A stretch of 51,737 nucleotides of DNA from Bacteroidota bacterium (GTDB taxonomy: Bacteria > Bacteroidota > Bacteroidia > AKYH767-A > OLB10): NCBI GenBank assembly GCA_025352785.1, contig JANXSD010000095.1, forward strand, positions 1 through 51,737. Reading direction: 5' to 3'. The notes below the pieces were generated by a model, which searched no databases, was not told the DNA's origin, and saw only the letters and a program-made list of their open reading frames with translations. Positions 1 to 51,737 of the stretch are shown here, in pieces. Numbering within the stretch: position 1 is the first letter of the stretch; the number at the start of each line of letters is the position of its first letter. A program made the position numbers and the translations under genes.

Positions 1-267
1 GTCCAATCTACTTGTCCTTTTTCATCAATACTTCTTAAAAAAATAGTTCCGTAGGCAAAGGCTATGCAACGATTTTTTTAAATCGTCTTGATAAAAAAAT
101 TACATCGCATCTTTGGACTAAAACATATTGGCAATTGGTATAAATCACCCAATACCTAATAAATGGTTATGGTTTTAAGGAGTTATATTGCATTTTGATT
201 AAACTTTTGCAGGAACAACTTGTTAATAAACTGGTGCATTTCTATCTGATAAATAGCGAATTAGACC
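1..267. other. Left-edge region with no confident gene
   Basis: No supported gene. On the minus strand an open frame runs from about position 77 to the edge and reads like protein (it includes GTIFLRSIDEKG), but a stop lies directly upstream at 78-80 and there is no start codon. A run of seven T at 73-79 sits at the break, so a frameshifted gene fragment is possible. A short hairpin (69-75 with 80-86) overlaps the same spot. The frame at 195-341 that leads into the HU gene has no protein-like features and overlaps its promoter. Confidence 0.3.
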
Positions 268-299
268 TTGCAAATGGACTTCGACACTGCTTATATTTG
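268..299 (+). promoter_or_regulatory. Bacteroidota-type promoter of the HU gene
   Basis: A TTG at 268-270 is followed after 21 bases by TATATTTG at 292-299. This matches the Bacteroidota housekeeping promoter (TTG near -33, TAnnTTTG near -7) exactly in sequence and spacing. The predicted transcript would have about 35-40 untranslated bases before the ATG at 342, and this argues that the longer reading frame beginning at 195 is not used. Confidence 0.72.
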
Positions 300-341
300 C
301 CTTGTTATTCTTCCTCAACCTTATCCTTAAATTCTAAAGAA

Positions 342-614
342 ATGAACAAAGGTGAACTAATAAAAATGATTGCGGCAGATGCCAAGATCAGTCAAATTCA
401 AGCAAACGCAGCACTGAATTCATTCATGCTAATAACGTCGGAGGCATTAAAAAAAGGAGATAAAGTAACGCTAGTGGGATTTGGCACCTTTGGTATCTCA
501 TTGAGATCCGCACGAATAGGAAGAAATCCACAAACAGGAAAGGTGATTCAAATTGATGCACGAAAAGTGGTTCGTTTTAAGCCAGGAACGGATCTTTCCA
601 AAGAAGTAAAATAA
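342..614 (+). CDS. HU/IHF-family DNA-binding protein
   Basis: A 90-residue histone-like protein that would bind and bend DNA in the nucleoid as a dimer. The start MNKGELIKMIAADAKIS and the core VTLVGFGTFGI, followed by RIGRNPQTGKVIQI and a C-terminal VVRFKPGTDL, are the HU signature: two N-terminal helices, the beta saddle, and the arm with the intercalating proline (in RNPQTG). The length is that of the family (about 90). The start at 342 is chosen because a well-spaced promoter ends at 299 and because HU proteins begin here; a longer frame back to 195 adds 49 residues with no family resemblance. The gene stands alone, closed by a hairpin terminator. HU and IHF cannot be separated from sequence alone. 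Confidence 0.93.
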   Translation: MNKGELIKMIAADAKISQIQANAALNSFMLITSEALKKGDKVTLVGFGTFGISLRSARIGRNPQTGKVIQIDARKVVRFKPGTDLSKEVK

Positions 615-634
615 AAATTTTGTTTATGATTGCG

Positions 635-666
635 AGCCCTCGTTAGTAATAACGAGGCTTTTTTTG
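635..666 (+). terminator. Rho-independent terminator after the HU gene
   Basis: An 8-bp perfect stem (638-645 with 650-657) with loop GTAA is extended by further pairs around a bulged C and followed by seven T. It lies 21 bases after the HU stop codon. Confidence 0.85.
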
Positions 667-738
667 ATTTTTTTACAGCTATTTTACGTGTGACTTTTCA
701 TAACGAATTACCTTCGTAGCCAATTACAAAATAAAATT

Positions 739-1836
739 ATGTTTCGAAATCTTCTGTTAGTAGTTACACTTACAACTCGTTTTTTATCCGCACAAGCGCA
801 AACAAATGCAGTTGAATTTAATAAAACTACACTTCTTTATGATGGGGAGGAAAAGCATTTATCAAATGTTCGCCAACTAACATTTGCTGGCGATAATGCC
901 GAAGCCTATTTCAGTTTCGACAATCAAAAAATAACTTTTCAAGCACATAACGAAGCATGGGGAAATCATTGCGATCAGATTTATCTGTTTGATTTAGCAA
1001 ATGCCAATATGAAAGACGCCACTCCACAATTGCTTAGTACTGGAAAAGGACGTACTACTTGTTCTTACTTTCTTCCAGGTGATTCAACAATTTTATATGC
1101 ATCTACTCATCTAGGTGGTGATAGTTGTCCGCCGAATCCAGCTAAGCGTGCCGACCATAAATATGTATGGCCTATCTACAAAGATTTCGACATTTTCATT
1201 TCGGATCTTAAAGGAAATATTCTAAAACAACTTACCTCAACACCTGGTTATGATGCAGAAGGAACAGTGTCACCTGATGGAAAAAAAATTGTTTTTACTA
1301 GTATTCGCTCTGGTGACCTCGAACTTTATACAATGAATATTGACGGATCAAATGTTAAACAAATAACAAAAGAATTAGGTTATGATGGCGGCGCATTTTT
1401 TTCGCCAGATAATAAACGATTAATCTTTAGAGCGAGTCGTCCGAAAACTCTTGAAGAAATTAAAGAATACACTGACTTATTAAAAGAAGGTTTAGTGATG
1501 CCAACACACATGGAATTGTATACATGCAAAGCGGATGGTAGCGATTTACAAAAGATTACTGACATGCCAAATGCAAGTTGGGCACCATTCTTTAGTCATG
1601 ATGGTAAGAAAGTAATTTTTTCATCCAATTATAAATCTGATCCTAAGAAAGGACTTCCATTTAATCTTTACATGATCAATTTAAAATCGAAGAAAGTAGA
1701 GAAGATAACAATGGATGGAATGTTTGATGCATTTCCAATGTTTTCTTCTGACGGAAAGCATTTAATATTTTCTTCCAACAGAAATAATAACGGTACGCAT
1801 GATACTAATTTGTTTATTGCTGATTGGAAAGACTGA
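739..1836 (+). CDS. Secreted TolB-like PD40 beta-propeller protein
   Basis: A 365-residue exported protein with an N-terminal signal peptide (about residues 1-20, ending SAQAQ). The rest is built of WD40-like PD40 repeats, visible as recurring blades: YFSFDNQKITFQ, GTVSPDGKKIVFTS, AFFSPDNKRLIFRA, PFFSHDGKKVIFSS and PMFSSDGKHLIFSS, each following a segment of the type LYTMNIDGSNVKQIT. This is the TolB-type propeller fold, normally a periplasmic scaffold for protein contacts. No TolB N-terminal domain, peptidase or OmpA domain is present, so it is a stand-alone propeller and its partner is unknown. An imperfect -7 box (TACCTTCG, 709-716) lies upstream. The gene is monocistronic and followed by a repeat-rich spacer. 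Confidence 0.8.
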   Translation: MFRNLLLVVTLTTRFLSAQAQTNAVEFNKTTLLYDGEEKHLSNVRQLTFAGDNAEAYFSFDNQKITFQAHNEAWGNHCDQIYLFDLANANMKDATPQLLSTGKGRTTCSYFLPGDSTILYASTHLGGDSCPPNPAKRADHKYVWPIYKDFDIFISDLKGNILKQLTSTPGYDAEGTVSPDGKKIVFTSIRSGDLELYTMNIDGSNVKQITKELGYDGGAFFSPDNKRLIFRASRPKTLEEIKEYTDLLKEGLVMPTHMELYTCKADGSDLQKITDMPNASWAPFFSHDGKKVIFSSNYKSDPKKGLPFNLYMINLKSKKVEKITMDGMFDAFPMFSSDGKHLIFSSNRNNNGTHDTNLFIADWKD

Positions 1837-1857
1837 TTTAATGTGCAAATATGCCAA

Positions 1858-2154
1858 TGCTTGCCCAGAAGTTTTATACTTCTTGGGTGCCTATGGCTCA
1901 AGAAATAATTACGTCTCGATAGCTATCGGATCAAGATTCAGCAATTCGTATTCCCGATAAATATCTAAAGGTAATTCGTATTCGTATTCCTATAGCTATC
2001 GGAACTGCTTCAGACAATTTGAATCAATTACAGAAGTAAAAAATAATTATTGTGAAAATCTAAATCATAAAAATCATTGTAATCATCAAAATCATAGTTC
2101 AGACAAATTTTAATCCTGCTTGCCAAGAAGACTCGCTCTTTATGGTTCAAGAAA
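1858..2154. repeat. Repeat-rich intergenic mosaic
   Basis: The spacer 1837-2220 has no supported gene. Two related segments lie 259 and 249 bases apart: TGCTTGCCCAGAAG (1858-1871) with TATGGCTCAAGAAA (1892-1905), and TGCTTGCCAAGAAG (2117-2130) with TATGGTTCAAGAAA (2141-2154). Between them are the palindrome CGATAGCTATCG (1917-1928), a partial second copy TAGCTATCGGA (1992-2002), and three occurrences of ATTCGTATTC-like sequence (1944-1954, 1974-1990). A hairpin CCCAGAAG/CTTCTTGGG sits at 1864-1887 and could act in RNA. The pattern looks like dispersed intergenic repeats pieced together. Confidence 0.5.
2062..2097. repeat. Four 9-bp tandem repeats, AAATCATnn
   Basis: Four consecutive 9-bp units (AAATCATAA, AAATCATTG, TAATCATCA, AAATCATAG) form a short tandem array inside the spacer. 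A 61-codon minus-strand frame over it reads as repeated D/F/Y residues, which follows from the repeat and is not evidence of a gene. Confidence 0.65.
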
Positions 2155-2220
2155 ATCAAAAACTTGAACATCACTCTAAACCCTAATAGAAAAAATATTT
2201 CTGCATTCTGCATTCGTAAT

Positions 2221-3855
2221 TTATTTCATTTCCACTTCTTTCAACGTAACCAAATTAAGAGGATTCATTTTTAATCCGTGAACATTGTTTCCGAAAAGTC
2301 GAAGCACTCTGTCATAATAAAGCACAACAACAGGAGCATCTTTCATTACTAAATTATCCATATCACGATAGAGTTTCCAACGCAACGTATCATTACTAGT
2401 AAGCATCGATTGCTCATACATTTTATCAAATTGTAAATTAAAATAATGCGTATAATTCGGCCCGTTGGGTGCTTTGTTTTTAGAATAAAATAAGGCGAGG
2501 TAGTTTTCCGCATCTGCATAATCAGCTATCCATGATCCTCTAAAAAAACTTAACTGTTGTTTCGAAACCATTTGTCGGTGCTGACCTGCCTGATTAATTT
2601 CTAACTTAATCGTGATCCCAATTTCTGCAAGTTGACCTTGAATGTATTCGCATAAATCCTGATAGGAATTAGTAGTACTCATTAAAATTGGTGGCAAACC
2701 TTTTCCATTTGGATATCCCGCATCCGCTAAAAGTTGTGCTGCTTTTTTGGGATCATAACGATAACCTGTTGTCGACAAACTATCGAAGCCAGGAATTCCC
2801 AAAGGAATCATTCCTGCTTCACCAGGAGTAGCCATACCATTGCGCAAATAAGTAATCATTTTCGCACGATCGAAACCCATATTTATAGCCTGACGAATTC
2901 TTACATCATTCAGCGGATTTCCTTTCATTAAAGTTAGATTGCTATCCACTAACATTCCCAGATATTCGGTGTTGAGGTAAGGAGCTGTTTCCATTTGAAA
3001 CCGACCCATATATTTACTACGAAGCTTACCATTTGGCGTAAGTAAATCATCTTTATAGCTTGCATCTAAACCTGAAACAAGATCTAATTTTCCTTTTAAG
3101 AATTCTAAAAACGCCGATTGCTTATCACTGATAAATGAAATCATAATCGCATCCAGATAGGGAAGTCGTTTTCCGTTTTTGTCCAACTCAAAATAATTAG
3201 GATTCTTATGAAGAATTAATGCAATACGTTCAATCCATCTGCTAAAGAGAAATGGACCTGTGCCGATAGGATGATTTCTAAAATCTTTACCATAATGATC
3301 AACGATTTCATGAGGTACAACAGCAGCATAAGAAGAAGCAAGTAATCCTAAAAATGGTGGAAATGGATGATCCAATAGAATAATAAATGTAGAATCATTT
3401 TGATTGATGAAACCGATCACCTCACCAGATTCATTCTTTTTTATCGAATTAAAAATCCATGCACCAGATGATGCTACTTTTTTATCCGCAATACGATTAA
3501 AGCTATAAAGAAAATCAGCAGCAATAACTTTTCGTGTCGTTGTAAATAATGGATCTTGGTGAAAAGTGACCTCGTTCCGTAAGTGAAAGGTGTAAGTCAT
3601 TGCATCATCGCTAACCTCCCACGAAGAAGCGATACAAGGTAAAACATGTAGCTTTTCATCTAGTTGAACTAAGCCATTGAAGAGGTGATTACAGGCCCAA
3701 ATATTAGCTTGGTTATTTGCAAAAGCGGGATCTAAAGAGGTAATTCCGGAGCTTTCATTGTAACGAAAAACTTTTTTTCCACCGTACGAATCTTTTTTCT
3801 CGTGACAAGAAAAGAGCAACATTGATAAGAGAAAGAGTGTAAATAGTTGGCGCAT
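2221..3855 (-). CDS. Family 5 extracellular solute-binding lipoprotein (peptide-type)
   Basis: A 544-residue lipoprotein of the OppA/DppA type (SBP_bac_5), expected to bind peptides or another small ligand outside the cytoplasmic membrane. It starts with a lipoprotein signal (MRQLFTLFLLSMLLFSC, acylated Cys at residue 17), then the family's opening FRYNESSGITSLDPAFANN, IASSWEVSDDAMTYTFHLR, the NHPIGTGPF segment, and the C-terminal DAPVVVLYYDR typical of the fold. The length is normal. No Dpp/Opp permease or ATPase genes lie in the window, so it is an orphan binding protein; the transporter must be elsewhere or the role is not transport. It is divergent from mtaB, and its own promoter abuts the ATG. 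The ligand cannot be told from sequence. Confidence 0.87.
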   Translation of the reverse strand: MRQLFTLFLLSMLLFSCHEKKDSYGGKKVFRYNESSGITSLDPAFANNQANIWACNHLFNGLVQLDEKLHVLPCIASSWEVSDDAMTYTFHLRNEVTFHQDPLFTTTRKVIAADFLYSFNRIADKKVASSGAWIFNSIKKNESGEVIGFINQNDSTFIILLDHPFPPFLGLLASSYAAVVPHEIVDHYGKDFRNHPIGTGPFLFSRWIERIALILHKNPNYFELDKNGKRLPYLDAIMISFISDKQSAFLEFLKGKLDLVSGLDASYKDDLLTPNGKLRSKYMGRFQMETAPYLNTEYLGMLVDSNLTLMKGNPLNDVRIRQAINMGFDRAKMITYLRNGMATPGEAGMIPLGIPGFDSLSTTGYRYDPKKAAQLLADAGYPNGKGLPPILMSTTNSYQDLCEYIQGQLAEIGITIKLEINQAGQHRQMVSKQQLSFFRGSWIADYADAENYLALFYSKNKAPNGPNYTHYFNLQFDKMYEQSMLTSNDTLRWKLYRDMDNLVMKDAPVVVLYYDRVLRLFGNNVHGLKMNPLNLVTLKEVEMK

Positions 3856-3859
3856 TTGG

Positions 3860-3891
3860 CAAATGTATTCGAAAGCTTTGAAGGATCACAA
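3860..3891 (-). promoter_or_regulatory. Promoter of the solute-binding protein, start-codon proximal
   Basis: Read on the minus strand, TTG (3891-3889) is followed after 21 bases by TACATTTG (3867-3860), a full match to the Bacteroidota promoter. Only four bases separate the -7 box from the ATG at 3855, so transcription should begin at or within a few bases of the start codon: a leaderless or nearly leaderless mRNA. Confidence 0.6.
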
Positions 3892-3910
3892 ATCCAGAAT
3901 GATGATTCAT

Positions 3911-3918
3911 TACCTTTG
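3911..3918 (+). promoter_or_regulatory. -7 box upstream of mtaB
   Basis: TACCTTTG matches TAnnTTTG and ends six bases before the mtaB ATG at 3925. I see no good TTG at the expected -33 spacing, so only half the promoter is supported. It helps fix the start at 3925: the in-frame codon at 3847 would lie upstream of the promoter and inside the divergent gene. Confidence 0.5.
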
Positions 3919-3924
3919 CGCCCC

Positions 3925-5247
3925 ATGCAAACAGTCGCCTTCCATACACTCGGATGTAAACTTAATTTCTCGGAGACATCCACCATTGCACGTCAGTTTC
4001 GCGATGCTGGCTGGCAACGTGCTGATTTTCCGGCTGTTGCAGATGTGTATGTGGTAAATACGTGTTCGGTAACGGAGAATGCAGATAAAGAATGTAAGCA
4101 GATCGTTAATCGGGCGATGCATGCAAATCCAGAAGGAAAAGTGATCATTGTTGGTTGTTATGCGCAGTTGAAGCCAGAGGAGATTGCCACTATTCCTGGT
4201 GTTGATTTGGTGTTGGGAGCAACTGAAAAATTTAATGTTTTACGTTACCTCGATAATCTTAAAAAAAGCGAAGAGGCTGCTGTGATGGCATGTGAAATTG
4301 ATCAGGCAACCACGTTTGTGAGTGCTCATTCTTCAGGTGATCGTACGCGAGTTTTTTTGAAGGTGCAGGATGGTTGTGATTATAGTTGTGCTTTTTGCAC
4401 GATTCCATTAGCGAGAGGGAAATCAAGAAGTGATACCATCGAAAATGTTGTTCGTCAGGCAAAAGAACTGGTTGCAAATGGCGTGAAAGAAATTGTCCTC
4501 ACGGGTGTAAATCTTGGTGATTTTGGTATTCGTGAAGGTACCGCAAAACATCAGGATCGTTTTATAGATCTTGCATTAGCATTAGAAGAAATAGATGGAT
4601 TGGAGAGAATTCGTATTTCATCGATAGAGCCTAATCTTTTAACAGAAGAAGTGATTCGTTTTGTCGCTGAATCAAAGAAATTTGTTCCGCATTTTCATAT
4701 ACCATTGCAAAGTGGTTCGGAAGTGATATTGAAAGCAATGCGTAGAAGATACCTGCGTTCACTTTATACAGAACGAATTGCGTTGATTAATGAATGCATA
4801 CCAAACGCAAGTATCGGTGCGGATGTGATTGTTGGATTTCCAGGAGAAACAGAAGAGCACTTCATGGAAACATTTAATTATCTGCACCAATTAAATATTA
4901 CCTATCTGCATGTATTTACTTATTCAGAAAGAGTGAACACACTTGCTATAAAAATGGATGACGCTATCCCGATGAATGTTCGTAAAAATCGTAATCGTAT
5001 GTTGCGTAATTTATCATTAAAAAAGCAACAGGCTTTTTATCAATCGCAATTAGGAAAAGAATTGCCAGTATTATTTGAAGCAGAAAGAAGTGGTGAATTA
5101 ATGTATGGGTATTCGTCGAATTATATTCGTGTTGCACATCCCTATAATGAGTCGTTAGTAAATAAAATTATTAAGTGTCAAATTAACACGATTAATCCAG
5201 AGGGTTTTGCAGAAGTAATTTTACTTGGCGAAACTGTAACTGTGTGA
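3925..5247 (+). CDS. mtaB: tRNA t6A37 methylthiotransferase MtaB
   Basis: A 440-residue radical-SAM enzyme that adds a methylthio group to N6-threonylcarbamoyladenosine at position 37 of tRNAs reading ANN codons. The N-terminal UPF0004 domain begins HTLGCKLNFSET and supplies three cluster cysteines (Cys11, Cys47 in VVNTCSV, Cys78 in VGCYAQ); the radical-SAM motif CDYSCAFC gives Cys151, 155 and 158; the SSIEPNLL and FHIPLQSGS segments and a C-terminal TRAM-like region follow. TLGCKLN distinguishes the MtaB/MiaB-like group, and the length suits MtaB. The start at 3925 gives the conserved N-terminus. It is first in a run with lgt (12-base gap) and the phosphatase gene. Confidence 0.92.
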   Translation: MQTVAFHTLGCKLNFSETSTIARQFRDAGWQRADFPAVADVYVVNTCSVTENADKECKQIVNRAMHANPEGKVIIVGCYAQLKPEEIATIPGVDLVLGATEKFNVLRYLDNLKKSEEAAVMACEIDQATTFVSAHSSGDRTRVFLKVQDGCDYSCAFCTIPLARGKSRSDTIENVVRQAKELVANGVKEIVLTGVNLGDFGIREGTAKHQDRFIDLALALEEIDGLERIRISSIEPNLLTEEVIRFVAESKKFVPHFHIPLQSGSEVILKAMRRRYLRSLYTERIALINECIPNASIGADVIVGFPGETEEHFMETFNYLHQLNITYLHVFTYSERVNTLAIKMDDAIPMNVRKNRNRMLRNLSLKKQQAFYQSQLGKELPVLFEAERSGELMYGYSSNYIRVAHPYNESLVNKIIKCQINTINPEGFAEVILLGETVTV

Positions 5248-5259
5248 TAACGAAAATAT

Positions 5260-6417
5260 ATGTATCCAACAATTTCAGATTTATTAAAAGACATTTTCGG
5301 TATTAATATTCCATTACCAATACAGAGTTTTGGTTTTATGCTGGCGATTTCTTTTTTATGTGCAGCATATACCTTGCAATTAGAATTGAAACGGAAAGAA
5401 AAATTAGGATTAATGAATCCTTTTTATGAAACAATAATTAAAGGTGAACCTGCGAGTACTTTTGATTTAATTTCTTCGTTTTTACTTGGATTTATTTTCG
5501 GCTATAAATTATTGTTCATTGCGCTAAATTATACTTCGTTTGTAGAAGATACACAAGGCATATTGCTTTCTGCAAGAGGAAATATTTTAGGTGGATTAGC
5601 CTTAGGGTCGATATCGGCCTACTTGCGTTACCGTGAGAAAGAAAAAGAGCGATTAGCACAGCCAGAGAATGTACAAGTGTTAATGCATCCTTACCAGTTA
5701 GTTGGAAATATAACAATGGTTGCTGCCGTTTCAGGAATCATTGGAGCGAAGGTGTTTCATAATTTAGAAAATCTACATGAGTTTGAAAGCCATCCATTAG
5801 AAGCATTGGTTTCCTTTAGCGGTTTAACGATGTATGGAGGGTTAATTTTCGGATGCATTTCTGTGATGTGGTATTGTAATAAACGTGGTATTAAACCGCT
5901 TGTAATTGCGGATGCAACAGCACCGGGATTAATGTTAGCGTATGGTACTGGTAGATTAGGATGTCAGATTGCTGGTGATGGTGATTGGGGAATTGTTAAT
6001 TTAAATCCTAAGCCATCATTTTTAAATTGGTTGCCGGATTGGGCGTGGTCGTATAATTATCCAAATAATGTTATTAACGAAGGAATGCCGATCCCAAGTT
6101 GTGTAGGAAAGCACTGTATGATGTTACCCGATGCCGTATACCCAACACCATTGTACGAATCCGTTACGTGTATTTTATTGTTTTTTGTTATTTGGTCGAT
6201 GCGAAAAAGATTTGATGTTGTAGGAAAAGTTTTCGCATTTTATTTATTACTCAATGGCATTGAACGCATGATGATTGAGCAAATACGTGTAAATAATAAA
6301 TTTGATTTTTTAGGATTAAGAGTTACACAGGCAGAAGTTATCGCAGCGGTTTTAATTTTAATTGGTGCTAGTGGATTAATTTTCTTGCGTAAAAGAAAAG
6401 ATGCTGAAGTGGGATGA
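5260..6417 (+). CDS. lgt: Prolipoprotein diacylglyceryl transferase, divergent type
   Basis: A 385-residue polytopic inner-membrane enzyme that transfers diacylglycerol from phosphatidylglycerol to the lipobox cysteine, the first step of lipoprotein maturation. The region TMYGGLIFG (191-199), followed by GTGRLGCQIAGDGDWG (229-244), then YPTPLYES and NGIERMMIEQIRV, aligns with the Lgt core. It is longer than the E. coli enzyme (about 290). Several residues that matter in E. coli differ: the His of HGGL is Tyr192, and the GRLGN..NGE signature reads GRLGCQIAGD; the C-terminal Arg is kept (Arg336). I believe this variant is usual in Bacteroidota. It overlaps the next gene by four bases (ATGA). 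Several lipoproteins in this window would be its substrates. Confidence 0.88.
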   Translation: MYPTISDLLKDIFGINIPLPIQSFGFMLAISFLCAAYTLQLELKRKEKLGLMNPFYETIIKGEPASTFDLISSFLLGFIFGYKLLFIALNYTSFVEDTQGILLSARGNILGGLALGSISAYLRYREKEKERLAQPENVQVLMHPYQLVGNITMVAAVSGIIGAKVFHNLENLHEFESHPLEALVSFSGLTMYGGLIFGCISVMWYCNKRGIKPLVIADATAPGLMLAYGTGRLGCQIAGDGDWGIVNLNPKPSFLNWLPDWAWSYNYPNNVINEGMPIPSCVGKHCMMLPDAVYPTPLYESVTCILLFFVIWSMRKRFDVVGKVFAFYLLLNGIERMMIEQIRVNNKFDFLGLRVTQAEVIAAVLILIGASGLIFLRKRKDAEVG

Positions 6418-7208
6418 TAGATTTTAAAAATATTTGTGAAGAGGCTATTCCAATCATAAAAATGGCTGGAGAATTTATTCGATCTCAACGTGTTTCTTTT
6501 AACAACGACGCCATTGAATACAAAGGCTATAACGATTTGGTTTCTTACGTGGATAAGAATGCAGAACTGATACTAGTGAAAGGTTTGCAACAATTACTTC
6601 CAGATGCTGGATTTATCACCGAAGAAAATACGCTTTCCATTTCTGATCGAGATTACCAATGGATCATAGATCCGTTAGATGGTACTACAAATTTTGTTCA
6701 TGGAATACCTTGTTATTGCGTGAGTGTTGGTTTAACACATCATAACAAACTGGTGATGGGTATAGTGTATGAAATCAATTTGGACGAATGTTTTTATGCA
6801 TGGAAAGGTGGAGGAGCATGGATGAATGGAAAGTCGATCGCTGTTTCAAAAATTGATACCGTTGCAAAATCATTGTTGGCTACTGGTTTTCCGTATACCA
6901 ATTATGATCGAATGGTTCCTTACATGGAAGTTTTTGATTACTGCATGAAGAATACACATGGCTTACGAAGACTAGGTTCGGCCGCTGTTGATTTAGCTTA
7001 CGTTGCTTGCGGTAGATTTGAAGGTTTTTATGAATACGGATTAAATTCCTACGACGTGGCTGCAGGAGCATTCATTGTGATGGAAGCAGGAGGAAAGGTC
7101 AGCGATTTTTCTGGCAATGATAATTTTCTTTTTGGAAGAGAAATCATTGCATGCAACAATGGAATGTTCGAAGAATTTTTAGAAGTGGTTAAAAAATGTT
7201 TTGGTTAA
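6414..7208 (+). CDS. Inositol-1-monophosphatase family protein
   Basis: A 264-residue Mg-dependent phosphatase of the IMPase/SuhB/CysQ superfamily. The metal-binding motifs are complete: ITEEN (Glu70-Glu71), DPLDGTTNFVHG (Asp86, Asp89, Gly90, Thr91) and the C-terminal YDVAAGAFIVMEAGG (Asp214). Length and motif spacing fit inositol monophosphatase; the DPLDGTTNF form points to the SuhB/IMPase branch and away from CysQ or fructose bisphosphatases, but the substrate is not settled. The ATG overlaps the lgt stop, so the two are translationally coupled, as the last gene of the mtaB-lgt run. It is followed by a tandem 22-bp repeat. Confidence 0.9.
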   Translation: MIDFKNICEEAIPIIKMAGEFIRSQRVSFNNDAIEYKGYNDLVSYVDKNAELILVKGLQQLLPDAGFITEENTLSISDRDYQWIIDPLDGTTNFVHGIPCYCVSVGLTHHNKLVMGIVYEINLDECFYAWKGGGAWMNGKSIAVSKIDTVAKSLLATGFPYTNYDRMVPYMEVFDYCMKNTHGLRRLGSAAVDLAYVACGRFEGFYEYGLNSYDVAAGAFIVMEAGGKVSDFSGNDNFLFGREIIACNNGMFEEFLEVVKKCFG

Positions 7209-7222
7209 TTGAAATGTCCTAA

Positions 7223-7263
7223 GTTACAAACTCAGGACAGCAGTGTTACAAACTCAGGACAGC
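7223..7263. repeat. Two tandem 22-bp repeats, possible IS end remnant
   Basis: The 19-base sequence GTTACAAACTCAGGACAGC occurs at 7223-7241 and again at 7245-7263 (period 22). TGTCCT at 7215-7220 forms the opposite arm of a hairpin with AGGACA at 7234-7239. TGT...ACA-type tips with subterminal repeats recall insertion-sequence ends, but there is no transposase nearby. Confidence 0.55.
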
Positions 7264-7306
7264 TTTAATTATCTCAGCAAACATTTTTCCTTTTCAAATC
7301 TTCAAA

Positions 7307-7999
7307 TCAATTCTCCTCTCCCGACATATCTTCTTTTTGCGAAAGAGGCTTATGCTTTAGAACTTTTGCTTCAATATAGAATATAATTTCTTCAGAAATA
7401 TTTTTACATTGATCACCAACACGTTCCAGTTTACGAATCATACTTAAAGTATACAAACTTTGATTGATTCGATCGAGATGAGTTTTAATAAATTCTCCTA
7501 CCGATTCATTCGCATTCATGTTGATTTCGTCGAGAATCTCATCTTTTTTAAATACACTTCGAGCTAGTCGAGTATCTTCCAATTCAAAAGCTGTCATCAC
7601 ATCATTAAGAATGATGGAACTTGTATCAAACATTTCAATGAGTCGCGTTTTTTCTAATAATTCTTTTTCCAATTCCAGTTTAATGTTTAGCACAAACTGA
7701 CAAATGCCTTCTGCGATATCTCCAACACGTTCTAAGTTAGAATTGATTTTCATACAAGCAAGTACGAATCTTAAATCAACAGCGAGTGGATTTAAAAGTG
7801 CAATAATATTTTCGCAATCACGATCTATTTTTAACTCAAAACCATTTACACGTTTCTCATTTACCAAAACTTCTCTAGCAAGATCTTTATCAAATTGAAC
7901 TAATGCGTTTTTTGATTTATTTAATTGGGAAAGAACAAGCCCAAACATTTCGAGCATGTCGATTTTTAATTTTTTTAGTTCTGCGTCTAGATGTGTCAT
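7307..7999 (-). CDS. phoU: Phosphate signalling protein PhoU
   Basis: A 230-residue all-helical protein with two PhoU repeats of three helices; each repeat contains the metal-contacting E/DxxxD-type helix (DRDCENIIALLNP and RKLERVGDQCKNISE; also NSNLERVGDIAEGI). In known systems it couples PstB to PhoR, repressing the Pho regulon when phosphate is ample and limiting uptake. It is the last gene of the leftward phosphate operon, 55 bases after pstB, the usual pst order. No hairpin terminator with a T run is obvious after it. Confidence 0.93.
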   Translation of the reverse strand: MTHLDAELKKLKIDMLEMFGLVLSQLNKSKNALVQFDKDLAREVLVNEKRVNGFELKIDRDCENIIALLNPLAVDLRFVLACMKINSNLERVGDIAEGICQFVLNIKLELEKELLEKTRLIEMFDTSSIILNDVMTAFELEDTRLARSVFKKDEILDEINMNANESVGEFIKTHLDRINQSLYTLSMIRKLERVGDQCKNISEEIIFYIEAKVLKHKPLSQKEDMSGEEN

Positions 8000-8054
8000 A
8001 GTAAAAACTTAATTTATTTTTTATTGGATAATTGAGATATACTAATTGCTTATT

Positions 8055-8807
8055 TCAACCGAATCGTCCGGTGATATAATTTTGTGTTCGTATTTCAGTA
8101 GGATTGGTGAAGATCTTTTTAGTAGAATCATATTCTACTAATTCTCCGAGGTAAAAGAAGGCTGTTGTATCACTAACGCGACCTGCTTGCTGCATGTTAT
8201 GAGTTACAATCATGATCGTGTATTGTGATTTCAGTTCATAAATTAATTCTTCAATTTTTGCGGTTGAGATCGGGTCAAGTGCTGATGCAGGTTCATCCAT
8301 TAAAATTACCGAAGGTTCAATTGCTAATGCTCTTGCAATGCATAAACGTTGTTGTTGACCTCCAGATAATTCCATTGCAGACTTTTTCAATTTGTCTTTA
8401 ACTTCATCCCACAATGCAGCTTGTTTTAAGGAACGTTCCACACGTTCTTCAATAAATGTAGCATGTGAAATACCATTTACACGAAGTCCATAAGCGACAT
8501 TTTCAAAAATTGTTTTTGGAAATGGATTTGGTTTTTGAAAAACCATTCCAACACGTTTGCGTAACTCTTCAATACGCACTTCTTTACTGTAAATATCTTT
8601 TCCATCGATCAGGCAACTCCCTTCAATGCGAACACCATCAATGAGATCATTCATTCGATTAAACAAGCGTAAGAAAGTAGATTTCCCACATCCTGATGGT
8701 CCGATAAGTGCGGTAACTGTATTTTTTTCAATTGTCATATTAATTCCTTTCAAGGCGTGAAAGGAGCCATAATACAATTCAACATTTTTACTTTCTATCT
8801 TATGCAT
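8055..8807 (-). CDS. pstB: Phosphate ABC transporter ATP-binding protein
   Basis: A 250-residue ATPase that powers high-affinity phosphate import. Walker [10 protein letters not shown] (36-44), Q-loop VFQKPNPFP, signature LSGGQQQR (147-154), Walker [14 protein letters not shown] (168-180) and H-loop IVTHNM are intact. The ASALDPIST segment and the NRMNDLI region are characteristic of PstB. It lies 18 bases after pstA in the operon porin-pstS-pstS-pstC-pstA-pstB-phoU. Confidence 0.96.
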
Positions 8808-8825
8808 ATTACTGATCTACTCTAC

Positions 8826-9692
8826 TTAATTAATTTTATATTTCTTTCCTAAATATCTTCTTAATGCATTCGCTGCAAGATTTAAAATCAATACAATTAA
8901 TATTAATACCACAGCTGTTCCATACGCCATGGATCTTGATTCTGCAATGTTAGTTCCACTTGTAGAAATCACATATAGGTGATATGGCAATGCCATTACT
9001 TGATCATACATACTTGTAGGAAGCTTCGGTAAAAAATAAGCTGCAACTGTAAATAAAATTGGTGCCGTCTCACCTGACACTCTTCCGATACTTAAAATTA
9101 ATCCGGTGATGATATTCGGCATTGCCATTGGCAAAGTAACTCTTCTGATGGTTTGTAATTTTGTTGCTCCTAATGCTAAACTTGCATGGCGAAATGAATT
9201 GTCAATTGCTTTTAATGATTCTTCGGTAGTACGTATGATGATTGGTAAAACGAGCAATCCAAGTGTTAATGACCCAGCAATGATAGAGTCACCAAAGCCC
9301 ATTCCGTTTACAAACAATGCCATCCCAAATAATCCAAAAACAATGGATGGAATACCTGCAAGATTGGAAGTCATTAATTTGATAAATCTTTTTATGAATC
9401 CTTCTTTCGCATATTCGTTCGTATAAATTCCAGACATTAATCCAATAGGAAATGCGAAAAGCATACTTCCAGCAATGAGATAAAGTGTTCCAATAATAGC
9501 CGGATAGATCCCTCCTTTTGTCATTCCATCTTCAGGCATTTTCGTGATAAAATCCCAATTCACAACCCCAATTCCTTTGGATAATATAAATCCTAAAATG
9601 GAAAATAGTATTCCAATAACACCAAGGCTAAGGATCCTAAAGACCCAGAATGCAGTATTTTCTGCTAATCGTTTACGAGTATTTATGTCCAT
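8826..9692 (-). CDS. pstA: Phosphate ABC transporter permease PstA
   Basis: A 288-residue inner-membrane permease with about six transmembrane segments. The cytoplasmic EAA loop, which couples to PstB, reads HASLALGATKLQTIRRV; LAGIPSIVFGLFGMALFV and VSGETAPILFT are conserved PstA segments. It starts five bases after the pstC stop, so translation is probably coupled. Confidence 0.95.
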   Translation of the reverse strand: MDINTRKRLAENTAFWVFRILSLGVIGILFSILGFILSKGIGVVNWDFITKMPEDGMTKGGIYPAIIGTLYLIAGSMLFAFPIGLMSGIYTNEYAKEGFIKRFIKLMTSNLAGIPSIVFGLFGMALFVNGMGFGDSIIAGSLTLGLLVLPIIIRTTEESLKAIDNSFRHASLALGATKLQTIRRVTLPMAMPNIITGLILSIGRVSGETAPILFTVAAYFLPKLPTSMYDQVMALPYHLYVISTSGTNIAESRSMAYGTAVVLILIVLILNLAANALRRYLGKKYKIN

Positions 9693-9697
9693 TGATT

Positions 9698-10906
9698 TTA
9701 TTTGGAATAATTACTTCTTTTTCTTGAAATATAATCTACCCACAAGTTGATAACTAAAGTAATGAGAAATAAGATGCATCCTAAAGCGAATAATGATTTG
9801 TAGTGAATACCATCTTTAGGCGCCTCACCTAATTCAGCAGCAATTGTTGCAGGAATAGTTCGAACAGGCTGTAATAATGAATGAGGCATAACGGCAGCAT
9901 TTCCAGTGACCATCAGTACAGCCATTGTTTCACCAATTGCACGACCAATACCTAAAATTGCAGCTGCAGAAATACCAGAAATAGAGTAGGGTACGGTAAC
10001 ACGCACAATAGTTTGCCAACGATTTGCGCCAAGCGCTAAACTTGCTTCTTTCATGGATCGAGGCGTGTTGCGAATTGCATCTTCAGATACGGTAATAATA
10101 GTTGGAAGTGCCATTATTGCCAGCAAGATACTTCCTGACAAAGCAGTTTCACCTACAGGTAAATTAAACGTTTTTTGCACCATAGGAACGATAACAATTA
10201 ATCCGAAAAATCCATAAACTACCGATGGTATTCCTGCTAGTAATTCTATGATTGGTTTGTAAATATTTCGCATCTTTTGATTTGCAACTTCTGCCAAATA
10301 AATAGCTGTTGCTAATCCAATTGGTAAGGCAATAACAATTGCAATTAAACTTACCCAAAGTGTTCCGAGAATAAGTGGTAATACACCAAGTTGTACAGCA
10401 GGATTTGCCGTTGGAAACCACTCTTCACCACTAATAAATTGCGTTAATGAAACGTTTTCTACCTGAACAATTTTTCCTTTAAAGTTTGGTGCAAGATATT
10501 TTTTTGAAAAGACAGCAATAATTCCTGGTGTGTTGCTCACCAATGAATCAATTTTATGTGGTAATAATTCGAAATTCGCTCCTATTTCATCATCAGAAAA
10601 ATAAGTGCTTAAGTCATTAAAAGTAAAAAGAATAATAGAATCTTTTTTTCCACCGAGCTCATCCCAGTGAGTAATTTTTTGATCAAAAATATTTTTGATT
10701 TGAGCAGATGAAATATGTTCAACTTTATTATTCGCACTAACAGTAATGATGTTATCTCCTTCTAATGGAGATTGATTGAAAAGCGAGATGCCTTCTTTAA
10801 AAAGAAAAATAGTAATCAGCAGTACAGTAAGTGTTGTTACCGTACTGCTGATCATGAGGGCACCCTCTATAATTCGCTCAATAAATTTTTTCACAAAGTC
10901 GTTCAA
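9698..10906 (-). CDS. pstC: Phosphate ABC transporter permease PstC with PstS-like periplasmic insert
   Basis: A 402-residue permease partner of PstA. Transmembrane segment 1 lies at about residues 17-37; the remaining segments begin near 173, with GIPSVVYGFFGL, the EAA loop EASLALGANRWQTI (287-300) and GRAIGETMAVLM all typical of PstC. Between them, residues about 51-150 form an extra periplasmic stretch. Its segment AQIKNIFDQKITHWDELGG (68-86) closely follows the two PstS proteins encoded upstream (EQLADIYTGKITNWKEVGG), and the downstream LSTYF and NTPGIIAVFSKKYL also track PstS (GTYEFF, TEGAIGYVGLAYE). The family is usually about 300-320 residues in E. coli. The start codon is TTG at 10906; a GTG at 10894 is an alternative. 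Confidence 0.93.
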   Translation of the reverse strand: MNDFVKKFIERIIEGALMISSTVTTLTVLLITIFLFKEGISLFNQSPLEGDNIITVSANNKVEHISSAQIKNIFDQKITHWDELGGKKDSIILFTFNDLSTYFSDDEIGANFELLPHKIDSLVSNTPGIIAVFSKKYLAPNFKGKIVQVENVSLTQFISGEEWFPTANPAVQLGVLPLILGTLWVSLIAIVIALPIGLATAIYLAEVANQKMRNIYKPIIELLAGIPSVVYGFFGLIVIVPMVQKTFNLPVGETALSGSILLAIMALPTIITVSEDAIRNTPRSMKEASLALGANRWQTIVRVTVPYSISGISAAAILGIGRAIGETMAVLMVTGNAAVMPHSLLQPVRTIPATIAAELGEAPKDGIHYKSLFALGCILFLITLVINLWVDYISRKRSNYSK

Positions 10907-10924
10907 ATGGAGCGTGAAATTAGG

Positions 10925-11785
10925 TTATTTTTTCAAAGGGACATAGCCAACTTCAAGAACAGTTTTTTGCCCTTCTTCCGATAATATAAAATCCACAAAT
11001 GGCTTTATAATAGCTTCTTTATCAGCTGAGTAAAAATAGTAAAGTGGACGAGCAACAGGGTAAGTGCCATTTTGTGCTGCTGTTACAGATGGAAGTACAT
11101 ACGTCTTACCGGTATCATAAGAAATTGCAATCGGTTTAACTTCTTTGGTTTCATATGCTAAACCAACATAACCAATAGCACCTTCCGTTTGACTAACCGA
11201 TTGTACAATTGCACCCGTTGCTGGCATATTTAATACTGTTGACGCATAATTTTTTTTGTCCATTACATGTTCTTTGAAAAACTCATACGTACCTGATGAT
11301 GTTTCGCGAGCATAAACAGTCATTTTTAAATTAGCACCACCCACTTCTTTCCAGTTTGTTATTTTTCCAGTATAAATATCTGCCAATTGCTCGTGTGTTA
11401 ATTTATCGATTTTATTTTTCGGATTAACAATAACAGCGAGTGCATCTTTTGCAATTATTACTTCTTTCAAATTGGATTTTTTTTCATCAAACTTTACTTT
11501 TTCTTCCATCTTTAAGGGACGAGATGACATTGCCACATCGGTATTTCCATCCATCAATGCGGTGATCCCAACACCCGAACCACCACCTACAACAGTGATT
11601 GCTGCATCTGCATGTTTTTTCATATACTCTTCTGCTTCCTTTTGTGTAAGAGGCAAAACAGTATCACTTCCTTTAACAGTTATTGCTTTTGTCGTGTTTT
11701 CATTTCCTGATGCATCCTTTTTTTGTTCTTTTCCAGCACAGGACATTATTAATGTTAAAGAGAGAATTGCAAATATTTTTTTCAT
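10925..11785 (-). CDS. pstS: Phosphate-binding lipoprotein PstS
   Basis: A 286-residue phosphate-binding protein of the PstS/SphX type. The signal MKKIFAILSLTLIMSC ends in a lipobox, so the mature protein is lipid-anchored at Cys16. Phosphate-contacting regions are present: KGSDTVLPL, GGGSGVGITAL, MSSRPLKMEEK and ARETSSGTYEFF, then GAIGYVGLAYE. The frame extends six codons further to a TTG, but the ATG at 11785 gives a proper signal peptide and is preferred. It sits 19 bases after a close paralogue and 18 bases before pstC. Confidence 0.93.
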   Translation of the reverse strand: MKKIFAILSLTLIMSCAGKEQKKDASGNENTTKAITVKGSDTVLPLTQKEAEEYMKKHADAAITVVGGGSGVGITALMDGNTDVAMSSRPLKMEEKVKFDEKKSNLKEVIIAKDALAVIVNPKNKIDKLTHEQLADIYTGKITNWKEVGGANLKMTVYARETSSGTYEFFKEHVMDKKNYASTVLNMPATGAIVQSVSQTEGAIGYVGLAYETKEVKPIAISYDTGKTYVLPSVTAAQNGTYPVARPLYYFYSADKEAIIKPFVDFILSEEGQKTVLEVGYVPLKK

Positions 11786-11804
11786 AAGGTTTTTTTTATT
11801 CAAT

Positions 11805-12632
11805 TTATTTAAGTGTGATGTAACCTATATCTTCAACTATCTTTTGTCCTGACGGAGATAAAACATAATCTACAAAAGGCTTTACTAACTTTTCTACTTT
11901 TGTAGGATAATAAAAAAACAATGGTCGTACTACTGGATATGTTTTGTTTTTTGCAGTTTCAACTGACGGCTTAACAAATGTTTTTCCTTTATCATAAGAA
12001 ACAGCAATTGCTTTAACATCTTTTTCGAGATACGCTAAACCAACATAACCTATTGCACCTTTTGTTTGACTTACAGATTGGATAATTGCTCCTGTTGCTG
12101 GCATATTTAAAACGCTACTCGCATAATTTTTACGACTCATCACATGTTCTTTAAAAAATTCATACGTGCCAGAAGATGTTTCACGAGCATAAACTACAAT
12201 TTTCAAATCATCACCACCAACATCTTTCCAGTTTGTGATTTTACCTGTATAAATCCCTTCTAATTGTTCACGTGTAAGTTGTGAAACTTTATTACTAGAA
12301 CTCACAACAACAGCCAATGCATCGAAAGCGATTGTAACTTCTTTGTAAGCTCGTCCAGCATCTTGTAATTTCAATCGCTCATCCATTTTAATAGGACGAG
12401 ACGACATTGCGATATCCGTATTTCCTTCTATCAATGCAGCTATACCTACTCCAGAACCACCACCAACAACAGAGATACTTGCGCTCTTATTTGTTTTCAT
12501 ATATACTTCTGCTTCCTTCTGCGAAAGTGGAAGAACAGTATCACTGCCTTTTATGACTAATTTTTGTGCTTCAACAGAAATTTGTAAGGAAGTAAAGATA
12601 CCTATGAATAGAATTATTATGTTACGTTTCAT
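11805..12632 (-). CDS. Second phosphate-binding protein, PstS paralogue
   Basis: A 275-residue paralogue of the adjacent PstS, clearly alike along its whole length (shared KGSDTVLPLSQKEAE, GGGSGVGIAAL, MSSRPIKM, ARETSSGTYEFFKEHV and LNMPATGAI). It differs at the N-terminus: a type I signal peptide (MKRNIIILFIGIFTSLQISVEAQ) with no lipobox cysteine, so the mature protein should be free in the periplasm. The pair looks like a tandem duplication that split one role into a soluble and an anchored form, possibly differing in affinity. It follows the porin gene by 38 bases in the same operon. Confidence 0.9.
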   Translation of the reverse strand: MKRNIIILFIGIFTSLQISVEAQKLVIKGSDTVLPLSQKEAEVYMKTNKSASISVVGGGSGVGIAALIEGNTDIAMSSRPIKMDERLKLQDAGRAYKEVTIAFDALAVVVSSSNKVSQLTREQLEGIYTGKITNWKDVGGDDLKIVVYARETSSGTYEFFKEHVMSRKNYASSVLNMPATGAIIQSVSQTKGAIGYVGLAYLEKDVKAIAVSYDKGKTFVKPSVETAKNKTYPVVRPLFFYYPTKVEKLVKPFVDYVLSPSGQKIVEDIGYITLK

Positions 12633-12670
12633 GTTATGATAATTTTATTATTGTTTTATTTTATTAAATA

Positions 12671-13963
12671 TTAGAAGCGATATTGCAAACGAAGTGTGAA
12701 TACATTGTCTTTAATATCCGAAGTGTAGCCTTTCAATTTTGTAGATTCATTTTTTACAATATCGTAGTAAGCCATTAATTTTAAATTTTGATCAAACCTC
12801 CAAATTCCACCAATACCAATCGTTGTATATTGAATATCGGCTTCTGTCAGATTCGAATTCTGTAATCCTATTTTGTCACCACTTACATCTTTGTTTGGAT
12901 CGTACCAATCATACTTGAGTACAAATTGAGCTTTTGATTGTCCAATGTTTTGCAAGAAATATACATAACCACCTTTAAATTTGCGTTGAAAAATAGGTTT
13001 AGTTACCACTGCTGAAATACTCTTATTATCACTTGCTAGTCCAGGTTGTTCTCCGAAAATCATTTCAGCGCGTAGTGTAGTGATTCCAGGAAACCAATCA
13101 ATACTAAATTGAGCATCTACACCGTAATATTTGCGTTTTGTTGTTTCACCTTTATATTTCGCATTTTCTTGGATAAAGCGAACGGAATCATTTACAGTTT
13201 GTATGGAAAATAAAGTGTCATTATCTTGACGGAAACCACCATCATAATAAGATGCACCTAAAACAAATTTCAATTTCTCATTTAAGCTCGCCTTATTAAA
13301 TGTTAAATGACCTATGAAATCTTTTTTCTTATCAAATTCTTTAGCACCAAGACCTGTTCCATTAAATAATCCCGCATCCAATTTGATAAAATTCCAACGG
13401 GAAGTTTTTGGTGCTTGTATAGTTAACATGAAACCCATGTCACGTTCACCAGGAAAAATTATTTGCGACATTCTACCACGTTCTGGTGATTCACGATCAC
13501 TAGACGACATTGGCAATTCATTTCCAAATGGGCGATTAAATAATCCAGCAGTTAACGTAAATAATTGCAAATACGGATCGGTATATTTAAAATAAGCATC
13601 TTTAAGACTTACAGTACCCGCCTCTGTCGCATCTACCTGAAACACAAAACTTGAATGTGAGTTTGTCCACGTAGCTTTTAATCTTCCGCGGCGAATCAAA
13701 AACCGTTTGTCATCAAAAGAGGGAAAATCGCCACCTGCATAACTTTTAATTCCGGCAGAATCAGCCAATTGATATTGCGCTTGAATGTATCCAGAAATCT
13801 TCAGTTTCTTAAGAGATTCGACGTCTTGATACAACTTTGCAATAGTGCTTTGTGTGCTATCTTGTTGTTCAGGATCAACAATTTGTGCCATAATCGGCTG
13901 TGATACGATTAGTGATAGAAGGCATCCCGCTAATCCTAACCATTTGTTTTTCAGTAATTTCAT
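12671..13963 (-). CDS. Phosphate-selective porin, OprO/OprP-like
   Basis: A 430-residue outer-membrane beta-barrel with a signal peptide (cleavage near SQPIMAQ), a short helical stretch (STIAKLYQDVESLKKL) and then strands starting KISGYIQAQYQ. FLIRRGRLKATW, FVFQVDATEAG, LTAGLFNRPFGNE and the SDRESPERGRM segment are the porin O/P family signature, and it ends in an aromatic strand (LRLQYRF) as barrel proteins do. It is the first gene downstream of the PHO-box array and heads the pst operon, so the likely role is anion or phosphate passage across the outer membrane under starvation. Selectivity is inferred from context. Confidence 0.87.
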   Translation of the reverse strand: MKLLKNKWLGLAGCLLSLIVSQPIMAQIVDPEQQDSTQSTIAKLYQDVESLKKLKISGYIQAQYQLADSAGIKSYAGGDFPSFDDKRFLIRRGRLKATWTNSHSSFVFQVDATEAGTVSLKDAYFKYTDPYLQLFTLTAGLFNRPFGNELPMSSSDRESPERGRMSQIIFPGERDMGFMLTIQAPKTSRWNFIKLDAGLFNGTGLGAKEFDKKKDFIGHLTFNKASLNEKLKFVLGASYYDGGFRQDNDTLFSIQTVNDSVRFIQENAKYKGETTKRKYYGVDAQFSIDWFPGITTLRAEMIFGEQPGLASDNKSISAVVTKPIFQRKFKGGYVYFLQNIGQSKAQFVLKYDWYDPNKDVSGDKIGLQNSNLTEADIQYTTIGIGGIWRFDQNLKLMAYYDIVKNESTKLKGYTSDIKDNVFTLRLQYRF

Positions 13964-13999
13964 CAGTTATAGTTTTCTTTTCCGGCTGCAAAGAGATTA

Positions 14000-14043
14000 C
14001 TAAATTGTTACCTAGATTTTAACTAGATGTTATGTTAATGTTA
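14000..14043 (-). promoter_or_regulatory. Four-unit PHO-box-like array upstream of the porin-pst operon
   Basis: Read on the minus strand, four directly repeated 11-bp units follow without gap: TAACATTAACA, then TAACATCTAGT, then TAAAATCTAGG, then TAACAATTTAG. Each begins TAA(C/A)A. A -7-like box TCTCTTTG follows at 13996-13989, so the array occupies the position of the -33 region. OmpR/PhoB-family regulators bind direct repeats with 11-bp period (TTAACA-type for Bacillus PhoP, CTGTCAT-type for E. coli PhoB). The spacer 13964-14269 carries no gene; its remainder 14046-14207 shows nothing else clear. Confidence 0.65.
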
Positions 14044-14207
14044 AGAGTCGCTATATGGAGTAAAATCATTAAAAATTATTGAATGGAAGCAACATAGAAG
14101 TATTGTTTGGAAATTAGTTTTTGCAACGTATCCATTCGTAAGTTTGCTTTTCCAATAGAAAAAATTTAGAAACGTAATTAAATTCAATATTTTTAATAGG
14201 ATTGTCT

Positions 14208-14240
14208 TAAAGTATGATTAACATTTTAATAACATTCACA
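14208..14240 (+). promoter_or_regulatory. PHO-box-like repeats upstream of phoB
   Basis: On the plus strand, TAACATTTTAA (14219-14229) and TAACATTCACA (14230-14240) are adjacent 11-bp repeats with the same core as the porin-facing array; a weaker unit TAAAGTATGAT (14208-14218) precedes them in phase. GAACTTTG at 14244-14251 could be a -7 box with one mismatch. This suggests that PhoB activates its own gene. Confidence 0.55.
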
Positions 14241-14269
14241 ATTGAACTTTGTAGCGAATAAAAAAGAGC

Positions 14270-14956
14270 ATGGAGAATAATACGATTAAGATCCTATTGG
14301 TTGATGATGAATTAGACATACTCGAATTTATGGAGTATAATCTCAAGAAGGAAGGTTATCAAGTTTTGCTTGCGAAAAATGGTAAAGAGGCAGTGGATAT
14401 TGCTAAGCGGGAGAAACCCCATCTTGTTATTATGGATATTATGATGCCTGTGATGGATGGAATTGAAGCATGCCGACAGATTAGAGAGATTCCCGAACTT
14501 AAAAGTACAATTATAACCTTTTTAACTGCTCGAAATGAGGAGTATTCACAGATTGCTGGTTTTGATGTTGGCGCTGATGATTATATTTCTAAACCAATCA
14601 AGCCTAGAATAATGCTTAGTAGAATCAAAGCATTATTACGTAGAATAAATGGAAGTGAAATAAGTGATAATACAAGTATACAGATTGGTAGTTTAAAAAT
14701 TGACCGAGAAAGTTATTTGGTGTATAAGGACGAGCTGCCAATATCCTTCCCAAGAAAAGAATTTGAGTTATTATCATTACTCACTTCCAAACCAGGAAAA
14801 GTTTTTACTAGAGAAGATATTCTGGCTCGTGTGTGGGGAACTGAAATTATTGTTGGCGATCGTACGATAGATGTACATATTCGTAAAATTCGCGAGAAGT
14901 TGGGTGATGAATTGATAAAAACAATAAAAGGAATTGGGTATAAGTTCGACATCTAA
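14270..14956 (+). CDS. phoB: PhoB-like response regulator
   Basis: A 228-residue OmpR/PhoB-family regulator: receiver domain (acidic pocket Asp12-Asp13, phosphoacceptor Asp56 in VIMDIMMP, Thr86, Lys108 in ISKPI) followed by a winged-helix DNA-binding domain (about 130-228) with FPRKEFELLSLL and VGDRTIDVHIRKIREKLG. The assignment to phosphate control rests on context: it is divergent from the porin-pst-phoU operon, shares a control region with 11-bp repeats, and is followed 120 bases later by a matching kinase gene. Family alone would allow another stimulus. Confidence 0.88.
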   Translation: MENNTIKILLVDDELDILEFMEYNLKKEGYQVLLAKNGKEAVDIAKREKPHLVIMDIMMPVMDGIEACRQIREIPELKSTIITFLTARNEEYSQIAGFDVGADDYISKPIKPRIMLSRIKALLRRINGSEISDNTSIQIGSLKIDRESYLVYKDELPISFPRKEFELLSLLTSKPGKVFTREDILARVWGTEIIVGDRTIDVHIRKIREKLGDELIKTIKGIGYKFDI

Positions 14957-15076
14957 ATAATTTTAATATTCTAGATTATTTTTTTTCAGGGCGTATAAGT
15001 TAGGTTCTCAATTAAATAGGAATTGTATTTTTTTGTTTCGCATATCTAATTTAGAATTAAGTTTGTATTCCAACAA

Positions 15077-16117
15077 ATGAAACCTACTACTTTAGCAATA
15101 GCAACATCTTTATTGATTTCGGTAATAATTGCCGTCCTCAATTGTATTTTGTTTTATTCCTTGTCGATTATTGTTCCATCGTATTTCGTTATAATAATTT
15201 CATTGTGTGCTTTTTTATTGATAGGATTTACTTTCCGTTTTTTATACCATCGATACATCATTACTAATCTCAACCAAATCCATAAAAATATTTTGCGATT
15301 ACGGTATCCAAATGAGCCATTTCGAACTTTTAGAGAAGGTGAGCGAGATATCACGTCAGAAATAAATCAAATTTTAATTGATTGGAGCAATGAGTCGCGT
15401 GATGAAATTGATCAGTTGAAACAAACAGAAAATTATCGTCGTGAATTTTTAAGTAATGTTTCACACGAATTAAAAACACCCATATTTAGTATACAAGGTT
15501 ATGTACATACTTTGATTGATGGAGGTATTGATGATGCCGATGTTAATGTTTTATATTTAAATAAGGCAAGTAAAGGTATTGATCGACTAATAAGTATTGT
15601 TGATGATCTTGAATCTATTTCGAAATTAGAAGCTGGTGAATTAAATATCGAGCAACGCACGTTTGATTTTAATGAGCTCGTTCGCGAAGTAATTGAATCG
15701 CTTGAAATGCAAGGACGGGATCGTAATGTGAAAGTAGTTTTAAATAGCCCGAATGAAAAGCAACCTTATGTATATGCTGATAAGGATTTAATTCGGCAGG
15801 TGTTAGTGAATTTAATTGTTAATTCTATCAAGTACGGAAAGAAAGACGGGAAAACAGAAGTGCGATTTATGGATGTTGACGATAAAATTATTGTTGATGT
15901 TGCAGATGATGGTATTGGTATTGAAAAGCAACATTTACCGAGGTTATTTGAGCGTTTTTATCGAGTAGATAAAAGTAGATCTCGAGATCAAGGTGGAACT
16001 GGTTTAGGATTAGCGATTGTGAAACATATTATTGAGGCACATCAACAACATATTTCGGTGTGTAGTGAATATGGAAATGGAACAATATTTACTTTTTCTT
16101 TGAAGAAGAGTAAGTGA
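15077..16117 (+). CDS. phoR: PhoR-like sensor histidine kinase
   Basis: A 346-residue membrane kinase. Two transmembrane helices (about 9-30 and 34-56) leave almost no periplasmic loop, so it probably does not bind phosphate directly but senses through the Pst transporter and PhoU. No PAS domain is evident, unlike E. coli PhoR. HisKA carries the phosphorylated His130 in FLSNVSHELKTPIFSIQGY; the ATPase domain has N box LIVNSIKYGKKDG, G1 DVADDGIGIE, F-box FERFYRVD and G2 GGTGLGLAIVKHI. It lies 120 bases after phoB, and a strong terminator follows. Confidence 0.87.
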   Translation: MKPTTLAIATSLLISVIIAVLNCILFYSLSIIVPSYFVIIISLCAFLLIGFTFRFLYHRYIITNLNQIHKNILRLRYPNEPFRTFREGERDITSEINQILIDWSNESRDEIDQLKQTENYRREFLSNVSHELKTPIFSIQGYVHTLIDGGIDDADVNVLYLNKASKGIDRLISIVDDLESISKLEAGELNIEQRTFDFNELVREVIESLEMQGRDRNVKVVLNSPNEKQPYVYADKDLIRQVLVNLIVNSIKYGKKDGKTEVRFMDVDDKIIVDVADDGIGIEKQHLPRLFERFYRVDKSRSRDQGGTGLGLAIVKHIIEAHQQHISVCSEYGNGTIFTFSLKKSK

Positions 16118-16160
16118 TTTTTCACAATTTTTTACGAAGATATTTATTGTTATATTCCAT

Positions 16161-16202
16161 AAAAAAATCCCCGATCAAAAATTAATGATCGGGGATTTTT
16201 TA
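16161..16202. terminator. Bidirectional terminator between phoR and clpB
   Basis: A perfect 15-bp stem (16162-16176 with 16186-16200) with AT-rich flanks on both sides serves the two convergent genes. The GC core is TCCCCGATC paired with GATCGGGGA. Confidence 0.9.
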
Positions 16203-16213
16203 TTTGATAGAAA

Positions 16214-18826
16214 TTATTCGCTGAATTCTTCAACAACATTTTTAAAGATGAAATTATTTTTGTCATCCAGATCAATCTCAATCTTGTCTTCCTTATTTAT
16301 TGTTCCTGCAAGGATTTGTTTACTCAATTCATTTAACACACGTTTTTGCATTACTCTTTTCAAAGGACGTGCACCAAATTGCGGATCGTAGCCTAATTGT
16401 GCTAACCAATCAATTGCTTCTGATGAGATGGTTAATTGAATCGAATTCTTAGCAAGCATATCAGCAACAGATTTGAATTGCAAATTTACAATCACTCGAA
16501 TCTCATCTCTGTTTAATGGATTAAACATAATGATTTCATCAATACGATTTAGAAATTCAGGACGAATCGTTTTCTTTAACAAATCAAAAACTTCCACCTT
16601 TGTTTTCGCTAATACTTCCTCACGATTTTTATCGGTCATCTTCTCAGTATTATCTTGAATAATGTGGGCTCCAATATTTGAAGTCATGATAATGATAGTA
16701 TTCTTGAAGTTAGCAGTTCTTCCTTTGTTATCTGTCAATCTTCCGTCATCTAAAACTTGAAGTAAGATATTGAATACGTCAGGATGTGCTTTTTCAATTT
16801 CATCAAGCAATACTACAGAATAAGGTCTTCTACGAACAGATTCTGTGAGTTGTCCGCCTTCATCATAACCTACATATCCCGGAGGCGCGCCAATCAATCT
16901 ACTCACAGAGTGTTTCTCTTGAAATTCACTCATGTCGATACGCGTCATTGCATTTTCATCATTGAATAAATATTCGGCTAATGCTTTTGCTAATTCGGTT
17001 TTTCCAACACCAGTAGTTCCGAGAAATATGAATGATCCTATTGGTCGTTTCATGTCTTGTAAACCAGCTCTGCTTCTTCGCACTGCATCTGACAATGCAC
17101 TTATAGCATCTTCTTGTCCAACTACACGTTGATGTAACTCTTCTTCAAGATTTAATAATTTTTCACGTTCACTTTGTAACATTCTTGATACTGGAATTCC
17201 TGTCCATCTACTAATTACATCAGCAATATCTTCACTATCCACTTCCTCTTTAATCATTGCTTTATCCTTTTGCGCATCGATCAATTTAGTATTAAATGTT
17301 ATTAATTTCTCCTCTTCTTCTTTGATTCTTCCATAACGAATTTCGGCCACTTTCCCATAGTCACCAGCACGTTCTGCTTGTTCGGCTTCGAGTTTAAAAT
17401 TCTCTATCTGCTCTTTCGTTTGTTGAATTGTATCAATTATTTTTTTCTCCGATTCCCAACGACCTTTAATGGCATTTCTTTGTTCATTTAAATTGGCAAG
17501 TTCTTCGCTTAACTCTTCAACTTTTTTCTTGTCCCCTTCTCGTTTAATAGCAGCGCGTTCAATTTCTAGTTGCATAATTTTACGTTGAATCTCATCTAAT
17601 TCCAAAGGAACAGAATCCATTTCCATTCGTAATTTCGCTGCAGCTTCATCAATAAGATCAATTGCTTTATCTGGAAGAAAACGATCATTGATATAGCGAT
17701 CACTTAATTCAACAGCGGCAATAATTGCATCGTCTTTAATACGAACTTTATGATGTGTTTCGTAACGTTCTTTTAATCCTCTAAGAATGGAGATGGCATC
17801 TTGAACATTTGGTTCTTCAACAACTACTTTTTGGAAACGACGTTCAAGTGCTTTATCTTTTTCAATATATTTTTGATACTCGTTTAAAGTTGTAGCACCG
17901 ATAGCGCGTAATTCTCCTCTAGCTAATGCAGGCTTCAAAATATTTGCAGCATCCATGGCACCTTCGCCACCACCTGCACCAACTAATGTATGTATTTCAT
18001 CAATGAATAATACAATGTCACCTTCAGCACTTGTAACTTCTTTTACAACAGCTTTTAAACGTTCTTCGAATTCACCTTTGTATTTTGCACCAGCAATTAG
18101 AGAGCCCATATCTAATGAATAGATCACTTTGCTTTTTAAGTTTTCAGGAACATCACCATTAATGATGCGATGTGCTAATCCTTCTGCGATAGCCGTTTTC
18201 CCTACGCCTGGTTCGCCAATGAGAATTGGATTGTTTTTTGTGCGTCGTGAAAGAATTTGTAATACCCTTCGAATCTCTTCATCTCGTCCAATCACTGGAT
18301 CTAATTTTCCTTCTCTAGCAAGTTGATTTAGATTACGTGCGTATTTACTTAATGAGTTATATGTTTCTTCAGCACTTGCGCTAGTAACACGTTCACCTTT
18401 TCTTAAATCGAGAATAACATTGCGTAATTCCTTTTCATTTACTCCTTCTTCTTTTAATAATTTTGCAACATTATCTTTTCCAGATAAAATACCAAGAAGT
18501 ACGTGTTCAACAGAAACAAATTCATCTTTAAATTCTTTGATGAGTTGTTGTGCTTTTTGAAGTGCTGCGGAAGCATCATTTCCAAGATATGGACTAGCCC
18601 CAGATACCTTCGGATAATTGGCGACTATTGTATTTAATTTATTCTCGAACTGTGCAATATTTATATTGAGCTTTTTTAAAAGAAAGGGTACTACATTCTC
18701 ATCAACTTCCATTAATGCTTTGAGAATATGTCCAGTTTCAATCGCTTGTTGACCATTTGCAGTAGCAATATTCTGTGCTTCTTGAACAGCTTCTTGTGAT
18801 TTTGTTGTGTATTGATTGAAATTCAT
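16214..18826 (-). CDS. clpB: ATP-dependent disaggregase ClpB
   Basis: An 870-residue Hsp100 chaperone that, with DnaK, rescues aggregated proteins after heat stress. Domains in order: Clp N-domain (two repeats, about 1-145), first AAA+ module with [13 protein letters not shown] and [15 protein letters not shown], the long M-domain coiled coil (about 405-530, rich in E/K such as [17 protein letters not shown]-type heptads), the linker [10 protein letters not shown], and the second AAA+ module with [29 protein letters not shown] and [11 protein letters not shown]. The M-domain separates ClpB from ClpA and ClpC. Length is as expected. No obvious heat-shock element was identified upstream. It is monocistronic. 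Confidence 0.97.
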
Positions 18827-19041
18827 ATCTTATTATTTTGTTAAGGTATATCAAAGATGATCCCATTGCTAAAGATAGCTACATTCGTGAAATATTGACA
18901 GATGTGGTTTGATGTTTTAAGTCATAATTTCCTATGATATTTATTTTACAAGTCAATACGTCAGGAAACTACTATAAAAAATCGCACCTCGAGATATAAA
19001 ATCTGTTTTTGGAAATCTTATAAGCGAAAAATATTTTGGTG

Positions 19042-19076
19042 TAAAAAAAAGAGCTACACTTTCATGTAACTCTTTA
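19042..19076 (-). terminator. Terminator after the TonB-C-like gene
   Basis: Read on the minus strand, AAAGAG-n-TACA arms pair (19071-19076 with 19049-19054 and the inner 4 bp) with one mismatch, followed by a run of T. It lies 18 bases after the stop codon at 19094. Confidence 0.75.
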
Positions 19077-19093
19077 GGTTTTGTTAATGGGTA

Positions 19094-19597
19094 TTAAAAT
19101 GTTACTGTAATGGTTCCTTTTTGTTCCAATGGCATTATAGTTCCTCCATCAAACATTGCGCTTTCCGCTGCTTGTTTCGCTTTTGTGAGTAAATATTGAC
19201 TCGTTGTTGTCGTACCTTCAGCACCAGGATCAGCTTTAATTACATTTCCATATTTGTTGATTGTTATGGAAACTACAACGATACCTTTCTCCATGGTGAG
19301 GTTATCTACTCTTGGTTGTTTCGTTAATTTGCGACCAGGCATCACATAAGAAACACCTTTAGTTCCAGAGGTCGTACTTCCGCCAGAACTTGTTTTTACA
19401 GCATCTCCAAATTGTATTGCACTTATTTCCCCAACTTGAAATGTGATGATACTTCCCTTATGAAAAAAAGTAACAGTATTATCTTTAATTGACTGAAGTT
19501 CACCTTCCATTTTCTCCCCATTTTTCATAATAATAGTATGTTGAGCGGAGGCATTCAAGCAAAAAAATAATAGGATTGAAAGAATAAAATATTTCAT
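19094..19597 (-). CDS. Secreted protein with TonB C-terminal-like domain
   Basis: A 167-residue exported protein: signal peptide MKYFILSILLFFCLNASAQ, then a short beta-rich segment (HTIIMKNGEKMEGELQSIKDN and ITFQVGEISAIQF) of the kind that recurs in Bacteroidota envelope proteins, a Ser/Gly/Thr linker, and a C-terminal region whose RKLTKQPRVDNLTMEKGIVV, ITINKYGNVIKADPGAEGTT and YLLTKAKQAAESAMF follow the TonB C-terminal domain. Unlike TonB it has no transmembrane anchor or proline-rich span, so it is not an ordinary energy transducer. The start at 19597 is preferred to 19633 because it puts the signal peptide at the N-terminus. Function unknown. Confidence 0.75.
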   Translation of the reverse strand: MKYFILSILLFFCLNASAQHTIIMKNGEKMEGELQSIKDNTVTFFHKGSIITFQVGEISAIQFGDAVKTSSGGSTTSGTKGVSYVMPGRKLTKQPRVDNLTMEKGIVVVSITINKYGNVIKADPGAEGTTTTSQYLLTKAKQAAESAMFDGGTIMPLEQKGTITVTF

Positions 19598-19630
19598 TGG
19601 GATGGTCGTCTTGTTTGTTTGATAACGCAT

Positions 19631-19638
19631 CAAATTTA
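19631..19638 (-). promoter_or_regulatory. -7 box upstream of the TonB-C-like gene
   Basis: TAAATTTG on the minus strand fits TAnnTTTG, about 33 bases upstream of the preferred start at 19597. No TTG was found at the right spacing. It overlaps the extended reading frame, which supports the shorter start. Confidence 0.4.
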
Positions 19639-19700
19639 CTAATTATTGCTAGTATTTTGTTGTAAATATTTTGGCTTAATAACAAGCCGTTGTTAATTCT

Positions 19701-19708
19701 TACCTTTG
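19701..19708 (+). promoter_or_regulatory. -7 box abutting the ABC exporter start
   Basis: TACCTTTG ends seven bases before the ATG at 19716, the same sequence and nearly the same spacing as at mtaB. It implies a very short or absent leader. A correctly spaced TTG was not seen. Confidence 0.5.
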
Positions 19709-19715
19709 CAAATCT

Positions 19716-21500
19716 ATGAAGCTTCTCTACACCTATCTCAGACCGTATTCAAAAATTATTTTCTTTGCGTTAGTACTCGCAGCCATTAACCAGGTTTTCT
19801 CTTTATTAGATCCATATATTTTTGGAAATATCATAGATCGGTTTGCAAATAAAGCAACGCAACTCTCGCAATCACAATTTTTTCAAGTTGGTTATTGGTT
19901 GCTAGCGGCAATGGGAGTTGCCTTTGTGAGCCGCGTTGCAAAAAATTTTCAGGATTATTATGTCAATGTGATTACCCAGAAATTAGGCGCAAAGATTTAC
20001 GCAGATGGTGTTCGTCATAGTCTCGAATTATCTTATGAAGTTTTTGAAGATCAGCGTAGCGGAGAAACATTAGGAAGGTTGCAAAAAGTACGAGCTGATG
20101 TTGAAAAACTTGTGAATGCTGTAGTGAATGTATTATTTACCTCTCTTGTTGCAATCATTTTTGTTTGTGTTTATGCGGTGCACCTTCATTGGCTTATTGC
20201 TCCGCTTTACTTCGGTAGTGTTCCTATTATTGGAATAATTACATTTTATCTAAGTAAGAAAGTAAAAAGGATTCAAAAGATTATTGTTGCTGAAACAACA
20301 GCGCTCGCAGGATCTACAACAGAATCGTTAAGAAATATTGAACTTGTTAAAAGTTTAGGTTTATCTCAACAAGAAATTGATCGCTTGAATACGACTACTG
20401 AGAAAATTTTAAAACTTGAATTGAAGAAAGTAAAATACATTCGAAGTATTAGTTTTATACAAGGAACCTTTGTTAATTTTCTACGAACTGCAATCTTGTT
20501 CGTGATGTTATATCTTATTTTTCAAAAACAAATTACAGTAGGTCAATTAATGACGATGTTATTTTATTCCTTCTTTATTTTCGGGCCATTACAGGAGTTA
20601 GGAAATATTATTTCAATCTATCGTGAAGCAGAAGTTTCTCTTGAAATCTATCAAGAAATTCTGAATATGAAACCTGAACCTCGTCCAGAGCATCCTGTTA
20701 AATTAGGTCCGATTACTCGATTCGAATTTGAAAACGTTTCTTTCAAACATCAAACTGCAAATTCAAATGCGGTTACTGATATTTCTTTTGCAACCAATAT
20801 TGGTCAAACGGTTGCATTTGTTGGACCATCAGGATCAGGTAAAACCACTTTAGTAAAATTACTTGTTGGGTTATATCGCCCTCCAAATGGTAGAATTCTA
20901 TATAACAACACTAGTTCGAAAGATATTAATTTGGATGAGTTGAGAACACAGATTGGTTTAGTGACACAAGACACTCAATTATTTTCAGGAACAATTCGAG
21001 AAAATTTATTGTTTGTGGCACCAAATGCTACAGATGAAGAGTGTTTGTCGATGTTAAATAAGGCATCGTTAGGGAATTTGCTTGCTAGGGCAGAGAAAGG
21101 ATTGGATACAGTAATAGGCGAAGGTGGTGTAAAAGTTTCGGGAGGAGAAAAGCAACGATTATCAATTGCAAGAGCATTGTTACGTCAACCATCATTACTT
21201 GTATTTGATGAAGCCACATCTGCATTGGATTCATTAACGGAAGAAGAGATATCTGAAACAGTACGGAGCATTTCTGAAAATAGAAAACATATAACGATAT
21301 TAATTGCTCATCGGTTATCAACGGTCATGCATGCGGATACAATTCATGTTTTAGAAATGGGACAAATTGTTGAATCCGGTCGTCATGAAGAATTATTAGA
21401 ATTAAAGGGATTATATTATGCAATGTGGCGTCAACAGATTGGAGAACGAAAAAGAGTGAAGTTAAATACTAATGGAAAATTAGTAGAAAAAATGGCATGA
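19716..21500 (+). CDS. ABC exporter with fused permease and ATPase (MsbA/MDR-like)
   Basis: A 594-residue half-transporter that would work as a homodimer in the inner membrane. Six transmembrane helices occupy about residues 15-310 (ABC_membrane domain), followed by a nucleotide-binding domain with Walker A GPSGSGKTTLVK, Q-loop VTQDTQLFSG, signature VSGGEKQRLSIARALL, Walker B LLVFDEATSALD and H-loop LIAHRLSTV. Lipid or drug export is typical of the type; the substrate cannot be told. Its last four bases overlap the start of a NUDIX hydrolase gene (ATGA), so the two are co-translated. Confidence 0.9.
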   Translation: MKLLYTYLRPYSKIIFFALVLAAINQVFSLLDPYIFGNIIDRFANKATQLSQSQFFQVGYWLLAAMGVAFVSRVAKNFQDYYVNVITQKLGAKIYADGVRHSLELSYEVFEDQRSGETLGRLQKVRADVEKLVNAVVNVLFTSLVAIIFVCVYAVHLHWLIAPLYFGSVPIIGIITFYLSKKVKRIQKIIVAETTALAGSTTESLRNIELVKSLGLSQQEIDRLNTTTEKILKLELKKVKYIRSISFIQGTFVNFLRTAILFVMLYLIFQKQITVGQLMTMLFYSFFIFGPLQELGNIISIYREAEVSLEIYQEILNMKPEPRPEHPVKLGPITRFEFENVSFKHQTANSNAVTDISFATNIGQTVAFVGPSGSGKTTLVKLLVGLYRPPNGRILYNNTSSKDINLDELRTQIGLVTQDTQLFSGTIRENLLFVAPNATDEECLSMLNKASLGNLLARAEKGLDTVIGEGGVKVSGGEKQRLSIARALLRQPSLLVFDEATSALDSLTEEEISETVRSISENRKHITILIAHRLSTVMHADTIHVLEMGQIVESGRHEELLELKGLYYAMWRQQIGERKRVKLNTNGKLVEKMA

Positions 21501-22141
21501 ACGAATTTGCATTCCAGGGGATAATCTCAAAAATAAAAAAATATTCTGAAGCTAGTTTGCCTGGCATGGAAGCGCATCAAAAGATGGCACCTCCGCATCG
21601 ATTTACCACCAATTATTATTTAGAAAGAGAGAAGGATTATAGAAATGCAGGAGTATTAATACTTCTTTTTCCAGATGAGAATAAAAATGTTAGAATAGTA
21701 CTTATTGAAAGGACGGGAGGTGATTTTGTTCATGCGAATCAAATTAGTTTTCCTGGTGGAAAAGCAGAAATCGACGATATAAATTTTGAAGCAACGGCTC
21801 TACGAGAAACTTATGAAGAGATAGGTGTAAATCAGGAGCAAATTGAAATTGTTGGAATGCTTAGTTCCATCTATATACCTCCAAGTAAATTTTTAGTTTT
21901 CCCTTTTATTGGAGTTACGGATATGGCGCCCAAATTTATATTAAGTGAAAACGAAGTTGTTCAAGTCTTAATTCCAAAGTTGAGTGATTTTAAAGAAGAT
22001 AAAAATATCATGCGTGGTGATTTTTCTAGTGGTCGTGGAACCCCCAGTGATACTCCTTATTATTTTATTGATGGAAAAAAGATATGGGGAGCTACTGCGA
22101 TGATGATTAGTGAACTCATGACGATGATTTGTTTAAAATAA
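21497..22141 (+). CDS. NUDIX hydrolase, CoA-pyrophosphatase-like
   Basis: A 214-residue NUDIX enzyme. The NUDIX box is complete (GGKAEIDDINFEATALRETY followed by EEIG), with catalytic glutamates in the REtyEEiG part. The preceding FVHANQISFPGG resembles the NUDT7/CoAse signature (Hx(G/N)QxxFPGG), suggesting cleavage of CoA or a related pyrophosphate, but the upstream UPF0035 motif is not fully met. Start overlaps the exporter stop. A strong bidirectional terminator follows. Confidence 0.82.
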   Translation: MNEFAFQGIISKIKKYSEASLPGMEAHQKMAPPHRFTTNYYLEREKDYRNAGVLILLFPDENKNVRIVLIERTGGDFVHANQISFPGGKAEIDDINFEATALRETYEEIGVNQEQIEIVGMLSSIYIPPSKFLVFPFIGVTDMAPKFILSENEVVQVLIPKLSDFKEDKNIMRGDFSSGRGTPSDTPYYFIDGKKIWGATAMMISELMTMICLK

Positions 22142-22147
22142 AAGTTA

Positions 22148-22185
22148 AAGCAAAAAAGAAGACGGTAGCCTTCTTTTTTGCTTTA
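22148..22185. terminator. Bidirectional terminator, 15-bp perfect stem
   Basis: Arms 22148-22162 and 22171-22185 pair perfectly around an 8-base loop; A and T tracts within the arms (GCAAAAAAGAAG and its complement) serve both strands. It separates the NUDIX gene from the convergent lipoprotein gene. Confidence 0.88.
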
Positions 22186-22208
22186 GCAATAGAGAGTTTA
22201 AATCGAAA

Positions 22209-23108
22209 TTAATTCCAATCTTTTACTGATCCTAATGGTGCTTTTTGAACATTTACTACTTCATTCGTTGAAGTATTCGTTAAGAATGTAATAATCATTA
22301 GAGTACTGTTTGCATCTAATTTTCTCGGCATATCTGTTCTTAAATGATGAATGTATTTTCCTCCCGGTACATTTGCTGCCGGATTAATACCATCTCCTAA
22401 CGAATTTGTTAGCAATTTAGAAATTACGTTGTAATGAGTGTAATTCACTATAGGGTTTCCAAGGTGATAGAATGCACTTGATGAATTATTATTAAATGCA
22501 TTGGCTTGTTGCAAATTCAAATTTGTGTTAGTCACACGATCTTCTACAATATATGCTGTAACATTATAATTTCCTGGTAACGTTGCTAAAAATCCGCAAT
22601 GAATATAGATGTCGGCAATGCGATTGGAAACAGAAGAGGTAATGGCTAAACCACAGTTGGGTGTAGATGATAACGATAATGTAACATTATTTGGAAATGA
22701 TTTTGAATCCATAAATGTTAAGCCATTGTATGCTTTGCGATCTATTGTTCCCGTTGGAATAGTAGGATTCGGATTACCTAATTGATTTAGAATTTTACTT
22801 GTTTGAAGTGTTGTCAAAGGGTCATTGTAATGCATTCCCAAAGAGTACACTCGATCGCGATACGATTGTACTATTCTTTGTAGATTGTTGTTTGCTTCAG
22901 GAACAAATCCATTAGTTGTACCAACATATTCTTCCACTAAAATCTTTTTGAGGAATTTTGTTGGAAGCGGACTCACCGCTGTAATTCCTGTATTGGAATT
23001 TCTGTTCGTCGGTGATGGTACGTCAGCTGCTGGATTTGAACTCTCATCTTTTTGGCATGAGGAGAAGAGAAATCCTGTACTGGCAATTAATAGAAGTAGT
23101 TTTTTCAT
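22209..23108 (-). CDS. Omp28-like lipoprotein without CxxC
   Basis: A 299-residue predicted lipoprotein (MKKLLLLIASTGFLFSSC, lipobox Cys18) followed by a low-complexity linker. The segment KKILVEEYVGTTNGFVPEA sits where Omp28-family proteins have a thioredoxin-like strand and LEEYTGxxCxxCP; here both cysteines are missing. The end (VNVQKAPLGSVKDWN) is shared with the neighbouring paralogue. It was started at 23108 because the ten upstream codons precede the signal peptide. A surface or periplasmic binding role is likely; a thiol redox role is not possible. The two paralogues are 225 bases apart on the same strand. Confidence 0.75.
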   Translation of the reverse strand: MKKLLLLIASTGFLFSSCQKDESSNPAADVPSPTNRNSNTGITAVSPLPTKFLKKILVEEYVGTTNGFVPEANNNLQRIVQSYRDRVYSLGMHYNDPLTTLQTSKILNQLGNPNPTIPTGTIDRKAYNGLTFMDSKSFPNNVTLSLSSTPNCGLAITSSVSNRIADIYIHCGFLATLPGNYNVTAYIVEDRVTNTNLNLQQANAFNNNSSSAFYHLGNPIVNYTHYNVISKLLTNSLGDGINPAANVPGGKYIHHLRTDMPRKLDANSTLMIITFLTNTSTNEVVNVQKAPLGSVKDWN

Positions 23109-23274
23109 GTTGGTATGAATTAATTTCGGATAGGACAATTTTACTATTCATTGAAAAGTAAAATGAATCAATTGTAAAGATTTCTTACAATGTTGATTTA
23201 AATTGGGGAAGGATTTATAGTGTATCATCTGACAAAGCCATTGAAATAGTATTTGTATTTCGCTGTCTTTTAGT

Positions 23275-23312
23275 ATTAAAAAAGAGGAAGATTGAATGAA
23301 CAACCTTCCTCT
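23275..23312 (-). terminator. Terminator between the two Omp28-like genes
   Basis: On the minus strand AGAGGAAG (23312-23305) pairs with CTTCCTCT (23290-23283) and is followed by a run of T. It ends the upstream paralogue (stop at 23334), so the second copy needs its own promoter. The rest of the spacer 23139-23274 shows nothing clear. Confidence 0.8.
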
Positions 23313-23333
23313 GTCAATGCATTGATAACTTTG

Positions 23334-24218
23334 CTAATCCCAATTTTTTGTGGTGCCTAATTTTGCTTTTTGAACATTAACAATTGGTTGATCAATTGCC
23401 CCTATTCCTGTTTTGCTAATAAACGCTACAATGTTTAAGTTTATGAGTTTGTAGGAAGCTATATTTATTGTGTATGTTTTGATGTATTCGCCACCTTTTA
23501 CAAGTTTAGCAGTTGGGATCGCATCTCCTAAAGGAGCACTTATTACATTGCGTAAAACATAATTGTGATTAAAGTTTACTATGGGGTCGCCAGCACCAAA
23601 ATATGGATGTCCAGTTGACGTGTTATAAGAATTGCGTTGATCATATAATGAACCACTTCCTACTACATTATTTTCACATAAGTAAACAGTAAGTGAATAA
23701 TTTCCTGCTAAAATTTGATTGAAGCCACAATGAACTTCTACTGTTGCTGTCGTTCCCGAAACGGATGATTTTATAGATAATCCAGCTCCTGCAGATTTTG
23801 TTTTTGCTACATCATAATTGGATTGCCATTGCGTTCTGTTTAAAATGACAGTACTTAATGATGCTATTCTGTTTATTAATGCAGAAGGAAACATGGCACC
23901 ATTTCCATTATTAAATGTTGTATATAATGTGGTGTATTGATTTAATTCCATGGCATCACTATAATGAATTTCTACAGGAATTGAGGTATTAGGATTTGCA
24001 GCAAGAATATTATCCATCTTTACAAAGCCATCAGGACATTGCGCCTGGCTTGCGCCCGTAAATTCCTCTAACAATACTTTTTGACTGAATGTAGTGGGTA
24101 CTGTAGAAGTGTTACCTCCATTTCCATTGTCAGGTGTTATCGTAGTGCTGCTATCATCTTTTTTACAAGAGAGGAAGGATACAACAATCAACGAGTAAAT
24201 AATAAATAATTTTTTCAT
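23334..24218 (-). CDS. Omp28-like lipoprotein with a single cysteine
   Basis: A 294-residue predicted lipoprotein (MKKLFIIYSLIVVSFLSC, lipobox Cys18) paralogous to the next gene downstream. SQKVLLEEFTGASQAQCPDG matches the Omp28/thioredoxin-like start LLEExTGxxCxxCP but keeps only the second cysteine. IPVEIHYSD and FPSALINR follow as in that family. The C-terminal IVNVQKAKLGTTKNWD nearly repeats the paralogue's end. The start at 24218 places the signal peptide first; 14 upstream codons are unlikely to be used. Cargo or ligand unknown. Confidence 0.77.
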   Translation of the reverse strand: MKKLFIIYSLIVVSFLSCKKDDSSTTITPDNGNGGNTSTVPTTFSQKVLLEEFTGASQAQCPDGFVKMDNILAANPNTSIPVEIHYSDAMELNQYTTLYTTFNNGNGAMFPSALINRIASLSTVILNRTQWQSNYDVAKTKSAGAGLSIKSSVSGTTATVEVHCGFNQILAGNYSLTVYLCENNVVGSGSLYDQRNSYNTSTGHPYFGAGDPIVNFNHNYVLRNVISAPLGDAIPTAKLVKGGEYIKTYTINIASYKLINLNIVAFISKTGIGAIDQPIVNVQKAKLGTTKNWD

Positions 24219-24452
24219 GATGAGGCAAGTTAGTTTACATTCAAGAATTATATGGAACATTAATTAGAATAATATCACAGTTTATACGGATTGTTTTTTT
24301 GCATGTTTGATAAATAGTGACCTTTGTAAGGTTTTTAAAATAATCGATAAAAAAATTTAGACTTATCGATGAAATGTCACACATATTTTCCATTAAGTAA
24401 AATAATTGCTTGATTTTTAGGATTTTTAAAATGTAAGATATTAATGGATTTA

Positions 24453-24460
24453 TATCTTTG
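24453..24460 (+). promoter_or_regulatory. -7 box upstream of a NUDIX gene
   Basis: TATCTTTG matches TAnnTTTG and ends 16 bases before the ATG at 24477. An eight-codon out-of-frame ORF starts at 24464, between the box and the gene; its relevance is unknown. The spacer 24219-24476 holds nothing else clear. Confidence 0.45.
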
Positions 24461-24476
24461 TAAATGAGAAAATCAC

Positions 24477-24938
24477 ATGAAAGACGATAAGCATTTCAAT
24501 ATTCGCGTTTACGCCTTTCTCATCAATAAGAATGAAGAAATATTAGTTGCAGAAGAATACCACTTTAACACTTTCATGCGGAAATTTCCAGGTGGTGGTT
24601 TGCAATTTGGTGAAAGTACAACCGATTGTCTTCGTCGTGAATTAAGAGAAGAACTAGGAATCGAAGTTGGAAGGATAGAGCATCAGCACACTACTGATAT
24701 TTTTGTTCAATCTGCATTTAATAGTAACCACCAAGTCATCGGTGTTTATTATGCTACCGTAGCACCAGATTACCTAATAAGTAAATATAGAGAGAATTAT
24801 GCTCAGCCGAATACCGAAGGCGAAGAGCGTTTTCGTTGGATCGCTCTAAATAAAATATGCATCGATGATTTTACATTTCCAATAGACAGGCAAGCGATAG
24901 AAATTTTTCTAAATAAATTTAAGGAAGGTTCTATATAA
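24477..24938 (+). CDS. NUDIX domain protein
   Basis: A 153-residue NUDIX hydrolase. The box GGGLQFGESTTDCLRRELRE followed by ELGIE is complete, with the catalytic REx2EE pattern (RELREELG). The substrate is not predictable; small single-domain members often act on nucleoside diphosphate derivatives or oxidised nucleotides. It is convergent with the RlpA-like gene, whose stop begins at the very next base, leaving no room for a separate terminator. Confidence 0.85.
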   Translation: MKDDKHFNIRVYAFLINKNEEILVAEEYHFNTFMRKFPGGGLQFGESTTDCLRRELREELGIEVGRIEHQHTTDIFVQSAFNSNHQVIGVYYATVAPDYLISKYRENYAQPNTEGEERFRWIALNKICIDDFTFPIDRQAIEIFLNKFKEGSI

Positions 24939-25637
24939 TTATTTGAACATTCTTACATCCATAAAACCTTTATGTTCGAAATAATCTATTTGTTCTTTTG
25001 CAACTTTTTTATTGTTGATGCCAGTGATTACTAAATGATAGATTCGATTGTTCCCTAAACCTTGTCCTACTATTAAAACTTTGTCAACATCTTCTTCTAA
25101 ATAAATTTCATTTGCTATATACAGGATGTGTACAAGATCTTTTGTTCTCCAAAGTGAGATAGAATTATTATTTAGTGATTCAGGATTACCAAGGCAATCA
25201 TTTACATCATTACAATTGAAAATGCTATCGATTTCTTTAGTAAGTTGAATGACATGTAGTACTTCTATTTTTACTGATGCTAGTCCGTGCATATAACTGC
25301 CAATTCTTCGTGCTGCCGACTCTGACAAATCGATAATTCTAGATTTTACATAAGGTCCACGATCATTTACACGAACGGTAACCGACAAATTATTTTTTTG
25401 ATTCGTAACTCTTACGTAAGTGTTAAATGGAAGTGCTCGATGGGCAGCAGTGAAATCTGCATTTCTAAAAATTTCACCACTCGCAGTTTTGCGTCCATCA
25501 AACTCATCACCATAATACGAAGCTTTACCTTTCTGGATAGTAGCTTTTAACAGGTTTTTTTGCGGCTGTACAAATAACAATAACAGCAGCATCTGCAAAC
25601 TAATGAGTAAAGTTTTAATGGTGCTGATTCCTGTCAT
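24939..25637 (-). CDS. RlpA-like septal ring lytic transglycosylase family protein
   Basis: A 232-residue exported protein: a hydrophobic N-terminal segment (about 7-23), then the double-psi beta-barrel of RlpA (KGKASYYGDEFDGRKTASGE, LPFNTYVRVTN, VRVNDRGPYVKSRIIDLS) with the catalytic-type Asp in NDRGP. The C-terminal part (about 160-232, ending DYFEHKGFMDVRMFK) resembles a peptidoglycan-binding SPOR domain, though weakly. In studied bacteria RlpA cleaves or binds denuded glycan at division sites. It lies 40 bases after an unknown acidic-protein gene and may be co-transcribed with it. Confidence 0.82.
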   Translation of the reverse strand: MTGISTIKTLLISLQMLLLLLFVQPQKNLLKATIQKGKASYYGDEFDGRKTASGEIFRNADFTAAHRALPFNTYVRVTNQKNNLSVTVRVNDRGPYVKSRIIDLSESAARRIGSYMHGLASVKIEVLHVIQLTKEIDSIFNCNDVNDCLGNPESLNNNSISLWRTKDLVHILYIANEIYLEEDVDKVLIVGQGLGNNRIYHLVITGINNKKVAKEQIDYFEHKGFMDVRMFK

Positions 25638-25677
25638 GCGGTAAAAATAACATCATTATGATATGAAAGGTAAAAAC

Positions 25678-26244
25678 TTATGCTAATCTATGACTAATTA
25701 CTTCCTCTATTCCTAAAAACAGTTGATTAGGATTATATGTTCTCCAACGAGAATCGTTCAATTCACCTCCGTAAATAAGATAATAGTCGATGTTATTCTT
25801 GGAAAACTCTTGTAAAACGTGATCTCTAAAATTTAAGGCAACGATCCATCCATCTTCCACATCATCAAACCATTCTTGGTAATAGCAATCGTCGGAAGCA
25901 TGAAAATTCAATACGTTTTCACCGATCAAAATGAATTTATTTATTCCATTGCGAATCATTACATCAATTACATCACGCTTAAGCAACATAATATCGTTGT
26001 TGATAGCGTCATTCCATTCGCCGATAAATTCTAGTATTGCAAAATTTTGATCATAGTCGGCAAAAAGTATTTTCATGTATAACGTACTTGATCCAAAATC
26101 ATCCCATTGAGGATGAATATAATAATTATACACTGTATTTGTATATTCAAATTCATTGTACTCTCTTCCATAAAATGGAGATAAATCATCTTCATCTGCC
26201 ATGTAAAGATGACGCCATGAATAATAAGGTTCAATATCTTGCAT
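25678..26244 (-). CDS. Conserved-looking acidic protein of unknown function
   Basis: I do not recognise this 188-residue protein. It is rich in Asp, Glu, Tyr and Trp, has no signal peptide or membrane helix, and mixes hydrophobic strands with helices (LFADYDQNFAILEFIGEWND, NGINKFILIGENVLNF, NNIDYYLIYGGELND), which looks like a compact alpha/beta domain. Normal codon use, an ATG start and the 40-base spacing to the RlpA-like gene make it a believable gene, and the two may form an operon. A cytoplasmic role connected to the cell wall is a guess from neighbours only. Confidence 0.7.
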   Translation of the reverse strand: MQDIEPYYSWRHLYMADEDDLSPFYGREYNEFEYTNTVYNYYIHPQWDDFGSSTLYMKILFADYDQNFAILEFIGEWNDAINNDIMLLKRDVIDVMIRNGINKFILIGENVLNFHASDDCYYQEWFDDVEDGWIVALNFRDHVLQEFSKNNIDYYLIYGGELNDSRWRTYNPNQLFLGIEEVISHRLA

Positions 26245-26351
26245 ACTAATACTCTTTCTCTCTCTCCATGCATTGGAGATTATACAAATTTCACGAATTT
26301 TTTTTTAGGATTCACTATTTACATAAAACTTTTTTATTTGTTCGCAGTTAA

Positions 26352-27164
26352 TTACTTTTTGAATGCTTCCATCGCCATTCTCACACTTCCATTTTCTAGT
26401 AATAATTTACTTGCAATATCTTCATTGATATTTAACGCTTGCATCAGCATTTTGGTTCCTCTATCAATAAGTTTATTGTTACTTAATTGCATGTCAACCA
26501 TTTTATTTCCGCGCACTTTTCCCAAGCGAATCATCGTAGCAGTTGAAATCATATTCAGCACTAATTTTTGTGCGGTTCCAGCCTTCATACGGGTGCTGCC
26601 AGTCACGAATTCCGGACCAACTGCCACCTCGATGGCATGATCAGAAACTTTTCCTACCGGGCTTCCAGGATTACAAGTAATGCATGCTGTAAGGATTTTA
26701 TTATTCTTACATTCAGTAAGTGCACCAATCACATAGGGCGTAGTTCCCGATGCTGCGATACCAATTACAACATCATCACTGGTGATGGAATATTCTAATA
26801 GATCTTTCCAACCTTGATGTATATCATCTTCAGCAAATTCAACAGCTTTACGAATTGCTACATCACCACCAGCAATAATGCCAATAACCAATCCATGAGG
26901 CACTCCAAAAGTAGGAGGACATTCCGATGCATCAACAATTCCTAATCGTCCGCTGGTTCCTGCACCCATATAAAAAAGTCGACCACCAATTTTCATTTGT
27001 AAAATGATTGCATCCACTAGTTTTTCAATATCAGGAATTACTTTTTCAATAGCCAGTGGTACAGATTTATCTTCTCGATTTATATTTTCAAGCAGTTCTT
27101 TTATGTTCATCTTTTCGAGATGATCATACTTCGATTCTGATTCTGTAATTCGGTTAAATGTCAT
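26352..27164 (-). CDS. murQ: N-acetylmuramic acid 6-phosphate etherase
   Basis: A 270-residue SIS-domain lyase that cleaves the lactyl ether of MurNAc-6-phosphate to give GlcNAc-6-phosphate and D-lactate, in recycling of cell-wall sugar. TESESKYDHLEKM at the N-terminus, the sugar-phosphate loop MGAGTSGRLGIVDASECPP (with the catalytic Glu), IAASGTTPYVIGAL and STRMKAGTAQKLVLNMIST are diagnostic. It is somewhat shorter than E. coli MurQ (about 298), lacking part of the C-terminal helical end. It lies 27 bases after the E1 fusion gene and is probably read from that promoter. No MurP or AnmK is present here. Confidence 0.95.
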   Translation of the reverse strand: MTFNRITESESKYDHLEKMNIKELLENINREDKSVPLAIEKVIPDIEKLVDAIILQMKIGGRLFYMGAGTSGRLGIVDASECPPTFGVPHGLVIGIIAGGDVAIRKAVEFAEDDIHQGWKDLLEYSITSDDVVIGIAASGTTPYVIGALTECKNNKILTACITCNPGSPVGKVSDHAIEVAVGPEFVTGSTRMKAGTAQKLVLNMISTATMIRLGKVRGNKMVDMQLSNNKLIDRGTKMLMQALNINEDIASKLLLENGSVRMAMEAFKK

Positions 27165-27191
27165 AATAAAAATCTGTATCCCTTAGTAGAT

Positions 27192-29615
27192 TTAGTAGAT
27201 TGCAGGATATTTAGTAGGATTATATCGATGCATCATTTCATATACCGTATCGAAAACATCTTCAGTACTTGGCTTCGAGAAATAATCGCCATCAGAACCA
27301 TAGGCAGGACGATGTTCTTTTGCAGTTAACGTTTTCGGTTCTGTATCAAGAAATTTATAAGCACCTTGCATCTCCATAACTTGTTGCATCATGAATGCGG
27401 TTGCACCACCAGGCACATCTTCGTCGAAAAATAAAACCTTATTTGTTTTTGCAATTGATTTAACGATGTGATGATTGATGTCGAAAGGAAGTAAACTTTG
27501 TACATCAATTAATTCGCAAGATACATGATGCTCTGCTAATTGTTGAACTGCTTCTTGAGCAATTCTGCAGCATGAACCATACGTTACAATTGTAATATCA
27601 TTACCTTCAACCAACGTTTCAGGAACTCCAATATGAATTCTGAAATCACCAAGGTTGGAAGGAAGTTTTTCTTTGATGCGATATCCGTTTAGCGGTTCAA
27701 TAATTAAAGCAGGTTCATCAGAAGCAAGAATGGTATTGTAAAATCCTGCGGCTTGCGTCATGTTACGAGGAGTTAAAACATGAATTCCCCGAATAGCTCC
27801 TAAAATAAATTGCATAGGAGAACCTGAATGCCATACACCTTCTAAACGATGACCGCGTGTACTAATTATCAATGGTGCTTTTTGTCCGCCTTTGGTGCGA
27901 TAATGTAAACATGCAAGATCATCACTCATGATTTGAATTGCATACGCAAGATAATCTAAGTATTGAATTTCTGCAATGGGTCGGAAACCGCGAAGAGCTA
28001 AACCGATACCTTGTCCGAGTATTGTTGCTTCACGAATTCCTGTATCAATGATTCTATTATCGCCATGTTTCTCTTGCAATCCTGCATACGTTTGATTTAC
28101 GCCACCGATACCGCCAACATCTTCACCGAAAGCAACTACTTCAGGATGACGAGAAAAAATAGTATCGAAATTTGCAAGCAATACTTCACGACCATCTACC
28201 ATTGGAGCATCTGTTGCATACTGTATCGCATTAACTTTTACATCAAGTGCGTTCCATTTACTTTGACTGTATTGATGTCCATCATAACGATCTTTATTGA
28301 TCATCATATAATTTTTTAGCCACGAAATTAATTGATTACGTTCTTGAAAATTCTCATCTTTCAACATACGCAAAACTTTCTTAATAACAATGATAATTTC
28401 CTTGCGTTCAGGTTCTGCTAACTCACGAAGTTGATTGATAAAACGTTCTATAAAAACTTTATTTTTACTTTTTGTTGTTGCAGCTGTAAGCAGTGATATT
28501 GCATCTGCTAATTCTGTTTTAATTCCAGTTTGTTGTGCATCCCAAGCGAGACGTTTAGCATCGTTCACAGTTTTTTTAGCAGCAGTTTCTATCTGATCTA
28601 AATCTTCAGTAGTTGCGATAGCAGATTCAAGAATCCACTCCCGCATTTTACGATTGCAATCAAATTCTTCTTCCCATGCTAATCGTTCTTTCGACTTGTA
28701 GCGTTCGTGCGAACCACTTGTTGAATGTCCTTGTGGTTGTGTTAATTCACGGATATGAAATAATGTTGGAATATGTTTTTCGCGACATAATGCAACACCT
28801 TTCTCGTAAGTCTCGACTAAGCTAACATAGTCCCAACCATTAGCAATTAAAATTTGATAGCCTTCTTTTTCGTTAGTGCGTTCGAAGCCTTTAAGTATTT
28901 CAGAAATATTTTGTTTGGTAGTTTGATATTTTGCAGAAACAGAAATTCCATAACCATCATCCCATACCGACATTGCCATTGGAATCTGTAAAACACCTGC
29001 GGCATTAAATGCTTCAAAGAAAATTCCTTCTGATGTTGATGCATCACCAATTGTTCCGAATGCAACTTCATTTCCATTTAATGTAAAGCCACTCATTTTT
29101 TCTGCAAGAGCGGGGTTGCTACGGTATAATTTTGATGCATAAGCAAGTCCAACCAATCGTGGCATCTGACCACCTGTTGGAGAGATATCAGCAGAAGAAT
29201 TTTTTAAGTTCACTAAATCTTTCCAGCTTCCATCTTCGTTAAGCAATCGAGTAGAGTAGTGGCCATTCATACAACGACCTGCTGATGATGGTTCTGCATT
29301 CACATCAGGATTTGCATAAAGTTGTGCGAAAAATTCTTGGATAGTTAATAGTCCTGCGGCGAACATAAAAGTTTGATCACGATAATATCCCGAGCGGAAA
29401 TCACCATTACGAAAAGCCTTTGCCATTGCAAGTTGAGCAACCTCTTTTCCATCACCAAATATTCCAAATTTGGCTTTGCCTGTCAGTACCTCTTTTCTAC
29501 CTAATAGACTTGCCTGACGACTTTCAACTGCTATTCGGTAATCGTTCAAAACTTCCACTTTAAACTCGTTAAAGCTAAGTTGTTGCTTGTCAGTATTTTG
29601 GGTTTGGTTATTCAT
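27192..29615 (-). CDS. 2-oxoacid dehydrogenase E1, alpha and beta subunits fused
   Basis: An 807-residue thiamine-diphosphate enzyme combining E1-alpha (about 15-390) and E1-beta (about 455-800), joined by a helical linker (about 395-450). E1 decarboxylates a 2-oxoacid, probably branched-chain type, and passes the acyl group to lipoyl-E2. The TPP motif is a variant: GDASTSEG (190-197) in place of GDG, and WDDGYGIS (218-225) in place of NN. The beta half has FGEDVGGIGGVNQTYAGL, DTGIREATILGQGIGLALRG, and FFDEDVPGGATAFMMQ. Separate alpha and beta genes are usual in other phyla; fused forms are known in Bacteroidota. No E2 or E3 gene is in the window. It has its own promoter and precedes murQ. 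Confidence 0.88.
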   Translation of the reverse strand: MNNQTQNTDKQQLSFNEFKVEVLNDYRIAVESRQASLLGRKEVLTGKAKFGIFGDGKEVAQLAMAKAFRNGDFRSGYYRDQTFMFAAGLLTIQEFFAQLYANPDVNAEPSSAGRCMNGHYSTRLLNEDGSWKDLVNLKNSSADISPTGGQMPRLVGLAYASKLYRSNPALAEKMSGFTLNGNEVAFGTIGDASTSEGIFFEAFNAAGVLQIPMAMSVWDDGYGISVSAKYQTTKQNISEILKGFERTNEKEGYQILIANGWDYVSLVETYEKGVALCREKHIPTLFHIRELTQPQGHSTSGSHERYKSKERLAWEEEFDCNRKMREWILESAIATTEDLDQIETAAKKTVNDAKRLAWDAQQTGIKTELADAISLLTAATTKSKNKVFIERFINQLRELAEPERKEIIIVIKKVLRMLKDENFQERNQLISWLKNYMMINKDRYDGHQYSQSKWNALDVKVNAIQYATDAPMVDGREVLLANFDTIFSRHPEVVAFGEDVGGIGGVNQTYAGLQEKHGDNRIIDTGIREATILGQGIGLALRGFRPIAEIQYLDYLAYAIQIMSDDLACLHYRTKGGQKAPLIISTRGHRLEGVWHSGSPMQFILGAIRGIHVLTPRNMTQAAGFYNTILASDEPALIIEPLNGYRIKEKLPSNLGDFRIHIGVPETLVEGNDITIVTYGSCCRIAQEAVQQLAEHHVSCELIDVQSLLPFDINHHIVKSIAKTNKVLFFDEDVPGGATAFMMQQVMEMQGAYKFLDTEPKTLTAKEHRPAYGSDGDYFSKPSTEDVFDTVYEMMHRYNPTKYPAIY

Positions 29616-29631
29616 AAGTGGCGCTAATATT

Positions 29632-29661
29632 CAAAAATACGAAATGGCGCGACAAGATCAA
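29632..29661 (-). promoter_or_regulatory. Promoter of the E1 fusion gene
   Basis: On the minus strand TTG (29661-29659) is followed after 19 bases by TATTTTTG (29639-29632), a full match to the Bacteroidota consensus. The -7 box ends 16 bases before the ATG at 29615, so the leader is short. Confidence 0.62.
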
Positions 29662-29774
29662 AGGTTATTAGGAGAAGGTTTATGTATTGGGATGAATTGC
29701 CCTTTTAAGAAACCAAAGTTTTTTCTTTTGATTAAAAGACTAACCTAAAATTAAAAATAATAAAGTACGATTTT

Positions 29775-30635
29775 TTAAATCAATCTTGAAGTAATTACAA
29801 ACACAGAAAAAACAACACTTGCGATTCCATTTGTTGTTGCGAAAGCGAGATTTACTTTACTTAAATCATTTGGTTTTACTAACGTATGTTGATAGATTAA
29901 TAAACTTGTGAATATAATCCAGCCTGCATAATAAATCCAATTGAAATTTCCTGTTAGTCCTGCTGCTAATAGAAAAAGTGAAGCAGCAATATGTAAATTA
30001 TTGGAGAGCGTTAATGATCTTACCGTTCCAAAAACTCTAGGTATGGAATACAGATCTTGTGAGCGATCGAAATCTTCGTCTTGTAATGCATAGATGATAT
30101 CGAATCCGCTTACCCAACATAATACAGCGAAAGAAAATAATAATGGTAGCAATGCAAATTTTCCTGTTACTGCAATCCATGCGCCGATGGGAGCGAGAGA
30201 TAATCCGAGTCCAAGAATTAAATGGCAGAGTGATGTAAATCGTTTCGTATAACTATATCCTAAAATTAATGCTAATGCAATTGGGGATAGAAAGAAACAA
30301 GCCGAATTGATGGTGTAGGTTGTTATGATAAACGCAATACAATTTAACATCACAAAAAATATTGCTGAATTGGGCGAGATCACTCCAGCAGGAATTTCTC
30401 GTATGGCAGTTCGTGGATTTTTTGCATCAAAATGACGATCTGCCCAACGATTAAAAGCCATTGCTGCCGAACGAGCGAAGACCATACACAAAACTACTTT
30501 AAGAGCTAATACTCCGCTAAATGTAAAATTCTCCTGCGTAATTGCTAATGTAAATCCTATCGCCGCAAACGGAAGTGCAAATAGCGTATGACTAAATTTT
30601 ATTAAGGAGAGGTAATGAGTAAGTTTTTGCAACAT
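29775..30635 (-). CDS. UbiA-family polyprenyltransferase
   Basis: A 286-residue membrane prenyltransferase with about eight or nine helices. The first aspartate-rich motif is NRWADRHFD (62-70) and the second is DEDFDRSQD, as in 4-hydroxybenzoate-type enzymes of this superfamily; IKFSHTLFALPFA and AARSAAMAFNR-type segments fit the group annotated as UbiA-like/MqnP. In Bacteroidota quinone is usually menaquinone, so a prenylation step in the futalosine menaquinone pathway (MqnP) is likelier than ubiquinone synthesis; no other quinone genes are in view to confirm. Its own -7 box lies five bases before the ATG. Confidence 0.85.
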   Translation of the reverse strand: MLQKLTHYLSLIKFSHTLFALPFAAIGFTLAITQENFTFSGVLALKVVLCMVFARSAAMAFNRWADRHFDAKNPRTAIREIPAGVISPNSAIFFVMLNCIAFIITTYTINSACFFLSPIALALILGYSYTKRFTSLCHLILGLGLSLAPIGAWIAVTGKFALLPLLFSFAVLCWVSGFDIIYALQDEDFDRSQDLYSIPRVFGTVRSLTLSNNLHIAASLFLLAAGLTGNFNWIYYAGWIIFTSLLIYQHTLVKPNDLSKVNLAFATTNGIASVVFSVFVITSRLI

Positions 30636-30640
30636 GAATA

Positions 30641-30648
30641 CAAAAGTA
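30641..30648 (-). promoter_or_regulatory. -7 box abutting the UbiA-family gene
   Basis: TACTTTTG on the minus strand fits TAnnTTTG and ends only five bases upstream of the ATG at 30635, implying a leaderless or near-leaderless transcript. No TTG with standard spacing was found. Confidence 0.45.
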
Positions 30649-30755
30649 TTTAAAAGGATTCATTAAGATGCATTGCATGCTATTTCATTTGAAATAAAAT
30701 TATCAAGGCTTTCTAAAACAAAAAGGGTAATTAACATTACTGCCAATCGCTTTTG

Positions 30756-30993
30756 AATTAATTTTATTTCTTATTCGAATATAATTCGCTTTGTACTTTT
30801 TTTTCCTTCATCAGTAAAAGAAATAAGATATAATCCTGCAGGTAACTTTTCTCTGAAAATTTCAATTTTATCCTGACTAGAAGAAATATTCATGCTTCGT
30901 AATCTTTTGCCAATAGCATTTATCAATTCTAATTTCGAAGTGTTGCTGTGTGTAGGAAAAGTAATTGTTATTTTATCGTTGGAAGGATTTGGC
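30756..30993. repeat. Copy A of a duplicated T9SS sorting-domain sequence
   Basis: This stretch is strongly similar at DNA level to 33689-33926. The match includes an identical 35-base block across the stop codon (30756-30790) and extends 15 bases past the stop, so it is DNA duplication or gene conversion and not only protein similarity. Confidence 0.75.
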
Positions 30994-31154
30994 TGAATAA
31001 TTATATTGAACTTAAAAATATTATTTTCAATTAATCCTATCCAAGTTTCATTATAAAGTGAATCACTACTTAAACAAATATTATCAAAATAATATGCGGA
31101 ACGGGAACCAATTGGACCAATCGTCATCGTATCTGTAGGAGCAAGTTCCTCCAT
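30771..31154 (-). pseudogene. Headless remnant of a T9SS-secreted protein (sorting domain only)
   Basis: A 127-codon frame (counting from the ATG at 31154; a TTG lies three codons earlier) with no signal peptide. It begins in the middle of a beta-sandwich-like segment (MTIGPIGSRSAYYFDNICL, as in the ends of carbohydrate-binding or discoidin-type domains), then carries a full type IX sorting domain: IIQPNPSNDKITITFP, then EKLPAGLYLISFTDEGKKST and the C-terminal RIIFE. Without a signal peptide it could not reach the periplasm. An in-frame stop lies just upstream, and only 29 bases separate it from the M43 protease stop. It is best read as the 3' end of a lost gene. Confidence 0.75.
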
Positions 31155-31192
31155 GTTACGCAATAATTATTTTTTATTTGTAGCCATGAGTT

Positions 31193-33397
31193 TTACTGCA
31201 GCGTAATTTTTTTATTAATTACTCTATTGCTACTATCAATAATTTTCAAAAAATATATCCCTTTTTGCACATTGCTTAGATCTATTGTCGTTTGCTTCTT
31301 ATTTATTATCAAATGATTTACTTCTTGTCCAACGACATCATACATATTTATGCTTACTATTTTATAATCTATGCTTTCAATGGTTAGTTGGCTGGTCGCT
31401 GGATTTGGATAAATAATCATAGAATTTTCAAAAGTATTTTGCTGTAGTCCAACAGCTGAAATACAAACGGAATCTAAAGAAAATGTTCCACAGTTTTTAT
31501 CAGCCCACCAGGAAAATGCACGATAGCATCCAATCTGTGTCATGGTATATAACTCATAATCTGAATTTAGAATGGGTGTTCCGTTAAAATACCATTCATG
31601 GTGATTTCCGGCAGGATAATCCAAAAGGTTACCTCCCAAATTACTTATGTTTCCGGGCAATGATACATCGGAGCCAATAACTGTAATAATATTGGATCTG
31701 GATATACATCCATTAGTATCTGTTTGGTATATCCAAAAAGCATTAAAGGAATTAAGGGAAGTGGAGTAGGTGCTGTCATGAAAGCCTTGTAAATTTCCTT
31801 GGTAATAATACAACTGACTATTAAGCCAGATAGGACTGTATGTAATTAATAGATTAATGGGATTACCAATACAGAAAGTAGAATCACCAGGAGCAATGCT
31901 AACAACAGCTGAAGTAGGAGCAGGTACCGTATTTACGGATACAGGATAACAGACAGACCACACAAGTCCGGCCGAATCAATCGTTGTAAGAGAAATAACA
32001 AATGGAGTAGTAGGAGTAGTGAAAGAACTATTTTGTGTAGTATCTCCATTAGTCCAATAATAATGAGCCATTCCGGGTTCACCCTGAAAGGTTAATGTTT
32101 CTCCCGCACATGCATTAATTTGGCCGGAGGCAGAAAGCCTTAAACCTAAATAACCATTTATTAAAGGATAGTTTTGATATGGATAATATTGTGCGAAAAT
32201 TATTTGTGTTATCGTATCAATACCACCAATTCCTTGTGCATAAAGCTTCACAGCATATGATCCAGTTGCCAGGGGATTGTATTTAAATGAATTCCCATAA
32301 TAATCTACAATTCCATCGCCATCATAATCCCATCGTGCACTGATGCTGTTTAAACTTGTGTTGCTTAATATTATCCCTCCGCAAGCGGGCGTTGCTGTAA
32401 AAGAAGCTGTAGGAACAGTACCTCCCGGATGTTGTCCACAACCATTTGATTGCAATAACAATGTTCTTATCTGACCAAGTGAAGCATTCATTCTATCGCT
32501 TTGTCCTAATGTAAATGATAATGGGCAAGAAGTATAATCCATGTAATTGGGCAAATCATTTACATCAGCTATAAAGGAATTGAAACCACTCGTGTCATTC
32601 ATTTCGGTAGAACAGGAATTTTGCGGACACGTATAGGTAGTGTCTGACGCATCAGGTGGAGTATCGCAAACATAATCGCCATTGAGTAGACAATTAAAGT
32701 TGGCACAGACACCATTAAATGTATGATACAATCCAAGGTAATGTCCTACTTCGTGAGTTGTTACTTCAGAATTTAAAACGTTATATCTTTCTACTATTCC
32801 ATCATTCTGCTGACCTAAAGAGCCAGGGAGATATGCATACCCTCCGTAGATTTTGCCATTCTCTTGTACCACTTTTATTACCCAAATATTCAGATAGAGA
32901 AGAGGATCCCAACGGTTTACATTCTTTAATAAAAAATCGTTGGAAGTTGGAAGTGATAAATCTGTTTGAGAAGATACATCGCGTGTGATTCCGTTAGTCG
33001 GATTTCCCCATGGGTCAATGGAAGCTAGGCAAAACTGTATGCCCACATTGTTACCTGTGCTGTCAGTATAAAGAGCTGCATTTTGAAATCGAAAATTTAA
33101 TTGATTGATGCTTGCAATAACATCAGAATCAGAAATATTCTCAGGGCCATTTTGGTGAACAATGTGTACAACTACAGGGATGTAACTTGTAGCTGACATT
33201 AGTCTTCTTTTGTCCTCCAATGATTTAATAGCTTGATGAAATAAAATTTGATTTACATTATCTTCTCTCTGTTTAAAGTCAGGATCATTATTTAATTGAA
33301 TTAATCGGGCAGCATCTGTCCCGCAAAAAGACTGTTGTGCATATATACCTATTACATTAAATACGCAAAGTAGGATTGTTACTATTATTTTTTTCAT
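31193..33397 (-). CDS. T9SS-secreted M43-family zinc metalloprotease
   Basis: A 734-residue exported protease. Signal peptide MKKIIVTILLCVFNVIGIYAQ, a propeptide, then a pappalysin-like (M43) catalytic domain with zinc site HEVGHYLGLYH (His215, Glu216, His219, His225) and Met-turn NYMDY (284-288). A PKD-like domain follows (SFTATPACGGIILSN, WDYDGDGIVDYYGN), then further beta domains, and a type IX sorting domain from about 660 (IIYPNPATSQLTIES to the C-terminal NKKITLQ). It should be secreted and attached to the cell surface. Many cysteines in the catalytic region suggest disulfides. Its sorting domain is of a different sequence type from the duplicated pair on either side. Confidence 0.92.
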   Translation of the reverse strand: MKKIIVTILLCVFNVIGIYAQQSFCGTDAARLIQLNNDPDFKQREDNVNQILFHQAIKSLEDKRRLMSATSYIPVVVHIVHQNGPENISDSDVIASINQLNFRFQNAALYTDSTGNNVGIQFCLASIDPWGNPTNGITRDVSSQTDLSLPTSNDFLLKNVNRWDPLLYLNIWVIKVVQENGKIYGGYAYLPGSLGQQNDGIVERYNVLNSEVTTHEVGHYLGLYHTFNGVCANFNCLLNGDYVCDTPPDASDTTYTCPQNSCSTEMNDTSGFNSFIADVNDLPNYMDYTSCPLSFTLGQSDRMNASLGQIRTLLLQSNGCGQHPGGTVPTASFTATPACGGIILSNTSLNSISARWDYDGDGIVDYYGNSFKYNPLATGSYAVKLYAQGIGGIDTITQIIFAQYYPYQNYPLINGYLGLRLSASGQINACAGETLTFQGEPGMAHYYWTNGDTTQNSSFTTPTTPFVISLTTIDSAGLVWSVCYPVSVNTVPAPTSAVVSIAPGDSTFCIGNPINLLITYSPIWLNSQLYYYQGNLQGFHDSTYSTSLNSFNAFWIYQTDTNGCISRSNIITVIGSDVSLPGNISNLGGNLLDYPAGNHHEWYFNGTPILNSDYELYTMTQIGCYRAFSWWADKNCGTFSLDSVCISAVGLQQNTFENSMIIYPNPATSQLTIESIDYKIVSINMYDVVGQEVNHLIINKKQTTIDLSNVQKGIYFLKIIDSSNRVINKKITLQ

Positions 33398-33688
33398 TGT
33401 ATGAAAATACGATTAAAAAGTGGATATAGTTAGTTCTTTAGGTTATTTGTAACATTATTTGTCAGAAGCTTAAATGGGTTAATTCTAAACAAACACGAAT
33501 AACTTTAAAGGATTGGCGTAATGAGTGATTCGTGAGAATGGACTCTTGTAAATGCTAAAATAAGAATTATTGGTATTTATTTCATCATTCATAATAATGA
33601 TTTTTTTTCTTCAGTCTGAAGATTGAACTCCAAAAGTGGCTTGCATTTTAAATAGTATATACATTATAAAATTTCAATCTCTTTTTAA
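33398..33688. other. Spacer between the two protease genes
   Basis: About 290 bases with no supported gene. It should hold the promoter of the M43 protease, but no full TAnnTTTG match was found near its start. No strong hairpin terminator for the subtilase gene was recognised. Confidence 0.4.
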
Positions 33689-33926
33689 AATTAATTTTAT
33701 TTCTTATTCGAATATAATTCGCTGCGTGCTTGTTTTACCTTCATCAGAAAAAGAAATTAGATATAATCCTGCAGGTAACTTTTCTCTAGCAATTTCAATT
33801 TTATCCTGACTAGTAGAAATCGAAATGCTTCTTAACTTTTCTCCAATTGAATTCATCAAATTTAATTTTGCATTATTTCCGTGACTTGGAAAAGTGATTG
33901 TAATTTTATCGTTGGATGGATTTGGG
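33689..33926. repeat. Copy B of a duplicated T9SS sorting-domain sequence
   Basis: Counterpart of 30756-30993; it encodes the sorting domain of the subtilase and 15 bases beyond the stop. Most differences from copy A fall in variable positions of the domain, while KLPAGLYLISF and PNPSNDKITITFP are kept. Confidence 0.75.
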
Positions 33927-35857
33927 AATACTTTAATGGATGTAAGTGAATGTTCATTAAATCCTAGTGCATTGCATCCAACCATTACAGCAAATGCATC
34001 TAATTTTCCATAGCCATAATCGTTATTGGGAATGATTCCAGTGAAAGCATCTTGTACAGCACAAAGCTTAACTCTTGTTTTGTAATCGTTCCATGTTGCT
34101 GTTGGATTCTTTTGAAAAAATAATGCACCAGTACCCGCAACAACGGGTGCTGCCGATGATGTTCCTCCATCACGAATATGAATAGAATCAGGAGCTAATT
34201 TATACGGTTGGTTGGCAAGAAAAAATGCAACGCTTGATAAACGCAATGCTGATAATGTTACTTCGCCAGTACTAGTTATATCAGGTTTAATTCTTCCGTC
34301 ACGCGTTGGACCTTTACTCGATGTAACTGATAATTGTCCTACTGTTGTTGGAAATGTTTGAAGGTTCCCATTCACATCAATATAACTATTTCTATTTACA
34401 TATTGTCCCACAGTTATCACTTTATCACTACACTGAAAACTACTGCAAACTGTTTGATTTAAATCAGGAAGAATGTAACGTGTAATATTTGGATAAGCAC
34501 TTGGAGCAGGTAGTGGCGAAGTCACCATATCAAAACTCCACACATCAAATTTCCCTGTACCTTTACTCATCAATCGATAAAAATAATTTGTTGAATCAGG
34601 AAGTATATAATAAATCATACTATACGTGCCACCAATCAACTGACTAACACGTTGTACTAAACCAATTTTATTTCCTGAAATACTTTTCAATGTATCCTGG
34701 CGAATAACATTTAGATTTGGGATTACGCTCATCCAATTTAATTGCGCGCGGTCCTCGTAAAGCGGTGTAATTTGATCTGCACCGATTGTAAATTGTACGT
34801 TTTTAAAATTTGCAGTATCTGCCCACATCTCAATATAAATTCCATTTCCTGCAGAAGCACTTGGCTTAGAGAACCATGTAAATAAAGTATCGTTACTTAG
34901 ATTATGTTGAACATGTATAAGGTTTCCGCCAGCATTTCCGGATGCCGCGGCTAATGATCTTCCTGCTTTTGCGGTTATAAAATAATCGATTGCCTGCGCT
35001 GTTAAATCTTTTCCATCATGTGATCCAAAATAAGTTCCAGCACTTATGTTTATCACACAAGGTTTACCAGCAGAATCCGCTTTATCATAAATATAATTTA
35101 CTGCATCAGCAACTGAACTTAACCAAACATCATCCGACTTATTAAAATCAACTGAAACGGCTATGATATCCGCTTTAGGCGCCGCACCCGTATACTCTAC
35201 ATGGGAACGTCCGTTGCTCGTAGCGATACCAGACACATGAGTTCCATGCGCTAGATTGTCAATATGAGCAGAGGCATTACCCGCATTGATATCCGCTGCC
35301 GAAAATTCTTGTCCGTAACCATAAAGCGAGGGTGTATTCGCACCATTTGGTAATAGATGATCCCAAATCCATAAAACTCGTGTATTACCTAATGAGTCTT
35401 TAAAATCGGGATGGGTAAAATCAATACCAGAATCGATGATTCCGACTATAACGCCTTCACCATCGTACCCTTGTGTAAGAGGAGAAACTCCACTATGCAC
35501 TTTGTTAATTTTATTATTGATGAGCATTCGGTCGTTCATGGGTTCCAATTCTTGTCTACCTTCTTCCATTCGCTGGATATTTGGATCATCAGCCAATGTT
35601 TTAAGTGCTTCAACTGGAAGATTTACTGCTGCAATATTTCCTACCGCATATTTAAAATGACCTCCCATACGTGTCACTTCTTCCTTGATATATGGCACGT
35701 TTCCCTTAATTAAAACGGCAATAGATTTCTGCGAATTACTCTCGTGTTGAACAAGTTGCATCAGTTTGTAACTCATCCTCGATTGTTGCCCCATTAAAGT
35801 GCATTGAGCCGCGAGAATGGCAATAAAAAGACATACTATTTTCTTGTACTGATTCAT
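33704..35857 (-). CDS. T9SS-secreted S8 subtilisin-like serine protease
   Basis: A 717-residue exported protease. After a signal peptide (MNQYKKIVCLFIAILAAQCTLMGQ) comes an inhibitor-like propeptide (about 40-105), then the catalytic domain with Asp142 (IIDSGIDFTHPDF), His204 (AHGTHVSGIA), oxyanion Asn308 (AASGNAGG) and Ser567 (GGTSSAAP). A beta domain is inserted between Asn308 and the serine (about 330-460). The type IX sorting domain starts near 643 (VFPNPSNDKITITFP, ending RIIFE). The start at 35857 is chosen because it opens the signal peptide; a longer frame adds 28 codons with no features. Its sorting domain is nearly duplicated downstream as a headless remnant. Confidence 0.93.
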   Translation of the reverse strand: MNQYKKIVCLFIAILAAQCTLMGQQSRMSYKLMQLVQHESNSQKSIAVLIKGNVPYIKEEVTRMGGHFKYAVGNIAAVNLPVEALKTLADDPNIQRMEEGRQELEPMNDRMLINNKINKVHSGVSPLTQGYDGEGVIVGIIDSGIDFTHPDFKDSLGNTRVLWIWDHLLPNGANTPSLYGYGQEFSAADINAGNASAHIDNLAHGTHVSGIATSNGRSHVEYTGAAPKADIIAVSVDFNKSDDVWLSSVADAVNYIYDKADSAGKPCVINISAGTYFGSHDGKDLTAQAIDYFITAKAGRSLAAASGNAGGNLIHVQHNLSNDTLFTWFSKPSASAGNGIYIEMWADTANFKNVQFTIGADQITPLYEDRAQLNWMSVIPNLNVIRQDTLKSISGNKIGLVQRVSQLIGGTYSMIYYILPDSTNYFYRLMSKGTGKFDVWSFDMVTSPLPAPSAYPNITRYILPDLNQTVCSSFQCSDKVITVGQYVNRNSYIDVNGNLQTFPTTVGQLSVTSSKGPTRDGRIKPDITSTGEVTLSALRLSSVAFFLANQPYKLAPDSIHIRDGGTSSAAPVVAGTGALFFQKNPTATWNDYKTRVKLCAVQDAFTGIIPNNDYGYGKLDAFAVMVGCNALGFNEHSLTSIKVFPNPSNDKITITFPSHGNNAKLNLMNSIGEKLRSISISTSQDKIEIAREKLPAGLYLISFSDEGKTSTQRIIFE

Positions 35858-35918
35858 GTTGTAAATTTTCATATAGTTAATACGCAGATTTACTCTTTCA
35901 GGTTTGCCTAGAATGGGG

Positions 35919-35926
35919 TACTTTTG
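35919..35926 (+). promoter_or_regulatory. -7 box upstream of ettA
   Basis: TACTTTTG matches TAnnTTTG and would give a leader of about 60 bases before the ATG at 35990. No TTG was found at the standard spacing. Confidence 0.4.
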
Positions 35927-35989
35927 CAATCCTTTTAACAATTTATACTATAACTGACTGAAAGGTCTAAATTAATAACGGAATATTAC

Positions 35990-37666
35990 ATGGCAGACGA
36001 TCGTAAAATTATCTTTTCAATGGTGGGTGTTAGTAAAACTTACGCGCCCGGAAAGCAAGTACTAAAAAATATTTATCTAAGTTTCTTTTATGGAGCGAAG
36101 ATCGGAATTCTAGGTTTGAACGGTTCGGGGAAGTCCTCGTTGTTGAAAATCATCGCTGGTTTGGATAAGTCTTTTCAAGGTGATGTAGTTTTTTCGCCAG
36201 GCTATTCGGTGGGATATCTCTCGCAAGAGCCAGAATTAGACGAGACTAAAACAGCTCGTGAAATAGTGATGGAAGGTGTTCAACCGATCGTTAATATTTT
36301 GAATGAATATGAAGAGGTGAACAATAAATTAGGGGAAACATTAACGGATGATGAGATGACGAAATTGATTGATCGTCAAGCGGAGTTGATGGATCAAATT
36401 GATGCGGCAAATGCGTGGGAGTTGGATAACAGAATTGAAGTGGCGATGGATGCGTTGCGTTGTCCTGAGCCTGATTCACCTGTGAATATATTATCGGGAG
36501 GAGAACGTCGTCGTTTGGCTTTATGCAGATTGCTTTTGCAAGAGCCAGAAATACTTTTGTTGGATGAGCCAACGAACCATTTGGATGCAGAAAGTGTGGA
36601 GTGGCTAGAGCATCATTTAGCGCAATACAAAGGAACAGTTATCGCGGTAACGCATGATCGTTATTTTCTAGATAATGTTGCGGGATGGATTTTAGAATTA
36701 GATCGTGGTGAAGGAATTCCATACCAAGGAAATTATACTAGTTGGTTAGAACAAAAATCGAAGCGATTACAACAAGAAGAGAAGCAAGAAAGTCGTCGTG
36801 CGAAAACGTTGGAGCGTGAGTTAGAATGGGTGAAGATGGCTCCTAAAGCGCGTCATGCGAAATCGAAAGCCCGTTTGCAAGCGTATGATCGCATGTTGAA
36901 TGAAGAGACGAAAGAGAAAGAAGATAAGCTAGAATTATTTATTCCGCCAGGACCACGTTTAGGATCGAATGTGATTGAAGCAGAAAGTATCAGCAAAGGT
37001 TTTGGTGATCGATTGTTGATAGAGAATTTAAGTTTCGCATTGCCACAAGCAGGAATCGTTGGGATCATCGGACCGAATGGTGCAGGTAAAACAACATTGT
37101 TCCGCATGATCATGAATCAAGAAAAACCTGATAGTGGTACTTTTAAAGTTGGTGAAACAGTTGTGACAGCTTACGTAGATCAAAGTCATGATTCTTTGTT
37201 GCCTGATAAAACTGTTTATGAAATTATTTCTGGTGGAACTGAACAGATGGTTGTTGGTGGAAAGTCGGTAAATGCTCGCGCTTACATTTCGAAATTTAAT
37301 TTCAATGGTGTAGATCAAGGAAAAAAATTAAGTGTGTTATCGGGCGGTGAACGCAATCGTGTTCATTTAGCAATGACATTAAAGATGGGTGCTAACGTTT
37401 TGTTATTAGATGAGCCAACCAATGATATTGATATTAACACACTTCGTGCATTAGAAGAAGCATTAGAAAATTTTGCGGGATGTGCAGTAATTATTAGTCA
37501 CGATCGTTGGTTCTTAGATAGAGTTTGTACGCATATTTTAGCATTCGAAGGTGACTCACAAGTTTATTATTTCGAAGGTGGTTATACCGATTACGAAGAG
37601 AATAAAAAGAAACGTGTTGGTGGGAACGATATGAAGAAATTTAGATATAAGAAACTTACAACTTAA
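35990..37666 (+). CDS. ettA: Energy-dependent translational throttle protein EttA
   Basis: A 558-residue ABC-F ATPase with two nucleotide-binding domains and no membrane segment. It binds the ribosomal E site and gates elongation according to ATP level. Walker A motifs are GLNGSGKSS and GPNGAGKTT; signatures are LSGGERRRLALCRLL and LSGGERNRVHLAM; Walker B are LLLDEPTNHLD and LLLDEPTNDID. The start MADDRKIIFSMVGVSKTY and linker WVKMAPKARHAKSKARLQAY are characteristic of EttA among ABC-F groups. Length agrees with the family (about 555). Confidence 0.95.
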   Translation: MADDRKIIFSMVGVSKTYAPGKQVLKNIYLSFFYGAKIGILGLNGSGKSSLLKIIAGLDKSFQGDVVFSPGYSVGYLSQEPELDETKTAREIVMEGVQPIVNILNEYEEVNNKLGETLTDDEMTKLIDRQAELMDQIDAANAWELDNRIEVAMDALRCPEPDSPVNILSGGERRRLALCRLLLQEPEILLLDEPTNHLDAESVEWLEHHLAQYKGTVIAVTHDRYFLDNVAGWILELDRGEGIPYQGNYTSWLEQKSKRLQQEEKQESRRAKTLERELEWVKMAPKARHAKSKARLQAYDRMLNEETKEKEDKLELFIPPGPRLGSNVIEAESISKGFGDRLLIENLSFALPQAGIVGIIGPNGAGKTTLFRMIMNQEKPDSGTFKVGETVVTAYVDQSHDSLLPDKTVYEIISGGTEQMVVGGKSVNARAYISKFNFNGVDQGKKLSVLSGGERNRVHLAMTLKMGANVLLLDEPTNDIDINTLRALEEALENFAGCAVIISHDRWFLDRVCTHILAFEGDSQVYYFEGGYTDYEENKKKRVGGNDMKKFRYKKLTT

Positions 37667-37702
37667 TAATTTGAAAATTTGGCGATGTGATAATTTGAAA
37701 AT
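37666..37702. repeat. Direct repeat ATAATTTGAAAAT after ettA
   Basis: The 13-base sequence occurs at 37666-37678 and 37690-37702, starting at the last base of the ettA stop. It looks like a small AT-rich dispersed intergenic repeat. The rest of the spacer to 37755 shows no hairpin with a T run. Confidence 0.5.
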
Positions 37703-37755
37703 GATTTTATAATTGCCAATTATAATTGCAAACTACATTAAATAATTTATTGTAA

Positions 37756-39153
37756 TTGAAACCATCAATACCTAAAGGGACAAGAGATTTTTCACCGATT
37801 GAGATGGTGAAGAGAAATTATATTTTCGATACGATTCGTGATGTGTTTAAGAAATTTGGATTTCTTCCTATAGAAACTCCATCGATGGAAAATTCAGCTA
37901 CGTTGATGGGTAAGTATGGTGAAGAAGGAGATAAGTTGATTTTTAAAATTTTGAATTCAGGAGATTTCTTGAAAGAGGCTGATCAAGAATTATTAGCAAA
38001 TAAGGATTCAAAAAGGGTAACTTCTTCAATTTCAGAAAAGGCATTAAAATATGATTTAACAGTTCCGTTTGCACGATATGTGGTGATGCATCAAAATGAA
38101 ATTACATTTCCTTTTAAGCGATATCAAATTCAACCTGTGTGGCGTGCTGATCGTCCGCAGAAAGGTAGGTACCGTGAATTTTATCAATGTGATGCTGATG
38201 TTATCGGATCTAATTCATTGTTGAATGAAGTAGAGTTGATTATGCTGATCGATGAAGTTTTTACTAAACTAGGTGTGAAAGTTAAAATCTTATTTAATAA
38301 TCGAAAAATTCTTTCTGGTATTGCAGAGGAAATTGGTGCACCTGATAAATTTCATGACTTAGTTTATTCTTTGGACGTAAATGATAAGTTGGGAGCATTC
38401 GGCGTAAGTCAAGAAATGACAAAGCGAGATTTTTCTATCGAACAAATTGAAAAAGTCGATGATTATATAAGAAAAGTAAACAACAAAGCTCCAGAATCAT
38501 TTAGATCATTTTCTGAACTATTTAAGAATTCTGCCAATGGTCAAAGGGGATTTGAGGAATTAAATTCAGTGATGAATAATTTCGGACAATACGACTTTAA
38601 TGGGGTGCTTAGTCAAGAAAATAAAATAAAATTATTTAACAAATTAGAGATTGACATTTCTCTTGCAAGAGGATTAGAATACTACACTGGAGCGATCTTC
38701 GAAGTAAAAGTGGAAGATGATCGTTCATCGTTTACAAGCAGCATTTGTGGAGGAGGTCGTTACGATGATCTTACTGGAATTTTCGGATTACCGAATATGT
38801 CGGGTGTAGGGATTTCATTTGGTGCAGATCGTATTTATGATGTATTAGAGGAAGCAAATCTTTTTCCTAAAGATGCAGAAGCAACTACGAAATTGTTAAT
38901 TGTAGATTATGCCAATGATATTCCATTAGCCTTATCAATATTGAAACAAGTTCATGATGCAAATATTTCTGCTGAATTGTATCCTGATGAAACAAAAAAG
39001 TTTGCTAAGCAAATGGATTATGCGGAGGCCAGAAGGATTCCCTTCGTTGTAATTTTATCGAAGTCAAATAGCAACGAAGTGGAGTTGAAAGATATTCGTT
39101 CTGGTAAAAGGGAAACAATTTCATTAAGTGAACTTGTGGATTTTATTAAGTAA
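37756..39153 (+). CDS. hisS: Histidyl-tRNA synthetase
   Basis: A 465-residue class II synthetase charging tRNA-His. Motif 2 region RADRPQKGRYREFYQCDAD, the histidine-A signature GLEYYTGAIFEV and GGGRYDDLTGIFG identify HisRS; the C-terminal anticodon-binding domain runs from about 375. The start codon is TTG at 37756: MKPSIPKGTRDFSP is the conserved N-terminus and no ATG fits. The family often begins this way. An insertion around 210-300 makes it longer than E. coli HisRS (424), as in several Bacteroidota. It is followed 38 bases later by hutH. Confidence 0.94.
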   Translation: MKPSIPKGTRDFSPIEMVKRNYIFDTIRDVFKKFGFLPIETPSMENSATLMGKYGEEGDKLIFKILNSGDFLKEADQELLANKDSKRVTSSISEKALKYDLTVPFARYVVMHQNEITFPFKRYQIQPVWRADRPQKGRYREFYQCDADVIGSNSLLNEVELIMLIDEVFTKLGVKVKILFNNRKILSGIAEEIGAPDKFHDLVYSLDVNDKLGAFGVSQEMTKRDFSIEQIEKVDDYIRKVNNKAPESFRSFSELFKNSANGQRGFEELNSVMNNFGQYDFNGVLSQENKIKLFNKLEIDISLARGLEYYTGAIFEVKVEDDRSSFTSSICGGGRYDDLTGIFGLPNMSGVGISFGADRIYDVLEEANLFPKDAEATTKLLIVDYANDIPLALSILKQVHDANISAELYPDETKKFAKQMDYAEARRIPFVVILSKSNSNEVELKDIRSGKRETISLSELVDFIK

Positions 39154-39191
39154 AAATTAGTCCAATTAAATTTATTAATATTCTTAAAGTA

Positions 39192-40691
39192 ATGATTCAT
39201 TCTATTTCTTCTGCAGCGATTTCATTCGAAACGATTAATACAATTCTTAAATCGAACGGAAAATTGCAATTAAGTGAAGAAGCAATTCAACGAATCTCCG
39301 CATGTAGATATTACCTTGATAAAAAGTTAGAAGGAAACGATTCCATATACTACGGCATCAATACAGGTTTTGGTTCTTTGTATAACAAATCCATTTCTAA
39401 AGAAGATCTTGGTCAATTGCAAGTGAACTTGATGATGTCACATGCATGTGGTGTGGGCGAAGAAGTTCCAGCAGAAATTGTAAAATTGATGTTGTTTTTG
39501 AAAATACAAGGAATGTCGTATGGCAATTCTGGCGTGCAAGTGGAAACTGTGAAATTGCTTATTGAGTTTTTTAATAATGATATTCTCCCAATAGTTTATG
39601 AGCAAGGATCATTAGGTGCTTCTGGTGATTTAGCTCCATTGGCACATCTCTGTTTGCCTCTAATTGGTTTAGGCGAAGTAATTGTGGGTGGAGTAAAAAT
39701 GTCGGGATCAGAAGCATTAAAGAAATTTAATCTGAAACCTGTTCAATTGCGTTCGAAGGAAGGTTTGGCGTTGTTGAATGGAACACAATTCATGAGTGCG
39801 TATTCTGTTTGGTCGATGCTTCAAGCAAAACGTTTAGAACGAATAGCAGATATTGTTGGTGCATTGTCATTAGAAGGTTTCGATGGACGTCTGGAGCCGT
39901 TTCATGAATTGATTCATGCTGTTCGTCCTCATGCAGGGCAAATAAATACTGCTAAACGTTTTCGTGATTTGTTAAGTGGAAGTGAATTGATTACTCATTC
40001 AAAAGCTCATGTGCAAGATCCGTATGCGTTTCGCTGTATACCTCAAGTGCATGGAGCTTCAAAGGATGCAATAGATTTTATTGCGAAATCATTCACTACC
40101 GAAATTAATTCTGTTACTGATAATCCAACAATATTTCCTGACGAAGATTTAATTATTTCCGCAGGTAATTTTCACGGACAACCTTTAGCGTTACCATTGG
40201 ATTTTCTTGCCATTGCTTTAGCAGAATTAGGAAGTATTAGTGAGCGAAGAACCTATCAATTGATAAGTGGTTTGCGAGGATTGCCTGCATTTTTAGTTGC
40301 TAATCCTGGATTAGATTCCGGATTTATGATTCCACAATATACAGCAGCTTCTATTGTTAGTCAGAATAAGCAATTATGTACTCCTGCTTCTGTTGATTCT
40401 ATCGTTTCTTCCAACGGGCAAGAAGACCATGTTAGTATGGGTTCTAATGCAGCTACGAAATTATATCGTGTTGTAAATAATCTTGAAAAAATTCTTGCTA
40501 TTGAATTGATGAATGCCTCACAAGCATTGTATTTCCGTAAGCCATTAAAAACATCTGCAAAGTTGGAGTTGGTTCTTACAGCGTATCGAAAGGAAATTCC
40601 TATTGTTGAAAAAGATCGTGTCTTGTATCCTGATATTCATCGCAGCATTGAATTTCTTCGGACATTTAATTTTGAAAGTATTATCGCATAA
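39192..40691 (+). CDS. hutH: Histidine ammonia-lyase
   Basis: A 499-residue enzyme that removes ammonia from L-histidine to give urocanate. The electrophilic MIO cofactor forms from Ala143-Ser144-Gly145 in GSLGASGDLAPLAHL. YYGINTGFGSL and SHACGVGE (His84, the residue that favours histidine over tyrosine or phenylalanine), together with SVTDNPTIFPDE and QEDHVSMGSNAA, support the histidine type. No hutU, hutI or hutG is adjacent, so the rest of the pathway lies elsewhere or the enzyme has another role. It is probably co-transcribed with hisS. Confidence 0.9.
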   Translation: MIHSISSAAISFETINTILKSNGKLQLSEEAIQRISACRYYLDKKLEGNDSIYYGINTGFGSLYNKSISKEDLGQLQVNLMMSHACGVGEEVPAEIVKLMLFLKIQGMSYGNSGVQVETVKLLIEFFNNDILPIVYEQGSLGASGDLAPLAHLCLPLIGLGEVIVGGVKMSGSEALKKFNLKPVQLRSKEGLALLNGTQFMSAYSVWSMLQAKRLERIADIVGALSLEGFDGRLEPFHELIHAVRPHAGQINTAKRFRDLLSGSELITHSKAHVQDPYAFRCIPQVHGASKDAIDFIAKSFTTEINSVTDNPTIFPDEDLIISAGNFHGQPLALPLDFLAIALAELGSISERRTYQLISGLRGLPAFLVANPGLDSGFMIPQYTAASIVSQNKQLCTPASVDSIVSSNGQEDHVSMGSNAATKLYRVVNNLEKILAIELMNASQALYFRKPLKTSAKLELVLTAYRKEIPIVEKDRVLYPDIHRSIEFLRTFNFESIIA

Positions 40692-40730
40692 ATATTCATC
40701 AACCTTAAATTAATTTGGTCCTAACGCGTT

Positions 40731-41153
40731 GTGGCCAAAATATTAATCATCGATGATGAAATCAAATTGCGAGATTTTTTAGCTCATATTGTTGGTTTAG
40801 AAGGCTATGAAGTGGTTGTTGCAGATACATGCGAAGGGGGTCTGAAAAAACTCGAACAACAAGAGATTGACGCTGTACTTTGTGATGTAAAATTGCCTGA
40901 TGGAAATGGTGTTCAAGCGATAAAAAATGGTGCTGTTGAATTTTCTGTAAAAGATTTTGGAAAGGGAATCGAATCGAAGTTTAAGGAGAAGGTTTTTGAT
41001 CGTTATTTAAGAATTCTTGGAACGAATAAAGAAGGCTCTGGTTTGGGTTTAGCAATTAGCAAGGAATTTATTGAAGCCCAAGGTGGGAAAATTTCTTTGA
41101 AATCGGAGCTAGGGATGGGATGTGAATTTAAATTCGTACTTCCTAAAGCTTAA
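40731..41153 (+). pseudogene. In-frame chimera of a response regulator and a histidine kinase tail
   Basis: A 140-codon frame starting GTG. Residues 1-62 are the front of a receiver domain (ILIIDDE, phosphoacceptor Asp52 in VLCDVKLPDGNG) but the domain stops before its conserved Thr and Lys. From about residue 67 the sequence is the end of a kinase ATPase domain: G1 KDFGKGIE (74-81), F box VFDRYLR, G2 GSGLGLAI (102-109) and the final GCEFKFVLP. HisKA, the N box and any sensor or output domain are missing. The simplest reading is that a regulator-kinase pair lost its middle by one in-frame deletion. Neither half should work as known, yet the frame is intact, so expression cannot be excluded. 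Confidence 0.75.
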
Positions 41154-41242
41154 AGACTTCTTTAGCACCCTTTTTATTAGATATCGCATTTTTATCAGGT
41201 ATTTTCATAACCTTTGAGGCAGAATTTTGTTACACTTCTCAA

Positions 41243-41803
41243 ATGTCGCTACCTATTCCAATATTTCTAAAAAATTTCTTCTATCCAATATTAAAAAAAA
41301 TGTCTAAAAGGGTATACCTATTTGCTCCCGAAGTTAATACTCCAATTGTTTCCATATTTGATATTAAGGTAAAAACAATTGACGGAGAAGAGAACACACT
41401 TGCAAAATATAAAGGTAAAAAATTACTAATTGTAAATACTGCCTCCGTTTGTGGATACACACATCAATATGTTCAGTTGCAAGAATTATTTTTGAAAAAC
41501 AATATAACCGTTCTTGGCTTTCCTAGTAATGATTTTGGCGGACAAGAGCCAGGAAGCGAAGAGGAGATTAAAATTTTTTGTGAATTAAAATATCATGTAA
41601 CGTTTCCAATGTTTGAGAAAGTAAATATCAAAAGTGATGTTATTCATCCATTATATCAATGGCTTGGAGATCCATTAAAAAATGGTTGGAATTCGCAAGA
41701 ACCAACTTGGAATTTTTGTAAATATTTAATCGATGAAAACGGAAAGCTACTTAAATTTTTTAATGCTTCGGTTGATCCTCTCGATGAAGAAATAATTGGC
41801 TGA
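41243..41803 (+). CDS. Glutathione-peroxidase-family thiol peroxidase
   Basis: A 186-residue peroxidase of the GPx family, which in bacteria usually uses thioredoxin. The active-site cysteine is in NTASVCGYTHQY; the Gln/Asn/Trp partners are represented by GFPSNDFGGQEPG and PTWNFCKYLID. An N-terminal hydrophobic, basic stretch (about 5-25) may anchor it to the membrane; an alternative start at Met20 would remove it. Length is normal. The stop codon is one base before the next ATG, so it is coupled to the ABC ATPase gene. Confidence 0.88.
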   Translation: MSLPIPIFLKNFFYPILKKMSKRVYLFAPEVNTPIVSIFDIKVKTIDGEENTLAKYKGKKLLIVNTASVCGYTHQYVQLQELFLKNNITVLGFPSNDFGGQEPGSEEEIKIFCELKYHVTFPMFEKVNIKSDVIHPLYQWLGDPLKNGWNSQEPTWNFCKYLIDENGKLLKFFNASVDPLDEEIIG

Positions 41804-41804
41804 G

Positions 41805-42734
41805 ATGGAAAAGATTATTGAAGTTCGAGGACTGAATAAATCCTATGGTTCATTCAAAGCAGTGGCTAGTCTTGATTTGGATGTTTACAGAGGTGATGTT
41901 TTTGGATTTCTTGGTCCGAATGGTGCCGGAAAAAGCACTACCATTCGTATGTTAGTTTCATTGATTAAACCTACTGAAGGCACCATTAAAATCTTTGGCC
42001 AAAATTTAGCCGATCATCGTAGTTCTGTTTTGAGGCGTATTGGATGTATCGTTGAGAAACCTGATTTTTATAATTATTTATCTGCTAAAAAAAATCTAGA
42101 ATTACTAGCAAATCTTAGCGGACTAAAATTAAAGTCGAATAAGATTTCTGAGCTTTTGGAATTTGTTGGATTGCGGAGTAGGGGTGATGATTTAGTAAAA
42201 ACCTATTCACATGGTATGAAGCAGCGTTTGGGTTTAGCACAAGCATTGATCCACGATCCCGAGTTAATCATCTTAGATGAACCTACAACAGGTTTAGATC
42301 CACAAGGAATTATTGATATCCGAAATTTAATTTTATTCCTTAGCAAAGAACAAAAGAAAACAATCTTTTTATCCTCACATATTTTATCAGAACTAGAGTT
42401 AATAGCAAATCGATTAGCAATTATCAATAAAGGACTAACAGTTGCTCAAGGAGAGTTAAAAACTATATTGCACGATAATGATCGTATTGTAACAATCAAA
42501 ATTGATCGCATTGAAGAAGCAATAACTGTAATCAATAATTCCGTTTGGAAAACACAATTTAAAGAACGTACTGACGAAGGACTTTCATTTCAATTACATT
42601 TAGATCAAATTCCGTTGTTAAATATTTTTTTAATCGAAAGAGGATTTGCTGTTTTTGCCATTGAATCTCGTCGACAGCTAGAAGATTTTTTTCTGAAATT
42701 GACGGAGAGCACGGAGAAGATGCAGATACATTAA
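41805..42734 (+). CDS. ABC-2-type transporter ATPase without neighbouring permease
   Basis: A 309-residue ATPase of the BcrA/NatA-like group: Walker A GPNGAGKST, Q-loop IVEKPDFYN, signature YSHGMKQRLGLAQAL, Walker B LIILDEPTTGLDPQG, H-loop LSSHILSE, and a C-terminal accessory domain (about 215-305). The start at ATG 41805 fits MEKIIEVRGLNKSYG; a TTG three codons upstream overlaps the preceding stop. The partner ABC-2 permease, usually the next gene, is absent: a terminator and a convergent gene follow. It may pair with a permease elsewhere. Substrate unknown. Confidence 0.87.
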   Translation: MEKIIEVRGLNKSYGSFKAVASLDLDVYRGDVFGFLGPNGAGKSTTIRMLVSLIKPTEGTIKIFGQNLADHRSSVLRRIGCIVEKPDFYNYLSAKKNLELLANLSGLKLKSNKISELLEFVGLRSRGDDLVKTYSHGMKQRLGLAQALIHDPELIILDEPTTGLDPQGIIDIRNLILFLSKEQKKTIFLSSHILSELELIANRLAIINKGLTVAQGELKTILHDNDRIVTIKIDRIEEAITVINNSVWKTQFKERTDEGLSFQLHLDQIPLLNIFLIERGFAVFAIESRRQLEDFFLKLTESTEKMQIH

Positions 42735-42772
42735 AAAAAATCTCCACCAATTATATTAGCGGAGATTTTTTT
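42733..42772. terminator. Bidirectional terminator between ABC ATPase gene and pruA
   Basis: AAAAAATCTCC (ending 42745) pairs with GGAGATTTTTT (from 42761) around a 15-base loop; A and T tracts flank both arms and serve convergent genes. Confidence 0.88.
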
Positions 42773-42777
42773 CTACT

Positions 42778-44409
42778 TTATTCCTTATCCAAAAATGAAT
42801 ATCTATAATCGGTTGCCGGAACAAACGTTTCCTTAATTGTTCGTGGTGAAACCCATCGTAATAAATTAATCATTGATCCAGCTTTATCATTTGTTCCTGA
42901 AGCACGTGCTCCACCAAATGGTTGTTGTCCTACAACGGCTCCAGTACATTTATCATTGATGTAAAAGTTTCCCGCAGCATGAACTAATTTTTTCAATGCA
43001 AGTTCTACTGCATAACGATCTTTCGAAAGAATCGCGCCAGTTAATGCATACGTTCCTGTTTTGTCTACAAGTTCGCAGGTCTCTTCAAATTTAGTCGCAT
43101 CGTAAACATATATCGTTAACACAGGACCAAAAATTTCTTCGCACATCGTTACATAATTTGGATCTTTTGTAACAATAACAGTAGGGCGAATAAAATAACC
43201 TTTCGATTTGTCGTACGTTCCACCAGTGATGATTTCTACATTCGGATTTTTCTTTGCATCATCAATATATTTCGCAATTTTATCAAATGATTTTTCATCG
43301 ATAACAGCATTGATAAAATTTTCAAAATCTTCCGTAGGTCCCATCTTCATGCTTTCCAAATCTTTTATCAACCCTGCTTTTACATCAGGCCATAAGTTTG
43401 TTGGAATATAAGCACGTGATGCTGCAGAACATTTCTGTCCCTGATATTCAAATGCTCCTCTGCTTAAAGCAGTAATAACTTCATGTGTATTCGCTGATGA
43501 ATGAGCCATAATAAAATCTTTACCACCAGTTTCACCTACGATACGTGGATATGATTTATACTTAGCAATATTTTCACCAATCGTTTTCCAGATTCCTTGA
43601 AATACACCAGTAGATCCTGTAAAATGTATACCTGCAAAATCAGGATGATTTAAAATTACATCACCAGCAGTACTTCCTGCAACAAAAACTAAATTAATTA
43701 CGCCTGCAGGTAATCCTGCTTCCATAAATACTTCCATCAATACTTGTGCTGCATAAATTTGTGTGAAAGCTGGTTTCCACACTACAGTGTTTCCCATTAA
43801 TGCTACTGAAGTTGGAAGATTACCAGAAATTGCTGTGAAATTAAATGGCGTTAAGGCAAATACAAATCCTTCTAGCGGACGTTGTTCAACACGATTGTAA
43901 ACTCCTTTCGAAGAAATTGGTTGTTGCATATAAATTTCACGCGCATACTGTACATTGAAACGAAGAAAATCAATCATCTCACATGCTGCATCAATTTCAG
44001 CTTGATAGGCATTCTTACTTTGACCAAGCATGGTGGCTCCATTTATCTTTGCACGATAAGGGCCTGCAAGAAGTTCTGCTGCTTTTAAAAATATTGAAGC
44101 ACGTTGTTCCCAATCCATATTCGCCCAATGCTCACGCGCTTTTAATGCAGCATTAATCGCCATCGTAACATGCGATGCATCACCAATCGAATAACGACCT
44201 AATAAATGTTGATGGTCATGTGGTGGACGCAACTCACCTTTCTTATCAGTATGAATAGCTTTTCCATCAATATACATTGGTACGTCGATTACTTCGTTAC
44301 GCATAGAAGCTAAAGCAGCTTTAAGTGATTTTCTTTCAGGACTACCAGGAGCATAATTGAGAACAGGCTCATTAATTGCAACTGGCATGTTATAAATTCC
44401 GTTTGCCAT
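42778..44409 (-). CDS. pruA: L-glutamate gamma-semialdehyde (P5C) dehydrogenase
   Basis: A 543-residue aldehyde dehydrogenase that oxidises glutamate semialdehyde to glutamate with NAD, the second step of proline breakdown. FALTPFNFTAISGNLPT and FTGSTGVFQGIW form the NAD site; GETGGKDFIM carries the general-base Glu, and FEYQGQKCSAASRAYIP the catalytic Cys. The N-terminus (VLNYAPGSPERKSL) and C-terminal GQQPFGGARASGTNDKAG match the stand-alone P5CDH group. No proline dehydrogenase domain is fused and no putA is nearby. Like hutH, it leads to glutamate, but there is no operon link. Confidence 0.94.
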   Translation of the reverse strand: MANGIYNMPVAINEPVLNYAPGSPERKSLKAALASMRNEVIDVPMYIDGKAIHTDKKGELRPPHDHQHLLGRYSIGDASHVTMAINAALKAREHWANMDWEQRASIFLKAAELLAGPYRAKINGATMLGQSKNAYQAEIDAACEMIDFLRFNVQYAREIYMQQPISSKGVYNRVEQRPLEGFVFALTPFNFTAISGNLPTSVALMGNTVVWKPAFTQIYAAQVLMEVFMEAGLPAGVINLVFVAGSTAGDVILNHPDFAGIHFTGSTGVFQGIWKTIGENIAKYKSYPRIVGETGGKDFIMAHSSANTHEVITALSRGAFEYQGQKCSAASRAYIPTNLWPDVKAGLIKDLESMKMGPTEDFENFINAVIDEKSFDKIAKYIDDAKKNPNVEIITGGTYDKSKGYFIRPTVIVTKDPNYVTMCEEIFGPVLTIYVYDATKFEETCELVDKTGTYALTGAILSKDRYAVELALKKLVHAAGNFYINDKCTGAVVGQQPFGGARASGTNDKAGSMINLLRWVSPRTIKETFVPATDYRYSFLDKE

Positions 44410-44437
44410 ATGGTTGTTTTTTTTTCTTTAAGAAGTG

Positions 44438-44445
44438 CAAATGTA
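44438..44445 (-). promoter_or_regulatory. -7 box upstream of pruA
   Basis: TACATTTG on the minus strand fits TAnnTTTG, 28 bases upstream of the ATG at 44409. No TTG was found at the standard spacing. Confidence 0.42.
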
Positions 44446-44524
44446 AGCAACTCTAAGTCTATGATCGTTATAATAGTATCAAAATATTTTATCTTTTATT
44501 AAAGAAAAGCAGAAGATTATATTT

Positions 44525-47500
44525 CTACAATGAAACTTTTTCAATCACTTTGCTGGCAGTATATATCAGGTAGGCTTCGGTTTCTTGAATTCCGGTTTTA
44601 TGAAGTAAGGTAGCATACGTTTTTACTTGATGATGGTATTCTTCGTCTGCAATTCCCGTTTTAAAATCGATGATGATGGCTTTATTATCTTTAAGCAATA
44701 CTCGATCTGGACGATGGCTTGCACCATTTTCATCACACAATTCAGGTTCATTTTTGATGAGATAAGAATTGTCATGCCAACCTTTTGCATCCATCAAATC
44801 CCATACTTGTTCAACAGTTTGTTTGAGATTTGCAAGTAAAAATTTATCAGAGCTTAACTGGTGCGTAACACTTAAACGATGAATGGCATTAATAATTTCT
44901 GATTTGTTTTTAATTTGGGATAAGAGACTATGCACATAATTTCCAAATATTATTTCATCGGATTCGTAGCGAACACGTAAAGATGGAATGGATGCTTTCT
45001 TATCAGATGCAACATTAAGTTCTTCAGCTGTTTTTGTTGATGGATGATATAAGGAATTTGTATTGGTTTCTTCTTTTTGCTTTTTAGCTTTGGTAGGTTC
45101 TCCAATAAGGATATGCATTGAATCGTTATTGCTAAGTAACGCTCCCCATTCACTATCCGAACCTAAAGTTTCTAAAAGTAAAGCTCCTACATTTCCACTT
45201 TTTGATTTACTTGAACCAAAAATATGTAGTTGATTTTCTGCTCTAGTAAATGCTACATATAATAAATTTAAATTATCTAAATAAGTTTCTTCACATTCAT
45301 GAATATAGTCTTCTGCAAAAACAGTTTTCATCAAATTCTGTGAAGGACTAATGGGTAGTTTCTGCATTCCATTAAATGGCTGAACTTCGGTTCCAAACCA
45401 TAATACAGATTTGATATTTGGAACAATCGACCAATCTGCAAATGGAATGATTACTATTGGAAATTGTAATCCCTTTGAACGATGAATAGACAATATTCGA
45501 ATTGCATTCGTGGCTTGAGGAATTTCAACGCTCCAATTTTTTGTTTCAACATTTTTATCCCACCATTTTAAAAACTCAAAAATACCTGTACCATTAGAAG
45601 ATACGAATCCTAAAATGATATCTGTAAAATGATCAATAAAGGGATCAGGTTTTTGCAAATTACTTAATTGCAATAAATGATAATAAGCGAGATCTAATGG
45701 TAATGATAATAACGCATATCGTTTCGATAATAAAACTTCGTTAGACCAATTCGTTGGATCGTCTTTTATTTTGCTGGCATCAAAGGGAATATCGTATTTA
45801 TTTAAAAACACTTTTTCCTCAATAAAATAATTTATTTCACTTTGCAATAATGTGTTTTTTCCATTATGAATCACCCGTAAGCAATTTAGTAAAAAGCGAA
45901 TTTGATTATTAGTGGAAAGCATCAATGAGTTCGGTGCAATAAAATCATACTCTTGATGATGTAAAAGAAAATCAGAAATAATTTTTTCGTGATCCCGTGT
46001 TCGTACAAGTATTGCAATATCACGTAATGGATAGCCATGTAAAATCGAATTATAGATTGTACTATTTAATTGATTTAGTGCTTTTTCTTTCCATGTTTCA
46101 TCCGTTTCATTGTCTGATTTCTCCTCTGTATTATTTTTTATTACAGACGGTGAATTGAAGAAATACAATTCTATCAATCCACCTTTTGCATCATCTGATT
46201 TTATATGTTGCTCAATCTCCCCAACGCCATAAGCCTGATTTATTAAGGATGGATTTGAATTGTTTAATGTACCCATTACTTGGGCAGCTAATGAGAAAAA
46301 TTTATTGTTAAAGGTTACAATATTTTCAAGACTACGATAATTGGTATCTAATTTCAATTCCTTGGTTACACTTGCAAATGAAGCGAATTCATTTTTCACA
46401 CCTGATAAAAGAAGATGCATATTTCCACCTCTCCAACGATATATAGATTGTTTTGCATCACCAACCAGTAAAACGTCATTTCCTTCGCCTAGAGAATTAC
46501 TTATTAAGGGTTTTAATATTTTCCATTGTTCGGAACTCGTGTCCTGAAATTCATCGATAAATAAATGTCGGTAGCTATTTCCAGATTTCTCATAAATAAA
46601 AGATGCATCATTATCTCGCACCATTTCTCGGAGCATACGTGTAGTATCTGACAAAAGAAACAGTTGGAATTCATCACGAAATCCTTTAAGCTTTTCATTT
46701 AATGAACCTGATATTCCAGCAAGATATATCATTTTCAAAACTTCACAAGCAGATAGATACTGTAATTCTTCTTCTTTGAAAAAATCGATCGCTTGACAGA
46801 GCAAGGGATGAATAACTTCTGTTGCAAATGCAACTAGCTTTTCATCTTTTTGGTTTGCTTTAGCTATTAGCGATGAGGGATCTGCTATTGCTTTTTCAAC
46901 GCGAGAACCAACTTCATAACTTTTGGACGTAATTACTTTACTAGATATTTTACAGAAGAAGTTTACTGCGCCAGATTTTCCATAGGAAAATGATTCCAAG
47001 GAATAATTATTTTCAGCAATTGAGATGATGCCTTCCGTTCCTAAAATTCTTAAAGTGTTTTCAACCTTGTCTCGAATTTTCTTAAGTTCATTAATTAGTA
47101 AAATGATAGTATCTGGATTACTATTTACAGCTTGTTGATGCGCATCATTATTTATTAAAATTTGTTTGGTGGTGCTTTTTAAATCAGGGATTATGTTCCA
47201 CGATTTCCCCCGATCAATTTTATCAGCTAATAAATCTTGAAGCCAATCTGTAATTATTTTATTTCTTCCAGCTTCTGATAACAATTGTGTGCTTATCGCA
47301 TCGCAAATTGCATCTAAGTCTAATTCAATTTCATATTTAACTGGCAGATGTAATTCACGCGCAAGTGTTCTTGCTAATATTTGAAAATAACTATCTATTG
47401 TTGAAACAGAAAAGGACGAATAATCATGTAAAATGAGTAAAAGTACTTCTTTAGCATTTTTTCTTATAGTGACTTCATCTAGTCTTGTAGTCTCTATTAA

Positions 47501-47713
47501 ATAACTTAAATGAGAAGAATCTTGACCCGTTGATAATATATCTAATTCTTTGATGATCCTCGTTTTCATCTCTTCCGTTGCTTTATTCGTGAAAGTGATA
47601 GCAAGGATGCTACGAAAAAGACGGGGATGTATAATTACCTTTTCTAGATAAAGTCGAACTAAAGTAAATGTTTTACCAGATCCTGCGGAAGATTTGTAAA
47701 GTGTTAATCCCAT
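44525..47713 (-). CDS. UvrD/RecB-type helicase-nuclease (AddA-like)
   Basis: A 1062-residue superfamily 1 helicase joined to a PD-(D/E)XK nuclease, as in AddA/RecB, for processing double-strand DNA ends. Walker A is SSAGSGKTFTLVRLYLE, motif Ia ILAITFTNKATEEMK, motif II HLFIDEFQDTSSEQW, motif III VGDAKQSIYRWRGG, motif V IRILSIHRSKGLQFPIVI and motif VI LLYVAFTRAENQLHIF. The nuclease core is HRPDRVLLKDNKAIIIDFKT near residue 1015-1035. The partner AddB-like subunit is not adjacent. The ATG follows a terminator hairpin by only 11 bases, so the promoter must overlap the hairpin (TATTTTCG nearby is a near match) or transcription reads through. Confidence 0.9.
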   Translation of the reverse strand: MGLTLYKSSAGSGKTFTLVRLYLEKVIIHPRLFRSILAITFTNKATEEMKTRIIKELDILSTGQDSSHLSYLIETTRLDEVTIRKNAKEVLLLILHDYSSFSVSTIDSYFQILARTLARELHLPVKYEIELDLDAICDAISTQLLSEAGRNKIITDWLQDLLADKIDRGKSWNIIPDLKSTTKQILINNDAHQQAVNSNPDTIILLINELKKIRDKVENTLRILGTEGIISIAENNYSLESFSYGKSGAVNFFCKISSKVITSKSYEVGSRVEKAIADPSSLIAKANQKDEKLVAFATEVIHPLLCQAIDFFKEEELQYLSACEVLKMIYLAGISGSLNEKLKGFRDEFQLFLLSDTTRMLREMVRDNDASFIYEKSGNSYRHLFIDEFQDTSSEQWKILKPLISNSLGEGNDVLLVGDAKQSIYRWRGGNMHLLLSGVKNEFASFASVTKELKLDTNYRSLENIVTFNNKFFSLAAQVMGTLNNSNPSLINQAYGVGEIEQHIKSDDAKGGLIELYFFNSPSVIKNNTEEKSDNETDETWKEKALNQLNSTIYNSILHGYPLRDIAILVRTRDHEKIISDFLLHHQEYDFIAPNSLMLSTNNQIRFLLNCLRVIHNGKNTLLQSEINYFIEEKVFLNKYDIPFDASKIKDDPTNWSNEVLLSKRYALLSLPLDLAYYHLLQLSNLQKPDPFIDHFTDIILGFVSSNGTGIFEFLKWWDKNVETKNWSVEIPQATNAIRILSIHRSKGLQFPIVIIPFADWSIVPNIKSVLWFGTEVQPFNGMQKLPISPSQNLMKTVFAEDYIHECEETYLDNLNLLYVAFTRAENQLHIFGSSKSKSGNVGALLLETLGSDSEWGALLSNNDSMHILIGEPTKAKKQKEETNTNSLYHPSTKTAEELNVASDKKASIPSLRVRYESDEIIFGNYVHSLLSQIKNKSEIINAIHRLSVTHQLSSDKFLLANLKQTVEQVWDLMDAKGWHDNSYLIKNEPELCDENGASHRPDRVLLKDNKAIIIDFKTGIADEEYHHQVKTYATLLHKTGIQETEAYLIYTASKVIEKVSL

Positions 47714-47723
47714 TCTTCGAAAA

Positions 47724-47758
47724 TAGAAAAGGCTTGTCGTAATGCCAAGCCTTTTCTA
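47724..47758 (-). terminator. Terminator after the DUF3078 gene, abutting the helicase start
   Basis: A perfect 13-bp stem (47724-47736 with 47746-47758) has a 9-base loop and T-rich sequence on both sides. On the minus strand it ends the DUF3078 gene (stop at 47776) and lies immediately upstream of the helicase ATG at 47713. Confidence 0.82.
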
Positions 47759-47775
47759 AATTTAAATTATCAATT

Positions 47776-48732
47776 TTAATTGCCAGAATACGAATTAAAT
47801 TTATAGGACAATCCAATTCCTAGAACTTCCTTAAATTGTGTTCTTGGTCCGAAGCCAGCAACTGTTTTATTAAGTCCACTACCTTCATACAATGGAACTG
47901 GCGTATTATCATCATATATTAACTGTGTATATACACTTGCCGTAATGTATTTATTCACTTTCATTGCAAGTAATACTTGCCAATTTACATCAACGTTTTG
48001 TGGATTATCAGCATAGTTACTAAACAATTCTAATTTCGTCATTAAATTTATATTCGTCATGATTTCTTTTTGGAATTTTGCATTTAAGTATGCTCCAAAT
48101 TCTGCACGTGAAGTTTTGCCATCTTTTGTTTTATTACCCAATGCATCATATTCGGCAGGATCTACACCATACGATCCTGCATCCGCCAGATTTTGATCAT
48201 TAACAATTGTAAATTTAGCTGTTAATGGAGAAAGAAATAGTGAGAATTTATCACTCGGTTTATAATCCATTCCTATTGATCCTAAAACATACGCAGGAGC
48301 TCCAAATTGCGATACAATAGTAGAATCATTTGGATAAGCATAACCTTTAGCGAATTGAGATTTAAAATTAAATAGGAAAGTATAATACCATTTTCCTTTA
48401 TAGGCATCACGTCCTATTTTGGATGTTAAATCAATTTTATCTTCATTCTTTTGCATGTTTTGATCACCTTGTTTGATGATGCCATACGCTAAATCTAGAT
48501 TATTATCCCAAGCAATTTTTTTGTGTTTGTAGTTTGCAAACACACTTACTAATGTATTTAAAGCAATTGCGTTATCTCCTCCGGCAGCCCAATTGCTCAA
48601 ACTAACCTGATTAAAATTAACCGATATTATTCCCCCTTTGCGCCATAGTGTATCTTTTATTGCTGTTGTTTGCGCATGTAGGATCGTAGTTATTGATAGA
48701 CCTACAACTATTAGTAGAATTATTTTTCTCAT
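47776..48732 (-). CDS. DUF3078 family outer-membrane-like protein
   Basis: A 318-residue exported protein with a signal peptide (ending ILHAQ). LWRKGGIISVNFNQVSLSNW followed by AAGGDN is the DUF3078 hallmark. The rest alternates short amphipathic strands (WYYTFLFNFKSQFAKGYAY, FSLFLSPLTAKFTIV, ASVYTQLIYDD) and ends IGLSYKFNSYSGN, which suggests a beta-barrel in the outer membrane. The family is common in Bacteroidota and its function is not known to me. It follows mscL by 56 bases on the same strand and may share its transcript. Confidence 0.88.
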   Translation of the reverse strand: MRKIILLIVVGLSITTILHAQTTAIKDTLWRKGGIISVNFNQVSLSNWAAGGDNAIALNTLVSVFANYKHKKIAWDNNLDLAYGIIKQGDQNMQKNEDKIDLTSKIGRDAYKGKWYYTFLFNFKSQFAKGYAYPNDSTIVSQFGAPAYVLGSIGMDYKPSDKFSLFLSPLTAKFTIVNDQNLADAGSYGVDPAEYDALGNKTKDGKTSRAEFGAYLNAKFQKEIMTNINLMTKLELFSNYADNPQNVDVNWQVLLAMKVNKYITASVYTQLIYDDNTPVPLYEGSGLNKTVAGFGPRTQFKEVLGIGLSYKFNSYSGN

Positions 48733-48788
48733 TTATTTATTGAAATTTATGATTAATGATTGATTATTTCATGCTAATTTATCAAGAA

Positions 48789-49223
48789 TTATTTTTTTAA
48801 TAAATCTCGAATTTCAGTTAATAATGTTTCTTCTTTTGTAGGTGGTATAGGTGGGGCTGGTGCTTCTGCTTCTTTTTCTTTCATCTTGTTCATAGTTTTT
48901 ATAACCAGAAACATAACAAAGGCAACAACAATAAAATCAATGATAGTAGTAATAAATTCTCCATATTTAATGAAAACTTCGGGTGTTGCTTTGGAAGAGA
49001 TGTTTCCCACAGAATCTATGACTTCTTTTGCTCCATCTTGAATTTTATATTTCAAATCTGAGAAATCAGCACCTCCTATTAATTTTCCTACAATAGGCAT
49101 CACAACACCATCAACAAAAGCTGTTGTAACTTTACCAAATGCCCCACCTACAACAACTCCTACTGCGAAGTCGATAAGATTCCCACGCATTGCGAAATCT
49201 TTAAATTCTTTAATAAATCCCAT
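48789..49223 (-). CDS. mscL: Large-conductance mechanosensitive channel MscL
   Basis: A 144-residue inner-membrane channel that opens under high membrane tension to release solutes in osmotic downshock. MGFIKEFKDFAMRGNLIDFAVGVVVGGAFGKVTTAFV gives the N-terminal helix and pore-lining TM1 (split here: positions 1-40) with the small residues needed for packing; TM2 is TTIIDFIVVAFVMFLVIKTMNK, followed by the charged C-terminal bundle. Length matches the family. A -7 box lies upstream. Confidence 0.96.
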   Translation of the reverse strand: MGFIKEFKDFAMRGNLIDFAVGVVVGGAFGKVTTAFVDGVVMPIVGKLIGGADFSDLKYKIQDGAKEVIDSVGNISSKATPEVFIKYGEFITTIIDFIVVAFVMFLVIKTMNKMKEKEAEAPAPPIPPTKEETLLTEIRDLLKK

Positions 49224-49249
49224 GTTTTTATTTTTTTGAAGTTGATTCG

Positions 49250-49257
49250 CAAAAATA
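49250..49257 (-). promoter_or_regulatory. -7 box upstream of mscL
   Basis: TATTTTTG on the minus strand fits TAnnTTTG, 26 bases upstream of the ATG at 49223 and just after the preceding gene's terminator. No TTG at standard spacing was found. Confidence 0.4.
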
Positions 49258-49277
49258 TATTAAACAATGTGAAAAAA

Positions 49278-49307
49278 AAACCCCGATATCAAAAGATATC
49301 GGGGTTT
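49278..49307 (-). terminator. Terminator after the membrane-anchored lectin-like gene
   Basis: A perfect 13-bp stem (49278-49290 with 49295-49307) with loop AAAA; on the minus strand the 3' side runs into a long T tract. It ends the gene whose stop is at 49326. Confidence 0.9.
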
Positions 49308-49325
49308 AAACTAATTTTAATTACT

Positions 49326-50462
49326 TTATTTTTTTATCGGATCAATGGTTGAGATACCTGGAGTATTAGAAGCAGCAGATTGTAACATTTCTGGTTTTAA
49401 TCGAAATGCTATAACAGGCATCCAAATTGTTTTTGCGCTGTTGTTGCCTAATGCTAAGCGATAATAACTAACTCCTAAAGGTGGAGTTTTATCAATAAGA
49501 GAATAAGCCATTAAAGATATGGATTGTCCTGCTGCTTTAACACGTCCTATCTCTTCAAATGTTTTTGTATCCGTACTTCTCTCGATCTTAAAATAATCTG
49601 TACCCATTTCTTTTGCAGTATGCCAATTGAGTAACACTTGAACACCTTGTAATTCGGCCGAAAAGCTTAATAATTCCATTGGGGCATTATTCGTATTTCC
49701 CGTTTTGCGTATTACTAAATTATCAAAAATTGGAATAGCTTTACCACTTCCATTCATTCCATTTCCGATAATAATTTCATCATCTGATTTCCAAGTTAAG
49801 CGAGCCATTGCAACACTTTGATTCGACCATACAGTTGCATTATTTACTAATATTTCACCTTTGCCTTTATTCGCGTCATATAGGAATCGATAATTTCTGA
49901 ATTGGTTGTCATTAGGAATTTCATACGATGTTTTTTCATCAATTGTATATGATTTGCCATTTGTTGAAGTGAGTTTATATTTGATTTCTAGTTTACCGTT
50001 TTCCATGCCAAAATTAAAAGTAGCACCTCGTGTAAAAAAGTTACCAGACTCTTCCATCCTCTTAAAATCAATGGATATGTCAATCCCATCTGAATTTAAA
50101 TCAGCCGTTGGTTTTATTATAAGATCAATATCTTTCATCGTATTCCCAGCGCTTAAACCAAATGAACTATCAACACCTCCTTGAACACATTCGGCATTTA
50201 TGTTCATCGATTTGGCATCAATACCAACATCCGCTTTTTGTGGAGGATTTTGATCCCACGTAAATCCAGCTATTACTTCTCCATTATTTATCGGATCATT
50301 CACTAATAAATTTCGATGACTTGCTAACGTATCTTGTACATCCGCAGTATTAATTCCTACAGTAACGTAAATTATTAAAGCAAGGATAGAAACACCACCA
50401 CTTATGAACGCAAACTTTTGTAGCGTATTTACTTTTTGAACTATTCTTAATTTAATTGCCAT
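49326..50462 (-). CDS. Membrane-anchored protein with lectin-like and Fn3-like domains
   Basis: A 378-residue protein whose N-terminus is a basic stretch followed by one helix (about 17-37, FAFISGGVSILALIIYVTVG), an uncleaved anchor or signal. Residues about 85-255 look like a concanavalin/LamG-type sandwich (GIDISIDFKRMEESGNFFTR, GNGMNGSGKAIPIFDNLVI), and 265-345 resemble a fibronectin-III-like module (LNWHTAKEMGTDYFKIERST, SYYRLAL) that often precedes type IX sorting domains. Here the sorting domain itself is missing: the C-terminus ends in a short polar tail. It lies 24 bases after a real T9SS cargo gene containing the same Fn3-like module, so the two are probably co-transcribed. Function unknown. 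Confidence 0.72.
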   Translation of the reverse strand: MAIKLRIVQKVNTLQKFAFISGGVSILALIIYVTVGINTADVQDTLASHRNLLVNDPINNGEVIAGFTWDQNPPQKADVGIDAKSMNINAECVQGGVDSSFGLSAGNTMKDIDLIIKPTADLNSDGIDISIDFKRMEESGNFFTRGATFNFGMENGKLEIKYKLTSTNGKSYTIDEKTSYEIPNDNQFRNYRFLYDANKGKGEILVNNATVWSNQSVAMARLTWKSDDEIIIGNGMNGSGKAIPIFDNLVIRKTGNTNNAPMELLSFSAELQGVQVLLNWHTAKEMGTDYFKIERSTDTKTFEEIGRVKAAGQSISLMAYSLIDKTPPLGVSYYRLALGNNSAKTIWMPVIAFRLKPEMLQSAASNTPGISTIDPIKK

Positions 50463-50486
50463 TCTATGTTTCTATTTATTGAACTA

Positions 50487-51737
50487 TCAATTTGTGGTCT
50501 TAATTAATTTTTTTGTGATCTTTTCATTACCAGATATTACATTTAAAATGTAATTACCAGATGCAAGATTTTTATCATCAGTATAATCGAAACTATTTGT
50601 GCCTACAGCATCTATTCTGGTTTCATCATATACAATCTGACCTTCCATGTTCATGATGGTAATTCTTGACTCCCCAGCTTCTGATTTTCTATAGTTGAGT
50701 GTAAATTGATTTTTAAATGGATTCGGCCCTATTGATAAAACTTCTAATGATGAAGATGTAACTCTTGCATTACTTTCATTCGAAACAATTCGTATTGGTG
50801 AATAGGAATAATGACCATTGTAATCCGTCTGTTTTAATCGATAGTATGATTTCCCTTGAACAGGATTTGCATCCGTTGAATTATAGTTTTTCGTAATGTA
50901 ACATGTTCCTGCTCCTTTTACTCGTTCTATTTCATCAAATGTTTTACCATCTATAGATCGTTCTATTGTAAAGAAATCATTGTCTTTTTCACTCGCCGTA
51001 CTCCAATCAATATTTACTTGATCGTTATTAAGTTTTGCATTGAAACTAATTAATTTGATTGGTAAAGCTCCATTAGAACTTACGAGTACTATTGGTGAAA
51101 AATTGGATACCCCATAAGCTGAAATAGTTCCGATTCCTGTACTTACTCCTGTCGTTGAGCCAAACTGCGTTGACCACCTAGTTCCATCCCAGGATTGCAT
51201 TGCAAAGGTTCCATTGGCGTTAGCCGCCAAAGTCGTATTTTCGGATCCTCGGTATGATAGTGTAAGGTCAGCAGTGAAACCAGATGCTTTTACAACCCAC
51301 CATCTATCAATAACGTTAGCAGTTGCAATATCTGCACCTTGACGATTTAAATTACTTACAGCAGCTACACTTGATAATCCAGTTAAAGGAGTATTGTCTG
51401 CGCCTGTACCTCTAGTGGAAATTTCTACATTGCCTCCCGTTCCAATTGATGGCGAAAAGGTAACTGGAATGTAATTACTACTATTTACTGCAAATGGAAA
51501 TACATGTAATCCAGTAGTCATATTCATCCATTTTACAATTGAATTATTTATTGCAATATTCGTTTCACTTTTTAAATATCCATTTGTTCTAGTAATAGCA
51601 GTCGTTGTTCCCGTTTCAATAATTAAATTATTATTGTTTAATTTTAATTCACCAGCCGTTAAATTTAATTGTGATCGCACATAAGTACTTGTATTAAGTG
51701 ACGTGAATTCCAAATCAGTCGTTCCTCCAAAATTTAC
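50487..51737 (-). CDS. T9SS cargo protein, C-terminal 416 residues (5' end beyond the window)
   Basis: The frame is open to the right edge (reading VNFGGTTDLEFTSLN), so the N-terminus and signal peptide are outside the window; an apparent internal start at 51713 is only a TTG. The visible part has repetitive beta-rich sequence, an Fn3-like module (ISFNAKLNNDQVNIDWSTAS, FFTIERSIDGKTFDEI, SYYRLKQTDYNG) and a type IX sorting domain from about 80 residues before the end (VLSIGPNPFKNQFTLNY to KKLIKTTN). It is probably a large surface or adhesin-like protein. Confidence 0.85.
   Translation of the reverse strand, partial: VNFGGTTDLEFTSLNTSTYVRSQLNLTAGELKLNNNNLIIETGTTTAITRTNGYLKSETNIAINNSIVKWMNMTTGLHVFPFAVNSSNYIPVTFSPSIGTGGNVEISTRGTGADNTPLTGLSSVAAVSNLNRQGADIATANVIDRWWVVKASGFTADLTLSYRGSENTTLAANANGTFAMQSWDGTRWSTQFGSTTGVSTGIGTISAYGVSNFSPIVLVSSNGALPIKLISFNAKLNNDQVNIDWSTASEKDNDFFTIERSIDGKTFDEIERVKGAGTCYITKNYNSTDANPVQGKSYYRLKQTDYNGHYSYSPIRIVSNESNARVTSSSLEVLSIGPNPFKNQFTLNYRKSEAGESRITIMNMEGQIVYDETRIDAVGTNSFDYTDDKNLASGNYILNVISGNEKITKKLIKTTN

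Follow-up and report, generated by a model that had tools for sequence, protein, structure and literature searches.

The phosphate locus described here lies in a stretch of 51,737 nucleotides (the window) from a member of the Bacteroidota, and its features are collected in Table 1. On the minus strand, an array of 11-bp repeats is followed by an operon in the order porin, pstS, pstS, pstC, pstA, pstB, phoU, and a PhoB-type regulator and a PhoR-type kinase are encoded divergently, with the regulator gene 226 bp from the array on the opposite strand. The porin shows no direct Pfam match; it is 23% identical over its full length (BLASTP, E=3e-10) to the protein of locus L254, which matches Porin_O_P at 2e-30. 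The regulator combines a receiver with an OmpR-type winged helix, has a partner sensor kinase and is encoded beside pst, and it is PhoB by context. Its two best NCBIfam models are TIGR02154 and NF053854 (Bacteroides PhoB), and both scores, 215.3 and 211.4 bits, are below the curated cut-offs of 296.2 and 270 bits, respectively.

Two further observations concern the transporter genes. A second PstS has also been found near the operon in the genomes G025 and G028. Residues 53–110 of PstC resemble part of PstS (PBP_like_2, 5e-5; TIGR02136, 1.7e-5; both under cut-off), and in many relatives a PstS search likewise hits this part of the pstC frame, as though the permease had incorporated a piece of PstS.

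Table 1. Genes and repeat units of the porin-pst and phoB region (window coordinates)
Feature	Position	Strand	Remarks
phoU	7307..7999	-	TIGR02135 over cut-off
pstB	8055..8807	-	TIGR00972 over cut-off
pstA	8826..9692	-	TIGR00974 over cut-off
pstC	9698..10906	-	TIGR02138 over cut-off
pstS, second tandem copy	10925..11803	-	TIGR02136 over cut-off; 67% identical to first copy
pstS, first copy	11805..12632	-	TIGR02136 over cut-off
Outer-membrane porin, first gene of operon	12671..13963	-	distant relative of Porin_O_P
Fifth in-phase unit, TAATCTCTTTG	13989..13999	-	contains -7-like TCTCTTTG; TTTG at 13992-13989
Unit 4, TAACAATTTAG	14000..14010	-	strong half of putative proximal dimer site; TAAC conserved in relatives
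Unit 3, TAAAATCTAGG	14011..14021	-	weak half of putative proximal dimer site; degenerate in relatives
Unit 2, TAACATCTAGT	14022..14032	-	downstream half of putative distal dimer site; most conserved unit, TAAC[A]T
Unit 1, TAACATTAACA	14033..14043	-	upstream half of putative distal dimer site; TTAAC conserved in 23 aligned porin/pst promoters
Probable two-unit PHO box of phoB, TAACATTTTAA TAACATTCACA	14219..14240	+	register conserved at phoB of relatives
Third in-phase unit of phoB promoter, ATTGAACTTTG	14241..14251	+	-7-like TTTG at 14248-14251, 18 bp before phoB ATG
phoB-type response regulator	14270..14956	+	receiver and winged helix (Pfam Response_reg, Trans_reg_C)
phoR-type sensor kinase	15077..16117	+	HisKA, HATPase_c; best models PnpS/PhoR, below cut-off

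The sequence-only reading of this DNA had described four contiguous 11-bp units in exact phase, and the letters at 14043-14000 of the minus strand bear this out. The core of unit 1 is TTAACA, since a T stands 5' of it at 14044. When 100 second-order Markov shuffles of the window were searched on both strands, none contained four in-phase TAA[AC]A units, and three such units had a mean of 0.01 per shuffle. The array had also been said to end just before a -7-like box. Such a box is indeed present, but its TTTG closes a fifth 11-bp unit in a register that is conserved, and ends 25 bp upstream of the porin ATG. A copy of the element that had gone unmentioned is found at the phoB promoter (14219-14251, plus strand), with its TTTG in exactly the register to the dimer that the pst array shows between TTTG and units 3 and 4.

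Searching the whole 3.46-Mb genome for TAACAn6TAACAn10-40TTTG has given five matches, two of which are the pst array and the phoB promoter, while the other three overlap reading frames. A further candidate (TAAAATCTAGGTAACAT) has been rejected, as it lies inside a reading frame and is without TTTG. Three in-phase units in the porin-pstS gap (12658-12631, minus strand) are taken as chance; they reach the start of pstS and have no -7 element downstream. The Pit operon of this genome has no convincing box, just a weak dimer without a phased TTTG, and a gene for a Na/Pi cotransporter was not found in the genome. The regulon of the organism beyond the porin-pst and phoB arrays is thus unproven, with only these two passing the strict pattern.

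The conservation of the element has been examined in 41 genomes by locating the orthologues of PhoB, porin and PstS and taking the upstream DNA in gene orientation. A promoter was counted when no more than two of the 12 defined positions of TTAACA-n5-TTAACA were mismatched and the gap to a TTTG was 13, 24 or 35. In the family and order, 42 of the 62 upstream regions of phoB, porin and pstS (16/28, 18/25 and 8/9, respectively) qualify, compared to 0.08 expected from dinucleotide shuffles; the criterion was fixed after the first promoters of the same set had been inspected, and the class-wide test described below is the cleaner one. By the terms of the sequence-only reading, a lack of conserved 11-bp units upstream of porin/pst orthologues would have refuted it. 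This check did not refute it: at porin and pstS the dimer with a phased TTTG is found in 26 of 34 regions (~0.03 expected). Some phoB promoters, in the Flavobacteriaceae and in several families of the order, show no clear box.

The arrangement of the units is conserved along with their sequence. The spacing of TTAACA-like hexamers in the relatives peaks at 11 (53 cases), 22 (24) and 33 (24) over a background of ~4, and the gap from the dimer to the TTTG peaks at 13 (21), 24 (35) and 35 (27), with every other value at 4 or below. Twenty-three porin/pst promoters align without gaps from unit 1 to the TTTG. In all of them, as in the window, the distance from the end of the TTTG to the start of unit 1 is exactly 55 bp, and a C follows the TTTG in 21 of the 23. 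The four-unit description needs qualification: the window has four units, but in the relatives unit 3 is degenerate, and the conserved part of what is a tetrad plus a fifth 11-bp unit ending in TTTG(C) consists of units 1, 2 and 4 and the TTTGC. Across 42 genomes of the order, the pattern TTAACATNNNNTTAACAN{10,40}TTTG matches 13 times, 12 of them in phase, compared to three matches for a reversed-pattern control.

Extending the same search to 295 genomes of the class gives 135 matches, with gap peaks again at 13 (16), 24 (25) and 35 (11). In total, 52 of the 135 are in phase, where 13 would be expected (P=4e-19). When only one match per family and gap is retained, 35 of 100 are in phase, spread over 26 families (P=6e-12). 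A control with 12-bp repeat spacing finds 40 matches across the class and no peaks at 13, 24 or 35. Two families prefer a gap that is one base off, f14 at 25 and f10 at 23.

The genes behind these matches have been identified by retrieving the DNA 3' of most of them and using BLAST and Pfam to assign the reading frame that comes first. Phosphate genes follow 40 of 63 in-phase matches but only 2 of 36 out-of-phase matches (Fisher, 4e-9). Since the order-level matches overlap loci already examined, a separate count was made without them, in which phosphate genes follow 30 of 52 in-phase and 2 of 36 out-of-phase matches (3e-7). The in-phase set includes DUF47/PhoU_div (14), Porin_O_P-type porins (8), PstS (5, plus one pst locus), Na/Pi cotransporters of the Na_Pi_cotrans type (5), PHO4/Pit transporters (4) and PhoB (3), while the out-of-phase matches otherwise precede unrelated genes, such as those for K+ uptake, LpxD and aldehyde dehydrogenase. 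Six in-phase boxes precede TonB-dependent receptors, and Flavobacterium johnsoniae induces receptors of a similar kind when Pi is depleted (PMC8115612).

Other genes were also noted behind such dimers. A gene for polyphosphate kinase lies behind a TTAACA dimer in two members of family f44, at a gap of 14 (L284, and L286 as judged by similar length and position), and this gene is likely to be a member of the phosphate regulon, one base out of phase. In-phase boxes of family f49 (L268, L270 and L235) are followed by genes for large secreted proteins of 846–869 amino acids with a Por secretion tail, which are possibly secreted phosphatases or nucleases. Thioredoxin-like DUF5106/DUF4369 proteins, with no obvious phosphate role, are encoded behind in-phase dimers at L234 and L250, which belong to two families.

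A PHO box contains two or more direct repeats of ~11 bp that share a conserved core, belongs to promoters of phosphate-regulon genes and adjoins the core promoter, where it stands in for the -35/-33 element; it is bound by phosphorylated PhoB or PhoP and confers induction when phosphate is scarce. The features that can be read from the sequence are all present here: four such repeats at pst and two at phoB, the promoters of porin-pst and phoB with a class-wide association to phosphate genes, and a TTTG at a fixed gap of 13, 24 or 35 bp. We therefore consider the array very probably (roughly 92%) a PHO box, through which the PhoB-type regulator would activate the porin-pst operon and phoB itself. 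Points against this reading are the sub-cut-off scores of the regulator, the -7 box of the porin promoter, which reads TCTCTTTG and not TAnnTTTG, the lack of a clear box at some phoB promoters and the finding of just two arrays under the strict pattern in the genome of the window. The sequence-only reading had already taken the array at the head of the pst operon for a PHO box, a view that is now supported by the conservation at porin/pst promoters and by the in-phase copies preceding phosphate genes across the class.

Other explanations of the repeats have been weighed against the PHO box. A chance arrangement in A+T-rich intergenic DNA might be suspected from the loose dimer pattern, which, with two mismatches allowed, is not enriched over the whole window (14 matches compared to 16 expected); all of the conservation and phase statistics refute it, and its probability is negligible. 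It is also highly improbable that the repeats are an A+T-rich upstream promoter element, UP-like or intrinsically curved, that serves no specific regulator. The units are A+T-rich and helically phased, as such an element would be, but the conservation of one particular core, TTAACA, in steps of 11.0 bp, the degenerate unit 3, the association with phosphate genes and the empty result with the 12-bp-spaced control all argue for a regulator site.

The identity of that regulator deserves closer attention, since the box could serve the phosphate response while being bound by another regulator of the OmpR/PhoB family than the adjoining PhoB. A second regulator, 37–43% identical, is encoded beside the porin-pst operon in several genomes of the order; in G031, G028 and G038, for example, the contig with the porin holds two regulator genes. 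In one genus (g5; L302-L305), the porin-pstSCAB-phoU operon is followed by a different PhoB/PhoR-type pair, whose regulator is 37–44% identical and is the only pst-linked one. Its recognition helix reads HIVRLRKKLG (HITRLRKKLE in one case) compared to HIRKIREKLG in PhoB, and the porin-pst promoters of the genus carry in-register repeats with the core TGTAAY in the same register to the TTTG. On the other hand, PhoB is the only regulator at the window locus and its own promoter bears the same box. Where the genome has a PhoB orthologue (at least 55% identity), porin/pst promoters bear TTAACA arrays in 26 of 28 cases, compared to 0 of 6 where it has none (p=2e-5), a contrast that needs caution as four of the six come from g5. 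Taken together, we regard binding by a regulator other than PhoB as unlikely.

The contrast does not amount to a clean rule by which no PhoB orthologue means no array, given the diverged TGTAAY units in register in g5. Because this genus combines the TGTAAY core in the same register with a different regulator, the core of the box and the regulator seem to have shifted in concert, with the geometry to the TTTG left unchanged. A frame break at 8253 to 8291 interrupts the PhoB-like gene of one genome (G011, L304:7840-8506), which points to either an assembly error or a pseudogene.

Returning to PhoB as the presumed activator at the PHO box, we infer its role as ligand, the dimer stoichiometry, activation and the contact with the sigma factor. 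At low phosphate, PhoR would phosphorylate PhoB, and two phosphorylated dimers, each covering 22 bp, would bind head-to-tail to the four units upstream of the porin-pst operon, while a single dimer on the two units before phoB would give positive autoregulation. The bound PhoB would cover the place of the -33 element and recruit the sigma-ABfr RNA polymerase to a -7 box of the TTTG type. This box lies a whole number of 11-bp units downstream, with a gap of 13, 24 or 35 bp after the second TTAACA of the dimer site, so that PhoB would be kept on the same helix face as the polymerase.

In the gap-13 class, the dimer would leave 9 bp to TAnnTTTG, and the TA is common among the class-wide gap-13 matches (T in 12/16, A in 11/16). 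With gaps of 24 and 35, the dimer would sit one or two repeat units further upstream, and at pst a weaker second dimer may fill the space. The -7 consensus of the Bacteroidota sigma-ABfr is TAnnTTTG (PMC7366714). At both promoters of the window the TTTG is present and the upstream TA is absent (TCTCTTTG and TGAACTTTG), and -7 boxes without TA suit an activator-dependent promoter. A broader proposal, to which we give slightly better than even odds, is that Bacteroidota PhoB activates from quantised positions, with a single dimer that precedes the -7 TTTG by exactly one, two or three units of 11 bp and sometimes an unoccupied unit between them, and that the core changes (TTAACA to TGTAAY) when the regulator is replaced while the register to the TTTG remains fixed.

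The element can be compared with the PHO boxes of well-studied systems. In E. coli, the box replaces the -35 element, with two boxes at pstS and one at phoA, and the final repeat is separated from the -10 element by ~10 bp, compared to the 9 bp before TAnnTTTG in the gap-13 class here. As in the window, the E. coli boxes lie upstream of pst and of phoB itself, beside the core promoter. However, the E. coli box stands beside TATAAT and not beside the Bacteroidota -7 TTTG box, and in the present system the dimer may be shifted upstream by one or two additional 11-bp units. The core had been called unlike the E. coli CTGTCAT, which is true only in part: TTAACAT differs from it but shares four of seven positions (T2, C5, A6 and T7). 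The core of the Bacillus subtilis PhoP box is TTAACA, the same as here, but phylum, regulator and sigma factor are different, and we know of no Bacillus counterpart of the fixed phase to the TTTG. PHO boxes in other phyla consist of two 11-nt direct repeats (PMC4415409), and the periodicity of the present units agrees with the 11-nt repeats of both the Bacillus box and the E. coli box, the latter bound head-to-tail (PMC4415409).

Within the phylum of the window, B. fragilis PhoB (BF1576) binds the pstC promoter in EMSA and is needed for pstC expression, with the binding site unmapped (PMC3547664). In Flavobacterium johnsoniae, also of the Bacteroidota, Pi depletion induces phoB, phosphatases and TonB/Sus-type transporters, and no PHO box has been reported (PMC8115612); TonB receptors are likewise behind several of the in-phase boxes described above. 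No Bacteroidota PHO-box consensus was found in the open-access papers searched, while subscription journals and regulon databases may have one. The kind of element is known, a PHO box; what appears to be new is the core of this lineage and the phasing of its repeats with the -7 box of the Bacteroidota.

Members of the Bacteroidota play a major part in recycling phosphorus in soil, sea and gut. Studies of their phosphate regulon have so far dealt with its expression. If validated, the consensus TTAACATnnnnTTAACA with a TTTG at 13, 24 or 35 bp would make phosphate regulons predictable from sequence across the phylum, including the Pit/DUF47, Na/Pi, porin and TonB-receptor genes. It would also offer a model for how an activator acts at the unusual -7/-33 promoter of the Bacteroidota, whose -33 element has proved hard to find.
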